Assembly: GCA_026388275.1 (NCBI GenBank)
Contig: JAPLKB010000037.1
Location: 1 to 55,167 of the forward strand
Direction of reading: 5' to 3'
DNA: 55,167 nucleotides
DNA from: Pseudomonadota bacterium
Lineage (GTDB): Bacteria > Desulfobacterota > Syntrophorhabdia > Syntrophorhabdales > Syntrophorhabdaceae
The notes under the pieces are model-generated. The model saw only the letters and a list, made by a program, of their open reading frames with translations. It did no database searches and was not told where the DNA came from. Below are positions 1 to 55,167 of this stretch, piece after piece. Position 1 is the stretch's first letter. Every line of letters starts with the position of its first letter. Made by a program: the position numbers and the translations under genes.

Positions 1-90
1 GGGTGAGTTTCTTCATTTTTATTTCTATTTTCTACCTCTCCCTAATTTTGTCTTTTAGAGGCATATGTATGTTCATTCTGTGAATCAGTT
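1..90. repeat. Partial, degraded copy of the MITE-like repeat
   Basis: The first ~90 bases resemble the right third of the elements at 20760-21135 and 38382-38800: a TTTCTTCATTT stretch, then a CTCCCTAATTTTGTCTTTTA-like stretch, then TATGTTCATT. The terminal inverted repeat is not present and the rest would lie outside the window. This is an alignment by eye to two copies, so it is weak. Confidence 0.3.
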
Positions 91-422
91 TTCCATTCAC
101 TATTCACTATTCACTGCTTTTTATGATTTAACTTAAGATGTCCCGACCAAAGATGTGTTTACAAAGATGTGCTTTAATTTATAAACATGTATTCTAATAG
201 ATACACTAATTCAAATAATATTTTCAAGAATATTTTTACAAAAAAATTTAAAATATTCACAAACTTTTATCCGGCCTTTCTACGTGAACTCTGTGATCTC
301 TGTGAGAGACAAATGTTTTTTAGTTTTTCCTCTCGCCCACTTTCTTATGATTGTTTGTGATCTTCCACAAGACAGTGGACACACTGAAAGGCCTAGGTAT
401 TACAATAAACCAGGAGGTGTGT
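91..422. other. AT-rich intergenic region
   Basis: No convincing gene. It contains a short tandem ATTCACT triplet repeat near 92-114 and a direct AAAGATGTG repeat near 148-170. Nothing else can be assigned. Confidence 0.5.
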
Positions 423-545
423 ATGGCAGAGGGAAAAAGAAAGTTCGACAAATTTAAAGTTGAGACTGTTCGTCTAAAAGTAGAAGGGGAGAAAATCAGA
501 CGAATAAAAAAGGCAGGGCCATTTAGACCCTGCCTCGATAGCTGA
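423..545 (+). CDS. Possible 40-residue basic peptide
   Basis: An ATG at 423 follows a perfect AGGAGG Shine-Dalgarno with 5-base spacing and opens a 40-codon frame rich in Lys and Arg (starting MAEGKRKFDKFKVE). No family is recognised. Its last third reads through the hairpin that serves as the terminator of the opposite-strand lectin gene, so that part of its sequence is constrained for another reason. It may be a chance ORF; only the ribosome-binding site argues for translation. Confidence 0.28.
   Translation: MAEGKRKFDKFKVETVRLKVEGEKIRRIKKAGPFRPCLDS
503..535 (-). terminator. Rho-independent terminator of the lectin gene
   Basis: Reading the minus strand, GGCAGGG, a 9-base loop and CCCTGCC form a 7-bp GC-rich hairpin directly followed by a run of six T. 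It lies ~20 bases past the stop codon of the gene ending at 556. Confidence 0.85.
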
Positions 546-555
546 TCGTTTATGA

Positions 556-1140
556 TTACTTTGTGAATCTTCTCCTTATTGCTGCAAGACCGGCAAGACC
601 AGGGGCAAAAAGAAGAAATGCAGAAGGAAGGGGAACGGCAGTGCTTTCGTATTCCACCACATAACCAGCAGTAGCCACTGTGCCGGTTAAGTCGTTCCAC
701 GCTTTCCCATCCGAATGGATTCCATGATCAAAGATGATACGGTCTTCAGTCGCCCCCGAATCATTCGGTTCTCCTAATTCCCAGTTGCTATAGCTGAATG
801 CTTCACCTGTTACCCAGGACCATCCTCCGTCAGGCTCAGTCGAACCAGGGGGTTGAAACCCGCCGGTCCAGTGGGAATGAAGCAGATTCGAATTCCCATC
901 GCCGAGATTCGCATCGTTGGTAAGGAATAGATTTTCTTCAGCTGATGTAATGGTTACGAGATGCCCCTGCAATCCAAGGTAAGACTTGCCATTCGCATCA
1001 GTATTAGCATCAGCCCACGTAAAGCTTCCATCGACTCTCTCGTAATAATGTCCATTGTCTAACCATTGCACTTGGGCAGCCACTGCTACACCCACGGGGA
1101 GCAGCAACGCTAAAAGCAACAAAACAATAAATTTTTTCAT
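556..1140 (-). CDS. VPLPA-CTERM sorted C-type lectin domain protein
   Basis: A 194-residue exported protein. Residues 1-22 are a signal peptide. Residues ~30-165 fit a C-type lectin fold: an HLVTITSAEEN helix (60-70), GWSWVTGE (106-113), the calcium/sugar-binding EPND motif (124-127) and WND (148-150). The tail is a sorting signal: VPLPS at 169-173, a hydrophobic helix to ~187 and an RRRF basic end, the VPLPA-CTERM type recognised by exosortase-like enzymes. The protein is thus probably exported, processed at the inner membrane and delivered to the surface or extracellular matrix. EPN usually goes with mannose-type ligands, but the ligand here is unknown. AAGGAG precedes the ATG. A cyclic-dinucleotide riboswitch (1190-1266) lies in its leader and a terminator follows it. 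No exosortase gene is in the window. Confidence 0.9.
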   Translation of the reverse strand: MKKFIVLLLLALLLPVGVAVAAQVQWLDNGHYYERVDGSFTWADANTDANGKSYLGLQGHLVTITSAEENLFLTNDANLGDGNSNLLHSHWTGGFQPPGSTEPDGGWSWVTGEAFSYSNWELGEPNDSGATEDRIIFDHGIHSDGKAWNDLTGTVATAGYVVEYESTAVPLPSAFLLFAPGLAGLAAIRRRFTK

Positions 1141-1189
1141 ACCATCTCCTTATGAATGAGTTTCTTTCAATATTCTCGCTGGTATCACC

Positions 1190-1266
1190 TGGCGGCTCGG
1201 CTGTCTTTGTGATTCAAGCCCCGTGGCTTTCCGCCCCACCATCGCGGATGAGTTTACTTTATCATA
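1190..1266 (-). promoter_or_regulatory. GEMM-I (cyclic di-GMP-I family) riboswitch, possibly the cGAMP-sensing variant
   Basis: On the minus strand the leader of the lectin gene contains the family landmarks in order: GATAAAGTAAAC, a hairpin with a GCGA (GNRA) tetraloop, GGGGCGGAAAGCC, ACGGGGCTT, then AAGACAGCCGAGCCGCC about 50 bases before the start codon. The P2 stem has six pairs with one mismatch at the loop. Lined up by eye with the Vc2 aptamer AGGGCAAAC segment, this RNA reads AAAGTAAAC, so the base equivalent to G20, which selects the ligand, is A. In the family A20 goes with 3',3'-cGAMP (GEMM-Ib). No intrinsic terminator is seen between aptamer and gene, so control of translation or mRNA stability is possible. 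The remaining sequence to 1545 shows no gene. Confidence 0.82.
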
Positions 1267-1587
1267 ATTATATAACAAAATATAACAACTGTATTTATTT
1301 GTCTGTAGGATATGTAATACAATTTAAGTAGGTTAATTACTACAATTACTGTAATATAATAGCAACAAGGATACGTTACGTTCTTTAGATTTTTACATCT
1401 GACGATTCTCGAAGTTCATGAATATGCTTGCTTTCAAATGTAATTCTTGGCTGTCTTGTTCATACAGGCCATTCAGCTGTAGGCGCAAGAAATAAAGCTG
1501 CCCTATTGACAAAAAAACAAGCACGAACCTGAATAACCCAACTTATTGCCTTGCAAAACGTTCATTAATAAGCGATACTACATCAAC

Positions 1588-2112
1588 ATGGCGAAACCAT
1601 ATACAAAAAATAGATACGAAGGTAAATCCGGAGCATTTAATCCATCGAAAAGACCGCCAAGAGGTCTGTCTGAGAAGTCAGATCGAAGCAGCGACGGTTT
1701 CCGGGGTCGTAAAGAAAAGTCATCCGAGCATTTTATTCCAGCAGGAAGGACAGCAAGAGACCTGCCCGAGAAGGCATATCGAAGCAGCGGCGATTTTCAG
1801 GGACGCAGGGAAGAAAAACCTTTTCGCCCCTTTGATCGGCCAAAACGGGAGCCGGGATTTGCACCCGACGATAAGAGACCAGCGGCCCCGGAACAGCAAA
1901 AAGCAGTCTCAGCAGCTGCCTTGAAAAGAGGGTTCCAGAGGGCAAAAGATGAGATAACATCCATGTGTGACGAAATATCTGCTCTTATGAGCAGCCGATA
2001 TAGTATTGGTAAGGTTGAATTAACAGTAAGTTTCAACTCAGCAGGAGAATTTATTGGTTTTGGCGCCGGCGGCGCAGCATCAATAAAAATTACGATTATC
2101 CCTTCAAAATAA
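1588..2112 (+). CDS. Unknown protein with basic repeats and a small C-terminal domain
   Basis: Not recognised with certainty. The chosen ATG at 1588 gives 174 residues; a TTG at 1546 would add 14, and neither has a good ribosome-binding site. Residues ~1-100 are low-complexity, rich in Arg, Lys, Ser and Pro, with two diverged ~30-residue repeats built around RGLSEKSDRSS and RDLPEKAYRSS. The last ~60 residues look folded: a helix, then KVELTVSFNSAGEFIGFGAG and a short strand. That pattern of FG/GAGG followed by a KITI strand recalls the trypsin-co-occurring domain (Trypco1, CU044_2847 family), but the match is by eye only. The N-terminal half may bind nucleic acid because of its charge; this is inference. 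Confidence 0.6.
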   Translation: MAKPYTKNRYEGKSGAFNPSKRPPRGLSEKSDRSSDGFRGRKEKSSEHFIPAGRTARDLPEKAYRSSGDFQGRREEKPFRPFDRPKREPGFAPDDKRPAAPEQQKAVSAAALKRGFQRAKDEITSMCDEISALMSSRYSIGKVELTVSFNSAGEFIGFGAGGAASIKITIIPSK

Positions 2113-2148
2113 ACAGCTTAGGTTTGAACTTTCGTAAAAAGGCCTCAA

Positions 2149-3126
2149 TTATATGTTCTTTGTATCTAATTCCTTCATATCTTTAATTCTCAGGTGCTCT
2201 TTCAACAGAAATATAAATCCCAATATATTATAAGGAATATACCAGGATGCATGGAAGAGGATTGAAACTGCAAACCCTTCATGCTTCGGGATATTAAATA
2301 TGGAGAGGATGTATACGAGCAGAAACTGGTAGACGCCGACATAACCCGGAGAAGAGGGTATGGTAAGCCCCATGTTGAGCAATGCGCAAATAAATGGTAC
2401 ATATATGAACTTTACGGAAACATTGAGCGTTAATATGGCAAAGTATAAGGCAGTGCTCATGCCAAACCACTGTAAAAAGGATATTGCCACGTAAAAGATC
2501 ATGTTCAGGGGTGAATTAATCCGCCTGATGTTTTCGCTGACTTCAATAAGCCTGTGGGCAAATTTCAATAGAATGGGTTTTTTTATCTTGTCGAGCATTT
2601 TTATAACAGTGCCGGTAAATTTCTCCCTGCTCATTATAATAAATGTCACTGTGCATGCTATCAGCAGTATAACGAGTATGAACAGGCTTTGAGAAACCTT
2701 CGGAGGCAGGCTCTGCTTCGGGAAAAATATCAATACGATCAGCAAAAGGCCTGCAAGATCGAAAAATCTGTCTATCAGTACGGTAGACAGGCCAAAAGTA
2801 AAGGAAACGCCGGTTTTTTTAGATAAAACGTAGCCTCTTACTATTTCACCGATTCTTGCCGGCAGGACATTGTTTACAAAGAGTCCGATAATAAGAGCGA
2901 CAAAGGTATCCCTGAACCTTACATTATTGCCGGATATTTTTGACCACTTGAATGCGCTGAGTGATGCTGAAAAAAAAATAATTAAAGTCGGGATAAATAT
3001 TAACTTCAGGTCAGCCTTTTTTAAAGTCTCAATTATTTCATGAAATTGAATATCTTTTAAAGAAAGATAAAGCAAAAGGATGCTTATAATGAAACCTGCT
3101 ATGGTTAAAATCTTATTTTTTTTCAT
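2149..3126 (-). CDS. Flippase-like membrane protein (UPF0104 / LPG synthase TM region family)
   Basis: A 325-residue integral membrane protein with about eight hydrophobic helices, an N-terminal anchor (residues 8-24) and the family's conserved core: NNVLPARIGEIVRGYVL (~84-100) and, later, PSSPGYVGVYQFLL (~256-269). Members of this lysylphosphatidylglycerol-synthase transmembrane/AglD family move or handle lipid-linked substrates in the inner membrane; the substrate here cannot be told. Its ATG overlaps the stop of the EamA transporter upstream by four bases (ATGA), so the two are translationally coupled in one operon. The C-terminal catalytic domain of MprF is absent, as in most stand-alone members. 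Confidence 0.82.
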   Translation of the reverse strand: MKKNKILTIAGFIISILLLYLSLKDIQFHEIIETLKKADLKLIFIPTLIIFFSASLSAFKWSKISGNNVRFRDTFVALIIGLFVNNVLPARIGEIVRGYVLSKKTGVSFTFGLSTVLIDRFFDLAGLLLIVLIFFPKQSLPPKVSQSLFILVILLIACTVTFIIMSREKFTGTVIKMLDKIKKPILLKFAHRLIEVSENIRRINSPLNMIFYVAISFLQWFGMSTALYFAILTLNVSVKFIYVPFICALLNMGLTIPSSPGYVGVYQFLLVYILSIFNIPKHEGFAVSILFHASWYIPYNILGFIFLLKEHLRIKDMKELDTKNI

Positions 3127-4007
3127 TTTTTTGTGTAATTATTGCAGAAAATACCGATGCTGACGCATACAAGCCCCAGGATCAAGCCTGTTGTTAATTT
3201 TTCTTTCAAAATAATCGCACCGAAAAGAACGCCGAAAACAGGTGCGAGAAATGTAAAAACGGAAAGTTTGGCCACAGGATATGTGTGAATCAGCATAAAC
3301 CAGACAAGATAAGATGCGAAGGCGACTATGACGGACTGATATGCAACGGATGCCAATACATAAACATTCACATTAAAAATCCATTTGTCCTCAATAAAGT
3401 ATGCGCATGCAAACATTATCGGGATTGAAAATATAAACTGGTAGAGAAACGTATTTATAGGATGAACTTTTCCGGCAAGATATTTCTTTATATACAGGGT
3501 TGTTGCACCCCAGAATATGGCTGCTAAAATCTCAAGAGTGTCGCCCAGCAGCATTAATTTATTTGAAGTATGCGGTTTATCCTTGAAAACGAGATAAACA
3601 CCGATAAAGGCAAGAATCAGACCGACAATCTTTAATAAATTGAGTCTTTCTTTTAAGAAAAAGTGTGCTCCAAGGGCAACAATAAATGGAGAAAGGTATA
3701 CAAACACGGCTGCCCTTGCTGCGTCGGTGTAGAGCATCCCGAGATAAAGACAAACAAATTCAAAACCGAAAAGCAGGCCTGTAATAAAACCGTGAAACAG
3801 GAGTATGTCTCTATGAAAAAGCGGTTGCCTGACAACAATACAATAGATGATCCCCAAAAATGACGCAATTAATGAACGCAGAAAGGTTGTAAAAATGGGC
3901 GAGAGCCCTGTATTTGAAAATTTAATTGCCGCATAGTTTATCCCCCATAGTATGGCGAGGATAACAATTGCAACAAAACCTTTCGAGTCTATTTGGTCTT
4001 TTGTCAT
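3123..4007 (-). CDS. EamA-type (DMT superfamily) transporter
   Basis: A 294-residue protein with ten predicted helices arranged as two EamA repeats (residues ~10-140 and ~153-290). The repeat signatures are visible: LSPIFTTFLRSLIASFLG early, ARAAVFVYLSPFIVALGAHFFLKERL closing the first half, and KLSVFTFLAPVFGVLFGAIILKEKL closing the second. Drug/metabolite transporters of this kind export amino acids or other small metabolites at the inner membrane; the substrate is unknown. It is the first gene of a two-gene operon with the flippase-like protein. It is divergent from fprA, with 136 bases between the start codons. Confidence 0.88.
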   Translation of the reverse strand: MTKDQIDSKGFVAIVILAILWGINYAAIKFSNTGLSPIFTTFLRSLIASFLGIIYCIVVRQPLFHRDILLFHGFITGLLFGFEFVCLYLGMLYTDAARAAVFVYLSPFIVALGAHFFLKERLNLLKIVGLILAFIGVYLVFKDKPHTSNKLMLLGDTLEILAAIFWGATTLYIKKYLAGKVHPINTFLYQFIFSIPIMFACAYFIEDKWIFNVNVYVLASVAYQSVIVAFASYLVWFMLIHTYPVAKLSVFTFLAPVFGVLFGAIILKEKLTTGLILGLVCVSIGIFCNNYTKK

Positions 4008-4078
4008 GTGTATAATTGAATTCTTTATCCGTTGAAGTTTTAAAAAATATAATGAGGCATGTCAAGGCTTATTTTATC

Positions 4079-4107
4079 TTGATATTCTTTGCGTATTCTT
4101 TTAATTT
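4079..4107 (+). promoter_or_regulatory. Weak candidate promoter for fprA
   Basis: TTGATA at 4079-4084 and TAATTT at 4102-4107 are separated by 17 bases, upstream of the fprA ribosome-binding site AAAGGAGG. The -10 match is poor and the region is AT-rich, so this is tentative. Confidence 0.3.
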
Positions 4108-4143
4108 AATACAGATAACTTATAGTCTGTTAAAGGAGGTTTT

Positions 4144-5364
4144 ATGAAAACCGTTGAGATTAAGCCAGATATTTATTGGGTAGGGGCAATTGACTGGGGT
4201 ATAAGGGATTTCCATGGATATATAACGCAAAACGGCACAACGTATAACAATTACCTTATCAAAGATGAACAGACAACACTTATTGATACGGTAAAACATG
4301 ATTATTGTTCCGTAACTATTGAAAATATAAGTAAAATAGTTGATCTGTCCCAGGTTGTTAATATAGTGGTAAACCATATAGAACCTGATCATGCAAGCAG
4401 TCTTGATATGATAATGAAGCTTATACCTGATGCAACGGTTTACATAACGGAGCGTGGAAAAAAAGGTATTGAGAGGTATTTTGATACGTCGAAGTGGAGA
4501 TTTAAAATTGTAAAAAGCGGTGATGTTCTTAATACAGGAAAATACACTCTGTTATTTCTGGAAACGCCCATGCTTCACTGGCCTGATTCCATGGTTACCT
4601 ATGTTAAAGAGGCAAAGCTCCTTATATCGCAGGATGCCTTCGGGCAGCATATAGCAACTGCGTCCAGATTTGATGATGAATTTGTTGAGTGCAATTCCCA
4701 ATTTGAACTTGATGATGCAATAGCCGATTATTATTCCAATATCCTCATGCCCTTCGGGCAGTTAATAAAGACAAAAATAGGCGATATACTGAAACTCAAT
4801 CTTGATATTGATATGATTGCGCCTGACCATGGCATAATATGGAGGAAAGACCCTGGAAAGATTATTCAGAAATATCTTGACATGGCCGACGGTAAAGCAG
4901 ATTTAAGGGTGGCTGTTATATATGATACCATGTGGCACAGCACAGAGCATATGATGGCCCCGATAGTTGACGGCATTAAAGATGAAGGAGTTGACTGCAA
5001 GGTAATAAAGCTGAGAGAATCCCCGATGAGTGTAGCAGTAAAAGAACTCTGGAAAGCCAGAGGATGCTTAATAGGCGTTCCCACGATTAATAATGTTATG
5101 TTTCCTTCAGTGGCAGGGCTTTTGTATCATCTTGGCGGATTAAAACCGAGAAACAGGATTATGGCCGCATTCGGGAGTTATGGATGGGGCGGCGGAGCAG
5201 TAAAAGAAGCCTATGAGATGTTCAAGCGGATTGGCGTTGAGGTGATGGAGCCCGGAATTCAGATACAATACAGACCATCTTCAGAGGATGAAAAGAAGTG
5301 TTACGAATTTGGAAAGGAATTTGCCGGAAAGGTAAAGGAATACCACAAGAAGTTTGAAGAGTAA
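4144..5364 (+). CDS. fprA: FprA-family A-type flavoprotein (flavodiiron protein)
   Basis: A 406-residue cytosolic enzyme that reduces O2 to water (or NO to N2O) to protect anaerobic metabolism. The metallo-beta-lactamase-like half (1-250) carries the diiron ligands: H78-x-E80-x-D82-H83, H145, D164 and H229. The flavodoxin-like half (~254-400) holds FMN, with the PTINNVMFPSVAGLLYHL and AFGSYGWGGGA loops. Length is normal for the class A two-domain form. A strong AAAGGAGG site sits before the ATG. It is followed 74 bases later by rubrerythrin, a pairing common in anaerobes, so the two probably act together in oxygen/peroxide detoxification, with electrons from a rubredoxin or reductase not found in this window. 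Confidence 0.95.
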   Translation: MKTVEIKPDIYWVGAIDWGIRDFHGYITQNGTTYNNYLIKDEQTTLIDTVKHDYCSVTIENISKIVDLSQVVNIVVNHIEPDHASSLDMIMKLIPDATVYITERGKKGIERYFDTSKWRFKIVKSGDVLNTGKYTLLFLETPMLHWPDSMVTYVKEAKLLISQDAFGQHIATASRFDDEFVECNSQFELDDAIADYYSNILMPFGQLIKTKIGDILKLNLDIDMIAPDHGIIWRKDPGKIIQKYLDMADGKADLRVAVIYDTMWHSTEHMMAPIVDGIKDEGVDCKVIKLRESPMSVAVKELWKARGCLIGVPTINNVMFPSVAGLLYHLGGLKPRNRIMAAFGSYGWGGGAVKEAYEMFKRIGVEVMEPGIQIQYRPSSEDEKKCYEFGKEFAGKVKEYHKKFEE

Positions 5365-5438
5365 GATAATTATATGTATTACGGAAATAACAGTAAGCTG
5401 CTTGCAGTGTACAAATAAAATATATTGGAGGTATAAAC

Positions 5439-5933
5439 ATGTCTAAGACAGAAAATAATTTAAAAGATGCTTTTGCAGGAGAATCTCAGGCGAACAGGAA
5501 ATACCTTGCTTTTGCAAAAAAGGCCGAAGAAGAAGGCTATAAACAGGCTGCGAGATTATTTAGAGCAGCAGCAGAAGCCGAAACAGTACATGCGCATAAT
5601 CATTTGAGAGAGCTTAAAGGCATTAAAAGCACAAAAGAGAATCTTGCAGAGGCCATCAGCGGTGAAACACATGAGTTTACGGAAATGTACCCGGTCATGA
5701 TTGAAGAAGCCAAATCAGAAGGCAACAATGGAGCTGTGAGAAGTTTTCATATCGCCAACGAGGTTGAAAAGATCCATGCTGCACTATATAAAAAAGCCCT
5801 TGAAACACTGGGCAGCAATGTAGAGACGGAATATTACATATGCAAGGTGTGCGGTTGTACGGTTGAGGGCGAGGCGCCTGATGTATGCCCGGTTTGCGGC
5901 GCCAAAAAGGTAGCTTTTTATAAGGTAGATTAA
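5439..5933 (+). CDS. rbr: Rubrerythrin
   Basis: A 164-residue cytosolic peroxidase that reduces H2O2 to water. An N-terminal four-helix diiron domain carries the ligand motifs GES (E15), EAETVHAHNH (E48, H51), GETHE (from 75) and EVEKIH (108-113). A C-terminal rubredoxin-like domain has CxxC pairs at 135/138 and 150/153 holding one FeS4 centre. Length is on the short side but both domains are complete. GGAGG precedes the ATG. Placed just after fprA and before an Fe-S flavoprotein, it forms part of an oxidative-stress block, though the 74-base gap leaves it open whether it is co-transcribed. Confidence 0.95.
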   Translation: MSKTENNLKDAFAGESQANRKYLAFAKKAEEEGYKQAARLFRAAAEAETVHAHNHLRELKGIKSTKENLAEAISGETHEFTEMYPVMIEEAKSEGNNGAVRSFHIANEVEKIHAALYKKALETLGSNVETEYYICKVCGCTVEGEAPDVCPVCGAKKVAFYKVD

Positions 5934-6015
5934 TTTTTAAATACCTGTATGCGTGAAAATTGATAAAGCGCTATATATAAAACGTTTCATTTATTGTGCT
6001 GAAAAATAGTGAGGA

Positions 6016-6600
6016 ATGTTGAGAATAGTGGCCTTTCACGGAAGTCCAAGGGTTGACGGCAACTCCGATATTTTACTTCAGGAGGCTTTGAAGCCGATAT
6101 ACAAAGAAGGCCATGAAGTGAAGCTTTTCAAACTCAATCTCATGAATATAAAGCCTTGTCAGAACTGCGGCGGCTGTGATGAGACAGGTCTTTGTGTGAT
6201 ACATGATGAGATGAGTGAAATTTATGATGCAGTCAGGGCAGCAGACAGGGTTATACTTTCATCCCCGATTTTCTTCTTTGCTCTTTCTGCACAGACAAAA
6301 ATAATGATTGACAGATTTCAGTGTTTCTGGTGCGAAAAATATCTTCTCGGCAAACCGATTCCGGAAGGCGAGCATGGAAGAAAGGGTCTTCTGCTGCTTG
6401 TCGGAGGGATGACAAAGGACATAGGCGTTCAATGCGGGGAGGCGGCTGCCAAAGCATTCTTCAGGACAATCAGCGTTCCGAAGCATGAAACGCTGAGCTA
6501 TTTGGGCATTGATTATAAGGGTGCGATCCTGCATCACCCCACAGCATTGAACGATGTCAGTCGTGCTGGGGAAAGGCTAATAAAACAGGAAGAGGAGTAA
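6016..6600 (+). CDS. Flavodoxin-fold NAD(P)H-dependent reductase with a cysteine cluster (iron-sulfur flavoprotein type)
   Basis: A 194-residue protein of the FMN reductase/Isf family. The FMN phosphate loop is HGSPRVDGNSD (8-18). C48, C51, C54 and C60 form a CxxCxxCx5C cluster typical of the 4Fe-4S site of archaeal-type iron-sulfur flavoproteins, and the SSPIFFFALSAQTK segment is the flavin-binding loop. Such proteins pass electrons between ferredoxin-like donors and O2/H2O2 or other acceptors. The start is ambiguous: the GAGG site lies only one base before the ATG at 6016 and fits better with the TTG at 6019. IlvE begins 7 bases after its stop, so the two are probably co-transcribed. Confidence 0.85.
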   Translation: MLRIVAFHGSPRVDGNSDILLQEALKPIYKEGHEVKLFKLNLMNIKPCQNCGGCDETGLCVIHDEMSEIYDAVRAADRVILSSPIFFFALSAQTKIMIDRFQCFWCEKYLLGKPIPEGEHGRKGLLLLVGGMTKDIGVQCGEAAAKAFFRTISVPKHETLSYLGIDYKGAILHHPTALNDVSRAGERLIKQEEE

Positions 6601-6607
6601 TGATAAA

Positions 6608-7678
6608 ATGAGAATTACAAAAACTTTAAAGAGCAGAAAACATGAGGTCAATTTTGATAACTTAGGATTCGGCAAACATTTTTCCGACCACATGTTCAGT
6701 TGTGATTACAAAAACGGCAAATGGGATATTCCGCAAATAGTTCCTTACGGCAGCATCAGCATTTCGCCGTCAATATGTTCCCTCCATTACGGACAGATTG
6801 TTTTTGAAGGTCTAAAGGCATTCTATGCAGGTGATAGGATCAATATATTCCGTCCTGAAAAATACCATGAACGATTCAACAGATCTTGCCTCAGGCTTTG
6901 TATACCACCCGTTGAATACGATTTGTTTATACGGGCCATAGAAGGACTTATTATACTGGACGGGCACTGGGTTCCTCAAAGCAAGGAGACTGCTTTGTAT
7001 ATCAGACCCTTCATTTTTGCCACTGATGATTTTCTTGGAGTAAAAGTCTCGGAAACGTACAGCTTTTTAATCATCACATCGCCGGTTGGTGCATATTACA
7101 AGGAAGGGATTAATCCGGTAAAGCTTATTACTTCCGGTGAATATACCAGAGCTGCACAGGGCGGCCTCGGGGAAGCAAAGACTCCTGCCAATTATGCTGC
7201 CAGCTTGCTGCCTGCGCAGATAGCTCAGGATAAAGGGTTCACGCAGGTGTTATGGCTTGATGGTGTTGAGAACAGGTTTATTGAAGAAGTGGGCACCATG
7301 AATATCTTTTTTCTGATCGACAACAAACTGGTAACACCTTCTCTTGAAGGAACAATTCTGTCCGGGGTTACAAGAGACTCGGTGATAACTCTTGCAAAAG
7401 AATGGGGTATTACAGTTGAAGAACGTCGTGTATCGATAGATGAATTGATTTCTTCATCAAAAGACGGTTCGTTGCAGGAGGTGTTCGGCACTGGTACTGC
7501 AGCCGTAATTTCACCGGTAGGCGAGGTTAAACATGGAGAAGAAACTATTATTGTTAATAACAGGAAGATAGGTGAGCTGTCACAAAAACTTTACGATGAG
7601 ATAACAGGAATACAGTATGGAGAAAAAGAGGATAAATTTAACTGGTGTCTTTCATTCTCTGCCCCTCCAAATTTATAG
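6608..7678 (+). CDS. ilvE: Branched-chain amino acid aminotransferase
   Basis: A 356-residue class IV PLP aminotransferase, the full length of the long (type II) IlvE form, catalysing the last step of Leu, Ile and Val synthesis with glutamate. The Schiff-base lysine is K191 in GEAKTPANYAASL. Other family landmarks are YGQIVFEGLKAF (61-72), RPEKYHERFNRSCLRL, FIEEVGTMNIFF (the conserved Glu that binds PLP N1) and GTILSGVTRDSV followed by FGTGTAAVISPV. It follows the flavoprotein with a 7-base gap and is 47 bases before the FeoAB gene, so a loose operon is possible though no functional link is obvious. Confidence 0.93.
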   Translation: MRITKTLKSRKHEVNFDNLGFGKHFSDHMFSCDYKNGKWDIPQIVPYGSISISPSICSLHYGQIVFEGLKAFYAGDRINIFRPEKYHERFNRSCLRLCIPPVEYDLFIRAIEGLIILDGHWVPQSKETALYIRPFIFATDDFLGVKVSETYSFLIITSPVGAYYKEGINPVKLITSGEYTRAAQGGLGEAKTPANYAASLLPAQIAQDKGFTQVLWLDGVENRFIEEVGTMNIFFLIDNKLVTPSLEGTILSGVTRDSVITLAKEWGITVEERRVSIDELISSSKDGSLQEVFGTGTAAVISPVGEVKHGEETIIVNNRKIGELSQKLYDEITGIQYGEKEDKFNWCLSFSAPPNL

Positions 7679-7725
7679 ACAGATTTACAGATTGTATGTG
7701 CAAACGAAAGGCCGGTAAATGAATA

Positions 7726-9972
7726 TTGAATGATGACCTGCTGTCCATTACATCACTCGAGGAAGGCGAAGAGGGCATAGTCTATTCACTTACCGGTGGC
7801 AAGGGTCTTGTAAGCAGGTTTGCCGGAATGGGTATTGTCCCTGGTACAAGAATCAAAATCCTCAGGAACACCGGCAGTTTGATTATTGTACTTGCCTCGG
7901 ATACAAGGATTGCACTCGGCAAAGGGCAGGCCGATAAAATACTGGTGGCAAAATTATATGGCCAGGATATTGATGCAGAACCGGCCAAAGGAAGGAAATC
8001 TCTTCTTGTGGCGCTTGCCGGCCAGCCTAATGTAGGAAAGTCTACTGTTTTTAATATTCTCACCGGTTTGTCGCAGCATGTAGGAAATTGGCCTGGTAAA
8101 ACGGTAGAAAAGTTTGAAGGAGTCCATGAAACTGAAGATTTTGACATAAGAATCGTCGATCTTCCCGGTACTTATAGCCTCAGTGCTTTATCGGAAGAGG
8201 AGAGGGTTACCAGGGATTTTATTATACATGAACATCCGGATGTCATTGTTCTTATTGCAAATGCGTCTGCATTAGACAGGAGTCTCTATCTCCTCTCTGA
8301 GATTCTTATCCTCGGTCCGCCTGTTGTAGTTGCAGTGAATATGATTGATGTGGCAGAAGAGCAGGGTATCCGAATAGACACGGAAATACTGCAGAAGTCT
8401 CTCCGTATACCCGTTATACAAATGATTGCCAAGAAGAACCGTGGTATTAAGGAGCTCGTCTCTACAATAATCAAGCTTACAAAAGGGGAGTTAACATATA
8501 ACCCGAGAATACCCGACATTTCTGAAGACCATCGGACTATCTTTCATCAAATTAATGAACTTGTAGGTGAACATGCTTCCCCGCCGCATCCTGATGTATG
8601 GATTGCAACAAAATTAATGGAAGGCGACCCTGAAGCATTAGAAGAAATGAAGGAACTTCTGCCTGCGGATACATGGAATAAGATAGAGCTTCTCCTCCTT
8701 AAGCATGAAGATGCCTTGCGTGCTGTTGTTGGAGGAAGGTATGACTGGATTGAGGAGATAACACGTGCAGCTGTTTCGAGATATAAAATAGGACAGATGC
8801 TGATAACAGACCGTATAGACCATGCCCTTACACGTCCTGTTATCGGGATACCTGTTTTGCTTTGTATACTTGCTGTAATTTTTACACTTACCTTTAAGGT
8901 CGGATATCCTCTCCAGAAATGGCTTGAATTATTCATAGGTGCTTTCGGCAGGCTTTTTGATTCATCATTGCATAATGCACCCTTCTGGATCAGGGGTTTG
9001 CTTATAGACGGTATTATAGGGGGGGCAGGATCTGTCCTCACTTTTATTCCACTTCTTGTTATATTTTTTATTTCCATGGCTTTCCTTGAAGATATCGGTT
9101 ATATGGCACGCGCAGCCTTTGTTATGGACAGATTTATGCATATCATAGGGTTGCATGGGAAAAGTTTTTTGCCTATGTGTCTTGGTTTTGGGTGTAATGT
9201 TCCCTCTATTATGGGAGCGAGGATTATTGAATCAAAAAGAGCGAGAATGCTTACCATATTCCTCACCCCTTTTGTGCCGTGCACAGCAAGACTTGCGACT
9301 ATGACATTCATAGCCGCCGCTGTTTTCGGTGAAAAGGCCCTTGTTGTTTCCTGGTCGCTCATTGCTCTGAATCTCCTTGCCCTTGGTTTTACCGGGATGA
9401 TTATGAGCAGGTTCTTTTTAAAAGATGTTCCCATACCTTTTATTATGGAGCTTCCCCTTTACCATAAACCTGATATCAGAACAATAGCGATGGCTGTTTG
9501 GAGTAGAACCCTGTCTTTTATAAAAAAGGCAGGTACGGTGATACTTGGTTTCTCAGTTCTGATATGGATAATATCCAACTTCCCCGGCAGAAACATAGAA
9601 AACAGCATACTTGGCTTGTTAGGGCGTTTCATTGAACCTGTCGGAATTCCCCTTGGGCTTAATTGGAAGATGATTGTTGCGCTTCTTTCAAGTATAGTTG
9701 CAAAAGAAAATGCTATTGCAACCCTTGCTGTCCTGTATGGTGTGGGCGAACATGGTCTTATGGATGTTCTGCCGAATGTGATAAATCATGCTTCGTCCCT
9801 TTCTTTTCTTGTGACTCTTATGTTGTTTATACCTTGTGCTCCTACTTTTGTTGTAATGAAAAGGGAAATGGGCAGTTGGAAGTGGTTTGCCACTTCATTT
9901 GTATCTATGCTTCTTATCTCTTATTGCGGGGGGATAGCAGCTTACAGGATAGCATTGTTGCTGGGAATATAA
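7726..9972 (+). CDS. feoB: FeoA-FeoB fusion ferrous iron transporter
   Basis: A 748-residue inner-membrane Fe(II) transporter with FeoA fused in front. Residues 1-80 are an SH3-like FeoA domain (GKGLVSRFAGMGIVPGTRIK). The GTPase has G1 at 99-107 (GQPNVGKST), the switch ThrVal region, G3 DLPGTY and G4 NMID. A helical GDI domain follows, then about eight membrane helices with the FeoB cysteine motifs CLGFGCNVPS and PFVPCTARLA and the late IPCAPTFVVMKREMGSWKW. The only in-frame start is a TTG at 7726; a nearby ATG is out of frame. It converges with amrS with a one-base gap, leaving no room for a separate terminator. Separate FeoA and FeoB are the usual state; the fusion is known in some anaerobes. 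Confidence 0.94.
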   Translation: MNDDLLSITSLEEGEEGIVYSLTGGKGLVSRFAGMGIVPGTRIKILRNTGSLIIVLASDTRIALGKGQADKILVAKLYGQDIDAEPAKGRKSLLVALAGQPNVGKSTVFNILTGLSQHVGNWPGKTVEKFEGVHETEDFDIRIVDLPGTYSLSALSEEERVTRDFIIHEHPDVIVLIANASALDRSLYLLSEILILGPPVVVAVNMIDVAEEQGIRIDTEILQKSLRIPVIQMIAKKNRGIKELVSTIIKLTKGELTYNPRIPDISEDHRTIFHQINELVGEHASPPHPDVWIATKLMEGDPEALEEMKELLPADTWNKIELLLLKHEDALRAVVGGRYDWIEEITRAAVSRYKIGQMLITDRIDHALTRPVIGIPVLLCILAVIFTLTFKVGYPLQKWLELFIGAFGRLFDSSLHNAPFWIRGLLIDGIIGGAGSVLTFIPLLVIFFISMAFLEDIGYMARAAFVMDRFMHIIGLHGKSFLPMCLGFGCNVPSIMGARIIESKRARMLTIFLTPFVPCTARLATMTFIAAAVFGEKALVVSWSLIALNLLALGFTGMIMSRFFLKDVPIPFIMELPLYHKPDIRTIAMAVWSRTLSFIKKAGTVILGFSVLIWIISNFPGRNIENSILGLLGRFIEPVGIPLGLNWKMIVALLSSIVAKENAIATLAVLYGVGEHGLMDVLPNVINHASSLSFLVTLMLFIPCAPTFVVMKREMGSWKWFATSFVSMLLISYCGGIAAYRIALLLGI

Positions 9973-9973
9973 G

Positions 9974-10987
9974 CTATAAACCTATACCGTCAATAACAGC
10001 GCCGCAAAACTGGCAGGCGCTGTCCTTTATATGGTAATCGGAAATGCTGAAGCCGTATCGCAGTATAACAGGTCTTCTGCAGTTGTAGCAGTATGTGTTT
10101 TCACCTTCCGATCCGGGGATATTGCCTTCATAGACATACCTGAGTCCTTCTTCAAGACCGATCTCACGAGCCCTGTGAAGGGCTTTTGGTGGGGTTCCCG
10201 GCGCATCGAGCAGTTTGTATGTCGGGTAAAAGGCGCTCACATGCCAGGGTGTTTCAGCGCCAAGCTCCTTTTTAATAAATTGCGCTATAGCCTTTAATTC
10301 CGCTTCGCTGTCATTGTGCCCTGGGATGATGAGCGTTGTAATTTCTATCCAGATACCAAGCTTTTTATATAGCTTTATCGAGTCGAGGACACGGGATAGT
10401 TTAGCACCACAAATTTTCCTGTAAAATGTTTCACTGAATCCCTTAAGGTCAATATTCGCAGCATCAAGATACGGGCGGATTGCAACAAGAGGCTCTTCCT
10501 CAATATATCCGTTTGTTACGAAGCTGTTGCAGATACCTTTTTCCTTTGCAAGCTTTGCAATATCAAAGGCGTATTCGTAGAATATTGTCGGCTCGGTATA
10601 TGTGTATGATATATTCCTGCAGCCTGTCTGCAATGCAAGTTCCACAACCTGTTCCGGGGTCATTATTTGACCTGAAATGTTTTCTCCATCCTTTGGTGCC
10701 TGGGATATTTCATGGTTCTGGCAGTGAAGACATTGAAAATTACATCCTGCAGTAGCAATGGAGAATGCCTTGGAACCGGGGAAGCAGTGAAAAAGGGGTT
10801 TTTTTTCTATGGGGTCAACATGGTAAGAGCAGGGCATATTATATACGAGGGAATACAGAATACCCTGTATGTTTTCCCTGACAGCGCATATCCCGCGTTT
10901 GCCGTTGGCAATAATGCATCTGTGCCTGCACAGCCTGCATTGAACTTTCCTGCCTTCTAATTTATCATAGAATAAAGCTTCTTGCAT
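9974..10987 (-). CDS. amrS: AmmeMemoRadiSam system radical SAM enzyme
   Basis: A 337-residue radical SAM protein of the PflA-like AmrS family. From the ATG at 10987 (chosen because family members begin MxEALFYxKLE; an upstream start adds six residues) an N-terminal zinc-like Cys set (CRLCRHRC, then GICAVREN) precedes the 4Fe-4S CNFQCLHC motif (Cys at 82, 86 and 89). A C-terminal pair of CxxC motifs (CYNCRRP, CQFCGAV) is also visible. The AmmeMemoRadiSam trio is conserved across bacteria and archaea but its substrate remains uncertain. The AMMECR1 and Memo partners are not in the window. The gene converges with feoB and is followed upstream by a repeat-rich gap and lon. Confidence 0.9.
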   Translation of the reverse strand: MQEALFYDKLEGRKVQCRLCRHRCIIANGKRGICAVRENIQGILYSLVYNMPCSYHVDPIEKKPLFHCFPGSKAFSIATAGCNFQCLHCQNHEISQAPKDGENISGQIMTPEQVVELALQTGCRNISYTYTEPTIFYEYAFDIAKLAKEKGICNSFVTNGYIEEEPLVAIRPYLDAANIDLKGFSETFYRKICGAKLSRVLDSIKLYKKLGIWIEITTLIIPGHNDSEAELKAIAQFIKKELGAETPWHVSAFYPTYKLLDAPGTPPKALHRAREIGLEEGLRYVYEGNIPGSEGENTYCYNCRRPVILRYGFSISDYHIKDSACQFCGAVIDGIGL

Positions 10988-11032
10988 GCAATTACCGGGG
11001 CTCACGTCGCCCCCTCCACCGGCTAAGCCGTC

Positions 11033-11120
11033 GGAGCCTCCCCTTCTCGCCCGCTGTGCGGGCTATTTATCACACTGACGTTTATGTTCACCAGGACACC
11101 CGCAAGCGGGTACCCGGTCG
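11033..11120. repeat. 88-bp direct repeat, copy 1
   Basis: Begins GGAGCCTCCCCTTCTCGCCC and ends TACCCGGTCG; repeated at 11267-11354 with one visible difference (CCAGGACACC versus CCGGGACACC). Each copy contains small hairpins (CCCGCTGTGCGGG and CCCGCAAGCGGG). The 146 bases between copies hold another inverted repeat, GGACGCA with TGCGTCC flanking the palindrome GTAAATGCATTTAC. More GC-rich than the surrounding genes; a REP-like or decayed mobile sequence between amrS and lon. Confidence 0.8.
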
Positions 11121-11266
11121 CCCCCCTCCTTTCCGTATGCACGAAGGATGTCCGCTCACTTATGTTCGCTTGGACGTCCGCTTACGCTGGGACGCAAGTA
11201 AATGCATTTACGTCCTGCGTCCGAAGGAGTATAGCGACTGAACGTCCTTCATCCCTCGGGTAAATA

Positions 11267-11354
11267 GGAGCCTCCCCTTCTCGCCCGCTGTGCGGGCTAT
11301 TTATCACACTGACGTTTATGTTCACCGGGACACCCGCAAGCGGGTACCCGGTCG
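11267..11354. repeat. 88-bp direct repeat, copy 2
   Basis: Second copy of the unit at 11033-11120. It ends 7 bases before the stop codon of lon, so the hairpins near 11281-11297 and 11331-11345 may also act as the 3' end of the lon transcript, although no T-run follows them on the minus strand. Confidence 0.8.
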
Positions 11355-11361
11355 TCCCTTT

Positions 11362-13698
11362 TTATTCACCGAAAAATATCTTTGCTACATCATCCATATT
11401 TTTTACCGGTATGAACTTTAACTTATTTTTTATGTATCCGGGAATTTCAATAAGATCTTTCATATTTTCCTCGGGTATAATCACCGTTTCCATCCTTGAC
11501 CTCAAGGCAGCAAGGGTCTTCTCTTTTAATCCGCCTATAGGTAATACCCTTCCTGTGAGGGTAATTTCGCCGGTCATGGCAGTTTTTCTGTTAAGAGGTT
11601 TATTTGTAATGGCACTAATCATTGCCACTGCCATTGTAATGCCTGCCGAAGGCCCGTCTTTAGGGATTGCGCCCTGCGGAATATGAATATGCATTTCAAG
11701 AGTGTCAAATACTTCCGGATTTATTCCAAGGATTTCTGTTTTTGATTTTATGTAAGTCAGTGCGGCCTGGGCGGATTCCTTCATTACATCGCCCATATTA
11801 CCGGTGAGGATAAGAAGGTCTTTTTTACCTTTCCGGCAGGATGCTTCAATAAATAGCACATCTCCGCCGAATTCTGTCCAGGCAAGGCCACTTGCAACAC
11901 CTGCAATATCCTGTCCATAATCGCTTTCCGGGATAAATTTTATCGGACCAGAGTATTTATGAAGATTTCTTGTGGTAATTATGGTTTTTTCCTTGTTTCC
12001 TTCGGCAATTTTTTTTGCCGCCTTCCTCCCGATAGACGCTATTTCCCTCTCAAGGTTTCTTAGGCCTGCTTCCCTCGTGTAATCCAGGATGATTTTTGTA
12101 ATGGCATTATCGGCAAAGACAAGGTACTTTTCTTTTAAACCATTCTCTTTAAGCTGTTTGGGGACAAGGTACTTTTTTGCAATAGCCAGCTTCTCCTTCT
12201 CGGTATAGCCTGACAGCGCTATAACCTCCATCCTGTCCCTTAATGCGGAGGGAATAGTGTCAACCCTGTTTGCTGTTGTGATGAACATAACCTTAGAAAG
12301 GTCGAAGGGCAGGTTTAGGTAGTGGTCACTGAAAGCATTGTTTTGTTCAGGATCGAGAACTTCAAGAAGTGCACTGGACGGATCACCTCTGAAATCCATA
12401 CCTATTTTATCAATCTCATCCATCATGAATACAGGATTGTTTGCTCCTGACTGCTTCAAGCCCTGGATGATCCTGCCTGGCATGGAACCAACGTATGTTC
12501 TTCTGTGCCCCCTTATTTCGGCTTCATCTTTCATACCGCCCAGGGAAATCCTCACAAATTTTCTGCCCATAGCACGTGCAATTGATTTGCCTAAAGATGT
12601 TTTGCCAACTCCCGGAGGTCCCACAAAACAGAGTATCGGGCCTTTTATCTCGCCTTTAAGCTTAATAACGCTCAGGAATTCAAGTATTCTTTCTTTGACT
12701 TTTTCAAGATCGTAATGATCCTCATCGAGCACTTTTTTTGCTGTCTTTATCTCGATGTTGTCCTTGGTGGACACACTCCAGGGAAGCTCCACGAGCCATT
12801 CTATATATGTCCGCAGCATTGATGATTCTACGGCATCAGGATGCATCATATCGAGCCGTTCAAGCTGCTTCTTTGTTTCCTTTTCTACATCTTTCGGCAT
12901 CTTTGCTTTTTTTATCCGTTTTTGTAAGTCCTCAATCTCTTCTGTTCTTTCATCAGCTTCTCCAAGTTCATTCTTTATCGCTTTCATCTGCTCCCGAAGA
13001 AAATAATCTCTCTGGCTTTTTGTCATCTCATCTTTTGCCTGGGAGAGTATCTTTGCCTGCATGTTGAGAAGTTCTATCTCTTTGCCGAGAATTTCGGAGA
13101 GTTTTTTAAGTCGTGCAATTGGATCAATAATCTCAAGTATTTCCTGTGCCTTTTCCACCGTAAGTCCAAGATTTGCAGCAGCAATATCTGAAAGCTTCCC
13201 TGGCTCGTCTATTGTATCGAGGACCATCAGTATATCGGGAGGCACCATTCTGCCCATGGAGACAACCTTTTCCATTTCTTCCTTGACGTATCTCATGAGC
13301 GCTTCAATTTCAAGGGTAATTTCCGTGATAAGCGGTTCCTCGATGGTCTCGATACGAACAATAAAAGTAGGGGTTTCCTGTACATATTCTTTGACAATTG
13401 CCTTTTTCAGTCCCTGAATCAGTACCTTTACCCTTCCGTCAGGCAGCCTCAACATACGCATAATCTGTGAAACTACGCCCACAGAATAAATTCTTCCTGG
13501 TAATGGGTCTTCATCGGTTAAATCCTTCTGTGCAACAACGATGATAAGTCTGTCCTTGGATAGGGATTTTTCCACTGCATTTATTGACATATCCCTGCCG
13601 ACAAAAAGTGGCAATATTACGGAAGGATACATGACCATATCTCTTACGGGGAGGAGGGGCAATGTGTCGGGTATCTTTAATGTTTCAGTTTCCATCAT
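11362..13698 (-). CDS. lon: Lon ATP-dependent protease (LonA type)
   Basis: A 778-residue cytosolic AAA+ serine protease that degrades damaged and regulatory proteins. The order is the LonA one: substrate-binding N domain (~10-200, LPLLPVRDMVMYPSVILPLF), coiled-coil helical part, AAA+ domain with Walker A GPPGVGKTS (~365) and Walker B PVFMMDEIDKIG, then the C-terminal protease with catalytic Ser in PKDGPSAGITM and Lys in GGLKEKTLAALR. No membrane helix, so not LonB. Length is normal. It follows the M18 aminopeptidase gene by 21 bases on the same strand; the two make a plausible protein-turnover operon. No heat-shock-type element could be picked out. Confidence 0.96.
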   Translation of the reverse strand: MMETETLKIPDTLPLLPVRDMVMYPSVILPLFVGRDMSINAVEKSLSKDRLIIVVAQKDLTDEDPLPGRIYSVGVVSQIMRMLRLPDGRVKVLIQGLKKAIVKEYVQETPTFIVRIETIEEPLITEITLEIEALMRYVKEEMEKVVSMGRMVPPDILMVLDTIDEPGKLSDIAAANLGLTVEKAQEILEIIDPIARLKKLSEILGKEIELLNMQAKILSQAKDEMTKSQRDYFLREQMKAIKNELGEADERTEEIEDLQKRIKKAKMPKDVEKETKKQLERLDMMHPDAVESSMLRTYIEWLVELPWSVSTKDNIEIKTAKKVLDEDHYDLEKVKERILEFLSVIKLKGEIKGPILCFVGPPGVGKTSLGKSIARAMGRKFVRISLGGMKDEAEIRGHRRTYVGSMPGRIIQGLKQSGANNPVFMMDEIDKIGMDFRGDPSSALLEVLDPEQNNAFSDHYLNLPFDLSKVMFITTANRVDTIPSALRDRMEVIALSGYTEKEKLAIAKKYLVPKQLKENGLKEKYLVFADNAITKIILDYTREAGLRNLEREIASIGRKAAKKIAEGNKEKTIITTRNLHKYSGPIKFIPESDYGQDIAGVASGLAWTEFGGDVLFIEASCRKGKKDLLILTGNMGDVMKESAQAALTYIKSKTEILGINPEVFDTLEMHIHIPQGAIPKDGPSAGITMAVAMISAITNKPLNRKTAMTGEITLTGRVLPIGGLKEKTLAALRSRMETVIIPEENMKDLIEIPGYIKNKLKFIPVKNMDDVAKIFFGE

Positions 13699-13719
13699 AA
13701 TTATTTTGAAGCCTCCATT

Positions 13720-15072
13720 TTATGATTTAAAAAAGACTGTAAAAGCCCTGAATGTTTCGTATATATCGAGTTTGTTTGAAATTTCAAAGGGTGAATGCAT
13801 GGCAAGCACAGGTGTACCGCAGTCAATGATGTCCATACCGTATACTGCAAGATGTTTTGCAACTGTGCCGCCGCCGCCTGCATCAATTTTCCCCATCTCA
13901 CCTGTTTGCCAGACTATGTCTTCCCGATCAAAAAGACTTCGTATTTCACCGACATATTCTGCGTTGGCATCGCTGGCGCCGGACTTGCCGCCATGACCGG
14001 TAAATTTTGAAATGCATATACCACGGCCAAGGTAGCAGGCATTCTGTTTTTCATGGACATCCTGGTATGTGGGATTAAGCGCACCGTTTACATCAGCGGA
14101 AAGCGCCTTTGATTTAAAAAGCATTTTTCTAATATATGTATCATCAGCCTTCATGTCCATACCTTCAAGGATATCATAGAGAGTCATATGGAGAAAAGCA
14201 GACTGTATACCCGTGTTGCCTTCAGAACCGATCTCTTCTTTATCTGCAAAAATTGCAAGACATGGACGCCGGGGGTTATATGTACTGCACAGTGCCTCGA
14301 GGAGCGTATAAGCACAGGCTCTGTCATCCTGACCATATGCTCCTATCATACTTCTGTCAATACCAATATCCTTTGCTTTAAATGCCGGCACAATCTCCAG
14401 CTCTGCGCTTACAAAATCTTCTTCTATAATGCCGTAACGGTCATTCAAACACTTAAGAACGCCTCTTTTAATGCCTTCCTTTTCAATGCCGATGACAGGC
14501 ATACTCCCGAAGAAGAGCGTCAGCTTTTCACCTTCAATTGCATCAGCCATTTTCTTTTCGTCATGTATCTTCCTTGACAGATGAGGAAGCAGATCGTCTA
14601 TAACAAAGACAGGATCATCTTCGCCTTCACCAATGGCAAGCTCGATTTTTCTTCCGTCCTTCTTTACGATAATTCCGTGTATTGAAAGCGGGATTGCTAC
14701 CCACTGGTATTTTTTTATGCCGCCATAATAATGGGTGCGTAAAAGCGCAAGCTCAGCGTCCTCGTAAAGAGGATTTTGTTTGAGGTCCAGCCTTGGTGCG
14801 TCTATGTGGGCAGCAATAATGTTGAGGCCGTCAGAAAGCTGTGCCTCCCCTCTTATAAATACCACTGCTGCCTTTCCTCTGTTTAAACTGAATGTTCTTA
14901 TATCGCCTGGATTGTTTGTAAAGGAATTTTCTGTAAGGCGTTTTTCAATAATATTTATTGCTTCCCTTTCTGTTTTGGCACTGTCCAGAAAGCTTTTGTA
15001 TCCTTCGCAGAATGAAAATATCTCTTTTACATCTTCTTTTGTTTTTTTTATCCAACCCGATTGTTTTTCCAT
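13720..15072 (-). CDS. apeA: M18 family zinc aminopeptidase
   Basis: A 450-residue dodecameric aminopeptidase that trims N-terminal (often acidic or hydrophobic) residues from peptides. The M18 motifs are complete and in order: AAHIDAPRLDLKQNPL (metal His and Asp), GQDDRACAYTLLEA, DKEEIGSEGNTG (catalytic Glu and metal ligand), GHGGKSGASDANAEY, TGEMGKIDAGGGGTVAKHLA and PVLAMHSPFE with the last His ligand. It probably sits first in an operon with lon, so peptides released by Lon could be finished by this enzyme. The symbol follows common usage for bacterial M18 proteins; the exact substrate preference is not readable from sequence. Confidence 0.92.
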   Translation of the reverse strand: MEKQSGWIKKTKEDVKEIFSFCEGYKSFLDSAKTEREAINIIEKRLTENSFTNNPGDIRTFSLNRGKAAVVFIRGEAQLSDGLNIIAAHIDAPRLDLKQNPLYEDAELALLRTHYYGGIKKYQWVAIPLSIHGIIVKKDGRKIELAIGEGEDDPVFVIDDLLPHLSRKIHDEKKMADAIEGEKLTLFFGSMPVIGIEKEGIKRGVLKCLNDRYGIIEEDFVSAELEIVPAFKAKDIGIDRSMIGAYGQDDRACAYTLLEALCSTYNPRRPCLAIFADKEEIGSEGNTGIQSAFLHMTLYDILEGMDMKADDTYIRKMLFKSKALSADVNGALNPTYQDVHEKQNACYLGRGICISKFTGHGGKSGASDANAEYVGEIRSLFDREDIVWQTGEMGKIDAGGGGTVAKHLAVYGMDIIDCGTPVLAMHSPFEISNKLDIYETFRAFTVFFKS

Positions 15073-15195
15073 AGTAACATAGAGTAACAGAATAGGGAAG
15101 ATGAGTCAACAAAGAGAAAAATAGTTCAATGTGGAGTGTAACGGTGTATAAACAGAAATAAAATCCCGTAATTGAGCTGTACTATTAACGGTTTA

Positions 15196-15639
15196 TTAAT
15201 TTTCATGATTGTCTTTGTTAACACTTGATTTGAATACAACAAGCGTCAATATATTCTTGTCTTCTTCGCGCCTGTATTGAACATCGTCCATCAGTTTTCT
15301 CATGAGAAATATGCCAAGCCCTCCGATTTTCCGATCCGATATATCCAGATCTGTATCAGGCTCTTTAAGAGAAAGCACATTAAAAGGTATACCCGAATCT
15401 TCAATTTCTATCATGAATTTATCGTTGTCATCAGACTTACAGACTACCTTTACATCTCCATCAGTATCTTGATATGCATAATTGAAAATGTTGACGAGAG
15501 CTTCCTCAGTTGAAATCTCGATTTCTACGGTTCTTTTTCGGTCTATTCCATGTTCGTTGGCACAACCAGAAACGAATTCTACAAGACGCTCAAGATTTTC
15601 GAGCTTGGCAGGCAGCTTGATACGCGGAAAAATGCGCAT
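15196..15639 (-). CDS. RsbW-like anti-sigma ATP-binding protein
   Basis: A 147-residue GHKL ATPase/kinase domain (HATPase_c_2). Visible motifs: the N box EISTEEALVNIFNYAY (~42-58), the G1-like EIEDSGIPFN and the G2 region KIGGLGIFLMRKLMDDVQYRR. Such proteins phosphorylate a STAS partner and hold a sigma factor or another target. The gene starts two bases after the stop of the STAS gene (TGAAATG), so the two are translationally coupled and almost certainly form a partner-switching pair. The sigma factor and the PP2C phosphatase that normally complete the module are not in the window. Confidence 0.9.
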   Translation of the reverse strand: MRIFPRIKLPAKLENLERLVEFVSGCANEHGIDRKRTVEIEISTEEALVNIFNYAYQDTDGDVKVVCKSDDNDKFMIEIEDSGIPFNVLSLKEPDTDLDISDRKIGGLGIFLMRKLMDDVQYRREEDKNILTLVVFKSSVNKDNHEN

Positions 15640-15640
15640 T

Positions 15641-15973
15641 TCAAATATTATTTAAAGCCGTTGTTTCTGAGTCAAATATACTGAATATTGAATAAAAGCC
15701 GGATATTTTAAAAACTTCTTCTACCGGACCCCGTAATCCGGCAAAGAGCATTTTTCCTCCCTCTGCCTTTAATTTTTTTGCGGTAGCAAGGATACTGCGG
15801 AGACCTGCGCTGCTTATGTACTCAAGATCAGCGAAATTAACAATAAGATTGTTCTCTCCTTTTGCGATAAGATCGGACATATTTTTTTCAAATTCCGGTG
15901 CAGTAACTGCATCAATTCTGCCCTTAACTGAAACAATGGGTATATCCTTTTCTTTTCTGGAATTGATCTCCAT
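15641..15973 (-). CDS. STAS-domain anti-sigma factor antagonist (RsbV/SpoIIAA-like)
   Basis: A 110-residue single STAS domain. The phosphorylatable serine lies in LEYISSAGLRSIL (~51-63). Unphosphorylated antagonist binds the anti-sigma factor encoded immediately downstream and releases its target. A GGAGC site precedes the ATG. Complete length for the family. Confidence 0.92.
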   Translation of the reverse strand: MEINSRKEKDIPIVSVKGRIDAVTAPEFEKNMSDLIAKGENNLIVNFADLEYISSAGLRSILATAKKLKAEGGKMLFAGLRGPVEEVFKISGFYSIFSIFDSETTALNNI

Positions 15974-16385
15974 AGTAGCTCCTTATCTTTTTAGTAGATT
16001 TTAAACGATGGATACAAAAAAATCAAAGAAATTAATTATAAATGAGATATAAAGTACTTCAATATTATGATATCCAGATCAAAGTCAAAAAAATAGTTCA
16101 TCCGGTTTTTGTGTACTTATATAAAACAGCTTTCTTCCTGGAATGCACACTGCGTGGTTTTTGCCTGTGTTACTGCTTCATTCCTATTATCAGCTGTTTA
16201 GGTCAAACAGGCAGTATATTGACTTCAAATTCAAAGCGAGTATATGGCATTTTGACCTTGATCGTGAATTATCAAAAGAAATGTTGGTTTAATAAACAGC
16301 GTCATGGGTACAAAAAAGCAAGGCTTGAACCCCAGCCTTCCTCTTTGCTTCTAACAATCTATTCAGTAACAAAAGTAGTTCGGTT
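15974..16385. other. Intergenic region without an identified gene
   Basis: 412 bases between divergent-side STAS gene start and the 3' end of NAD+ synthetase. A 117-codon open frame on the plus strand has no ribosome-binding site and a composition unlike a protein (many Cys, Tyr and Phe from AT-rich sequence). Promoter of the STAS pair should lie near 15980-16050 but no clear boxes were picked. Confidence 0.5.
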
Positions 16386-18455
16386 CTATCCCTGATCAGT
16401 CTCCGGGATGTTGTCAAGATCGGCAAGCCAGGGCGTCGCCTCGCTGTCGCTCGGTGCGCGGTAATCGCCTCTCGGTGATAGAGACCCGCCTGATCCGACC
16501 TTGGGTGAGTTGGCTATACAGCTTCTTTTATACTGGCTTGACTTGAAGAAACGCTCGATGAAGACCTTAAGCCATTTCTTGATTTCGCCAATGGTGTATT
16601 CGTGTTGTCTTTCCTGCGGGATGTTGGGCCATGTGCCGCTGTTTTTATCGTGCCATGCAGACCAGGCCAGAAAGGCAACCTTTGCAGGCAGAAAGCCGAA
16701 GCGGAGTATGTAGTAGAGATGAAAGTCCTGGAGCTCATAAGGGCCTATGACGTGTTCTGAGTGCTGCTCAGGCTTATCTTCGTTATTGCCGGGTATGAGT
16801 TCAGGGCTGATGGTTGTCCCGAGCACATCAAAAAGCACACGGTTTACCTCGTCGCCGAGAAAACCCTTTTGTGCCGCCCAGTGGATAAGGTACTGAATGA
16901 GTGTCTTAGGTACACTTGCGTTTACATGGTAGTGAGCCATATGGTCTCCTACGCCATAGGTGGACCACCCCAAGGCCAACTCGCTCAAATCACTTGTCCC
17001 CACCACCAGTCCCTGATACAAATTGGCAAAACGGAAGAGATGGCTCGTGCGTTCGCCCGCCTGCACGTTCTCGAATGCAATGTCGTAAACCGGCTGCCCT
17101 TCTGCAAAGGGATGGCCGATGTCCCGGAACATCTGCATACAACTCGGCTTGATGTCGATCTCGCGGGTTGCACATCCTATCACTGTAGTGAGCCGTTGTG
17201 CCTGATCGAGGGTGCGGGAGCTTGTTGCGAACCCCGGCATGATTAAGGCACCTATGTTCGTTCTCGGAAGTTCTAAAACATCCATTGCATGGGCGCACAC
17301 GATGAGGGCCTGCGTCGAATCAAGCCCCCCGGAAACGCCGATGACCACCCTTTTTGTGTCCGTTGACTTAAGTCTCTTTGCCAGCCCCTGCACCTGGATT
17401 TCATAGACCTCCTTGCAGCGATCATCCTGTCCTGCCCTGTCGCTTGGGACAAAGGGAAACCGTTCGTAGGTGCGTTCAATCAGGAGTCTTTCCTGACAGG
17501 GAAGGTCTGCCTGCAGATGGATCGTACGGAATAGGGCAAGGTCATTGTGGTGGCGTTGTGCGGTCTGACTGAAACTGGTCTGTCTCATGCGTTCCTGGCT
17601 TAAGCGGTTGAGATCGATGTCTCCGGTCACTATCTGGGAGCTGTAGGAAAAACGCATTGATTCTGCAATGCGGGTGCCATTCTCATAGATAATGGCCTGA
17701 CCGTCCCAGGCGAGGTCTGTGGTGGACTCGCCGAAACCGGCAGCGGTGTAAATGTAGGCAGCGAGGCAGCGCGCCGATTGGTTCGCCACGAGTTGTCTCC
17801 GATAGTCATCCTTTGTCACGGTCACGTTTGAGGCCGAAGGATTGAGAATAACCGTTGCTCCGGCCAGTGCTGCGTAAGAAGACGGTGGAATGGGCACCCA
17901 GAGGTCCTCGCATATTTCAATATAGAAGGTGAAGAGAGGCTGGTCATCAATCCTGAAGAGCAGCCTGTTACCGAAGGGAATGTCGGTCTGGTCTATTAAT
18001 GCAATGCTGTCGCGCAGCGCACGGTCGCCGGGTGTAAACTGCCGCAGCTCGTAAAATTCCCGATAATTGGGCAGGTAAGTTTTGGGGACTATCCCGTGGA
18101 TGTGCCCCCGGTAAATGACAGTCGCACAGTTGAAGAGCATGTCGTCTATTTTGAGAGGCAGACCCACGATGGCAATGACAGGGAGGTCGCGTGTTGCTAC
18201 GAGCACCTCCGACAGTGCCTGCATACAGGCGGAGAGAAGGGCCTGCTGGTGGAACAAATCGTCACAGGAGTAAGCAGAGAGCCCCAGTTCTGGAAAGACA
18301 ACCAGTATCGCTTTTTGTTCGGCAGCCTTGCGCATCAACGCTATGGTTTTTTCCGCGTTAAAAGCCGGGTCCGCGACCTTCACTTCTGGTACAGCCGCGG
18401 CCAGACGTATAAAATCATGGTTGTAAATGTTGAAAAACTCCTTACCGGCATCCAT
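16386..18455 (-). CDS. nadE: Glutamine-hydrolysing NAD+ synthetase
   Basis: A 689-residue cytosolic enzyme that amidates nicotinic acid adenine dinucleotide to NAD+, drawing ammonia from glutamine. The N-terminal nitrilase-type amidase has the triad E56 (FPELGLSAY), K125 (VPKTYLPNYREFYE) and C182 (IEICEDLWVP). The C-terminal ATP pyrophosphatase has the P-loop SGGLDSTQ (~375) and the later GTSDLSELALGWSTYGVGDHMAHYHVN block. The length matches the long two-domain form. The DNA is clearly richer in G and C, with different codon choice, than its neighbours, which suggests acquisition by transfer. It stands alone, with long gaps on both sides. Confidence 0.94.
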   Translation of the reverse strand: MDAGKEFFNIYNHDFIRLAAAVPEVKVADPAFNAEKTIALMRKAAEQKAILVVFPELGLSAYSCDDLFHQQALLSACMQALSEVLVATRDLPVIAIVGLPLKIDDMLFNCATVIYRGHIHGIVPKTYLPNYREFYELRQFTPGDRALRDSIALIDQTDIPFGNRLLFRIDDQPLFTFYIEICEDLWVPIPPSSYAALAGATVILNPSASNVTVTKDDYRRQLVANQSARCLAAYIYTAAGFGESTTDLAWDGQAIIYENGTRIAESMRFSYSSQIVTGDIDLNRLSQERMRQTSFSQTAQRHHNDLALFRTIHLQADLPCQERLLIERTYERFPFVPSDRAGQDDRCKEVYEIQVQGLAKRLKSTDTKRVVIGVSGGLDSTQALIVCAHAMDVLELPRTNIGALIMPGFATSSRTLDQAQRLTTVIGCATREIDIKPSCMQMFRDIGHPFAEGQPVYDIAFENVQAGERTSHLFRFANLYQGLVVGTSDLSELALGWSTYGVGDHMAHYHVNASVPKTLIQYLIHWAAQKGFLGDEVNRVLFDVLGTTISPELIPGNNEDKPEQHSEHVIGPYELQDFHLYYILRFGFLPAKVAFLAWSAWHDKNSGTWPNIPQERQHEYTIGEIKKWLKVFIERFFKSSQYKRSCIANSPKVGSGGSLSPRGDYRAPSDSEATPWLADLDNIPETDQG

Positions 18456-19122
18456 TCCTTTTATACCTCTTTATTTTCTGCGCATAACTTTTTTCCTGCT
18501 TATGCAGCAATCTCTCGTCAATTCCTTATTGATTACTATTTATGTCTTTGCAATTCAAGGGAAATATGAAAATAAGTGGTTGCAGCAAAGCATTATGTCG
18601 CCGATGGGGTTGTGCATGAGATGTTTTGTTACTTTTTCCTGGAGTACTCTATTCTTTCAGCTTCAACAATGCTTCTCTCATACCTCCCGAAACCGAATGA
18701 GTTGTAAGCCACCGTAGCCTGAAGGTCTTGAGCCACAATAAGGACACTTGCCCGGATTTCCTATGATAAGCTGGATGCGTTACATACTGCTGCAATGTTC
18801 CTGTTATCAGGCATTTGCCGTCAGTTTCAGAAAACAACATTTTAAATACTAAAATCAAATTCGCTGAAATGTCTCTATGCTTGAGTTGTATGTGTAAAAA
18901 CTATTAGAAAGTACGCATCAACTGGATGAATCAAAAAATTCACACAACTTTATCAAAGAAAAGAGATTTTTTCAAAAAAACCTGCAAATCTTATCAGATC
19001 AGCTATCAAAAAAACCGTGTCATACAAGATGAATAGTTAAGTGATACTAATTTTTATGTACAGTCATATGGATTTGATGTAATAATTTATTTTCCAAATG
19101 ATAAATTAAGGGATTATGACCT
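18456..19122. other. Long intergenic region
   Basis: 667 bases with no intact gene. On the minus strand around 18672-18780 one frame reads GNPGKCPYCGSRP, a half zinc-ribbon-like string, but it is stop-bounded without a start and too short to assign; it may be a decayed gene. The last ~250 bases are AT-rich and should hold the promoter of the PHP phosphatase gene. Confidence 0.45.
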
Positions 19123-19905
19123 GTGATTGACCTTCATACCCATATTCTTCCCGGTATAGACGATGGTGCGCGAGATTTGGAAGAGTCCATCGAAATGTGC
19201 CGAATAGCTGCCAACGACGGGATAAAAACTATTGTTGCTACCCCGCATACGGGTAATGGTTTATACCTTATGAGTCGTGAACATGTTTTATCAGAAGTGG
19301 CTCTTCTTAACCAGAGGCTTATTGAATGTAGTATTCCTATCAATATACTTCCCGGGACAGATGTCCATATCGGAACATATTTTGATGTTGAAGAGATGCT
19401 GGAGCAGGGCGAGGCAATAACAGTAAACGATAATAAACGCTATCTGATGATTGAATTTTCTGGGAGTTTTATTGCTTCAAATTTTCTTGAATTGATACTT
19501 AAGTTGGAATCAAAGGGGATAACGCCCGTTTTTACACATCCTGAAAGAAATATCATTATTCAGGAAGATGTGGACGTGCTCTTTGACTGGATTGGAAAAG
19601 GAGGATTGGTCCAGCTTACGGCCATGAGTCTGACAGGTGACTTTGGCAGAAGTATTAAGAGGTTTTCCGAAGAGCTATTAACCTCACATTTGGTTCATAT
19701 TATTGCCTCGGATGCGCACTCAGCTTCAGGGAGACCACCGGTGCTGTCAGCAGCAAGAGACATTGCAGCAAATCTGGTCGGCGCTGACATAGCTTTTCAA
19801 CTTGTTGATGAATTTCCTTCAGACATTATTAACGGCAGAACTATTGTTGTGCCTGAACCTGTTCATAAAAAACCAGGCTTCTTCTCACGCTTTTTTGTGA
19901 AATAA
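19123..19905 (+). CDS. CpsB/CapC-type PHP-domain tyrosine-protein phosphatase
   Basis: A 260-residue PHP-family phosphohydrolase. Metal-binding motifs: IDLHTHILPGIDDGA (His5, His7), VATPHTGNG (His near 43), MIEFSGSF, FTHPERN and ASDAHS near residue 200. The closest known group (CpsB, CapC, YwqE) removes phosphate from tyrosine on the kinase that controls capsule and exopolysaccharide polymerisation. No kinase or polysaccharide genes are next to it, so the target is inferred only from family. The start is GTG; an ATG is not available in frame nearby. A stem-loop follows the stop. Confidence 0.85.
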   Translation: MIDLHTHILPGIDDGARDLEESIEMCRIAANDGIKTIVATPHTGNGLYLMSREHVLSEVALLNQRLIECSIPINILPGTDVHIGTYFDVEEMLEQGEAITVNDNKRYLMIEFSGSFIASNFLELILKLESKGITPVFTHPERNIIIQEDVDVLFDWIGKGGLVQLTAMSLTGDFGRSIKRFSEELLTSHLVHIIASDAHSASGRPPVLSAARDIAANLVGADIAFQLVDEFPSDIINGRTIVVPEPVHKKPGFFSRFFVK

Positions 19906-19937
19906 ACTGCTACTGGCTTCAGATGATAGCAGTTTAT
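19902..19937. terminator. Stem-loop between convergent genes
   Basis: ATAAACTGCTA (19902-19912) and TAGCAGTTTAT (19927-19937) form an 11-bp perfect stem with a 14-base loop, overlapping the stop codon of the PHP gene and facing the 3' end of the enoyl-CoA hydratase gene. There is no T-run, so it may be a 3'-end-stabilising or factor-dependent structure. Confidence 0.5.
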
Positions 19938-19979
19938 CCCGGATATGTCATTCTCAACGGTGTCGGGTATTTCAGGTTT

Positions 19980-20735
19980 TTATTTTTTCTTTAAAAAACC
20001 TTCTATGCGCTCTTTGAAAAGTGGTTTAGATGCAAATTCAGCTACATAGAATCTTTCCTTGTCCAGGTGGTTGGAAAGCCCGAAAAAGAGAGCATTGTTT
20101 ACAAGGTCCTTGAAGTTTTTAATAGTTTCCATCGGAAGAGCCTTAAGATTTTTTATTGTTTCGGCCAATTTAGCTTCAAGCTCCTCATCTTCACAAACCA
20201 TATTCACAAGACCCATTTCCAGGGCTTGTTCCATATTGACATTACGGGAGAAGAGATACAGCTCGTTAAACTTTTTTGCCCCTATAAGCCTCGGCAGGAA
20301 TATGCTTCCCCCGCCATCGGGTGTGAGCCCTATTCTTCTGTATCCCATATTCATGATCGTGTTTTTGGTGGCTATTGACAGATCACATGCCAATGAAAGT
20401 CCGAAGCCGGCGCCGACGGCAACGCCCTCAACAACGGCAATAACGATTGCAGCAGTTCTCCGTATCAGCTTTATACTTTCATTAAGTAAGGCTGCCTCAG
20501 CATCAATTAAAGCCTCTGCGTCCTGAGCCTCCTTAAATGCAATAAGGTCTCCGCCTGAGCAGAAGGCTTTCCCCGATCCTCTGATGACGATAAATGGAGG
20601 CTCTTTGTCATTGGCCCTTTGCATGGCATCGTAAAGACCCTTGAGCAGATCAAAATCCATGGCATTCTTTTTCTCCGGTCTGTTGAGTGTGATTGTATAT
20701 ATCCCATCATTGTAAGATTCCAGAACTACTTCCAT
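19980..20735 (-). CDS. Enoyl-CoA hydratase/isomerase family protein
   Basis: A 251-residue crotonase-fold enzyme. The CoA-binding and oxyanion-hole segments are visible: FIVIRGSGKAFCSGGDLIAF (residues ~48-67), VEGVAVGAGFGLSLACDLSIA (~104-124) and MGYRRIGLTPDGGGSIFLPR. The usual second catalytic glutamate is not clearly placed (the segment reads GYRRIGLTPDGG), so whether it hydrates, isomerises or hydrolyses cannot be told. It probably takes part in fatty acid or aromatic acid CoA-thioester breakdown. An AGGAGG site precedes the ATG. No other beta-oxidation gene is adjacent; upstream lies a MITE-like repeat that separates it from the MBL gene. Confidence 0.88.
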   Translation of the reverse strand: MEVVLESYNDGIYTITLNRPEKKNAMDFDLLKGLYDAMQRANDKEPPFIVIRGSGKAFCSGGDLIAFKEAQDAEALIDAEAALLNESIKLIRRTAAIVIAVVEGVAVGAGFGLSLACDLSIATKNTIMNMGYRRIGLTPDGGGSIFLPRLIGAKKFNELYLFSRNVNMEQALEMGLVNMVCEDEELEAKLAETIKNLKALPMETIKNFKDLVNNALFFGLSNHLDKERFYVAEFASKPLFKERIEGFLKKK

Positions 20736-20759
20736 TAAAAACCTCCTGTTTTAATTGTT

Positions 20760-21135
20760 GGTATGGTCAAAAGTTTCAACTCCATTGTTTTGTTTTATCA
20801 CATTTTATTTCAGGTTTTTCTCTTGGTCAATCAACGGCATGTTCGAAAATTTTCATCTGCGGCGGTCTGCTTCGCCTTGCGATCCTCCAGCGTACGTTCA
20901 GTACGCTTGCGGTCTGCAAAGCTTACAGCCCATCCACATCTGCAAGATTTTTACATGCCGTTGCCCACTCAAGCCGGATTAGCACCTGTCTTTACTCGCT
21001 GATGCTAATCCGGCGGAAATGAAGAAATCTTTCTTCATTTCCCATACTTCGCTCTCCCTCACCTAATTTTATCTTGTAAATATTTGTTAATGTTCATTAT
21101 TCCTGCTAATTTTTCATTCAACTTCTGACAATACC
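20760..21135. mobile_element. MITE-like repeat with terminal inverted repeats, copy A
   Basis: 376 bp bounded by GGTATGGTCAAAAGTT (20760-20775) and AACTTCTGACAATACC (21120-21135), imperfect inverted repeats matching 14 of 16. No transposase inside. Internal hairpins: AGCGTAC/GTACGCT around GTTCA (20889-20907), GCCGGATTAGCA/TGCTAATCCGGC (20973-21014) and AAATGAAGAAA/TTTCTTCATTT (21017-21040). The copy at 38382-38800 keeps the same hairpins with compensatory changes. It lies upstream of the enoyl-CoA hydratase gene. Confidence 0.82.
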
Positions 21136-21220
21136 TTGCAATTAAAAATTAGAAATTATGAATTTGGAAGATAAATTCCAAACCCGAAACTCATAACCTC
21201 CTATTTTAGCCTTTAATTTG

Positions 21221-22075
21221 TTAGGAAAACTCAAAAACACTACCTGCTGATGCGTATGTGCATTTATTTCCAAGTTCATGGAACAATTTTTGTGCTGCAA
21301 GGAGACCGGTACAATGTGAAACGCCCAATATCTTAATATCTATCTGTTTTAGTATGTCTATCGAATACATTAATTGCTCTTCAGTAAGGGACCCCAAGTG
21401 TGTACCGCCGATGACAGCATAAAAAGTTTCAACTCTCAAGCTTTTTGCTATGTGCCATAAAGTGTTTATTATTCCTGCGTGTGCACAACCAAGCAAAACA
21501 ACCACCCCTTTTTTTGTGGAAAGGATAAGCGCCTGATCGTCAATAACATCATCATTTGTGTAAGCTGCACCGTTTTTAACAAAAAGAGCTTTGTCAGTCT
21601 CTTCAAAATGCGTTAATCTTGGAATCTCACCTGTAAGGAAGATACCTCCTTCGATTTCCTGAAAGTCCTTGCTAAATTTAAATGATATCCCTTTTGTTTC
21701 AAGGAGAATTTGTCTCTGCGGAATTCCTATAAACTCTCTATATTCTTTCCCGTTGTTTTTTAATATTTTGAATTTTTCATCAAACACAGAAGGGTGGCAG
21801 TGTACATCAATGGGGCTGACAACATCAAGCACACTGATAAGTCCTCCTGTGTGGTCGTAATGTCCATGACTCAAAAATATCTTTTTCACCTTGCCCAAGT
21901 CTTTTTTAAATGCTGCTGCATTGTACAGGATGCTGAGGCCTGAGCCTGTATCAAAAAGATATGAGCCTATATCCGTCTCTATAAAAGCAGAGAATCCATG
22001 TTCGCCTATGCCGAAAATCTTACTGACGATATTTTCACAAAGGATTGTGATTTTAAGATATTCTAATGTTTTCAT
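21221..22075 (-). CDS. MBL-fold metallohydrolase (dihydropterin-aminobenzene phosphate synthase-like group)
   Basis: A 284-residue metallo-beta-lactamase-fold protein using the ATG at 22075; an in-frame start at 22168 would add 31 hydrophobic residues that do not look like family sequence. The metal motif is SHGHYDHTGG, with GCAHAGIINT and GGTHLG later, and FDTGSG before it. This arrangement is that of the cd07713-like group that includes archaeal MptA-like pterin enzymes, but bacterial members have no settled function. It is on the same strand as the enoyl-CoA hydratase but separated from it by the MITE-like element, so an operon is unlikely. Confidence 0.8.
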   Translation of the reverse strand: MKTLEYLKITILCENIVSKIFGIGEHGFSAFIETDIGSYLFDTGSGLSILYNAAAFKKDLGKVKKIFLSHGHYDHTGGLISVLDVVSPIDVHCHPSVFDEKFKILKNNGKEYREFIGIPQRQILLETKGISFKFSKDFQEIEGGIFLTGEIPRLTHFEETDKALFVKNGAAYTNDDVIDDQALILSTKKGVVVLLGCAHAGIINTLWHIAKSLRVETFYAVIGGTHLGSLTEEQLMYSIDILKQIDIKILGVSHCTGLLAAQKLFHELGNKCTYASAGSVFEFS

Positions 22076-22340
22076 AGCCTGTCCGTCTAAATCAGGAATA
22101 TTTCCTATGATTAAATATTTGAAAAAAAATTGCAATATAAAAATGTGCAAAAGAGGGCGGTTTAGCATTAATAAAACGACATTATTGTCGGAGTGTTTTT
22201 ATCATTCTCGACATTTACTTCCTGCAGGAATCAGGTTATCATTTCAAGCTTTACAAAAGGTTTCAGGAATTGCATTAAGTTGCGAATAAGTTGCTTTCCG
22301 GCATAACATTTGCTTTTAACATTTATATATTATTATTATA

Positions 22341-22369
22341 TTGACACGAAATTATTTGCCAAATAAACT
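22341..22369 (+). promoter_or_regulatory. Sigma-70-type promoter of the TolC-MacAB operon
   Basis: A perfect TTGACA (22341-22346), exactly 17 bases, then TAAACT (22364-22369), about 48 bases before the TTG start of the TolC-like gene. This is the best promoter match in the window. Confidence 0.72.
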
Positions 22370-22417
22370 GAACAAGGGGTTTTCAGCTATTCAGAGAGAA
22401 CAGGTACGGAGGTGGTT

Positions 22418-23737
22418 TTGAAAATATGTTGTTTATTTAATATACATTGCAAAAGTTCTTATAACTTCATGAAAATAATATTTTGTACCTTCGCTGTTTT
22501 TTTGTTCATACCTATAGAGGCATTTTCAATAACTCTTGATGAAGCCGTCCAAAAGGCAATGGGTGTTTCACTTCCGATAAAAGAGCAGAAGGAGACGGTA
22601 AAAAGAACGGAATATTCATATATATCGACTATTGATCCATATTTGCCGAGGATTGATATCCAGGGTTCCTATACGCGATATTTAAACAATATGTCGAAGG
22701 AGAATACAGGATCAGGAATCATAACAGGTCAGGATGCTTATGGTGCAACAGGAAGCGTATCATACAGACTGTTTGACGGGGGCTTACGGTACGCGCAAAG
22801 AAAAGGTTCTTATTCACTCATGGGCAGGGAGTTGGAAAAATTAGAAGGAATAAAGGTTGATGTTCTCCACAATGTAAAAAATGCCTTTTTTTCAGCCCTT
22901 GGAAAAAAGACTGTTGTTGAAAAACGACAGGAAGCCTATGAGACATCAAGGAAAGTATACGAGTTAACAAAAGGAAGGTTTGAGGAAGGGATTAACAGGA
23001 AGAGCGATGTGCTGCAGGCTGAAGTGCAGTCAACTGCTGCCATGATCGATGTAGTTGATGCCAGGACGGATTATGCCAAGGCACTGGAAGACTTAAAATC
23101 ACTTTTGTTGATGGATCCTGGTGAAAAAGAGGATGCAGAAGGATCGCTTGAAGTCCCAAAATTTAAAGGGAATTATGAAGAACTGGTGCAGAGAGCTATC
23201 AGTAAGAGACCCGATGTCGCTGCTCAGGTAAAGGAAGTGGAAAGACTTGGCATGGTGTATAACGAAAAAAGGAGCGAATGGTTCCCGAAGATTGATGCAC
23301 AGATACAACAACAAAGGCAGGACAAAACATTCTTTCCTGAAGGAAGACAGGATACTTTTATGCTCAATTTCACTTTCCCCCTCTTTGACGGGGTAGGGCG
23401 GTACTACAACGTGCAGGGTGCATCAAAGGATATACAGGCTGCAAAGTACAGACTCGAAGAGATTAAGAGGAATGTGAAGCTTGATATCATAAAAGCGTAC
23501 AAGGATTATGAATTGAGCCTTGAGAACATAAGGATGTACAGTGAACTCCTGCGGCAGGCTGCATCGAATTTTGATCAGGCTCTCGGGGAATATAAGGCCG
23601 GGAAAGGTGATATACTGACGCTGCTTCAGGCTGAAAAAGATTTGGCAAAGGCAAAGGAAAATCTTGTGATGTCCATGTACAAATCGAATAATGCCCTGGC
23701 ATTTCTTGAAAAAGTATCTTACTGGAGTGAAAACTGA
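22418..23737 (+). CDS. TolC-family outer membrane efflux protein
   Basis: About 439 residues. The start is taken as TTG at 22418 because GGAGG (22408-22412) is five bases before it; a GTG at 22412 and an ATG at 22469 (MKIIFCTFAVFLFIPIEAFS) are alternatives, the last giving a clean signal peptide. The mature part begins ITLDEAVQKAMG and shows two long helical repeats, each ending in the family's RxEVxQA-like NRKSDVLQAEVQ and AGKGDILTLLQAEKDLAKA segments. It forms the trimeric outer-membrane channel for the MacAB-type pump encoded directly downstream; macA starts one base after its stop. Confidence 0.93.
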   Translation: MKICCLFNIHCKSSYNFMKIIFCTFAVFLFIPIEAFSITLDEAVQKAMGVSLPIKEQKETVKRTEYSYISTIDPYLPRIDIQGSYTRYLNNMSKENTGSGIITGQDAYGATGSVSYRLFDGGLRYAQRKGSYSLMGRELEKLEGIKVDVLHNVKNAFFSALGKKTVVEKRQEAYETSRKVYELTKGRFEEGINRKSDVLQAEVQSTAAMIDVVDARTDYAKALEDLKSLLLMDPGEKEDAEGSLEVPKFKGNYEELVQRAISKRPDVAAQVKEVERLGMVYNEKRSEWFPKIDAQIQQQRQDKTFFPEGRQDTFMLNFTFPLFDGVGRYYNVQGASKDIQAAKYRLEEIKRNVKLDIIKAYKDYELSLENIRMYSELLRQAASNFDQALGEYKAGKGDILTLLQAEKDLAKAKENLVMSMYKSNNALAFLEKVSYWSEN

Positions 23738-23738
23738 T

Positions 23739-24884
23739 ATGAAAATGACTAAAAAAAATATAGTTCTGCTAATCATAGCGGTTGTGATCATAGGCGGGTT
23801 AATAATCTACTTTGCCGGCAAAAAAGGCACATCGGAAAAAACAAGAAGTGAGACATTCATAGCAAAAAAAGGGAACGTGACATATTTTACCGAACAGACA
23901 GGCATCATAAAAGCCCAGGTTGGAGCGATTGTAAAAGTAGGGACAAGGGCTACGGGAACACTTACACAGCTGCGATACCAGGTAGGCGATTATGTAAAAA
24001 AGGGTGAACTTATAGCGAAGATAGATGACAGAGAGATCATCGCAAATGTAAAGAATAACCAGGCATTCATCGAAGAGCAGAAGAGAGACCTGGATTCCAA
24101 GAATGCACAATATGCCTACGCCAAGTTGAATTATGAAAGAGAGGCAAGACTCTTGGAGAAGGAATTTACGACGAAGGACAGCGTGGATAAGGCTAAAAGG
24201 GAACTGGATATAGCTTTAGCACAGGTAGAACTGGGGAAAGCAAAGGTAAATGAAGCTGTTGAAAAACTTAAAGCCCTTGAAGTGTCTCTGAGTTATACGA
24301 AAATATATGCTCCTATCTCAGGCTATGTATCAACGGTCTCCACGCAGGAAGGAGAAACTGTCGTATCCGGCCTTTCTGCGGCGATTCTCATCACGATTAT
24401 CGATCCCAGCAAACTTGAGATGTGGATTTATGTTGATGAGACGGATATAGGAAGAACAAAAACAGGGGTGAGAGTAGAATACTGGGTAGATACATATCGT
24501 GATAAAAGATTTCCAGGAAAGATCAGCATGATTTATCCGCAGCCTGAAATAAAGGATAACATCGTCTACTATCTTGCTATTGTGAAGATAGACCCGAAAG
24601 ATACGACACTCCTCAGACCGGAGATGACAACCCATGTTCGTATTATTGTTGAAGAGAAGACGGATGTGCTTGTTGTGCCGAATAACGCTGTCCGGTTCGA
24701 GGAAGGGAAAAACGTTGTATATGTTGACAAGGGCAAAGAAAAACCTGAACGCAGAACAGTGACCCCCGGCATAAGGGATGATAGCTTTACAGAGATTGTT
24801 TCAGGTATTGCCGAAGGTGAACGCATTGTTATACCTGTTGCAAAAAAGGCTCAATCAAACAGCACTCCAGGCGTAAAGAAGTGA
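23739..24884 (+). CDS. macA: MacA/HlyD-type periplasmic adaptor
   Basis: A 381-residue membrane fusion protein starting at the ATG one base past the TolC stop. A single N-terminal membrane anchor (residues ~7-27) is followed by a lipoyl-like half (VGTRATGTLTQLRYQVGDYVKKGELIAKID), a ~90-residue coiled-coil hairpin (FIEEQKRDLDSKNAQYAYAK onward), the second lipoyl half (IYAPISGYVSTVSTQEGE), and a beta-barrel and membrane-proximal domain. It links the TolC channel to the inner-membrane ABC transporter. GTGA overlap with the ATPase gene shows tight coupling. The name follows architecture and gene order; the substrate is unknown. Confidence 0.9.
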   Translation: MKMTKKNIVLLIIAVVIIGGLIIYFAGKKGTSEKTRSETFIAKKGNVTYFTEQTGIIKAQVGAIVKVGTRATGTLTQLRYQVGDYVKKGELIAKIDDREIIANVKNNQAFIEEQKRDLDSKNAQYAYAKLNYEREARLLEKEFTTKDSVDKAKRELDIALAQVELGKAKVNEAVEKLKALEVSLSYTKIYAPISGYVSTVSTQEGETVVSGLSAAILITIIDPSKLEMWIYVDETDIGRTKTGVRVEYWVDTYRDKRFPGKISMIYPQPEIKDNIVYYLAIVKIDPKDTTLLRPEMTTHVRIIVEEKTDVLVVPNNAVRFEEGKNVVYVDKGKEKPERRTVTPGIRDDSFTEIVSGIAEGERIVIPVAKKAQSNSTPGVKK

Positions 24885-25555
24885 TTAGCCTCAAGCATAT
24901 AAAAAAGAGTTATTTTATCGGAGAACGTGAACTGCCTATCCTCAAAGGCATAGACCTGGCGATCGGACGGGGTGAGTTTATTATTCTCATGGGCGTTTCA
25001 GGGTCAGGCAAGACTACTCTGATGAATATAGTAGGCCTTCTTGATAAACAGACAGAGGGTGAGTACGAGTTTATGGGCACAAGCATTGACGGCCTTAATG
25101 ATGAGGGGCTTGCTGCACTCAGAAATATGCACATAGGTTTTGTTTTTCAACAATTCTTTTTACTTCCCTATTTGAATGCTATTGAGAATGTCCTGATCCC
25201 CATAGTTTATTCAGAAAAACAGATAAAACATCCCCGTGAAAAGGCCAAGCAACTTTTGGGAAAATTCGGTCTTGAAGAGCGGATACACAACAAGCCTTCC
25301 CAGCTTTCAGGCGGTGAGCAGCAACGGGTTGCCATAGCGAGGGCGCTTATTAACGATCCTGACCTTATCCTTGCCGATGAACCTACCGGTGCATTGGATT
25401 CTAAAACCGGCAATGAAATTATGGAACTGTTTAGCATGCTCAACGGAGAAGGAAAGACTGTTATTGTTGTTACCCATGACCCGAAGCTGGCCTCTTTCGG
25501 CAACAGGCTGATAAGGATTGAGGATGGAGCTATCTCTCAAGATATCACAACTTAG
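24881..25555 (+). CDS. MacB/LolD-type ABC transporter ATP-binding protein
   Basis: A 224-residue ATPase. Walker A GVSGSGKTT (~38-46), Q-loop VFQQFFLLPYLNAIENVLIP, signature LSGGEQQRVAIARAL, Walker B LILADEPTGALDS and the switch His in VVTHD. In canonical MacB this domain is fused to the permease; here it is a separate polypeptide followed by two permeases. GTG start overlapping the macA stop by four bases. It powers a mechanotransmission-type exporter rather than a classical importer. Confidence 0.93.
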   Translation: MISLKHIKKSYFIGERELPILKGIDLAIGRGEFIILMGVSGSGKTTLMNIVGLLDKQTEGEYEFMGTSIDGLNDEGLAALRNMHIGFVFQQFFLLPYLNAIENVLIPIVYSEKQIKHPREKAKQLLGKFGLEERIHNKPSQLSGGEQQRVAIARALINDPDLILADEPTGALDSKTGNEIMELFSMLNGEGKTVIVVTHDPKLASFGNRLIRIEDGAISQDITT

Positions 25556-26747
25556 AGAATTTCTCGAAGAAATATTTAAGATTCTATATTATTACCGGGG
25601 GAGGGTAATATTTTCTTTTGCCGGTGTTGCCCTCGGCATACTTTCCATTTGCATTATTATTACTACAATTGACGGTGCCAACAAGAAGGCTCATGATATT
25701 TTTGAAGTGCTCGGTCCGGATTCCATCATGGTTTTTGGCGGTGGGGAAAGGCAGCGGGCAGCAAGAGTGAGGACTCTCAGCTTAACATTTCGTGATGCAG
25801 AATCGCTTTACAGGATAGAAGGAATCTACGACTTAATGAAGGTTTATCAGGTAAGGAATGTTATGATGAAGTATAAAGGGGAAAAATGGCAAACCCAGGT
25901 AGTCGGTTCTACCACGAATTACTTTGAATCCTTTTCATGGGGTTTTCAGTTTGGTTCTGTATTTACTATTGGAGACTATGACAATGCAGAAGCAGTCTGT
26001 GTTATTGGAGCAAAGGTATACGATGAACTCTTTCATGGTGAAAATGCCCTTGGAAAGGCGATTCTTGTGGGTAAACTTCCCACAAAGGTCATTGGTGTTC
26101 TTGAAGAAAAAGGCGGCGGCATGGGCGGCCCCAATCTTGACGACAGAGTGATCATGCCATTAACAACGGTAATGAGCAGGATTGCCAATGAAAAACGATA
26201 TCTGGGCATGATGAGGCTCAAGACCAACAGGGATATCGACAAAACCGTTGAGGATGTGAGAACAGTACTCAGAAACAATCATGGTCTTCGTGGGACAGCA
26301 GAGGACGATTTTACTATAAGGAGTTCTAAAGACATCATGAAGTTTGTTACGGTCATCTCGGGCCAGCTTTTCCTTTTCCTGGGTATAGCAGCAATAGTGG
26401 CACTTGTTGTCAGCGGTTTTGTCCTTGCTAACCTTTTCTATTTGACCATACAGGAACGGCGCAAGGATATTGGGATAAGAAGGGCTTACGGGGCAACGAG
26501 AAGGGGCATCCTGCTTTCCTTTCTCTTTGAATCGATAATAATTACTTTAATGGGTGGAATAGCAGGTGTCCTGCTCAGCGTGATACTTGGCGGGACTTTC
26601 GAAAAGCTTTTTGATATTCCCATGTTATTTTCCTTTAAGGTCGTTATTTTTGCCCTCTTCTTCAGCTTTCTAACCGGTTTGCTTTCCGGCCTCAAACCGG
26701 CGTTACGTGCGAGCAGGATTGAACCTATAGAGGCAATAAGGGGATGA
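25524..26747 (+). CDS. MacB/FtsX-type ABC permease, first of two
   Basis: 407 residues from the ATG at 25524 (a TTG lies six bases earlier); the start overlaps the ATPase gene by 32 bases. Topology is typical of the family: one membrane helix near the N-terminus (FAGVALGILSICIIITTI), a ~220-residue periplasmic MacB_PCD domain, then three C-terminal helices forming the FtsX core with the coupling motif ERRKDIGIRRAYGATRRGIL. The AAA-ATPase and the next permease would form an asymmetric dimer. ATGA overlap with the next gene. Confidence 0.92.
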   Translation: MELSLKISQLREFLEEIFKILYYYRGRVIFSFAGVALGILSICIIITTIDGANKKAHDIFEVLGPDSIMVFGGGERQRAARVRTLSLTFRDAESLYRIEGIYDLMKVYQVRNVMMKYKGEKWQTQVVGSTTNYFESFSWGFQFGSVFTIGDYDNAEAVCVIGAKVYDELFHGENALGKAILVGKLPTKVIGVLEEKGGGMGGPNLDDRVIMPLTTVMSRIANEKRYLGMMRLKTNRDIDKTVEDVRTVLRNNHGLRGTAEDDFTIRSSKDIMKFVTVISGQLFLFLGIAAIVALVVSGFVLANLFYLTIQERRKDIGIRRAYGATRRGILLSFLFESIIITLMGGIAGVLLSVILGGTFEKLFDIPMLFSFKVVIFALFFSFLTGLLSGLKPALRASRIEPIEAIRG

Positions 26748-27964
26748 TTTATTCATTCAAATTTTATCTAAAGATAGCCTTTCAAAATCTTGTCATACAC
26801 AAAGGAAGGATGGGACTTGCACTGCTCGGAATCCTTTTTGCGGTTATGAGTCTTGTTGCCTTCGGCAATATCAGCGATGGTCTGAAAAGACAGATTGATA
26901 ATGAAATCAGCAAATTTGGAAAAAATCTGATTATTCTCCGGTCGGGGATTGTGCGCGTGGGAGGAGGAGGCGCGCATCAGTTTGGTGATTCGAAGACACT
27001 GAAACTTGAAGATGTGAAGAGGATCAAAGAATCCCTTTCGGGCATTGTGGAAGCTGTGCCTTTTTTTGATATTTCCTATCCTGCACGCTATGAAGACAAG
27101 ACGCTCACTGTGAGTATTACAGGGGCTACAGACGCGATATTTAAACTAAGAAATTTAGATCTCATAATGGGCAGGTATTTCACGAATAACGATGATCTTA
27201 ATACAGAGAAAAAGGCGATAGTCGGATACAAGGTGTTGGATAATCTTTTCCAGTCACAGAGTCCGATTGGCAAGTATATCCTTATCTACAGGGTGCCTAC
27301 AGAGATAATAGGCGTAATGGATGAAAAAGGGACTGATTTGTCCGGACAGGATCAGGATCTGCAGGTTTACATACCGCTCAATACCCTTATGAGGCGTTAC
27401 AGCAATGTGGACTACATTAAGGGTGCTTATCTTCAAATGGAGGATGGTATTTCCCTCGTTGAGATGAAGGACAAACTAAAGATGTTTGTAAGGAATCTGC
27501 ACAATATGAAACCGGAGCAAAAGGACGATTTTTCTATTTACACTATGGATGATATTGTAAAAACCCAGGAGCAAGGTATTCGACTTGTATCAATTCTTAC
27601 TATCATAGCTTCTACTGTTTCATTCTTAATAGGAGGACTCGGTATTTTTGCTATTATGCTCCTTTCCATATCCGAGCGAAAACTGGAGATTGGGATTAGG
27701 AGGGTTGTCGGTTCCAGGAAAAGAGATATTATATTTCAGTTCCTCACAGAGTCGGTTATTGTGGCACTGGTTGGTGGGGTTTTAGGTGTGGCTGTGGGGT
27801 TCATGATTACCATGATTGTCAGTTATTTTAGCAAACTCCCCTTTTCTTTGTATCTCGGAAATATCGTACTTTCTTTGATTATCAGTACAGCAGTGGGTAT
27901 TCTGGCAGGTATTTACCCGGCAATACAAGGAACGAAGTATGAGCCGATAAGCGTTCTTTACTGA
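26744..27964 (+). CDS. MacB/FtsX-type ABC permease, second of two
   Basis: 406 residues, overlapping the previous gene by ATGA. It has the same topology: N-terminal helix (GRMGLALLGILFAVMSLVAF), a large periplasmic domain and three C-terminal helices with the coupling motif SERKLEIGIRRVVGSRKRDI. It is diverged from its neighbour (a paralogous pair), so the transporter is probably a heterodimer of permeases with a shared ATPase. It ends the five-gene operon starting at 22418. Confidence 0.92.
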   Translation: MIYSFKFYLKIAFQNLVIHKGRMGLALLGILFAVMSLVAFGNISDGLKRQIDNEISKFGKNLIILRSGIVRVGGGGAHQFGDSKTLKLEDVKRIKESLSGIVEAVPFFDISYPARYEDKTLTVSITGATDAIFKLRNLDLIMGRYFTNNDDLNTEKKAIVGYKVLDNLFQSQSPIGKYILIYRVPTEIIGVMDEKGTDLSGQDQDLQVYIPLNTLMRRYSNVDYIKGAYLQMEDGISLVEMKDKLKMFVRNLHNMKPEQKDDFSIYTMDDIVKTQEQGIRLVSILTIIASTVSFLIGGLGIFAIMLLSISERKLEIGIRRVVGSRKRDIIFQFLTESVIVALVGGVLGVAVGFMITMIVSYFSKLPFSLYLGNIVLSLIISTAVGILAGIYPAIQGTKYEPISVLY

Positions 27965-28009
27965 AGATGTCTATTAATACATGATTTCAATATAGGTGGG
28001 GTAAATATT

Positions 28010-28543
28010 ATGCTGTATAGTTTTGATGGAAAGGAACCGTATATCGGCAAGGATACGTATGTGAGCAAACACGCCCTTGTTATTGGCAGTGTAGAAATAG
28101 GAGATAACTGCTATGTTGGTCATGGTGCCATATTACGCGGTGATTATGGCTCTATCCTTATCGGCCCGGGCACAGCAGTAGAAGAAGGGGTCATTGTCCA
28201 TGCGCCTCCGGATAAGTTTTGCAAAATCGGGGAAAAGGTTACAATAGGCCACGGTGCAATTGTTCATGCTGCACAAATAGGAAGTTTGAGCGTAATAGGC
28301 ATGGGGGCTGTTTTAAGCATATATTCCGAGATAGGTGAAAATACCATTATTGCAGAGGGGTCGGTTGTAAAAATGAGGCAGATTATACAGGGCGGTATTG
28401 TGGCAGGAGGCAACCCTGCAAAAGTTATCCGTAATATAGCCCCAAAAGATGTAGAATACTGGGGAATGGCAAAACAACTATATATAGATCTTGCCAAGAA
28501 ATACCTTAAAAAGGGGATGCAGGAAATTATCTTTTCCCCTTAA
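28010..28543 (+). CDS. Gamma-carbonic-anhydrase-like hexapeptide-repeat protein
   Basis: A 177-residue left-handed beta-helix protein of the YrdA/PaaY/gamma-CA group. Hexapeptide repeats run from residue ~15 to ~125. The zinc-binding His positions are partly visible in EGVIVHAPPD and TIGHGAIVHAAQIG, so a metal site is likely. Function in this group is mixed: carbonic anhydrase, thioesterase or structural. GGTGGGG precedes the ATG. Its 3' end overlaps the convergent solute-binding protein gene by 17 bases, which rules out separate terminators there. Confidence 0.88.
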   Translation: MLYSFDGKEPYIGKDTYVSKHALVIGSVEIGDNCYVGHGAILRGDYGSILIGPGTAVEEGVIVHAPPDKFCKIGEKVTIGHGAIVHAAQIGSLSVIGMGAVLSIYSEIGENTIIAEGSVVKMRQIIQGGIVAGGNPAKVIRNIAPKDVEYWGMAKQLYIDLAKKYLKKGMQEIIFSP

Positions 28544-29300
28544 GCCCCTCTATGTAATATTTCATTTTTTCGTCAATGAGTTTGTCCACTGTGCCGTCCT
28601 TGACAAGTTTCTCAATCTTTTTGTTAATCTGCGGCATATATCGGACAAATTTAGATTCCCTGGATATGGCAATGCAGAATGTTTCTGATGATGCATAAAC
28701 CGGCAGATATTCAATTTTATCTGATATTCCGAGCTTCTCGGCCTCAATTAATCCAGAATACATTCCTGAAATGAAATAATCTGCTTCCTCTGATAGTATT
28801 TTATTAAAATTATCTTGAGTTTTACGATATCTGGTAATTGTCAGTTTTTCGGCGATGAATTTATCAAACTCCGTTCCGAAACTATCGCCAATCGTAGTTG
28901 TTCCGTTTTTTCCTATCAAGTCAGCCCACTTTTCATAAGGGAATGCTTTACCTTTTGCTACAAAAATAACAACAGGGTCTTTCATATACGGGATAGAATA
29001 GTCCATTAATGATTCATTTTGTTTTGTTATGTAAGTACCTGCCAACAGATCAACATCCCCCCTCTGGACGCCTTCCTGGGTCTGTGTCCAGGAACCTTTG
29101 TATTTTGAATCAACAGTAATACCAAGTTCCTCGAATGCCATCTTCACGATTTCCGGTCCCACTCCAACGATATTATCACCTTCCTGCCACATTACAGGCG
29201 GGTATTCAGGATGACCTGATACCACTATAATTTTTGCTGCGTGTACAAAGCTTGCAGTGAGAAGAAAAACAGCAAAGGCAACAAATATTTTAAATTTCAT
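28527..29300 (-). CDS. Family 3 extracellular solute-binding protein
   Basis: A 257-residue periplasmic binding protein. Signal peptide at residues 1-21 (MKFKIFVAFAVFLLTASFVHA). The SBP_bac_3 core has the expected order: VSGHPEYPPVMWQEGDNIVGVGPEIV, then VDLLAGTYITKQNESLMDYSIPY and the hinge region GTTTIGDSFGTEFDKFI. This family feeds polar amino acid importers, or acts as a stand-alone sensor. No permease or ATPase gene is nearby, so it may work with a transporter elsewhere. It overlaps the gamma-CA gene tail to tail. Confidence 0.86.
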   Translation of the reverse strand: MKFKIFVAFAVFLLTASFVHAAKIIVVSGHPEYPPVMWQEGDNIVGVGPEIVKMAFEELGITVDSKYKGSWTQTQEGVQRGDVDLLAGTYITKQNESLMDYSIPYMKDPVVIFVAKGKAFPYEKWADLIGKNGTTTIGDSFGTEFDKFIAEKLTITRYRKTQDNFNKILSEEADYFISGMYSGLIEAEKLGISDKIEYLPVYASSETFCIAISRESKFVRYMPQINKKIEKLVKDGTVDKLIDEKMKYYIEGLKGKR

Positions 29301-29513
29301 AATATACCCCCTATGACGGTCTCTTGTATCATTACAATCGTATTATTTTCTTCCGATGACCTGCAAGGAATAATCCGGATCATTGATTTATTCTCTCTTG
29401 CTCTTTGTGCTCGTTAAAAAGGGATTTACTGGTTTGTTTATGGGAATCTCCTTTTTCTTCTCATCATGCTAACATATATTAATTTATTGTAGAAGCTATT
29501 ATTGTAAACTGTA

Positions 29514-30296
29514 TTATTCAATTACGAAATCAAAATAAGTAGCAGGGAAGGGCTCGTCTTTTAACGTAAAGTGCCACCATTCCTTATCATAATTTTTGAA
29601 GCCTTCTTTTTCCATCAGTATTTTAAGGAGCATCCTGTTAATCCTTTGTTGCAATCCGACTTGTTTGTTTCCTGGATGGGACAATTCATGAAAACAATCA
29701 AAACCGGTTCCCATGTCGATACTGTTATCTTTGAATCTTTTATCAACAGGCAGAAAACATGCAAAGAGGCTCTGTCCCGGTGCATAAGACTCCTGTTCCG
29801 TTACAGGTAAAGGGACAATGGTCAGATCAACTGTGCTGCCCCTGCTGTGACCTGATTTTGCCGCAATGTATCCGTCTTTGAAAAGGTTTACTTTGTCTAC
29901 TGTTGAGTAGAACTCTTCCTTGGTTTTTGTATTGTCAATTTCCTTTGCCCATCTCACGAAATGGTTTACCGCCCTCTGTGGACGATAACAATCATAAATT
30001 TTCAGGGAGAGGGAAAATCCTATTAATTCTTTCTGTATCTTAGACAGGGCTTCTGCTGTTTTTCCGGTTAGAAAGCATTTGGAGGCATCATATCCGTCAA
30101 CTTTTTCCCCGACAAAATTATGCGGGCCGGAATATCTGATATCGAGGACAATTGATGGAATTGCTTTTTGAACGTCTACAAAACCTGCCGGGATGTTGCT
30201 TTCCGGAAAGCATGTTCCCGACGTTAGAATCTGGATTATTGAAATAAATAAAATTATTGAAATTATAAAGATTGCTTTTTTCTTCATATTTTCCAT
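29514..30296 (-). CDS. VanX-type D-Ala-D-Ala dipeptidase (peptidase M15D)
   Basis: A 260-residue zinc peptidase, probably periplasmic. The ATG at 30296 has AGGTGG five bases upstream; a GTG nine bases earlier is possible. Residues ~5-25 are a signal peptide or anchor. Zinc ligands and catalytic residues: SGHSRGSTVDLTI (His, Asp), then a catalytic Glu and His in KEWWHFTL near the C-terminus. The R in YDCYRPQRAVNHF stabilises the transition state. In Gram-negative bacteria such enzymes recycle or trim cell-wall dipeptides rather than conferring vancomycin resistance. No vanHA genes are present, so resistance is not implied. Confidence 0.88.
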   Translation of the reverse strand: MENMKKKAIFIISIILFISIIQILTSGTCFPESNIPAGFVDVQKAIPSIVLDIRYSGPHNFVGEKVDGYDASKCFLTGKTAEALSKIQKELIGFSLSLKIYDCYRPQRAVNHFVRWAKEIDNTKTKEEFYSTVDKVNLFKDGYIAAKSGHSRGSTVDLTIVPLPVTEQESYAPGQSLFACFLPVDKRFKDNSIDMGTGFDCFHELSHPGNKQVGLQQRINRMLLKILMEKEGFKNYDKEWWHFTLKDEPFPATYFDFVIE

Positions 30297-30401
30297 ATGA
30301 ACCACCTATTTTTATTTAGTAACTTTTAAGATATTATGATGTGCCGGCATGGGATTTCGAGGTTCAGTCTGTTTCGTTGGCCCGGAGGCCAGGGATTAAG
30401 A

Positions 30402-30498
30402 TCAATCAATTGATTCCTCGAAGTTCTGCTTCGGGGTGACCACATTCCCTCGCCCCTTGAGGGAGAGGGCAGGGTGAGGGGGTGCGGGGAGGTTCATT
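30402..30498. repeat. REP-like dispersed repeat, copy 1 (internally deleted)
   Basis: Shares TCAATCAATTGATTCC, the GAAG..GCTTCGG hairpin, the CCCTCGCCCCTTGAGGGAGA block and the final GGGGAGGTTCATT with the copies at 33151, 40001 and 46792, but lacks about 40 bases in its centre. Lies between the dipeptidase and EttA genes. Confidence 0.85.
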
Positions 30499-30592
30499 TC
30501 CCGAAATTGCCCACGCCGTCCGTTTAAACCGATATAAGCCGATGAGTACGTCCTTACAGTAAAACTAAAATCTGAAGAAATTCACAAAACAT

Positions 30593-32278
30593 TTACTCTC
30601 TGGTCAGGTGTCTGTATTTGATACGATGGGGCTGATTTGCAGCAGGACCGAGGCGGGTCTTTCTGTCAGCTTCGTACTCGGAATAATTTCCATCAAACCA
30701 CACCACTTTGCTGTCACCCTCGAAAGCGAGCATGTGTGTAGCAATACGGTCGAGGAACCACCTATCGTGGCTAATGACTACAGCGCAACCGGCAAAATTT
30801 TCCAATGCTTCTTCCAGGGCACGCATGGTATTTACATCCAGGTCATTGGTGGGTTCGTCAAGGAGAAGGACATTGGCTTCTTCCTTTAACATGCGGGCCA
30901 TATGGACGCGATTTCTTTCACCTCCTGAGATCATGGAAACCTTTTTCTGCTGATCTGTACCGGAAAAATTGAAGCGGGCTACATAGGCGCGAGAATTTAC
31001 CTGCCGTTTGCCGAGTTGAACAACATCATCTCCGTCGGAAATAACCTCCCAGATGGTTTTATTCGGATCGAGGGCGTCGCGGCTTTGATCTACATATGCC
31101 AGCTTTACGGTTTCTCCTATCCTGAAAGTGCCGGAATCAGGCTTTTCCTGACCAGTGATCATACGAAAAAGGGTAGTCTTTCCTGCTCCATTCGGTCCGA
31201 TAACCCCTATAATTCCACCTGGAGGAAGTGTGAAGGTCATATCTTCCGTAAGAATGTTGTCGCCGTATCCCTTACGTACGTTATTAGCCTCAATGACGAT
31301 ATCACCAAGCCTGGGTCCTGGTGGGATATAGATTTCCAGTTCCTTTGAACTTTTTTCGACATCACGACTTAGGAGCGCCTCATAAGAATTGATACGCGCC
31401 TTTGCTTTTGCGTGGCGTCCCTTGGGAGACATGTGTATCCACTCAAGTTCGCGTTGCAGGGTCTTCTGTCTCTCGCTCTCGGTCTTTTCTTCCTGTTGCA
31501 GACGATTTTTCTTCTGTTCCAACCAGGAGGAATAATTTCCTTTCCAGGGGATTCCTTGTCCTCTATCAAGTTCCAGTATCCATCCGGCCACGTTGTCGAG
31601 GAAATAACGGTCATGAGTCACAGCAATGATAGTGCCGGCATAATTTTGCAAATGGTGCTCAAGCCATGCCACTGTCTCTGCGTCAAGATGGTTGGTCGGC
31701 TCATCTAGAAGCAAGATATCAGGTTTTTTTAGGAGCAGTCTGCATAAAGCAACACGGCGTTTTTCCCCTCCAGAGAGGATATTAACCGGCGTATCTCCCG
31801 AAGGACAGCGCAGGGCATCCATGGCCATCTCAAGGCGCGAATCAAGGTTCCACGCATCCATTGTTTCCAGTTTCTCCTGCACTCCACCCTGTCGCTCGAT
31901 AAGTTTATTCATTTCATCATCAGACATTGGTTCAGCGAATTTCTCATTAATTAAATCGAATTCTTTAAGAGAATCCACTATTTCCTGTACACCCTCTTCT
32001 ACAATCTCCCGTACTGTTTTTTTGTCATCCAGTTTCGGTTCCTGTTCAAGGAGTCCTACGGTGTGGCCGGGAGCAAGCACTGTCTCACCATTGTATTCTT
32101 TGTCCAATCCTGCCAGAATATGGAGAAGGGAGCTTTTTCCGGACCCGTTCAGGCCAAGAACGCCGATCTTTGCTCCATAAAAATAGGAGAGATAGATATC
32201 TTTCAAAACCGGTTTTTTGTCGTAATATTTGCTTACCCCGATCATGGAGTAAATAATCTTGTTCGGTTCATTGCCCAT
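30593..32278 (-). CDS. ettA: Energy-dependent translational throttle protein EttA (ABC-F)
   Basis: A 561-residue soluble ABC-F protein with two ATPase domains and no membrane segment. First domain: Walker A GLNGSGKSS (~40-48), signature LSGGEKRRVALCRLLL, Walker B LLLDEPTNHLDAETV. Second: GPNGAGKTT (~355), ISGGERNRVHMARML, LLLDEPTNDLDV. The interdomain linker (P-site tRNA interaction motif) contains WIHMSPKGRHAKAKARINSYEALL, the EttA-specific form. It binds the ribosomal E site and gates entry into elongation according to ADP/ATP ratio. Length is normal (555-562). Located alone between a dipeptidase and an unknown protein. Confidence 0.95.
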   Translation of the reverse strand: MGNEPNKIIYSMIGVSKYYDKKPVLKDIYLSYFYGAKIGVLGLNGSGKSSLLHILAGLDKEYNGETVLAPGHTVGLLEQEPKLDDKKTVREIVEEGVQEIVDSLKEFDLINEKFAEPMSDDEMNKLIERQGGVQEKLETMDAWNLDSRLEMAMDALRCPSGDTPVNILSGGEKRRVALCRLLLKKPDILLLDEPTNHLDAETVAWLEHHLQNYAGTIIAVTHDRYFLDNVAGWILELDRGQGIPWKGNYSSWLEQKKNRLQQEEKTESERQKTLQRELEWIHMSPKGRHAKAKARINSYEALLSRDVEKSSKELEIYIPPGPRLGDIVIEANNVRKGYGDNILTEDMTFTLPPGGIIGVIGPNGAGKTTLFRMITGQEKPDSGTFRIGETVKLAYVDQSRDALDPNKTIWEVISDGDDVVQLGKRQVNSRAYVARFNFSGTDQQKKVSMISGGERNRVHMARMLKEEANVLLLDEPTNDLDVNTMRALEEALENFAGCAVVISHDRWFLDRIATHMLAFEGDSKVVWFDGNYSEYEADRKTRLGPAANQPHRIKYRHLTRE

Positions 32279-32369
32279 GCTTATTTCCTATTCCTTTTTA
32301 TAGAGATTTTATTTATATGGTAAATATACCATAAACTCTGTTGGCAAGTATAGTCATGACTGGAATCGG

Positions 32370-32405
32370 AAGGACTCCGTCTTTGCCGGAGTCCTTGACT
32401 TTTTA
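32370..32405 (+). terminator. Hairpin with T-run in the gap upstream of ettA
   Basis: AAGGACTCCG (32370-32379), a 7-base loop and CGGAGTCCTT (32387-32396) are followed on the plus strand by GACTTTTT. The flanking genes are both on the minus strand, so the T-run faces the wrong way for them; it could block antisense transcription or simply be the 3' structure of the PhoU-like gene in the other direction. Confidence 0.55.
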
Positions 32406-32461
32406 TAGCCCCCTGTTTCTTTATTTTTTCTCAGAGGGCATTGTATGAAGGGTGCCTGGAA

Positions 32462-33046
32462 TCAAATCTTTTCAACGAAATTGGCAAGACCCACTGCAAT
32501 TCTTTTTAAGGCATGGGTGAAATCTATATACAGATAAGATGCCTTGGGCATGCAAACGCCTGTTATGAGCCTGTTTTGATGAACAGTATCATAATTGTTA
32601 ACAAGTTCAATCAGTTTTTCTTTTGCTGTTACAACGTTATCCATCAGGTGCGAATTATTGGTAGTAACATAATCTTTAGCATCCCTGAACTGTACGTAAG
32701 TAATTTCAAGGAGACTTCTTATTTCCTTTACCGCTTTATCGCTAAAAAGGACGTTGGTCTCAACTTTAATAAGCATTTTGTTAATCAGACTGGTTATTGC
32801 TAAAGCTATCGGCTGAAAAGCGAGAACCAGATTAACGTACCTTATCTCGATTTCGTCCTTTTCTTTTTCTGCAAATACTTTTTCTACAAATGGTAAAATT
32901 GCGGCATGCATATGCTCGAATTTGGATAAACATTCTTTTAACAAGGTCCGATTATCTGCAAAAAACCCTTTGTACACGTCTTGAAGGATAGGTATTATTG
33001 CTTCAAATGTTTTATAGAATCGTTCGTTTAATTCTTTTTCTTCCAT
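32462..33046 (-). CDS. Helical protein, possibly PhoU-like
   Basis: 194 residues, entirely helical by composition, with heptad-like hydrophobic spacing and no signal peptide or membrane helix. The segments LLKECLSKFEHMHAAILPFVEKVF and LIKVETNVLFSDKAVKEIRSLLEITY look like the helical bundles of PhoU or NaPi-cotransporter cytoplasmic domains, but the PhoU metal motifs (ExxxD) are not clear. Not confidently recognised. No phosphate transport genes lie nearby. An AGGTAAAATGG context precedes the ATG. Confidence 0.65.
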   Translation of the reverse strand: MEEKELNERFYKTFEAIIPILQDVYKGFFADNRTLLKECLSKFEHMHAAILPFVEKVFAEKEKDEIEIRYVNLVLAFQPIALAITSLINKMLIKVETNVLFSDKAVKEIRSLLEITYVQFRDAKDYVTTNNSHLMDNVVTAKEKLIELVNNYDTVHQNRLITGVCMPKASYLYIDFTHALKRIAVGLANFVEKI

Positions 33047-33150
33047 TTTACCTCCACAACTGGATTATTTTATATGATTTCATATTTATTTATAGCACAT
33101 GAACTTAAAGATGTCAGCATCGTAATTAAGAGATTTAGCCGAAAATTGTG

Positions 33151-33289
33151 TCAATCAATTGATTCCTCGAAGCCCTGCTTCAGGGTGACCACATTCCCTC
33201 GCCCCTTGTGGGAGAGGGCAGGGTGAGGGGGAATAATCATGTTCTCCATTCCTCTGATACCTCGCAGCTCTGCTGCGGGGAGGTTCATT
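33151..33289. repeat. REP-like dispersed repeat, copy 2
   Basis: 139-bp full copy: TCAATCAATTGATTCC at one end, GGGGAGGTTCATT at the other, with internal GCAGCTCTGCTGC and CCTCGCCCCTTGTGGGAG hairpins. In the gap upstream of the pseudouridine synthase gene. The remaining ~300 bases of the gap hold no gene. Confidence 0.85.
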
Positions 33290-33498
33290 ATGGTGACTGT
33301 AAAAGCAATAAAACATTATTATCAGAAAAATCCTATACATCAGAAAAAACTTTTCATTATTATCCCCTTAAGTATTCCTTGGCATGCCTTAGTATACATA
33401 CACAGGAAGGATGAATTCTGCAGCTATCTATGGAATATGATAAGAGAATGTAGTAACATGTTGCATATATTTGAAATTATGGAGAGATTAGCTAAATT

Positions 33499-34197
33499 AT
33501 GAAAGCTATTAAGCCAATACCCTTTAGACATAAACCGCAGGGTTTGCACATTCTTTACGAAGATCAGGATATTATTGTCATTGATAAGAGTTCAGGTTTA
33601 CTGACGGTGAAAGCAAATTATGAAAAACAGAAAACAGCTCATCAGATTCTGACTGACTATATACGCAGAGGCAGTACCAGATCGTCCAGGCAAATTTTTG
33701 TGGTACACAGGCTGGATCGTGAAACTTCCGGAGTTCTTGTATTTGCAAAAAGCTTTGAAGCAATGGAAAATCTTAAGCAGCAATGGGGGAGTGTTGTAAA
33801 AAAATATCTGGCAGTGGTTCATGGGGTTTTAACAGAAAAAAATGGAACGATTACCTCATATCTGGCTGAAAACGATGACTACGAAGTTTCTTCGGTTAAG
33901 GAGCCTGAAAAAGGAAAGTTGGCAATAACAAAATATAAGGTGATAAAGGAAACTGATAGATTCAGTTTGCTTGAAATAGAGTTATTAACAGGTAAGAAGA
34001 ACCAGATTCGTGTCCATCTTTTCGAAAAAGGCTATCCGATAGTCAATGATGATAAATATAGCAATAAAAGAAAGATTGATGGACCTTTAGCCCTCCATTC
34101 ACAATATTTAACTTTTAACCATCCGCACAGTGGTAAAAGACTCATCTTTGAAGCGAAAGTCCCTGACTATTTCAATACTTTCTTCGATAAAACCTGA
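33499..34197 (+). CDS. RluA-family RNA pseudouridine synthase
   Basis: A 232-residue enzyme converting uridine to pseudouridine in rRNA or tRNA. The catalytic Asp is in HRLDRETSGVLVFAKS (~73-88), preceded by LYEDQDIIVIDKSSGLLT; KNQIRVH and the later GPLALHSQYLTFNHP are the usual C-terminal motifs. It has no N-terminal S4 domain, which is the RluA/TruC-like short form rather than RluC/RluD. The exact target base cannot be told. ATG chosen with a GGAGAG site 12 bases upstream. It converges with the TIGR03790 gene with 32 bases between stops. Confidence 0.9.
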   Translation: MKAIKPIPFRHKPQGLHILYEDQDIIVIDKSSGLLTVKANYEKQKTAHQILTDYIRRGSTRSSRQIFVVHRLDRETSGVLVFAKSFEAMENLKQQWGSVVKKYLAVVHGVLTEKNGTITSYLAENDDYEVSSVKEPEKGKLAITKYKVIKETDRFSLLEIELLTGKKNQIRVHLFEKGYPIVNDDKYSNKRKIDGPLALHSQYLTFNHPHSGKRLIFEAKVPDYFNTFFDKT

Positions 34198-34229
34198 GTC
34201 ATAGAGGGTGATCCGACCTATTCAAATAT

Positions 34230-35516
34230 TTATCGATGTTTGAAGGGACGATATAGGGGATCGCCGATCAATATCATCTGCCATGACCAGAAAGGTATTG
34301 AAGCAGTATAGCATTCAATAAGCGATTGACCGTCGAGTAAGCAGCCAAAAAACACATCAGGATAAGGAAACGCCTGGAGGTATGGTTCTGCAACCGGTCC
34401 CAGTGTTGCAGCAACCCCTTTTTCAAGCATAACCTTGCACCACACCTCGCTTGTTTTTGATTTTAAAGTTGTGCACTCAGAACTGGCAACATGGAACCCC
34501 ACAGCGCCTTTAACCCATGTAAATGCATCAATATATTTTCCAAGGCTATACCAGCCGCAGTATAAGGCTGCATCAGGGGCCTCACCGGGTTGGAAAAGTT
34601 TTTCCTTTTCATCCAGTACAACAGGCATCTTTTTACTGGATTCAACGCGATAGGCTGCATTATGTATTAACCTGTCATAGATTTGATATGCCGAAAGGTT
34701 TTTAACTCCTTTGTCAGGCCAGCGTGCATCAAAATATGCCTTGCCGGTTAATCCGGTTTTCTCGGTCTCGATGCTGTCATTAATAATACGATAAACAATA
34801 TCTTCTGATGGACCATCAAGGCGACTCACCGGTATGACTTTTTTTGGCATGTTCGCGATCTCTTTTCCTATAAATCCGACAAAATATCTGTTTGGAAGCC
34901 ATCCTTCAAGAGGGTATTCTTTTTCCATTACAAGGGCAATCTCTGAGTCGACGGAAGCGACATACGAAGTTTTTGCCGCTTGTCGAAGTTCCTTTTCAGT
35001 TGATGAAAGTTTTTCCTTCAGTTTTTTTATACCTTGCTTGTCTTTAGCGTCTGATATATTGATTTTTTCCTTCAGTTCAGTGATTTCTACCCGTAGTTTC
35101 AGAACCAGAGACTGTTCTGTTAATGATAGTTTAGGAGGGCCAATGCGTAACGGAATTCCGTACATAAGGATAATACACTTGAATTTGTTTCCTTCAGGAT
35201 CATTTTCTGTAAGGAAGCTTCGGACCGGTGCGGCTATGTGCTTTTCGTATTCTTCCCTTTCAACCTGTTCTTTCTGTGTAGTATCTACTTGAATTATGTT
35301 TTGATGTGGTATATTCCGTTCTTTCATGTAATACCGGGCTAATCGAAGACTTTCCGGTACTCTTTTGTTTACCACGATAACGAGTTGATCAGGAACAATA
35401 GCCATACCGGTTACGGGCCATGCAAACGATATTAGAACCGTTATAAAAGCTATCAACGCTACATTGAATGACTCTGGAATCCTACGTTTTTTGACTAAAA
35501 ATCTTCTAATTGCCAT
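34230..35516 (-). CDS. TIGR03790 family exported protein
   Basis: 428 residues. After an N-terminal signal or anchor (residues ~15-40) the mature part starts VPDQLVIVVNKRVPESLRLARYYMKERNIP and continues with ILMYGIPLRIGPP, matching the start of the TIGR03790 family. The centre has a ~50-residue coiled coil (ELKEKINISDAKDKQGIKKL). Late motifs include the GAVGFHVASSECTTLKS region and FPYPDVFFGCLLDGQSLIECY. Members are of unknown role and are often found in Deltaproteobacteria and Planctomycetes; the fold may be caspase-like/gingipain-like given the HVASSECTTL block, but this is inference. AGGATT precedes the ATG. Confidence 0.82.
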   Translation of the reverse strand: MAIRRFLVKKRRIPESFNVALIAFITVLISFAWPVTGMAIVPDQLVIVVNKRVPESLRLARYYMKERNIPHQNIIQVDTTQKEQVEREEYEKHIAAPVRSFLTENDPEGNKFKCIILMYGIPLRIGPPKLSLTEQSLVLKLRVEITELKEKINISDAKDKQGIKKLKEKLSSTEKELRQAAKTSYVASVDSEIALVMEKEYPLEGWLPNRYFVGFIGKEIANMPKKVIPVSRLDGPSEDIVYRIINDSIETEKTGLTGKAYFDARWPDKGVKNLSAYQIYDRLIHNAAYRVESSKKMPVVLDEKEKLFQPGEAPDAALYCGWYSLGKYIDAFTWVKGAVGFHVASSECTTLKSKTSEVWCKVMLEKGVAATLGPVAEPYLQAFPYPDVFFGCLLDGQSLIECYTASIPFWSWQMILIGDPLYRPFKHR

Positions 35517-35673
35517 AATCCTGCCCTATCAAATGATATAATATAATTGCAAGAATGTAACATACCATTACGGTTTGATAAAGAATTTCATTGAGGAATT
35601 AACAGATAGAACGCAAAAACTACAGTTCTTGGAATGGAACCACAATTTTGTTTTGACAATTTTGCGTAGGTTT

Positions 35674-36027
35674 TTACTCCTGGATTGCGGTGATTGATGG
35701 ATTGTCTGTTGGTTTAGATTGCTTATCAGGTATGAAGCGGAAAAAATAGAATATCATAGCAAACACCGAAAATGTATATATAAGTTCCACATCAAGAATC
35801 CAATTCCAAATCGAGCCTAAGACCCGCCATTCCGAAAAATCCGGCCATTTTGCTAAATAGCCGGGTACAATGACATTAGTAGCTATTCTTACCCAGGTAC
35901 CGGATTTGAGCCAAAGGTAAATTTGGTATGCAAGAAGGATCATACATACCGTATTAAATAACATATAGAGAATCTTTCCTGTTTTATGCAGCGTACTGTT
36001 CCGTAAATAAGATAGTTTATTTTCCAT
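35674..36027 (-). CDS. Small membrane protein of unknown function
   Basis: 117 residues with two clear membrane helices (~18-38 and ~78-98) separated by a loop containing GTWVRIATNVIVPGYLAKWPDFSEW. Not recognised as a named family. Both ends are predicted cytoplasmic. It is flanked by 150-base gaps, with the TIGR03790 gene and panE on the same strand. Confidence 0.7.
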   Translation of the reverse strand: MENKLSYLRNSTLHKTGKILYMLFNTVCMILLAYQIYLWLKSGTWVRIATNVIVPGYLAKWPDFSEWRVLGSIWNWILDVELIYTFSVFAMIFYFFRFIPDKQSKPTDNPSITAIQE

Positions 36028-36178
36028 TAAATAGCACCAATCTTCTATTTTAATATATTACTATGAAACAATTTTTTATTCTGTAGGAAAAGTTATACAA
36101 TCCTTGTAGGAAACAATTATAATTCAATAAATATCCAAATCCTTCCGGGGTTTATCCTGTATTTTGGCTGTTGCACAA

Positions 36179-37111
36179 TTACAAATCACGCAATAATTTT
36201 TCAAGGGTTGTTTTTGTGTTATGAGCAGAAATATTAAATCTTTCAGCATATCGTATGACTGTCCCTCCAAACAAATCCCATTCGCTTTGTCTGCCTTTCA
36301 TTTCAACATCTCTTTGAAATGATGTTTTTGTTTCAAAAGGAAACTGGTTGGCTTTTAAAAAGGATGTTTCAATAATATCGGATGGAAGTTCTATTTTGAT
36401 AGCCTTTGCAATTAATGCAATTTCCTGCATAATATTTTTGACAAGAATGCCGAGGTTCTCATCTTTTGCTGTCTCGCCGATTGTTTTGTTATAGGTTGCT
36501 GTTACTAAAGCAAAAGGTGCAATAAAAATATATTTTTTCCATATTTCAATATTCACGTCTTCAAAAAAATCAATCAAAATGCCGGCGTTTTTAAAAAGAT
36601 TAATTAGTTTTTCAGGATAAAAATCAGGATGCGATGGATCTTTTCCAATTGATATTTGACCACTTCCGCCTTTTTGAAAAATGATACCAGGGGATTCTAT
36701 ATGAGTGCCCAAATATAAACAGGATGGCAAAATATAACCTTTCTTTAAATGCTGTCGCATTCGTTCGTAGATATCAGCACCGTTTAAAAGGGGCAAAACT
36801 ATAGAGTTTTTATCTGTAATTTTGTTAATTTCTTTTGTAACACTTTCCAAATCGTAACCCTTAACCGCTACAACAACTATATCAAAAACAGGCAAATTAT
36901 TAACGGTGTCTGAACAAGAATACGGTTGAACAAGAATCTCTTCTTTGCCGCCGTCTTTTTTCAGAAGTAAGCCTTTTTTTAAAATGGCATCTTTATGTTT
37001 CCCTCTTGCTATAAAATATGTATTGCCCTTGCCGGTTTTTTTAAAATACCTGGTCAGAAGAGTTCCATAGTAACCGCCCACTCCTCCGACTCCGAAAAAA
37101 CATATATTCAT
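36179..37111 (-). CDS. panE: 2-dehydropantoate 2-reductase
   Basis: A 310-residue NADPH-dependent ketopantoate reductase (coenzyme A pathway) or a close relative. The Rossmann motif FGVGGVGGYYG (6-16) opens the protein; VVVAVKGYDLE and the conserved LLNGADIYERM (in place of the usual QNGV) follow; the C-terminal helical domain has KKYIFIAPFALVTATYNKTIG with the catalytic Lys, and the KGRQSEWDLFGG block near the end. GGAG precedes the ATG. Its leader begins with a 29-base sequence that is repeated at 38809, directly next to an attC-like site, so it may be the last gene of the cassette-like array or the chromosomal gene at its edge. Confidence 0.88.
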   Translation of the reverse strand: MNICFFGVGGVGGYYGTLLTRYFKKTGKGNTYFIARGKHKDAILKKGLLLKKDGGKEEILVQPYSCSDTVNNLPVFDIVVVAVKGYDLESVTKEINKITDKNSIVLPLLNGADIYERMRQHLKKGYILPSCLYLGTHIESPGIIFQKGGSGQISIGKDPSHPDFYPEKLINLFKNAGILIDFFEDVNIEIWKKYIFIAPFALVTATYNKTIGETAKDENLGILVKNIMQEIALIAKAIKIELPSDIIETSFLKANQFPFETKTSFQRDVEMKGRQSEWDLFGGTVIRYAERFNISAHNTKTTLEKLLRDL

Positions 37112-37134
37112 CTTTGCTCCTTGATCTAATCATG

Positions 37135-37163
37135 GTTTTTTAATATCTTGCTTTGGTTAATAA
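37135..37163. repeat. 29-bp direct repeat, copy 1
   Basis: On the plus strand GTTTTTTAATATCTTGCTTT followed by GGTTAATAA, identical to 38809-38837. On the minus strand it starts at the expected crossover side of an attC-like site (TTATTAACC). The two copies bracket a unit containing the MITE copy B and the MBL gene. Confidence 0.85.
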
Positions 37164-37225
37164 TAATGCTTGGGTCAGCCACGAGGCCGCTCTATGGCCG
37201 AGTTAGCTGGCCCAGGTCGTTATGC
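37162..37225 (-). other. attC-like recombination site 1
   Basis: Minus strand: GCATAAC (R'' box, one mismatch to RYYYAAC), 5-base spacer GACCT, arm GGGCCAGC, an inner hairpin with GGCC/GGCC, arm GCTGACCC, 5-base spacer AAGCA, then TTATTA where GTTRRRY is expected (degenerate). The 7-5-stem-5-7 spacing is that of integron attC sites. It follows the MBL gene stop by ~75 bases. Confidence 0.55.
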
Positions 37226-37298
37226 GGGTTTGCTGCCGATGTTTGGTCCTCGTGATTTCGACGACAATCATTCCGATGGCAAAGAACGGTTTTTTCCG

Positions 37299-38306
37299 CT
37301 ACCGTCGGGGAGGCTCGACGATCAAGACGCCGGTGTCGTCTATCTTGAAGCCCATGAGGTCCGCACCGACCACCACGCGCCCATCGTAGGTCTTACGTGT
37401 CGCAGCCAGCAGTTCTTCCGGTGTAGGGAATGGAATGCCTTCCTTAGGAAGGCCTGACAATACTAGATGTGTGTAAACAGCCAGTTTTGGCCGACTAGCA
37501 GTGAACAACTTCCCTGCCAATTCCGGCGAAATGTGGTGTTCATATATTGCCTTATACGCAGGGAACTTGCCAAAGAGCTTTTCGGGAATCATAGCTACTT
37601 CGCAGATGAGCAGGTCAGCGCTGCGAGCCGCTTTCTCAAGGCTTACACTATATCGGGTATCGCCCGAAATCACTACTGAGTTGTTTTTGTAGGTGATTTT
37701 GAAACCGTAGCAAGGTTTAACGAGATCGCCATGATCTACCTCAAAGGCGGTCACAACAACACCATTCTTTTCATAGACGACACCCGGCTTAAAATCGTGC
37801 GCATCCACTTGTATACCTGCTAAAGGATTCTTTTCATCCTCGAGACGAATGCGGCGGTCTTCAGAGAATGCTTCCCATAGATTAGCCATCATTTTCTCTG
37901 TTCCTGGAGGACCATAGATTAAAAAAGGTTTTTTCCGGCCACCGAAGGGGGTTTGTATCCATCCACTTAGCCAGAGGTCAGAAAGACCGTTAATGTGATC
38001 TGAGTGCAGATGTGTAAGGAAATGTGCATCGATGCTGCCGAGAGGAATCTGCTTCTGCCACAGACGGATAGTGATGCCTCGCCCCATATCAAACACAAGC
38101 CGCTGTCCCCCTGCTTCAATTAAGGTGCTGTTTCCGAAGCGGTCAGGAGAGGGTACTGGCATCCCGGTGCCAAGCAGGGTGACTGAAAAATCATCCGCCG
38201 ACAGCGCTGGAGCGGAGAGGGCGAAGATGAAACACACAATGCCGAGCATAGCAAAACACATGATTTTTCCAGATGTTCTTTTGGCTAAAGTTTTAATGAC
38301 CATCAT
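37299..38306 (-). CDS. Exported MBL-fold metallohydrolase (RNase Z-like subgroup)
   Basis: 335 residues with an N-terminal signal peptide (~13-37, ending SAPALSADDF), so probably periplasmic. The metallo-beta-lactamase motif is FLTHLHSDHINGL (~97-109). FGNSTLIEAGGQRLVFDMGRG precedes it, VISGDTRYS supplies the next ligand and YEHHISPE the last. The spacing resembles the RNase Z/arylsulfatase-like exported hydrolases, whose substrates vary. The DNA is more GC-rich than the core genes. It sits between attC-like sites 2 and 1, reads in the array direction, and has AAGGAGG before the ATG; likely a mobile cassette gene. Confidence 0.88.
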   Translation of the reverse strand: MMVIKTLAKRTSGKIMCFAMLGIVCFIFALSAPALSADDFSVTLLGTGMPVPSPDRFGNSTLIEAGGQRLVFDMGRGITIRLWQKQIPLGSIDAHFLTHLHSDHINGLSDLWLSGWIQTPFGGRKKPFLIYGPPGTEKMMANLWEAFSEDRRIRLEDEKNPLAGIQVDAHDFKPGVVYEKNGVVVTAFEVDHGDLVKPCYGFKITYKNNSVVISGDTRYSVSLEKAARSADLLICEVAMIPEKLFGKFPAYKAIYEHHISPELAGKLFTASRPKLAVYTHLVLSGLPKEGIPFPTPEELLAATRKTYDGRVVVGADLMGFKIDDTGVLIVEPPRR

Positions 38307-38381
38307 TCAATGCCTCCTTAAGTTCAGTAATCTTGTTTTTTAATTCTGCATTATTCATTATTCCCTCCCCGGAATTGCTTT

Positions 38382-38800
38382 GGTTTTGTCAAAAGTTATC
38401 ATTACATTGTTTTGTTTATGGAGCATTTATTAGTTCTTTTCTCCTGGTCGGTCAGCGGCATGATTGGGATATTCATGACCCACAAGTGGGTGCCCCGCGC
38501 TCTGCTTCACCTTGCGATCCTTCATCGTACGTTCAGTACGATTACGGCCTGCAAAGCTTACAGCCCATCTGCATTTGTAAAATCACTGACATATTACAGC
38601 CCATCCGAATCTGAAACATCCCTGCCATGCCGCTGACCACCCAAGCCTGATTCACATACACGTTTATGTGAATCAGGCAGAAATGAAGAAGGATTTCTTC
38701 ATTTCCCATACTTCCTGTTACCTCCCCCTTATTATGACTTGTAAGGGCATATCTTTACTCAACCTTCTTAACAATTTTTCATGTAACTTTTGACAATACC
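38382..38800. mobile_element. MITE-like repeat with terminal inverted repeats, copy B
   Basis: 419 bp bounded by GGTTTTGTCAAAAGTT (38382-38397) and AACTTTTGACAATACC (38785-38800). Same hairpins as copy A but with compensatory substitutions: ATCGTAC/GTACGAT (38524-38542) and a perfect 14-bp stem GCCTGATTCACATA/TATGTGAATCAGGC (38645-38678), then AAATGAAGAA/TTCTTCATTT (38681-38704). It lies just upstream of the MBL gene. Extra length comes from a partial internal duplication of GATGGGCTGTAA. Confidence 0.84.
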
Positions 38801-38808
38801 CCAAATCG

Positions 38809-38837
38809 TTTTTTAATATCTTGCTTTGGTTAATAAC
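38809..38837. repeat. 29-bp direct repeat, copy 2
   Basis: Identical to 37135-37163. Here it lies between MITE copy B and attC-like site 2. Confidence 0.85.
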
Positions 38838-38888
38838 GCCGGAACTCAGCGGCGGCTCATAGCCGTCTGCCGGAGTGATCGGTTGGGC
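38831..38888 (-). other. attC-like recombination site 2
   Basis: Minus strand: perfect R'' box GCCCAAC (38888-38882), 5-base spacer CGATC, arm ACTC with inner CGGCT, loop, AGCCG and arm GAGT, then spacer and GTTATTA as a degenerate R' box. It lies 42 bases after the stop of the exported protein gene at 38930, the expected position of an attC. The middle of the stem pairs poorly. Confidence 0.55.
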
Positions 38889-38929
38889 GGAAAACACGGT
38901 AAGTAATTGAATCATACGGCCCTGGTGGT

Positions 38930-39820
38930 CTACTGTTTCCCGGGTGCAAGCTTCTGCGCCTCTGAGCAGGCTGTGCCGGGGTTTTTTTCAAACAACTTGA
39001 ATACGATCGACACATTTTCCTCTCTTCTTTCTCCATTCGTCCGCAGATGCTTCAGCCAATTGCCCTCAAGTTCCCGCAGACTGATCCTGAACACATCCTG
39101 CCACGGCCTATCCTTCTCATGGGAGAGTCGTTGCAGCCGCTTTATCTTGTCGATTCCATAGGTCTTATACAAATAGTTTCCGAAAGACCCCGTTTCAGCA
39201 TAGGCCTTATGTTGTTTAGCTTTATCAAGAATCAAAAGTTTGCCCTCTCCGGCGTCTTTCATACCCCATGACTCATGATCAGGTCCCAATTCGTTAAGGG
39301 GAATGTATGATTTCGTTTCCAGGAGAGCCAACACCCATTCTTCGCTGCCGAATCCACACATAGGGAAGGTTAACGGATTCCCGACCTGTGCTTCTGTAAG
39401 AATACCCATCATATTACGAATCAATTTATCCTTTTGGGGAAATACTGCACTTGTAAGTTTGTGCGCCATCATTTGCGGCGATCCTTCAGATTTGAAGACC
39501 CGAACGATGCGTATCCGTCTATCATCCTTTTTTTCCCAGTAAAAGACACTGGAATAGACATCCCTGCGCGGAACATCGAAAACGACCTGTATTTTTTCAA
39601 ATCGATCTATTCCGGAATCGGCAGACCAGAATGCAAGAATGCGCTCCAACATCGCTTGTGCTTGATCGGCCAGGCTTTTCAGTTGATCATTCGACAATTT
39701 TCCGGTGGCATCGCTTACGATGAGGTGCCGGGTTTCTATGAACATACTCGATGCCTGCGATAATCCAGCTATCAAGAGACCTGCTGTAAGGATTGTTACT
39801 GCAAGCGTTCCTCTGATCAT
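38930..39820 (-). CDS. Exported protein, possibly a degenerate MA-clan peptidase-like domain
   Basis: 296 residues from the ATG at 39820, which has AAAGGAG upstream (an earlier in-frame ATG at 39898 lacks one). Residues 1-24 are a signal peptide (TLAVTILTAGLLIAGLSQAS). The body contains RFEKIQVVFDVPRRDVYSSV, and a late AETGSFGNYLYKTYGIDKIKRL segment of the kind found near the end of gluzincin-type MA-clan peptidases. Where HExxH would be expected it reads AHKLTSAVF, so a catalytic zinc site is not evident. Function unknown. It lies in the array direction, followed by attC-like site 2, with GC content above the surroundings. Confidence 0.72.
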   Translation of the reverse strand: MIRGTLAVTILTAGLLIAGLSQASSMFIETRHLIVSDATGKLSNDQLKSLADQAQAMLERILAFWSADSGIDRFEKIQVVFDVPRRDVYSSVFYWEKKDDRRIRIVRVFKSEGSPQMMAHKLTSAVFPQKDKLIRNMMGILTEAQVGNPLTFPMCGFGSEEWVLALLETKSYIPLNELGPDHESWGMKDAGEGKLLILDKAKQHKAYAETGSFGNYLYKTYGIDKIKRLQRLSHEKDRPWQDVFRISLRELEGNWLKHLRTNGERREENVSIVFKLFEKNPGTACSEAQKLAPGKQ

Positions 39821-39874
39821 CGGTTTTGCTCCTTTCCCTTTTATGCCGCCCAATAAAAAGCTGAACAAGAAGCA

Positions 39875-40398
39875 GGCTTTATTGCCGATTGGCACCAACG
39901 ATTCGATTCGTTGGAACTTTTTTGCCTCTATCTGCTTCTCTATGTTTTTGTTTTATTATATCTTCTATTCAGTTTTTTGTCTTTATTCTTATCTAAACTT
40001 TCAATCAATTGATTCCCCGAAGCTCTGCTTCGGGGTGACCAAATTCCCTCGCCCCTTGAGGGAGAGGGCAGGGTGAGGGGGGTGATAATCATGTTCCCCA
40101 TTCCTCTGATACCACGCAGCTCTGCTGCGGGGAGGTTCATTAAGAAGAAAACACACCATTTTCAAGAACCTCTTTTCTTTGATGTCCTGTACTCCAAAAA
40201 AGACATTTATCAAACGGTTTCCAGGATGGTATTCACAGTGAATACCAATAATACTTAATTGTTCAAACCAAAGCCTGTCTTGGCTTTACGGAGATTTAAC
40301 TTTTTGCTCTCACTGTGAGAGCAAATGCTACAGCACAGTGTCTGTAATCGCCGAAAATGATCCTAAAACGAATTTCTTTCCTATAATATGGCTCCAAC
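39875..40398 (-). repeat. Structured non-coding element, copy 1 (split by a REP-like repeat)
   Basis: Shares ~384 bp with 42099-42482. Removing the 141-bp REP-like insert (40001-40141) leaves 383 bp, almost the same length. Hairpins: CCAACGA/TCGTTGG at the left; TGGTATTCA/TGAATACCA with a CAG loop (40227-40247); AAAGCC/GGCTTT (40270-40287); TTTGCTCTCA/TGAGAGCAAA with a CTG loop (40303-40325); TACAG/CTGTA (40329-40346). Seven base pairs change in a compensatory way relative to copy 2. No conserved protein frame. The strand is given as the cassette direction. Confidence 0.85.
40001..40141. repeat. REP-like dispersed repeat, copy 3 (inserted in the structured element)
   Basis: Full 141-bp copy from TCAATCAATTGATTCC to GGGGAGGTTCATTA. 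The structured element continues on both sides of it, while the second copy at 42099-42482 is uninterrupted, so this REP-like unit inserted after the element had duplicated. Confidence 0.88.
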
Positions 40399-40455
40399 AC
40401 AGCCATCACCGGGAGGCCGGTTTTATGGCCGATTCGCTGGAACGTCTTGTTAAGC
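40392..40455 (-). other. attC-like recombination site 3
   Basis: Minus strand: GCTTAAC (perfect RYYYAAC, 40455-40449), a long spacer, arm GCCAT, AAA bulge, ACCGG, loop, CCGGT, arm ATGGC, then GTTGGAG as R'. GTTCCAGC nearer to the stem is a second candidate R''. The stop codon of BrnA falls in the stem, so the last ~18 residues of BrnA are encoded by attC-like sequence. Confidence 0.5.
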
Positions 40456-40672
40456 GTTTTGTTGAACGAGTCAGTTCCAGAAGAGACCGCAGGGCACTAT
40501 TTACTGAAGCAGAATCATGGAATGCCTTCGCTATATCAGGATCAAGAATAATCACGTTGGAACCTTCTTCGATTAATCTATGGTAGTATTTTCCGCGGAC
40601 AGCTTTCGAATAGTCGAAATCATATTCTGGACGTAACTCGTCGATGTCTTTTTTCTTGTTTTTATTTTTCAT
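40406..40672 (-). CDS. brnA: BrnA-like antitoxin (CopG-type)
   Basis: 88 residues. The ATG at 40672 lies inside the end of brnT (11-base overlap) with GAGAGG upstream. The conserved core is ELRPEYDFDYSKAVRGKYY followed by NVIILDPDIAKAFHDSASVN and a short helix, which is the BrnA signature: a ribbon-helix-helix that neutralises BrnT and autoregulates the operon. The residues after ~68 (LTRSTKRLTRRSSESAIKPA) do not look like family sequence and coincide with attC-like DNA. Confidence 0.85.
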   Translation of the reverse strand: MKNKNKKKDIDELRPEYDFDYSKAVRGKYYHRLIEEGSNVIILDPDIAKAFHDSASVNSALRSLLELTRSTKRLTRRSSESAIKPASR

Positions 40673-40931
40673 GTTTTTTCCTCTCTTGCGCAGTGGCAAG
40701 CCTTGAGCTTATAATACGTGTACTTTTTTTCCTCTCCGAGTATGCAACAACAAGCAGCTTATTTTGTGAAGAGAATCCAATGGTTATAAAGCGCTGTTCA
40801 TTTACAGAATGATCAGGATCATTGAAGGTTGCAGATAAAGGATCGTAAAACACTGTAACGGCTTCGTCGAAAGCAATCCCATGTTTTTTATAGTTTCTTC
40901 CGGCTTTTTCCGGGTCCCATTCAAATTGCAT
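40662..40931 (-). CDS. brnT: BrnT-family ribonuclease toxin
   Basis: 89 residues, a RelE-fold toxin that cleaves mRNA. It opens with the family hallmark FEWDPEKAGRNYKKHGIAFDEA (residues 3-24) and ends with RIISSRLATAQERKKHE, including the Arg and Ser/Arg positions of the BrnT active site. BrnT precedes BrnA, the usual order. Upstream on the minus strand, 38 bases before the ATG, is GTTAAGC, the R' box of attC-like site 4, so the toxin-antitoxin pair occupies one cassette. Confidence 0.9.
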   Translation of the reverse strand: MQFEWDPEKAGRNYKKHGIAFDEAVTVFYDPLSATFNDPDHSVNEQRFITIGFSSQNKLLVVAYSERKKSTRIISSRLATAQERKKHEK

Positions 40932-40969
40932 TGTGAATTATCTTATCTCATATTTATTATATTTTCCAT

Positions 40970-41025
40970 GCTTAACATGGTGATCAGCCAGAGCCGGATT
41001 CTTCGGCGATTGGCTGGATCAATTC
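40970..41025 (-). other. attC-like recombination site 4, disrupted by an IS110 remnant
   Basis: Minus strand: GAATT spacer, arm GATCCAGCCA, inner GCCG/CGGC hairpin, arm TGGCTGATC, 5-base spacer ACCAT, perfect R' box GTTAAGC (40976-40970). The first arm has one unpaired extra base, as attC L'' arms do. The R'' box is missing: where it should be (beyond 41025) the IS110 sequence begins. BrnT starts 38 bases after GTTAAGC. Confidence 0.68.
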
Positions 41026-41692
41026 GATACTATTCAAGGCCTCCTCGAGACATGGTAAAATTGGTCTTACGAGGAACCAAATCTTATCAACACAGGAGGA
41101 AGCCTTATGAACTTTTACAAAGGTCAACACAAATTTTACTGTGGTATCGATTTACATGCAAGAAAAATGTATCTCTGCATTCTTGATGAAAAAGGAGAGG
41201 TAAAGCTTCACCGGAACATGGATACGGACAGAGAAGCCTTTCTCAAAGCTATTGAACCATACAGAGAAGATGTGGTTGTTGCTGTTAAATGTATGTTTGC
41301 CTGGTACTGGATAGCCGATCTCTGTCAGAAAGAAGGTATATCCTTCGTATTAGGTCATGCCCTTTATATGAAAGCAATCCATGGAGGCAAGGCAAAGAAC
41401 GACAAGATTGATTCACAGAAAATAGCTGTTCTTTTAAGGGGAGGCATGATCCCTCAGTCGTATGTTTACCCGGAGAAGATGAGAGCAACAAGAGACCTTA
41501 TGAGGAGAAGGAATCATCTGATGAGAAAAAGAGCTGAACTTTTAGCTCATATTCAGAATACCAACAGTCAGTACAGCCTCGATGAGACCTTCGGCTGTAT
41601 TGCAGTTCCCAGTAGAAGAGGAAACATTATCGATAAATTCGATCATCCCGCTGTTCAAAAAAGTATGGAAGCTGATCTTGAAGTTATACCCG
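41021..41692 (+). mobile_element. IS110-family insertion sequence remnant (5' half)
   Basis: The left end abuts the arm of an attC-like site and the leader contains a small CCTCG/CGAGG hairpin near 41040-41075 (the place where IS110 elements encode a bridge RNA, inferred). The right boundary is where the transposase reading leaves family sequence, ~41686-41692, fused to the interior of a truncated parE. The C-terminal half and right end are lost. Insertion into attC sites is known for the IS1111 subgroup. Confidence 0.7.
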
Positions 41693-41724
41693 TGCTTTGT
41701 CGTAGATGTCTTTTAAAACCTTAG
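41107..41724 (+). pseudogene. Truncated IS110 transposase
   Basis: 205 codons; intact members have ~340. The N-terminal DEDD domain is present: GIDLHARKMYLCIL (first Asp) and KNDKIDSQKIA (Asp pair). The position that should be the second acidic residue reads VAVKCMFAWYW, where family members have VAVEC, so the catalytic Glu is Lys. The C-terminal Transposase_20 domain with the nucleophilic Ser is gone; after ADLEVIPV the frame continues ~10 codons into antisense parE sequence. AGGAGGAAGCC precedes the ATG. Inactive. Confidence 0.85.
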
Positions 41725-41812
41725 CGGCAGCGCTTGGGCTATCTGCCGCTATATAGTCGTGAATATCGTGGAGCCAGATTTCAGCCTCAGATGTCCACCT
41801 TATTTCTGCCAT
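41684..41812 (-). pseudogene. Truncated ParE/RelE-family toxin
   Basis: 42 codons, about half of a normal ParE. MAEIRWTSEAEIWLHDIHDY and IAADSPSAAAKVLKDIY match the N-terminal half of ParE toxins (helix pair before the beta-sheet). The ATG overlaps the antitoxin gene by 13 bases, the usual toxin-antitoxin arrangement. The frame ends at TAA exactly at the junction with the IS110 remnant; the catalytic beta-strands are missing. Too short for the automatic ORF set. Confidence 0.78.
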
Positions 41813-41985
41813 GATGCAATCCGGTGTCTCATCGTTTCGTCTGATATGACACGTTCATTCTTTGCGTCATTTAAGCCCTTCTCAATCATTCGCTCAAATG
41901 CAAGTTCACGAATGATTTCCTCATACGATGCATCATCAGGCTGAGCTTCTATTATCTCTTTCATCTTTTGATTAGCCATGGCCAT
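41800..41985 (-). CDS. Antitoxin of the truncated ParE toxin
   Basis: 61 residues, nearly all helical: MANQKMKEIIEAQPDDASYE followed by a helix with ELAFERMIEKGLNDAKNERV and HRIASWQK. This is the addiction-module type that pairs with ParE-like toxins encoded immediately downstream. GGAGG precedes the ATG. Intact, but its toxin is cut short, so it is an orphaned antitoxin. Confidence 0.75.
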   Translation of the reverse strand: MAMANQKMKEIIEAQPDDASYEEIIRELAFERMIEKGLNDAKNERVISDETMRHRIASWQK

Positions 41986-42098
41986 ATCAACTTACCTCCT
42001 TCATCGAATGTAACATAGAGATTATTATAACAAAAAAAGCCAAGTATTTGAATTATCTTGTTTCCATCCGGGTATAACACGAAGCTGAGCCTGAGTCT

Positions 42099-42482
42099 GC
42101 TTTATTGCCGATTGGCTCCAACGATTCCATTGTTGAAACTTTTTTGCCTCTATCTGCTTCTCCATGTTTTTGTTTTATTGTAGCTTCTATTCTGTTTTTT
42201 TGTCTTTATTCTTATCTCAACTTTCAGTACTATGAAAACCCAACATTTCTATGAATTTTCATTTTTGCCTTACTGTACTCCATAAAAGACATTTTTTAAA
42301 AGGATCCTATACTTTCGTTCACAGTGAACGAAAAAATTACTTAATTCTCCAAACTAAAGCCTGTATTGGCTTTAAAGAGATTTTACTTTTTGCTACAACA
42401 GTTGTAGCAAATGCTACAGACATAATGTCTGTAATCGCACGAAATGATATAAAATCGATATTTTCGATCATCTTGTTCCAAC
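42099..42482 (-). repeat. Structured non-coding element, copy 2 (uninterrupted)
   Basis: 384 bp. Hairpins matching copy 1: TTTCGTTCA/TGAACGAAA with CAG loop (42313-42333), AAAGCC/GGCTTT (42356-42373), TTTGCTACAA/TTGTAGCAAA with CAG loop (42389-42411) and TACAGACA/TGTCTGTA (42415-42433). Against copy 1, stem 1 shows four compensated pairs and stem 3 shows three. Both copies end at an attC-like core, so this may be a non-coding cassette. Upstream of it, 41986-42098 shows no gene. Confidence 0.86.
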
Positions 42483-42535
42483 AAAAAGCTCACCGGCCTG
42501 CGCTTGAGCAGGTCCGGTGCAGCAACGGGTTAGGC
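42476..42535 (-). other. attC recombination site 5 (best preserved)
   Basis: Minus strand: perfect R'' box GCCTAAC (42535-42529), spacer CCGTT, arm GCTGCACCGGACCTGC, 6-base loop, arm GCAGGCCGGTGAGC, spacer TTTTT, R' GTTGGAA (one mismatch). The arms pair over 14 bp with two single extrahelical bases, both in the first arm, the polarity expected of a true attC. It starts 3 bases after the stop codon of the HEPN gene. Confidence 0.8.
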
Positions 42536-42538
42536 ACA

Positions 42539-43090
42539 TTATATATCCTGCTCTCCATCATCTTTCTGGTTCTCTTGATGGGTAATTGGTTTTTCTTTAA
42601 ACGGTAATAGGGTCTTGATGTCAGCTAATGCCGAACTGACCATGCTTGCTCTGAGTTCCCAGTCTTCGAACTCTGTGTCCGTAATGGGTCTACCTTCCCC
42701 CCATTGAACAAAGCCGATTCCTTCTTCAATGGGCCTTCCTAATGCTTCATCGGAGACATCAACAGTAGAATGCGCTAGTTTGTTCCTAACTTCTTGGATT
42801 TTCTGTAGGTCCATCAAGAATTGCTTGTTTTCTTCCCAGTATCTGGGGTAGTCATTCTTGACAATATCGATGAGTATTTCCTTCTTATTGTTGAGAGACA
42901 ATCTTTCGGCAACTTTGTTAAAGAACAAAGCTCTTTTATTCTCATCCTGCGTGCGGAAGTATTTCGTGAGAATCACGGCAATGTCTCGCTCAATGACCGC
43001 AACCGAATTTAGAAATCGGCCTCTAAGATATCTTGCTCTCTCGTGAATCTTCTGAGCGGCTGCCACTTTTTTTCTATATTCTTGGTTCAT
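42539..43090 (-). CDS. HEPN-motif cassette protein of unknown function
   Basis: 183 residues, all-helical. EVRNKLAHS (~106-114) contains RxxxxH (RNKLAH), the catalytic signature of HEPN ribonucleases; the preceding helix KKEILIDIVKNDYPRYWEEN is also HEPN-like. Many such proteins act as toxins or defence effectors, but no partner antitoxin is next to it, so function is inference. The gene fits a textbook integron cassette: GTTAAGC 12 bases before the ATG and GCCTAAC 3 bases after the stop, both on the minus strand. No Shine-Dalgarno sequence, common for first-in-cassette genes. Confidence 0.8.
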   Translation of the reverse strand: MNQEYRKKVAAAQKIHERARYLRGRFLNSVAVIERDIAVILTKYFRTQDENKRALFFNKVAERLSLNNKKEILIDIVKNDYPRYWEENKQFLMDLQKIQEVRNKLAHSTVDVSDEALGRPIEEGIGFVQWGEGRPITDTEFEDWELRASMVSSALADIKTLLPFKEKPITHQENQKDDGEQDI

Positions 43091-43101
43091 TTTTTTTCGG
43101 T

Positions 43102-43161
43102 GCTTAACGTATAAGCTTTTTTCTGATGCTGTAGTCCAGTTTCAGAAAAAAGCTGTTGAAC
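43102..43161 (-). other. attC-like recombination site 6
   Basis: Minus strand: R'' GTTCAAC (43161-43155, perfect RYYYAAC), arm AGCTTTTTTCTGA, a 15-base loop, arm TCAGAAAAAAGCT (13-bp perfect), spacer TATAC, R' GTTAAGC (perfect GTTRRRY). It lacks the spacer on the R'' side, so it is not a standard attC in every detail. It immediately precedes the HEPN cassette gene. Confidence 0.66.
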
Positions 43162-43426
43162 TATACCGCTTATACTTACTATGGGTTTTCAATGGTTCAG
43201 ATTCTTGTATTAATATTGTCGTATCAGGGATAGACCCGGTGTATTTATGCAGAGTGAGAGATGTTTGTAATCCGGGAAGAACTGATTGAATAATTGAACC
43301 CCCCATAGTTTTTTACAACTATATAGCAAAACAGGATATTTTTGCAACAGAATATTATTGTGATCCATATGAAAGGGTTCACAGGGGGTTTGAAATATGA
43401 TTTTCCGAGACATCATGCACTTACCC

Positions 43427-43675
43427 TCATGGAGGTCCTCTATACTGTTGTGACGGAATTACCTCTTTTCTTCTCATCCTCCCGTGACAGAGAGGACATT
43501 CCATAATGTCTATGCCGGTAACAGCAAGGAGCAATTCCTGCCAGGTTTGAACAGTATGTTCAGCTTCGACATTAACCCCCAGGATTTTGTGGCATAGAGC
43601 AAGATATTCCTTCCTGTTTCTGTTTCCCAATAGCCCGTAGTATGGTACAACCTCCTTTGGATGGGTTAACTGCCG
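43427..43675 (-). pseudogene. IS91-family transposase C-terminal fragment
   Basis: About 83 codons without a start, bounded by a stop at 43676-43678. It reads THPKEVVPYYGLLGNRNRKE then a zinc-ribbon-like MECPLCHGRM and ends RGPP. IS91-type Y2 transposases end with a YGFLxxRNRxE-like motif and a Cys-rich tail before a short basic end, so this is probably the 3' end of such a gene. The HUH and tyrosine domains are lost. Region 43162-43426 and 43679-43807 hold no other gene; a TGCCGTT/AACGGCA palindrome lies at 43671-43686. Confidence 0.6.
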
Positions 43676-43807
43676 TTAAAACGGCACATATGGAGATTGT
43701 ACGCCTGAAGCAGGCTATTTGTAACAGGGAAGAATTGTGATATTAAGACAAGCTATAGGAAAAAGAACCGAAAAGAACTATCTTGGAGAGAGCCACCGCG
43801 CAGCGGT

Positions 43808-44503
43808 TTAGTTCAATGCCTTTTTAACTGCTTCTATAATTGAAAGAGGAGTTACTATATTCCATTTTTTTAAGAATGCTGCCTCTTTGAGTCCTTCTGT
43901 TGCGTTTATGCAGAAAGCATGGGCAACCATGTTGAGCATGTCGATATCCCCCTCTGAATCGCCAAAAGCCATGGAATTTTCGTAAGGGTATGCATTAAAA
44001 AGATCTTCAATCGCAGCCCTCTTTCCCTCTTTCTTTGCCAGAGACTTGCTCATATTCCCGGTGAACACGGTGTTTTCAACTTCCATTTCCGACGAAATGT
44101 ATCCCTGTACAGAGAAAAAGTCTGAAACTGCTTTACCCACAAATTGTACTTCTCCGGTGACGAAATATATATCATGTGTTTTCCTTAGTAATTCTATGAG
44201 TGGTTCTGCGAAGGCGAAAAAATTGTTGCTTTCCCTGGTCTTCAGGAAAATAGATGTTGCGTTTAGAATGGAACCGGGAGAATAACTTTTTAATCCGTAA
44301 GAAAAGTGCATATTGAAATTTTCAACAGTGGTTTCATAATCGATCTGTTCTGAACGATACAAGCGCAGGTCCTCATAAAGATAGTCGACAATATCCTTTT
44401 TAATAATATTTTCTTCAAGAAAGTATTCAGCCAACGGAAAAATCATATATCCGTTGTAGATGGTTTTGTCTATATCAAAAAAAGCTATTTTCTTTTGACT
44501 CAT
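43808..44503 (-). CDS. HAD-IB family phosphatase
   Basis: 231 residues. Motif I is FFDIDKTIYNG (8-18) with the nucleophilic Asp; motif II is YFVTGE; motif III Lys lies around LAKKEGKRAAIE; motif IV is FGDSEGDIDML. The cap domain (~25-85) is the helical C1 type seen in phosphoserine-phosphatase-like enzymes. The substrate is not readable; related proteins act on phosphoserine, phosphocholine or lipids. Ends the accessory island on its right side. Confidence 0.88.
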   Translation of the reverse strand: MSQKKIAFFDIDKTIYNGYMIFPLAEYFLEENIIKKDIVDYLYEDLRLYRSEQIDYETTVENFNMHFSYGLKSYSPGSILNATSIFLKTRESNNFFAFAEPLIELLRKTHDIYFVTGEVQFVGKAVSDFFSVQGYISSEMEVENTVFTGNMSKSLAKKEGKRAAIEDLFNAYPYENSMAFGDSEGDIDMLNMVAHAFCINATEGLKEAAFLKKWNIVTPLSIIEAVKKALN

Positions 44504-44687
44504 ATGTGCATTATAAACTGCATAGCTTTTAATTTTAATCCTGTATGGGTGACAGTATGACTTAACGGTCTTATATTAAAATTAGGAAATGGTTAAAAGT
44601 GGGATGAGGATTATTTTATGTTGTGATTTGCATGGGTTATGAAGCTGAATACAGATTTATTAATAACATTTGAAAGGAGTCAAATCC

Positions 44688-46112
44688 ATGGAACAGGAAA
44701 GATTAATCATTATCGGTGGTGTGGCAGCAGGTATGAGCGCTGCAAGCAGCTACAAAAGAATCAAGCCTGAAGCAGAGGCAGTGGTCCTTGAAAAGGATTA
44801 TTTCATCTCTTATGGAGCTTGCAGCCTCCCCTACTATATATCTGATGATGTGAAGGATTTTAATCAGCTTATCTCGCTGACACCAAATGTAGCAACGGAA
44901 GAGCGGGGTATCCGGGTGCTTACCCGCCACGAGGTTCTGGGCATTAATACAGGCACACATAAAGTACATGTAAAAAACCTGGACAAAGAAGAGGAAATAG
45001 AGTTTGCCTATGACAGACTTGTGATTGCCACCGGAGGGCTTCCTATCAAACCGCCCCTTCCCGGTATTGACCTCCAGCATGTTTATACAATACGGACACT
45101 ACTCGACGGTATTGAGATAAAAAAATACATCGATGAATGGGGTTCCTTCCATGTTTGCGTAGGTTCTCCGGAGTGCCTCTATATAAATCAATTCGGCGCC
45201 GGAAAAAGACAAATGAAGGCAATTATTGTAGGGGGCGGCTATATCGGAATGGAGATGTGCGAATCTCTCCACAAAAGAGGACTTGAAGTGACTGTTATTG
45301 AAAAGATGGACAGGGTTTTGGGGAACATGGATACGAGTATTACCAGTATTGTGGAAGAAAAGTTAGCTGCAAAAGGCGTTAAGCTCTTCAAAGGAACTTC
45401 AGTTGAAGGGTTTGCAGGCGAAAACGTGACTATAACAAAGGTATTGACGGATAAGGGTGAATTTGATGCAGACATAGTGCTCCTTGTCATAGGCACCCGT
45501 CCGAATACGCAGCTTGCAAAGGATGCCGGTATAGAGCTTGGTGTAAACGGCGCCATCAGGGTGGATGAGTACATGAGAACGAATATACCCGACATATATG
45601 CTGCCGGCGACTGTACAGAAACTATGCATATGGTGACAGGGAAGAAGACTTATATTCCCCTTGGTACTACTGCAAACAAACAGGGGCGTATTGCCGGTGA
45701 AAATGCAGCAGGTATGAAAAATATTTTTGATGGTATATTAGGCACTGCCGTTACCAGGGTATTCGACCTGGAAGTAGCCCGTACAGGATTATCACCATTG
45801 GAAGCAGAGCGTGAAGGCTATAATTTTTTTACCTCCACAATAAAAGGGAGGTCAAGAAGCAGTGCTTATCCTTCGGGAAAGCCGATCACCGTATCTTTTG
45901 TAGTTGACCGGGACTCAGGAAAACTGCTGGGAGCGCAGATGGTTGGCGAAGAGGGTGTAGCACACAGGATAGATGTTCTTGCTGCATGTTTATACGGAAG
46001 GATGACCATAGAAGATGTGGCAAGGCTTGATCTTGGTTATGCCCCGCCCTTTGCCACGGTCTGGGACCCCATCCTCATTGCTGCAAACGTGGCGCTGAAA
46101 AAATTAAAATGA
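44688..46112 (+). CDS. CoA-disulfide reductase / NADH oxidase-like flavoprotein
   Basis: 474 residues from the ATG at 44688, which has AAAGGAG upstream (a TTG 18 bases earlier is possible). Pyridine-nucleotide-disulfide reductase fold: FAD motif IIGGVAAGMSAAS (7-19), the single redox Cys in SYGACSLPYY (~43-52), NAD motif IIVGGGYIGMEMCE, the FAD-contacting YAAGDCTE and the C-terminal dimerisation domain. It is ~30 residues longer than usual owing to an insertion with CVGSPECLY before the NAD motif. Candidate substrates are CoA disulfide, polysulfide or O2. The thioredoxin-like selenoprotein gene starts 68 bases later, making a reductase-redoxin pair plausible. Confidence 0.9.
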   Translation: MEQERLIIIGGVAAGMSAASSYKRIKPEAEAVVLEKDYFISYGACSLPYYISDDVKDFNQLISLTPNVATEERGIRVLTRHEVLGINTGTHKVHVKNLDKEEEIEFAYDRLVIATGGLPIKPPLPGIDLQHVYTIRTLLDGIEIKKYIDEWGSFHVCVGSPECLYINQFGAGKRQMKAIIVGGGYIGMEMCESLHKRGLEVTVIEKMDRVLGNMDTSITSIVEEKLAAKGVKLFKGTSVEGFAGENVTITKVLTDKGEFDADIVLLVIGTRPNTQLAKDAGIELGVNGAIRVDEYMRTNIPDIYAAGDCTETMHMVTGKKTYIPLGTTANKQGRIAGENAAGMKNIFDGILGTAVTRVFDLEVARTGLSPLEAEREGYNFFTSTIKGRSRSSAYPSGKPITVSFVVDRDSGKLLGAQMVGEEGVAHRIDVLAACLYGRMTIEDVARLDLGYAPPFATVWDPILIAANVALKKLK

Positions 46113-46180
46113 ATAATAGGCTGTTCCAGAACATGATGCCCGCAGGTTTCATGAATATAAATCAAAAAGGAGGTTAAGCT

Positions 46181-46750
46181 ATGGCAAGTTCAATTTTATG
46201 GGAAACCGATATTGACAAAGCAGCAGCACGTGCAAAGTCAGAAAACAAACCGATTCTTCTCGATTTTTTTGATGCCGGCTGAATTGGCTGCAAACAGATG
46301 GATGCGGTCACGTATCCCGATAAGACAGTTGCAGAATTTATAATGAAAGAAGTGATTCCGTTACGGATTCCAGCAGACTCGGAACCGCTGGCAACAGATT
46401 TTACGCTCCGGTGGACTCCGACACTGATTATACTTGATGCCAACGGCAAGGAGCATTCAAGAACAATTGGTTTTATTGCACCTGAAGAATTCATCCCTAC
46501 AATTTTATTAGGTATTGTGAAGACAAATTTTGATCTGAGACAATATGATAAAGCTGCCCCAAACCTTGAAAGGATAGTGAATGATTATGCACAAAGTTTT
46601 GCCGCGCCTGAAGCAATTTACTACCGTGCAGTATGCGGGGTGAAAGTTGCCCACGATATTGCAGGGTTGAAGAAGGCCTATGAACTGCTTGCAAAGGACT
46701 ATCCGCAGAGCGAGTGGGTAAAAAGAGCGCTGCCTTATAGATTATTATAA
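46181..46750 (+). CDS. Thioredoxin-fold protein, candidate selenoprotein with a UxxC motif
   Basis: 189 codons with one in-frame UGA at codon 34 (46280-46282). The ATG at 46181 has a strong AAAGGAGG. The frame upstream reads SENKPILLDFFDAG, then UGA, then IGCKQMDAVTYPD. Thioredoxin-like relatives have a redox CxxC here, so the UGA sits where the first Cys is expected, giving U34-I-G-C37. The reading continues as a normal thioredoxin fold (RWTPTLIILDANGKEH) and a helical C-terminal segment of TPR-like character. A short stem-loop follows the UGA (46287-46308). Sequencing error or a pseudogene is the alternative, but the exact placement favours selenocysteine. No selAB/selC genes are in the window. 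Confidence 0.82.
46287..46308 (+). promoter_or_regulatory. Candidate bacterial SECIS element
   Basis: Four bases after the UGA, GCTGCA (46287-46292) can pair with TGCGGT (46303-46308) over six bp (two G-U pairs), leaving a 10-base apical loop AACAGATGGA. The position and size suit a bacterial SECIS read by SelB; the pairing is modest, so this needs folding. Confidence 0.5.
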
Positions 46751-46791
46751 TAGCAGGAAAGATTTATAGGTCAGGGGATTAATGGATATAA

Positions 46792-46894
46792 TACCAAATT
46801 CCCTCGCCCCTTGAGGGAGATGGCAGGGTGAGGGGGGAATAATCATGTTCCCCATTCCCCTGATACCTCGCAGCTCTGCTGCGGGGAGGTTCAT
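46792..46894. repeat. REP-like dispersed repeat, copy 4 (left end missing)
   Basis: Starts at ACCAAATTCCCTCGCC, without the TCAATCAATTGATT arm, and runs to GGGGAGGTTCATT. It lies between the selenoprotein gene and a decayed acetyltransferase-like fragment. Confidence 0.85.
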
Positions 46895-47032
46895 TTAAAT
46901 GCCGCGATCTTTGAGACCGTAATTGAGCATTGTCTTCTGTGAAAATATGTGATTTGAAACTGCAAAGGCATATACACCGTAAAGTTCATGCCCCTTTTGT
47001 GTTTCGAACAAAAGCCCCGGCATCTTGCCCAT
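46895..47032 (-). pseudogene. Fragment resembling the C-terminal end of a GNAT-like acetyltransferase
   Basis: 45 codons: MPGLLFETQKGHELYGVYAF then AVSNHIFSQKTMLNYGLKDR. The HxFSQKTxxxxGLKxxGI pattern is like the acyl-CoA-binding end of GNAT domains. No complete gene; it stops right at the REP-like repeat, which may have caused the truncation. Matched by eye only. Confidence 0.35.
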
Positions 47033-47080
47033 GTATTACTGCAAGCTTAAAGCTCTGCAGGAGGTCATTAATACCTGTGA

Positions 47081-47821
47081 CTAAAAAGGAAAAATTTGTC
47101 CTACCCAAAGGTTTAATGTATTGAAATAAGAAGTGAAGAGCATCAAGCCGATTATTATCAGAAGTATGCCTAATATTTTCATTGAGTATCTGACTAAATA
47201 TCCGAATCTTTTTAAAAAGATGAAAAGCCTGTCAAAAAGGAGCGCCGATATGATAAAAGGAATGGCAAGCCCCAGGGAGTAAAGGCTTAGAAGGTAGACG
47301 CCTTTCCAAATATTTTGTGAAGTCGAAGCAATGATCAGTATGGAAGAAAGTGCGGGACCAATACACGGCGTCCAGCCGAAAGAAAATGTTATTCCTACAA
47401 TGAATGAACCAAAAATGCCGAGCGGCTTTTCTTTAAGGTGAATAATTTTTTCCTGGTTCATAATAGGTATATTTATAATATTCAGATAAAAAAGACCCAT
47501 AATTACAAGTATTACGCCGCCTATTTTCATGATATAAGACTGGTATCCAGACAGAATGCCCCCTATAAGGGAAGAGGATAATCCGAGAGCTATAAAAACA
47601 AATGAAAAACCAACAGTAAAAGCAACAGAATGTATAAGAACAATTTTTCTGTATTTTTTTGTTTCAAGTCCAGTATAATTATCAAACGTTATTCCACTGA
47701 TAAAAATCAGGTAAGAAGGGATCAGAGGCAAGACGCAAGGGCTGAAAAATGACAAAAGGCCTGAGCCGAAGGCAAAAATGCCGCTTAAGTCTGTAAAAGT
47801 GATCATACCGGCTGAAATCAT
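47081..47821 (-). CDS. ccdA: CcdA/DsbD-like cytochrome c biogenesis membrane protein
   Basis: 246 residues from the ATG at 47821; the frame could extend to 47914 but that would overlap the start of the divergent ppx gene. Six membrane helices. Two conserved cysteines lie in SFFSPCVLPLIPSY (helix 1) and FGWTPCIGPALSS (helix 4), the pair that carries reducing equivalents from cytoplasmic thioredoxin across the inner membrane. Partners are periplasmic thiol proteins or apocytochrome c. It is 0.3 kb from the thioredoxin-like selenoprotein, which may supply electrons (inference). Confidence 0.9.
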   Translation of the reverse strand: MISAGMITFTDLSGIFAFGSGLLSFFSPCVLPLIPSYLIFISGITFDNYTGLETKKYRKIVLIHSVAFTVGFSFVFIALGLSSSLIGGILSGYQSYIMKIGGVILVIMGLFYLNIINIPIMNQEKIIHLKEKPLGIFGSFIVGITFSFGWTPCIGPALSSILIIASTSQNIWKGVYLLSLYSLGLAIPFIISALLFDRLFIFLKRFGYLVRYSMKILGILLIIIGLMLFTSYFNTLNLWVGQIFPF

Positions 47822-47857
47822 AGAGGCTATGATATTTTTTTTAAATGAGGTTGTCAA

Positions 47858-48772
47858 ATGAAATATGCTTCCATTGATGTGGGAACAAATGCTGTATTGC
47901 TGCTTATTGCACAATCCTGTAACGGCATATCGGATATCCTTGATATTTCCACAATAACAAGGCTTGGGGAGAACCTTAAGGAAAAAGGATGTCTCAGCGA
48001 TGAAGCGATGACAAGGACTTTTTATGCCCTTGAAAAGTACAGAAAAATCGTTGACAAAAACGATGTTTGCGAAATTTTATGTGTAGGTACGAGTGCTTTG
48101 AGGGAAGCAGAGAATGCAGAAGTTTTTTTAAAAATGGTCAGGGAAAAGCTTAAATTTACCATCAGAGTTATAAGTGAGCATGACGAAGCCCATTATACTT
48201 ATCTTTCTGTGAAAAATGATGAATTAATAAAAGATGAAAACGTAATTGTTGTAGACATAGGCGGCGGAAGTACGGAAATCATAAAAGGCAACAGTCAGGA
48301 GTTTTTCAATTTTATCTCCTTGCGCGCAGGCGCTGGTAAGCTCACGGAAATGTTCGTCAAACATGACCCTCCGCCTGACGATGAATTATCTTTGCTGGCA
48401 GCTTATGTAAAGGATTTATTGCTCAAATTGCCTTTTGATGGCTGCGGATGCAGTCTTATCGGTACAGGTGGGACAATAACAACCATGGCAGGAATTCTAC
48501 GTGGTCTTGAAGTGTTTGATAAAGATAAAATCCATGCCTTTAGAATCACTTTAGAAAAGATTGATACATTGATTGATTTGATGAAAAGCATGGATTCTTC
48601 CAATAGAAGTGCTATAGTGGGTATGGAAAAAGGAAGAGAAGATATTTTGCTTCAGGGGATTATTTTTTTGAGAGAAATTATGGTATATTTTGGCTTTAAT
48701 AATTTGATTGTAAGCACTAAAGGGGTAAGGTACGGGATTATCTATGAAAAAATCAGGGACGCGCAGACATGA
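47858..48772 (+). CDS. Ppx/GppA-family phosphatase
   Basis: 304 residues of the ASKHA fold. Motifs: IDVGTNAVLLLIA (phosphate 1), VGTSALREAENAEVFL, IVVDIGGGSTEII (phosphate 2) and GTGGTITTMAGI (adenosine). It lacks the C-terminal HD domain of E. coli Ppx/GppA, giving the short form that acts on polyphosphate or pppGpp. The stop overlaps the start of the kinase gene by 29 bases, so the two are coupled. GAGG precedes the ATG. Confidence 0.9.
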   Translation: MKYASIDVGTNAVLLLIAQSCNGISDILDISTITRLGENLKEKGCLSDEAMTRTFYALEKYRKIVDKNDVCEILCVGTSALREAENAEVFLKMVREKLKFTIRVISEHDEAHYTYLSVKNDELIKDENVIVVDIGGGSTEIIKGNSQEFFNFISLRAGAGKLTEMFVKHDPPPDDELSLLAAYVKDLLLKLPFDGCGCSLIGTGGTITTMAGILRGLEVFDKDKIHAFRITLEKIDTLIDLMKSMDSSNRSAIVGMEKGREDILLQGIIFLREIMVYFGFNNLIVSTKGVRYGIIYEKIRDAQT

Positions 48773-50303
48773 CCTGTCAGATGAAAGACTAAGGCAAACA
48801 GAAGAATCGTATAGAAATTTTTTTGAAAATGCTGTAGCAGGTTTTGCTCAAATTGACCCGAAAGGGAAATGCATTAATGTAAACAAAGCATTAGCCGGCA
48901 TATACGGTTTTGAATCTCCTGAGGAAATGATTAAGAGTTTTAACATTTTTGGACAAGATACGTATGTGAACCAGGAGGACCAAAAAAGTTTTATAAAAAT
49001 ACTGGAGACACAGGGTGTTTTAAAAGGATATGAAATCCAGAAGTATCGCAAGGACAGAAGCAAAATATGGCTTTCAATGAATATGCGTTCTGTTCGTGAT
49101 GATTACGGTAAAACGCTTTATTTTGAATGTATTGAGGAAGATATTACCGAACATAAACGACTTGAATCCCAGATTATTCAATCACAAAAAATGGAAGCAG
49201 TAGGCACTCTTGCCGGCGGTATAGCCCATGATTTTAACAACCTTCTTATGGGGATACAAGGATATACATCGCTCATGCTTTATAGCATGGAACAAAACCA
49301 TATTCATTATGACAAATTAAAGAGTATAGAGGATCTTGTAAGAAGCGGTGCCGACCTGACGAGACAGCTGCTTGGATTTGCAAGAAGTGGAAAATATGAA
49401 GTTAAGCCGGTTGACTTAAATGAAATTATTCATAAAACTTGTATGATGTTTCGTCGTACAAAAAAGGAAATTACAGTACACAATAAACAAGCAAGAGATA
49501 TTTATACTGTTGAAGTAGACCGTGGACAAATGGAACAGGTAATGTTTAATCTTTTTATAAATGCCTGGCAGGCAATGCCTGCCGGAGGCGATCTTTATAT
49601 TGAAACAAAAAATATCAGTCTCGATGAAAGCTATATACCTTATACTGTAAAACCTGGAGAATATGTAAAGATATCTGTTACAGATACCGGACCGGGAATG
49701 GACGAGAAAACGAAAGAAAGGATTTTTGAGCCTTTTTTTACTACGAAAGAAATGGGCAGGGGCTCGGGCCTCGGTCTTGCGTCTGTCTACGGCATTATCA
49801 AAAATCATAATGGGTTTATTAATGTTTATAGCGAAAAAGGTCATGGGACAACGTTTAGTATCTATCTTCCCGCTCTGGTAAAAGAAACCAGGAGGAGAAA
49901 GACACCGGCTCAAACTATCAAAGGAAGTGAGACTATCCTGATTGTAGATGATGAAGATACTGTAATCAGTGTATGCAGGGAACTTCTTGAAACTCTTGAC
50001 TATAAAGTCATCACAGCGTACAGCGGCAAAGATGCTGTCGAAATATACAGGTCAAAAAAAGATGAGATCGATCTTGTTATCCTTGATATGATTATGCCGG
50101 ATATGGGAGGCGGAGAGACTTTTGAGATAATGAAGATAATCAATCCTGACATAAAGGTTATTTTGTCGAGCGGCTACAGCCTGAACAGTCAGGCAGCCGG
50201 TATAATGAATCAAGGCTGCAAGACATTCATACAAAAACCTTTCAGCATAGGTGAACTTTCCAAAAAGGTAAGAGAAGTGCTCGATTCAAACGATGACGAG
50301 TAA
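48744..50303 (+). CDS. Hybrid sensor histidine kinase (PAS-HisKA-HATPase-receiver)
   Basis: 519 residues, soluble. PAS domain ~20-140; dimerisation and phosphoacceptor box with His162 ([13 protein letters not shown]); HATPase with N box [20 protein letters not shown]1 [10 protein letters not shown] box [22 protein letters not shown]; then a receiver domain (~395-515) with LIVDDEDTV, the phospho-Asp in [14 protein letters not shown] and the late Lys in FIQKPFS. The kinase can pass phosphate to its own receiver; no output domain is fused, so signalling must go through a further partner. It overlaps ppx and is followed by a small gene. Confidence 0.93.
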
Positions 50304-50311
50304 AGGTGAAT

Positions 50312-50686
50312 ATGGAAGAAAATGAAATATTGTTGGCAGATATTGAGGTATTGAATAGGATCCCCGTTAATGTAAAAGCAAAGGAAATGCTTGGTAAAGA
50401 AAATATAACACCTGATCCTGCATCCCTTTACTGTATTCAGCTTGCTAAATGGGGATATGAAAAAGGGGGAATAGAAGCAGAAGATTCAGTTTTGGAAACG
50501 ATAGATGCAATGCTTACCTGGAGACCGGCAAGGTTAGCTAACTTTTTCATGATAAATCTCGAAAGAATGGAATATGAACCACTGGGCTGGCAGGAGGCTC
50601 AAAAACCCTTAGCCCTGGCGCAAATCATAATAAACGATATTGAAGAAAAGATACATAAACACTTCCCTTTGTACACAAGCCTTTAG
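50312..50686 (+). CDS. Small protein of unknown function
   Basis: 124 residues from the ATG at 50312 (AAAGGTGA upstream; a GTG six bases earlier is in frame). No recognised domain: mixed helical, acidic N-terminus, with segments KEMLGKENITPDPASLYCIQ and LTWRPARLANFFMIN. It starts 8 bases after the kinase stop and is probably co-transcribed, so a signalling-related role is possible. Confidence 0.75.
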   Translation: MEENEILLADIEVLNRIPVNVKAKEMLGKENITPDPASLYCIQLAKWGYEKGGIEAEDSVLETIDAMLTWRPARLANFFMINLERMEYEPLGWQEAQKPLALAQIIINDIEEKIHKHFPLYTSL

Positions 50687-50723
50687 CTGATCTGGTAGCA
50701 AATTGCCTTTTTCGCATACCTTG

Positions 50724-52400
50724 TTAATTCCCTACATCCTCATTTACAACTTCACAGAGGGACTGATTATTGCTGTAATCAATAGGTATATCCACAATGA
50801 CCGGACCGCTCATACTGAGAGCTTTTGAGAGCACCGGAGTTATTTCATTGGCACTATTTATACGCAGTCCTTGCGCGCCGAAGGCTTCTGCAAATTTTAC
50901 AAGGTCAATTTGTCCGAAATCTACACCAAAGGAGCGTCCATATTTGAGTTTTTGCTGTATTTTTACCATATCATAGCTTCCGTCCCGCCAGACTAAGTGA
51001 ATAAAATTGCATTTTTCCCTCACTGCTGTTTCAAGCTCCATTGCTGAAAACAAGAATCCTCCATCCCCTGACATGGAGATTACCTTTTCTCCTGGACGTG
51101 CAAAGGTAGTTGCAATTGCCCAGGGGAGGGCTACTCCTAATGTTTGCTGTCCGTTACTGAAGAGTAATCGGTGCGGCTCGAAGATAGAAAAATAACGTGC
51201 CATCCAGACATAAATAGATCCTATATCGCAAACTACAGTTGCGTCATCACCTATAAGGTTGCGAAGTTCATAGATAAGCCGCAAGGGATGGATGGGAAAG
51301 CCTAATTCCTGTGCACCATGTTGTTTTGCTTCAAGCAATGAGTCCTGAACCTGCATCACGAGAGAGTGTGCCGTGGGGTCATCGGAACGTGTTATGAGAT
51401 GCCTTGAAAGCTTATCGACATTGGCTGCTATATCACCAAGAAGCTCAATTTCCGGTTGATAGTACCTGTCAATAACGGGACTATGCTCATCAATACTTAT
51501 TATTATACCTTTTCTTTTTTTGTTCCAGACTTCAGGGTCATATTCAACAGGATCGAATCCAACAGTTATAACAACATCCGCTTCTTTTAAAAGCCTGTCA
51601 CCGGGCTGGTTCTGGAATAATCCAAGACTTCCGGCATAACAGTTAAAAAGCTCACGGGGCAGGACACCTGCTGCCTGATATGTATTAACAAGTGGCACAG
51701 GATATTCGTTTAAAAATCTTCTCAACGAATCAGTTACTTCATGCCTGCTGGAAAATACACCTGCAAAGATAACAGGCATTTTTGCTTTATTAATGATCTC
51801 AGCGGCTTTTTTAATAAGTTCGGTGCCCGCTGTTCCCTCCCTCCCTGGTTGATTTGTTTTGATTGGAGCGGCTTCAACAGGTCCTGTGAGAACATCCTGG
51901 GGCAGACTTATAAATGCTGCTCCCAATGGCGGCATCATGCTTTGACGGAATGCATTTGCTACAACCTCAGGTATAGTATTCCCGTCATAGATTTCGACAG
52001 CATATTTTGTAACCGGTTTCATAACCGCCACATTATCAAGACATTGATGTGTTTTTATATGTCTCATTCCGCGCCTTACATTTCCTCCCAGAGCAACAAG
52101 GGGATACCCATCAGTTGTTGCTGTAGAAAGCCCTGTAGCAAGATTTGTTACTCCTGGTCCGGAAGTGACAAGACATACACCAGGTGTGCCGGTCAGGAGA
52201 CCATACATGCCTGCCATAAAGGCTGCGTTCTGCTCATGGCGACACAAAATCAGTCTTGGGCCATGATCTGCAAGTACATCAAATATTGAATCTACTTTTG
52301 CTCCGGGGATACCAAAAATATATTTGACACCTTGCTCCTCAAGACACTGCACCAATAATTCAGCCCCGTTCCTTGCCTTTGCCGTCCCTTTTATGCCCAT
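50724..52400 (-). CDS. alsS: Acetolactate synthase (AlsS-type)
   Basis: 558 residues, a thiamine-diphosphate enzyme joining two pyruvates to 2-acetolactate. The conserved Glu is in LCRHEQNAAFMAGMYG (~52-67, Glu56). The ThDP/metal motif is SGDGGFLFSAMELETAVREK followed by LVWRDGSYDMVKI, where the usual Asn before Asp is Arg. FAD-type insertion motifs of the anabolic IlvB form are weak; the sequence follows the catabolic AlsS pattern (GIPGAKVDSIFDVL; DFGQIDLVKFAEAFGA). It lies 31 bases after alsD on the same strand: an acetoin-forming operon. AAGGAAG precedes the ATG. Confidence 0.9.
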   Translation of the reverse strand: MGIKGTAKARNGAELLVQCLEEQGVKYIFGIPGAKVDSIFDVLADHGPRLILCRHEQNAAFMAGMYGLLTGTPGVCLVTSGPGVTNLATGLSTATTDGYPLVALGGNVRRGMRHIKTHQCLDNVAVMKPVTKYAVEIYDGNTIPEVVANAFRQSMMPPLGAAFISLPQDVLTGPVEAAPIKTNQPGREGTAGTELIKKAAEIINKAKMPVIFAGVFSSRHEVTDSLRRFLNEYPVPLVNTYQAAGVLPRELFNCYAGSLGLFQNQPGDRLLKEADVVITVGFDPVEYDPEVWNKKRKGIIISIDEHSPVIDRYYQPEIELLGDIAANVDKLSRHLITRSDDPTAHSLVMQVQDSLLEAKQHGAQELGFPIHPLRLIYELRNLIGDDATVVCDIGSIYVWMARYFSIFEPHRLLFSNGQQTLGVALPWAIATTFARPGEKVISMSGDGGFLFSAMELETAVREKCNFIHLVWRDGSYDMVKIQQKLKYGRSFGVDFGQIDLVKFAEAFGAQGLRINSANEITPVLSKALSMSGPVIVDIPIDYSNNQSLCEVVNEDVGN

Positions 52401-52431
52401 AAATTTTCTTCCTTTACAATGTATTTAGTAT

Positions 52432-53280
52432 TTACTTTTCTGCTTTATCCAAATCCTTTCCGATATCCCTTGTAAAATCAGCAGTCAGGTAGTCAAGCGT
52501 GACAGGCAGCCCTACCTCAAGTTCCGGTACATGCTGAATGCCGATACGGGCATTTTGCATGGCGCATTCGATCAAATGACCGCCATGCTGCCGATCTTTA
52601 GTGAGAAAATGAAGGTGATAACCCGGGGCATTAAGGGATTCCATAAATCGTGGTGTATAGAAACCTGCCAAACAGCCCTCAACATCGTGGAAATCAAAAA
52701 CAGGCTGGTTTTTTGTTGCTTCCACGAGAGGCCTGTAATTTTCTGATTTCGGAACTGCTCTTGTTCTCACATGATTGAAAATACCGTCAATACGGATGGC
52801 ATAGAGCATATTTTCAGATGGAATGAGCTTATTGAGAAAATCATAGAATTCAGAAGCATCAACACTATTGCCAATATCGTCAAATGTATCGGGATTAAAG
52901 AAGGTCACGCAAGCAAAAGGTGATTTTTCATTATCATCAATGCTGTACACATTCCCGTCAGACCGTACCTGATAGAAATTTCCGTCAAGCACAACCATCT
53001 CGCCATCTAAATAATTAAAGGTTCCAAGGCCAAAATCACCGTGTTTTTTTATGTCCGATATGGTAGTGTTTTCTACATAAAGCCCTTCTACAAGCGCATT
53101 GATCGGTGCAGAGAGATAAACGGCGGAGTTTGTCTGTTTATCATTCAGGAATCGGCGAAGTGCACGTTCTATAAGATCTGTTTCTGTACATCCTGTGCGT
53201 TTTGTTGCATTTATCAGTTTTGTATGCAATTCTTCAGGTAAAGAGATCTCAAAACTTGAAGGATATTGGTTTTTATTCAT
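52432..53280 (-). CDS. alsD: Acetolactate decarboxylase with an N-terminal ribbon-helix-helix domain
   Basis: 282 residues. Residues ~55-282 are AlsD/BudA, which converts 2-acetolactate to acetoin: LDGEMVVLDGNFYQVRSDG, FNHVRTRAVPKSENYRPLVE, and the zinc-binding GYHLHFLTKDRQHGGHLIEC. Residues 1-50 are extra: SFEISLPEELHTKLINATKR then GCTETDLIERALRRFLN, which fits a MetJ/Arc ribbon-helix-helix (strand, helix, helix). A DNA-binding domain fused to this enzyme is unusual and suggests self-regulation. First gene of the alsDS operon. Confidence 0.88.
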   Translation of the reverse strand: MNKNQYPSSFEISLPEELHTKLINATKRTGCTETDLIERALRRFLNDKQTNSAVYLSAPINALVEGLYVENTTISDIKKHGDFGLGTFNYLDGEMVVLDGNFYQVRSDGNVYSIDDNEKSPFACVTFFNPDTFDDIGNSVDASEFYDFLNKLIPSENMLYAIRIDGIFNHVRTRAVPKSENYRPLVEATKNQPVFDFHDVEGCLAGFYTPRFMESLNAPGYHLHFLTKDRQHGGHLIECAMQNARIGIQHVPELEVGLPVTLDYLTADFTRDIGKDLDKAEK

Positions 53281-53344
53281 AAATTTTCCTCGTTATTTTA
53301 CTATTTTTAATATTATACCCAATATTGGAACACCTAACAACCGA

Positions 53345-55063
53345 TTATTGCCGGTGTGGTTTAACATCGATAATTCTATTCCCATCAGAGCATATTTGTA
53401 TAAATCCATTTCTATCAGTTCTCAAGACTGGAATGGAGAGCATTCTATACCTGTCAATCGCTTCTTCTGATGGCAGCCCTTTTATCCCGCTTCCAGCACT
53501 TAATACTGCAATGTCCGGTTTCACTGCATGCAGGAAAGGAAGGCTGCTTGAATGCTTGCTTCCATGGTGAGGTATTTTCATGATATTTGACGAAAGGGGC
53601 ATGCCCGATAAGATCAGCCTTTCCTCAACCTCATATCCGATATCACCCGTAAGGAGAAAAGAGGTATTTTTATATATAAATTTCAGAACAAGGGACGCAT
53701 CGTTCAGATTATCGATTGGAATATCCTGCCAAGGGTTCATAACAAGCACCTGTGTATCACTATTAATACTGATTTTATTGCCCTGTTTCCACATCTGAAA
53801 ATTGATATTTTTATTTTTTACGATTTTGATGATTTCCATAAACACTGAATCGTTTATATAATATCCTCCTGCAACAAAAGTCTTTACCCTGAAGGTGTTC
53901 AAAATATACGGAAGTCCGCCTGCATGATCACCATGCGGATGAGTGTTGATTACATAATCTAATGTGAGAATCTTTTTTGACAGGAGAATTGGTGCTACGA
54001 TAGCTCTGCCTGTATCGAAATTGCCCCTGAAGTCGCCTCCGCTGTCAATAAGTATCCTGATGCCCTTAGGTGCTTCTACAATAATGGCATCTCCAATCCC
54101 GACATCTATAAAATTCAGAGAAAATTTGTTGTTGTACCTATCATTACAGACTAAAGCGATATGGATTATCGTAATGGGAATTACAATGAAAACAAGGAGA
54201 CTTATGACGATCTTTTTTTTAAAAAATATTATGCAAAGAAGGAGCGCGTAGAATAACAGCATTTCAAAAAGATTCGGTCTTATAACGGGAAAGATGTACC
54301 CAAAATCGAGGTAGCTCAAAACAGCAATGTTCAGGTTTATAAGTTCTCCTGCAAGACGCAATAAATACGAGCCATAAGGCAATATCATACCCGAAAAGCT
54401 CATAGGTATGGAAAGCATGCACATGGCAGGAATTGAGATCAGGTTATGGATTATGCAAATAGGATTAATACCGTAAAAATGATATATAACGATGGGCAGC
54501 GTCCCGATGGTTGCAGCCACTGTTGTCAAAACCGATGTTAAAAGCCATTTGATGTATGTATTTTTAAGTTTTACATAAGGATATATTTTTCCCATGATTA
54601 TCACGATAAAAAGAACACTCATAAAAGACAATTGGAAAGACGGCATAAAGAGGGAGTGAGGGTATATGAGAAGAATGATGAGGGCGCTCAGGGCGATGGT
54701 GTTTAAGATCTCTCTCTGTCTCTCAAAGAATAGGGAGAGCATGAAGACCGTTATCATAATGGTTGCCCTGATTGTTGATACGCCTGAGCCGGAAATTACC
54801 ATAAATATAAATGGAAAGGGGATTGTCATAAGTGATGCATATTTTATATGTCTTCCAGAGAGTCTAAGTGTACGGAATCTACCCAGCAACCAACGAAGCA
54901 TGAAATAGAAAAACCCTGTTATTATACCAACATGCAAACCTGATATAGCGAGGATATGGGAAGTTCCCGTTTTAAGAAAAAGGTTTATAGTATTTTCATT
55001 AAGCGATGTTTTGTCGCCGATGGTAAGTGGAGTAGCCCCCGTTTTAGCCGGACACTCATACAA
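53345..55063 (-). pseudogene. comEC: ComEC/Rec2 DNA-uptake channel, N-terminally truncated by an IS
   Basis: 572 codons remain. The native frame begins near 55031: GDKTSLNENTINLFLKTGTS and the competence-domain signature HILAISGLHVGIITG, then about seven membrane helices, and a C-terminal MBL-fold nuclease domain (NTHPHGDHAGGLPYILNTF, LLTGDIGYEVEERL, IPHHGSKHSSSLPFL). Intact ComEC proteins have ~150-200 more residues ahead of this (N-terminal helices and OB-fold). The first ~10 codons (MYECPAKTGA) are encoded by the inserted IS end, so the protein as read is a fusion and the gene is very likely broken unless the 5' part continues across the IS. Confidence 0.88.
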
Positions 55064-55167
55064 CCAAAATAAGTTGTAGTAATAGCCATAGAGTTATTAC
55101 TATAATCAGGAGGAAGGTGACGTATGAGTCCGATAGAGATCATTACATCAGTTGAGAGAAGAAGGTA
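55032..55167 (+). mobile_element. IS66-type insertion sequence, left end (runs off the window)
   Basis: Candidate terminal sequence GTAGCCCCCGTTTTAGCCGG begins at 55032 inside comEC. A TnpA-like frame starts at 55124. The partner end and target duplication are outside the window. Confidence 0.7.
55124..55167 (+). CDS. IS66-family TnpA-like protein, N-terminal part
   Basis: Only 14 codons are visible: MSPIEIITSVERRR. This matches the start of IS66/IS3-group helix-turn-helix accessory proteins (EIxTxVERRRRW). AGGAGGAAGG precedes the ATG. Confidence 0.7.
   Translation, partial: MSPIEIITSVERRR

What the first reader, a model, noticed from the sequence alone, without database searches (positions are those of the whole stretch)
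39875..42482. Duplicated ~384-bp non-coding element with seven covarying base pairs
Two copies (39875-40398 after removing an insert, and 42099-42482) have lengths of 383 and 384 bp and share a string of hairpins with 3-base loops. In the first stem TGGTATTCA/TGAATACCA becomes TTTCGTTCA/TGAACGAAA (four compensated pairs); in the third TTTGCTCTCA/TGAGAGCAAA becomes TTTGCTACAA/TTGTAGCAAA (three). Stems are kept while sequence changes, which means selection for structure. It does not match an RNA family I know, and both copies end at attC-like cores.
Basis: seen in the sequence. Interest (0 to 1): 0.88.

Follow-up and report, generated by a model that had tools for sequence, protein, structure and literature searches.

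The report
Cassettes carrying self-matched ParB-type sites
The "covarying stems" are probably not a folded RNA but DNA palindromes that look like docking sites for a very large family of ParB-like DNA-binding proteins; nearly every gene of that family examined carries such a site inside the codons of its own DNA-reading domain, and site and reading residues change together.

Summary
Two ~384-bp copies exist, their stems change in compensated pairs, and ~44 copies in four genomes confirm strong covariation (216 double-change cells; 67 expected by shuffling). The interpretation as a structured RNA is not supported: no Rfam match, and G·U mismatches equal A·C mismatches (35 each). Each copy is a gene-less integron cassette; five attC sites lie in 2.7 kb of the window. 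Its core is homologous to the HTH-coding region of an orphan ParB-like gene family with 38-44 matches per genome in the four genomes that carry the element. In 71 of 73 such genes a perfect palindrome (69 with arms of 6 bp or more, 3-bp centre) sits at one fixed codon position of the HTH. Its half-site predicts recognition-helix residues 36-53 bp away, outside the palindrome: C in the half-site goes with Arg, A with Asn (68 of 72). On a tree built without the HTH, 11 of 12 independent switches agree and none opposes (p=0.001). The window palindromes use the same half-site words. Best reading: parS-like sites for a self-diversifying ParB family whose genes carry their own cognate site next to the specificity helix as an exchangeable module. 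Binding itself is untested, and what the cassettes do is inferred.

The parts
39848..39916 (-). attC site 1 (end of the copy-1 cassette, read on the minus strand)
   Evidence: CM R2 built from attC-like sites of other loci, 26.4 bits, E 9e-4
39917..40390 (-). gene-less cassette, copy 1 (interrupted by a repeat-derived insert at about 40004-40141)
   Evidence: CM R1 core 40222-40359, 142.6 bits
40227..40247 (.). palindrome hp1, half-site class TTCA; inner 7 bp identical to parB-gene palindromes L218/L225
40303..40325 (.). palindrome hp3, half-site class CTCA; inner 7 bp identical to parB-gene palindrome L135
40329..40346 (.). palindrome hp4 of copy 1, spoiled by a one-base deletion
   Evidence: alignment A1/A3
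40266..40302 (-). relic of parB HTH-coding sequence between hp1 and hp3 (minus-strand sense ...ISVKPRQALV)
   Evidence: nhmmer of the element core against parB loci, E down to 8e-10; translation
39955..39983 (-). sigma-70-like promoter AAGACA-N17-TATAAT facing attC 1 (number of promoter-like sites in the region is not above chance)
40391..40455 (-). attC site 2 (3' end of the BrnT toxin-antitoxin cassette)
   Evidence: CM R2 48.5 bits, E 1e-8
40406..40931 (-). toxin-antitoxin cassette: BrnT toxin (40662-40931) and a downstream small ORF (40406-40699)
   Evidence: Pfam PF04365, E 7.7e-26, for the BrnT ORF; the partner ORF has no Pfam match
40970..41032 (-). attC site 3
   Evidence: CM R2 37.7 bits, E 2.6e-6
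41107..41724 (+). IS110-family transposase remnant inside the neighbouring cassette
   Evidence: Pfam PF01548, E 9e-17
42071..42138 (-). attC site 4 (end of the copy-2 cassette)
   Evidence: CM R2 35.8 bits, E 7e-6
42139..42474 (-). gene-less cassette, copy 2
   Evidence: CM R1 core 42308-42446, 157.8 bits
42177..42206 (-). promoter-like AAGACA-N18-TACAAT facing attC 4 (not above chance)
42313..42333 (.). palindrome hp1 of copy 2, half-site class TTCA
42352..42388 (-). relic of parB HTH-coding sequence (minus-strand sense ...ISLKPIQALV)
42389..42411 (.). palindrome hp3 of copy 2, half-site class ACAA; inner 7 bp identical to parB-gene palindromes L133/L226
42415..42433 (.). palindrome hp4 of copy 2, half-site class GACA; inner 7 bp identical to parB-gene palindrome L217
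42475..42535 (-). attC site 5 (core GCCTAAC...GTTGGAAC on the minus strand)
   Evidence: CM R2 42.6 bits, E 2e-7
42539..43090 (-). 183-aa ORF of the next cassette, no Pfam match

Best explanation
The paired 'stems' are double-stranded palindromic binding sites (parS/NBS-like, with an odd 3-bp centre) for members of an expanded orphan ParB-like family in the same genome. Each parB gene carries its own cognate site inside the HTH codons, right beside the codons of the recognition helix, so site and specificity form one exchangeable module of about 30 codons. The window element is a gene-less integron cassette whose core derives from such a module and carries three sites of different half-site classes at fixed spacing. 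SHOWN by computation: cassette structure, homology to the parB HTH-coding region, palindrome at a fixed codon position in 71 of 73 genes, site-residue covariation, shared site words. INFERRED: that the proteins bind these sites. MORE SPECULATIVE: that binding on the cassette nucleates ParB-type clamps and so regulates, insulates or anchors the cassette array, or the promoter-like sequence near its attC.
For: (1) Element core profile hits 50 parB loci at the HTH, E down to 8e-10, on the antisense strand; 3 hits in 594 kb of control. (2) 71 of 73 parB-like genes have a perfect palindrome (69 with arms of 6 or more) at one codon position; the canonical ParB genes of five relatives have none. (3) Half-site base N3 against the residue equivalent to ParB N178: A-Asn 35, C-Arg 33, four exceptions of 72 plus one G-Ser; MI 0.935 against 0.054 shuffled, 0/2000; N1 and N2 covary with 174. 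These residues lie 36-53 bp from the centre, outside the palindrome; by alignment they correspond to the ParB recognition helix, in which K171, S172, R173 and N178 contact parS and R173 is a specificity residue (PMC7383237). (4) The few synonymous contrasts mostly agree: Ala GCC-Arg but GCA-Asn; Ser TCC-Arg twice (one TCC-Asn in a gene with a stop) and TCA-Asn. (5) On a tree without the HTH, N3 changes 22 times, residue 178 21 times; 12 independent pairs: 11 agree, 0 oppose, p=0.001; half-site triplet changes 47 times in 69 genes. (6) Module exchange: 92% identical elsewhere but 40% in the module; 59% elsewhere but 97% in the module. (7) 34 of 41 element palindromes in G000 share a 6-bp arm with a parB-gene palindrome; 24.7 by column shuffling, 0/2000. 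(8) Strong element copies and parB expansion occur in the same four genomes. (9) G·U = A·C.
Against: No binding data. The tree used the quick method with only 14 of 66 inner branches well supported. Residues 173/174/178 covary with codon -1 as well as with the DNA, so protein-internal coupling could explain part of (3); synonymous contrasts are few and one is an exception in a gene with a stop. Two parB genes (L237, L251) lack the palindrome, and L147/L227 have only 6-bp arms. hp4 is spoiled in window copy 1. Elements and parB modules are homologous, so shared words partly reflect descent. The role of the cassette is not tested.
Confidence: 0.8

Rival explanations
1. Structured non-coding RNA carried by integron cassettes, with stems conserved as RNA helices.
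For: Strong covariation and conserved linkers; cassette-borne small RNAs are discussed in the integron literature; promoter-like sequences occur on both strands.
Against: G·U 35 = A·C 35; the palindromes also occur in parB coding sequence, tied to DNA-contacting residues; no Rfam match.
Confidence: 0.08
2. Decaying parB fragments without function; palindromes are kept symmetrical by a mutational process such as template switching within short inverted repeats.
For: The element core is a parB HTH relic with stops and frameshifts in several copies; variable arm columns differ more (pairwise identity 0.44-0.53) than linkers (0.65) yet stay paired.
Against: Does not explain covariation with recognition-helix residues outside the palindrome, nor the shared half-site vocabulary at hp1 and hp4, which lie outside the homologous palindrome.
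Confidence: 0.1
3. Single-stranded DNA hairpins serving integron recombination or second-strand synthesis of cassettes.
For: The elements sit in attC-bounded cassettes; 3-nt loops suit DNA hairpins; absence of G·U excess fits DNA.
Against: The same palindromes lie in parB genes across the genome, mostly away from attC sites, and their sequence covaries with protein residues.
Confidence: 0.04
4. A mobile palindromic repeat (like Rickettsia palindromic elements) that inserted in frame into parB genes and into cassettes.
For: Dispersed, palindromic, partly in frame in protein genes.
Against: The two parB-like proteins scanned match the HTH_ParB domain across the palindrome-encoded stretch, so it looks like native HTH sequence and not an insertion; arms vary with specificity residues and not as one repeat consensus.
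Confidence: 0.03

Closest known systems
ParB-parS (chromosome and plasmid partition) and Noc-NBS (nucleoid occlusion)
   Same: ParB_N and HTH_ParB domains, conserved GERR and ENLQR boxes, palindromic sites, specificity set by recognition-helix residues (PMC7383237); the TTCA-class palindrome reads TTCAC-A-GTGAA, close to the parS core TTCAC-GTGAA (parS sequence from memory).
   Different: Dozens of orphan paralogues per genome; odd 3-bp centre; many site specificities; the site overlaps the protein's own HTH codons in nearly every gene and co-diversifies as a module. A parS lying inside B. subtilis spo0J is known to me from memory only; a library search did not return it.
Orphan ParB proteins (PMC12704722)
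   Same: parB outside parAB operons, linked in that survey to mobile elements and diversification.
   Different: No family of about 40 paralogues with in-gene cognate sites is described in the text searched.
Gene-less (promoter) integron cassettes, e.g. Vibrio superintegrons (PMC11014356)
   Same: attC-bounded, no gene, promoter-like sequence facing the next cassette.
   Different: Carries three ParB-type palindromes and a parB HTH relic; one family dispersed over many contigs of the genome.
Type I restriction HsdS specificity subunits (exchangeable target-recognition domains)
   Same: Specificity diversification by exchanging a recognition module within a conserved backbone (analogy only).
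   Different: Here the exchanged module also contains the DNA target itself.

Membership tests
Integron cassette array without integrase (CALIN) | Clustered attC sites (RYYYAAC...GTTRRRY with a conserved stem) | tested here: met
   5 attC in 2.7 kb of the window and none elsewhere in it, 3 in 400 kb of unselected genome; most element loci also carry attC matches. The model was my own, not IntegronFinder's.
Integron cassette array without integrase (CALIN) | No integron integrase next to the array | tested here: met
   Own genome has only a 55-position fragment of TIGR02249 on another contig, C11
ParB/parS partition system | ParB_N and HTH_ParB domains in the protein | tested here: met
   Pfam PF02195 and PF17762 over cut-off in the two paralogues scanned; PDB ParB/Spo0J/Noc hits; NCBIfam parB_part. 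The proteins are encoded elsewhere in the genome, not in the window.
ParB/parS partition system | Palindromic cognate site | tested here: inconclusive
   Palindromes present and covarying with recognition residues; binding not tested
ParB/parS partition system | ParA partner in an operon and role in segregation | not tested
   Two loci listed show no long ORF resembling ParA next to parB; no systematic search
Noc-NBS | Full-length Noc-type protein and NBS-type site (ATTTCCCGGGAAAT, from memory) | tested here: not met
   NCBIfam nucleoid_noc matches only the N-domain, far below cut-off (89.9 of 315 bits); no palindrome listed is of NBS type
Structured RNA family | Match to a curated RNA family | tested here: not met
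   0 at gathering score; only chance-level matches at E up to 10
Structured RNA family | Covariation with wobble pairs on one strand | tested here: not met
   G·U 35, A·C 35 over four helices of 44 copies; no known RNA run as control

The most novel reading that the evidence does not exclude
A self-specifying DNA-binding gene: the cognate site of each ParB-like protein is written inside its own HTH codons, so duplication or gene conversion of about 30 codons hands over a new site together with a matching reader. This has generated tens of ParB-site pairs of differing specificity per genome, and integron cassettes carry multi-specificity site clusters for them.
Probability: 0.6. Interest if true: 0.92.

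Novelty: new variant of a known kind. Interest (0 to 1): 0.85.

Why it matters
If true, this is a natural laboratory of protein-DNA specificity: dozens of paralogous readers whose target is encoded beside the reading helix, giving a recognition code (Arg/Asn at 178 with C or A; residues 173-174 with the next two bases) that can be tested directly and could supply orthogonal ParB-site pairs for DNA labelling. It offers a way for reader and site to change together without passing through a mismatched state. It also warns that strong pairwise covariation in inverted repeats is not by itself evidence of RNA structure.

Tried and rejected
RNA family reading: Rfam at gathering and at E up to 10, rejected on the wobble test. 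Promoter scan: AAGACA-N17/18-TATAAT/TACAAT near both attC ends, but the number of promoter-like sites equals the shuffled number (7 against 6.6), so not used as evidence. A protein-coding reading of the element (minus-strand frame ...DTVSV..TTVVAKSKISVKPIQALV) was checked: open for 23 codons around hp3 in 32 of 43 copies but with stops soon after in most, so taken as a parB relic and not a gene. Viral and plasmid origin: element pattern in no viral contig, no viral contig found to encode a relative, plasmid ParBs only about 30% identical. Element found in 3 of 395 sampled genomes of the phylum and the parB family in 5 of 395, all in one family. Organism not named: the one genome-contig scan gave a single MAG titled Proteobacteria, Lake Pavin sediment.
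Full report
Observation. The duplicated element is real and at the stated coordinates. Three 3-nt-loop palindromes recur in each copy: hp1, hp3 and hp4 (hp4 spoiled in copy 1). A blastn search of the window's genome and a covariance model of the 139-nt core find 16 strong copies in this genome, more in a congener (G001) and in two genomes of a sister genus (G007, G016), and no others in 395 genomes of the phylum sampled. Over 44 copies the pairs hold in 92.9% of cells with 216 double changes (66.8 shuffled); the MAFFT alignment of 14 copies, not fitted to the structure, agrees.

Setting. A model built from attC-like sites of other loci finds exactly five attC sites in the window, at 39848-39916, 40391-40455, 40970-41032, 42071-42138 and 42475-42535, against three in 400 kb of unselected genome. 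Read on the minus strand the array is: 183-aa ORF, element copy 2, a toxin-antitoxin remnant with an IS110 fragment, the BrnT cassette, element copy 1. The element is thus a gene-less cassette in an integrase-less attC cluster; the genome holds only a fragment of an integron integrase. Several element copies elsewhere lack the attC on one side.

Not RNA-like. Across the four helices G·U and A·C are equally frequent, 35 each. A helix selected as RNA on one strand should favour G·U. No matched RNA control was completed. Rfam has no match.

Origin of the core. Palindromes with the same centre (A-C[A/T]G-T) and variable arms occur elsewhere in the genome. Many lie inside ParB-like genes, at the HTH. 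The two scanned proteins match ParB_N and HTH_ParB, and the family matches Spo0J/ParB/Noc structures in the PDB. The family is expanded: 41 matches in G000, 44 in G001, 38 in G007, 38 in G016, 6 in G009, 2 in G010, and it is restricted to one family of the phylum in the sample. A profile of the element core matches 50 parB loci at the HTH-coding region (best E 8e-10), on the strand that makes the window minus strand parB sense in the cases checked; 594 kb of control give three hits.

The site inside the gene. In 71 of 73 parB-like genes a perfect palindrome is centred on the same Thr-Val codon pair; 69 or more have arms of at least 6 bp. The canonical ParBs of five relatives have none there. 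The encoded residues around the pair vary widely (residue -1 is A, S, E, D, L, T, P, F, V or I) while the DNA symmetry is kept.

Writing the half-site as N1 N2 N3 A, N3=A goes with Asn (35 of 36) and N3=C with Arg (33 of 36) at the position that aligns with Caulobacter ParB N178 (alignment; contacts in PMC7383237). N1 and N2 covary with residue 174 (MI 1.30 and 1.06 against about 0.2 shuffled). These codons lie 36-53 bp from the centre, outside the palindrome. Arg with a C:G pair and Asn with an A:T pair match common base-contact preferences (established knowledge). Synonymous contrasts are few: Ala GCC with Arg but GCA with Asn; Ser TCC with Arg twice, and once with Asn in a gene with a stop; TCA with Asn. 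On a tree from which the HTH columns were removed, N3 changes 22 times and residue 178 21 times; of 12 independent pairs 11 go together and none opposes (p = 0.001), and the half-site triplet changes 47 times in 69 genes (quick method, modest support). The ~30-codon module behaves as exchangeable: pairs 82-92% identical elsewhere share 27-40% in it, and a G010/G001 pair 59% identical elsewhere shares 97% in it.

Back to the window. Element palindromes use the parB half-site vocabulary: hp1 mostly TTCA, hp4 GACA, hp3 CCAA, CTCA, GCAA, GAAA or ACAA. In G000, 34 of 41 share a 6-bp arm with a parB-gene palindrome (24.7 by column shuffling, 0 of 2000). Window copy 1 carries the words of L218/L225 (hp1) and L135 (hp3); copy 2 those of L133/L226 (hp3) and L217 (hp4). 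The 'seven covarying pairs' are therefore best read as changes of site class. Variable arm columns differ more between copies (identity 0.44-0.53) than linkers (0.65) yet stay paired.

Mechanism. Most likely the palindromes are cognate sites of orphan ParB-like proteins, each gene carrying its own site as part of an exchangeable specificity module, and the cassettes are clusters of three sites of different class. Binding, CTP-dependent clamp loading and the effect on neighbouring cassettes or on the promoter-like sequence near the attC are inferred.

Novelty. ParB-parS, Noc-NBS and orphan ParBs are known (PMC7383237; PMC12704722). I found no description of a ParB family in which the target site is encoded within the protein's own HTH codons and exchanged with it (open-access library only).

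Noticed in passing
window 40004-40141 and 46793-46895: A GC-rich repeat (CTCGCCCCTTGAGGGAGAGGGCAGGGTGAGGGGG plus short hairpins) interrupts copy 1, has a near-identical copy at 46793-46895, and related copies sit at similar places in other elements (L024, L027, L028).
   Followed up: partly
L142 (G000:C58:60000-75000), about 4500-8500 and 10860: A related ~200-bp composite with two palindrome modules in opposite orientation recurs between small gene modules, at least some of them toxin-antitoxin-like; it looks like a second cassette-like array without obvious attC.
   Followed up: partly
L088 (G001:C83), 3374-3510 and 3728-3865: Two element cores in divergent orientation, 200 bp apart, with different palindromes.
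   Followed up: no
parB loci at G000 contig ends (C65, C26, C69, C58, C60, C20, C34, C42, C10, C49): Many parB-like genes lie at contig ends, as expected of a recently multiplied family that breaks the assembly; no transposase or terminal repeat was seen in the flanks printed.
   Followed up: partly
window 41107-41724: IS110-family transposase N-terminal fragment inserted in a toxin-antitoxin cassette between the two element copies.
   Followed up: no
G000:C11:69095-69259: Only remnant of an integron integrase in the genome; attC sites lie nearby at C11:70591 and C11:72750.
   Followed up: no
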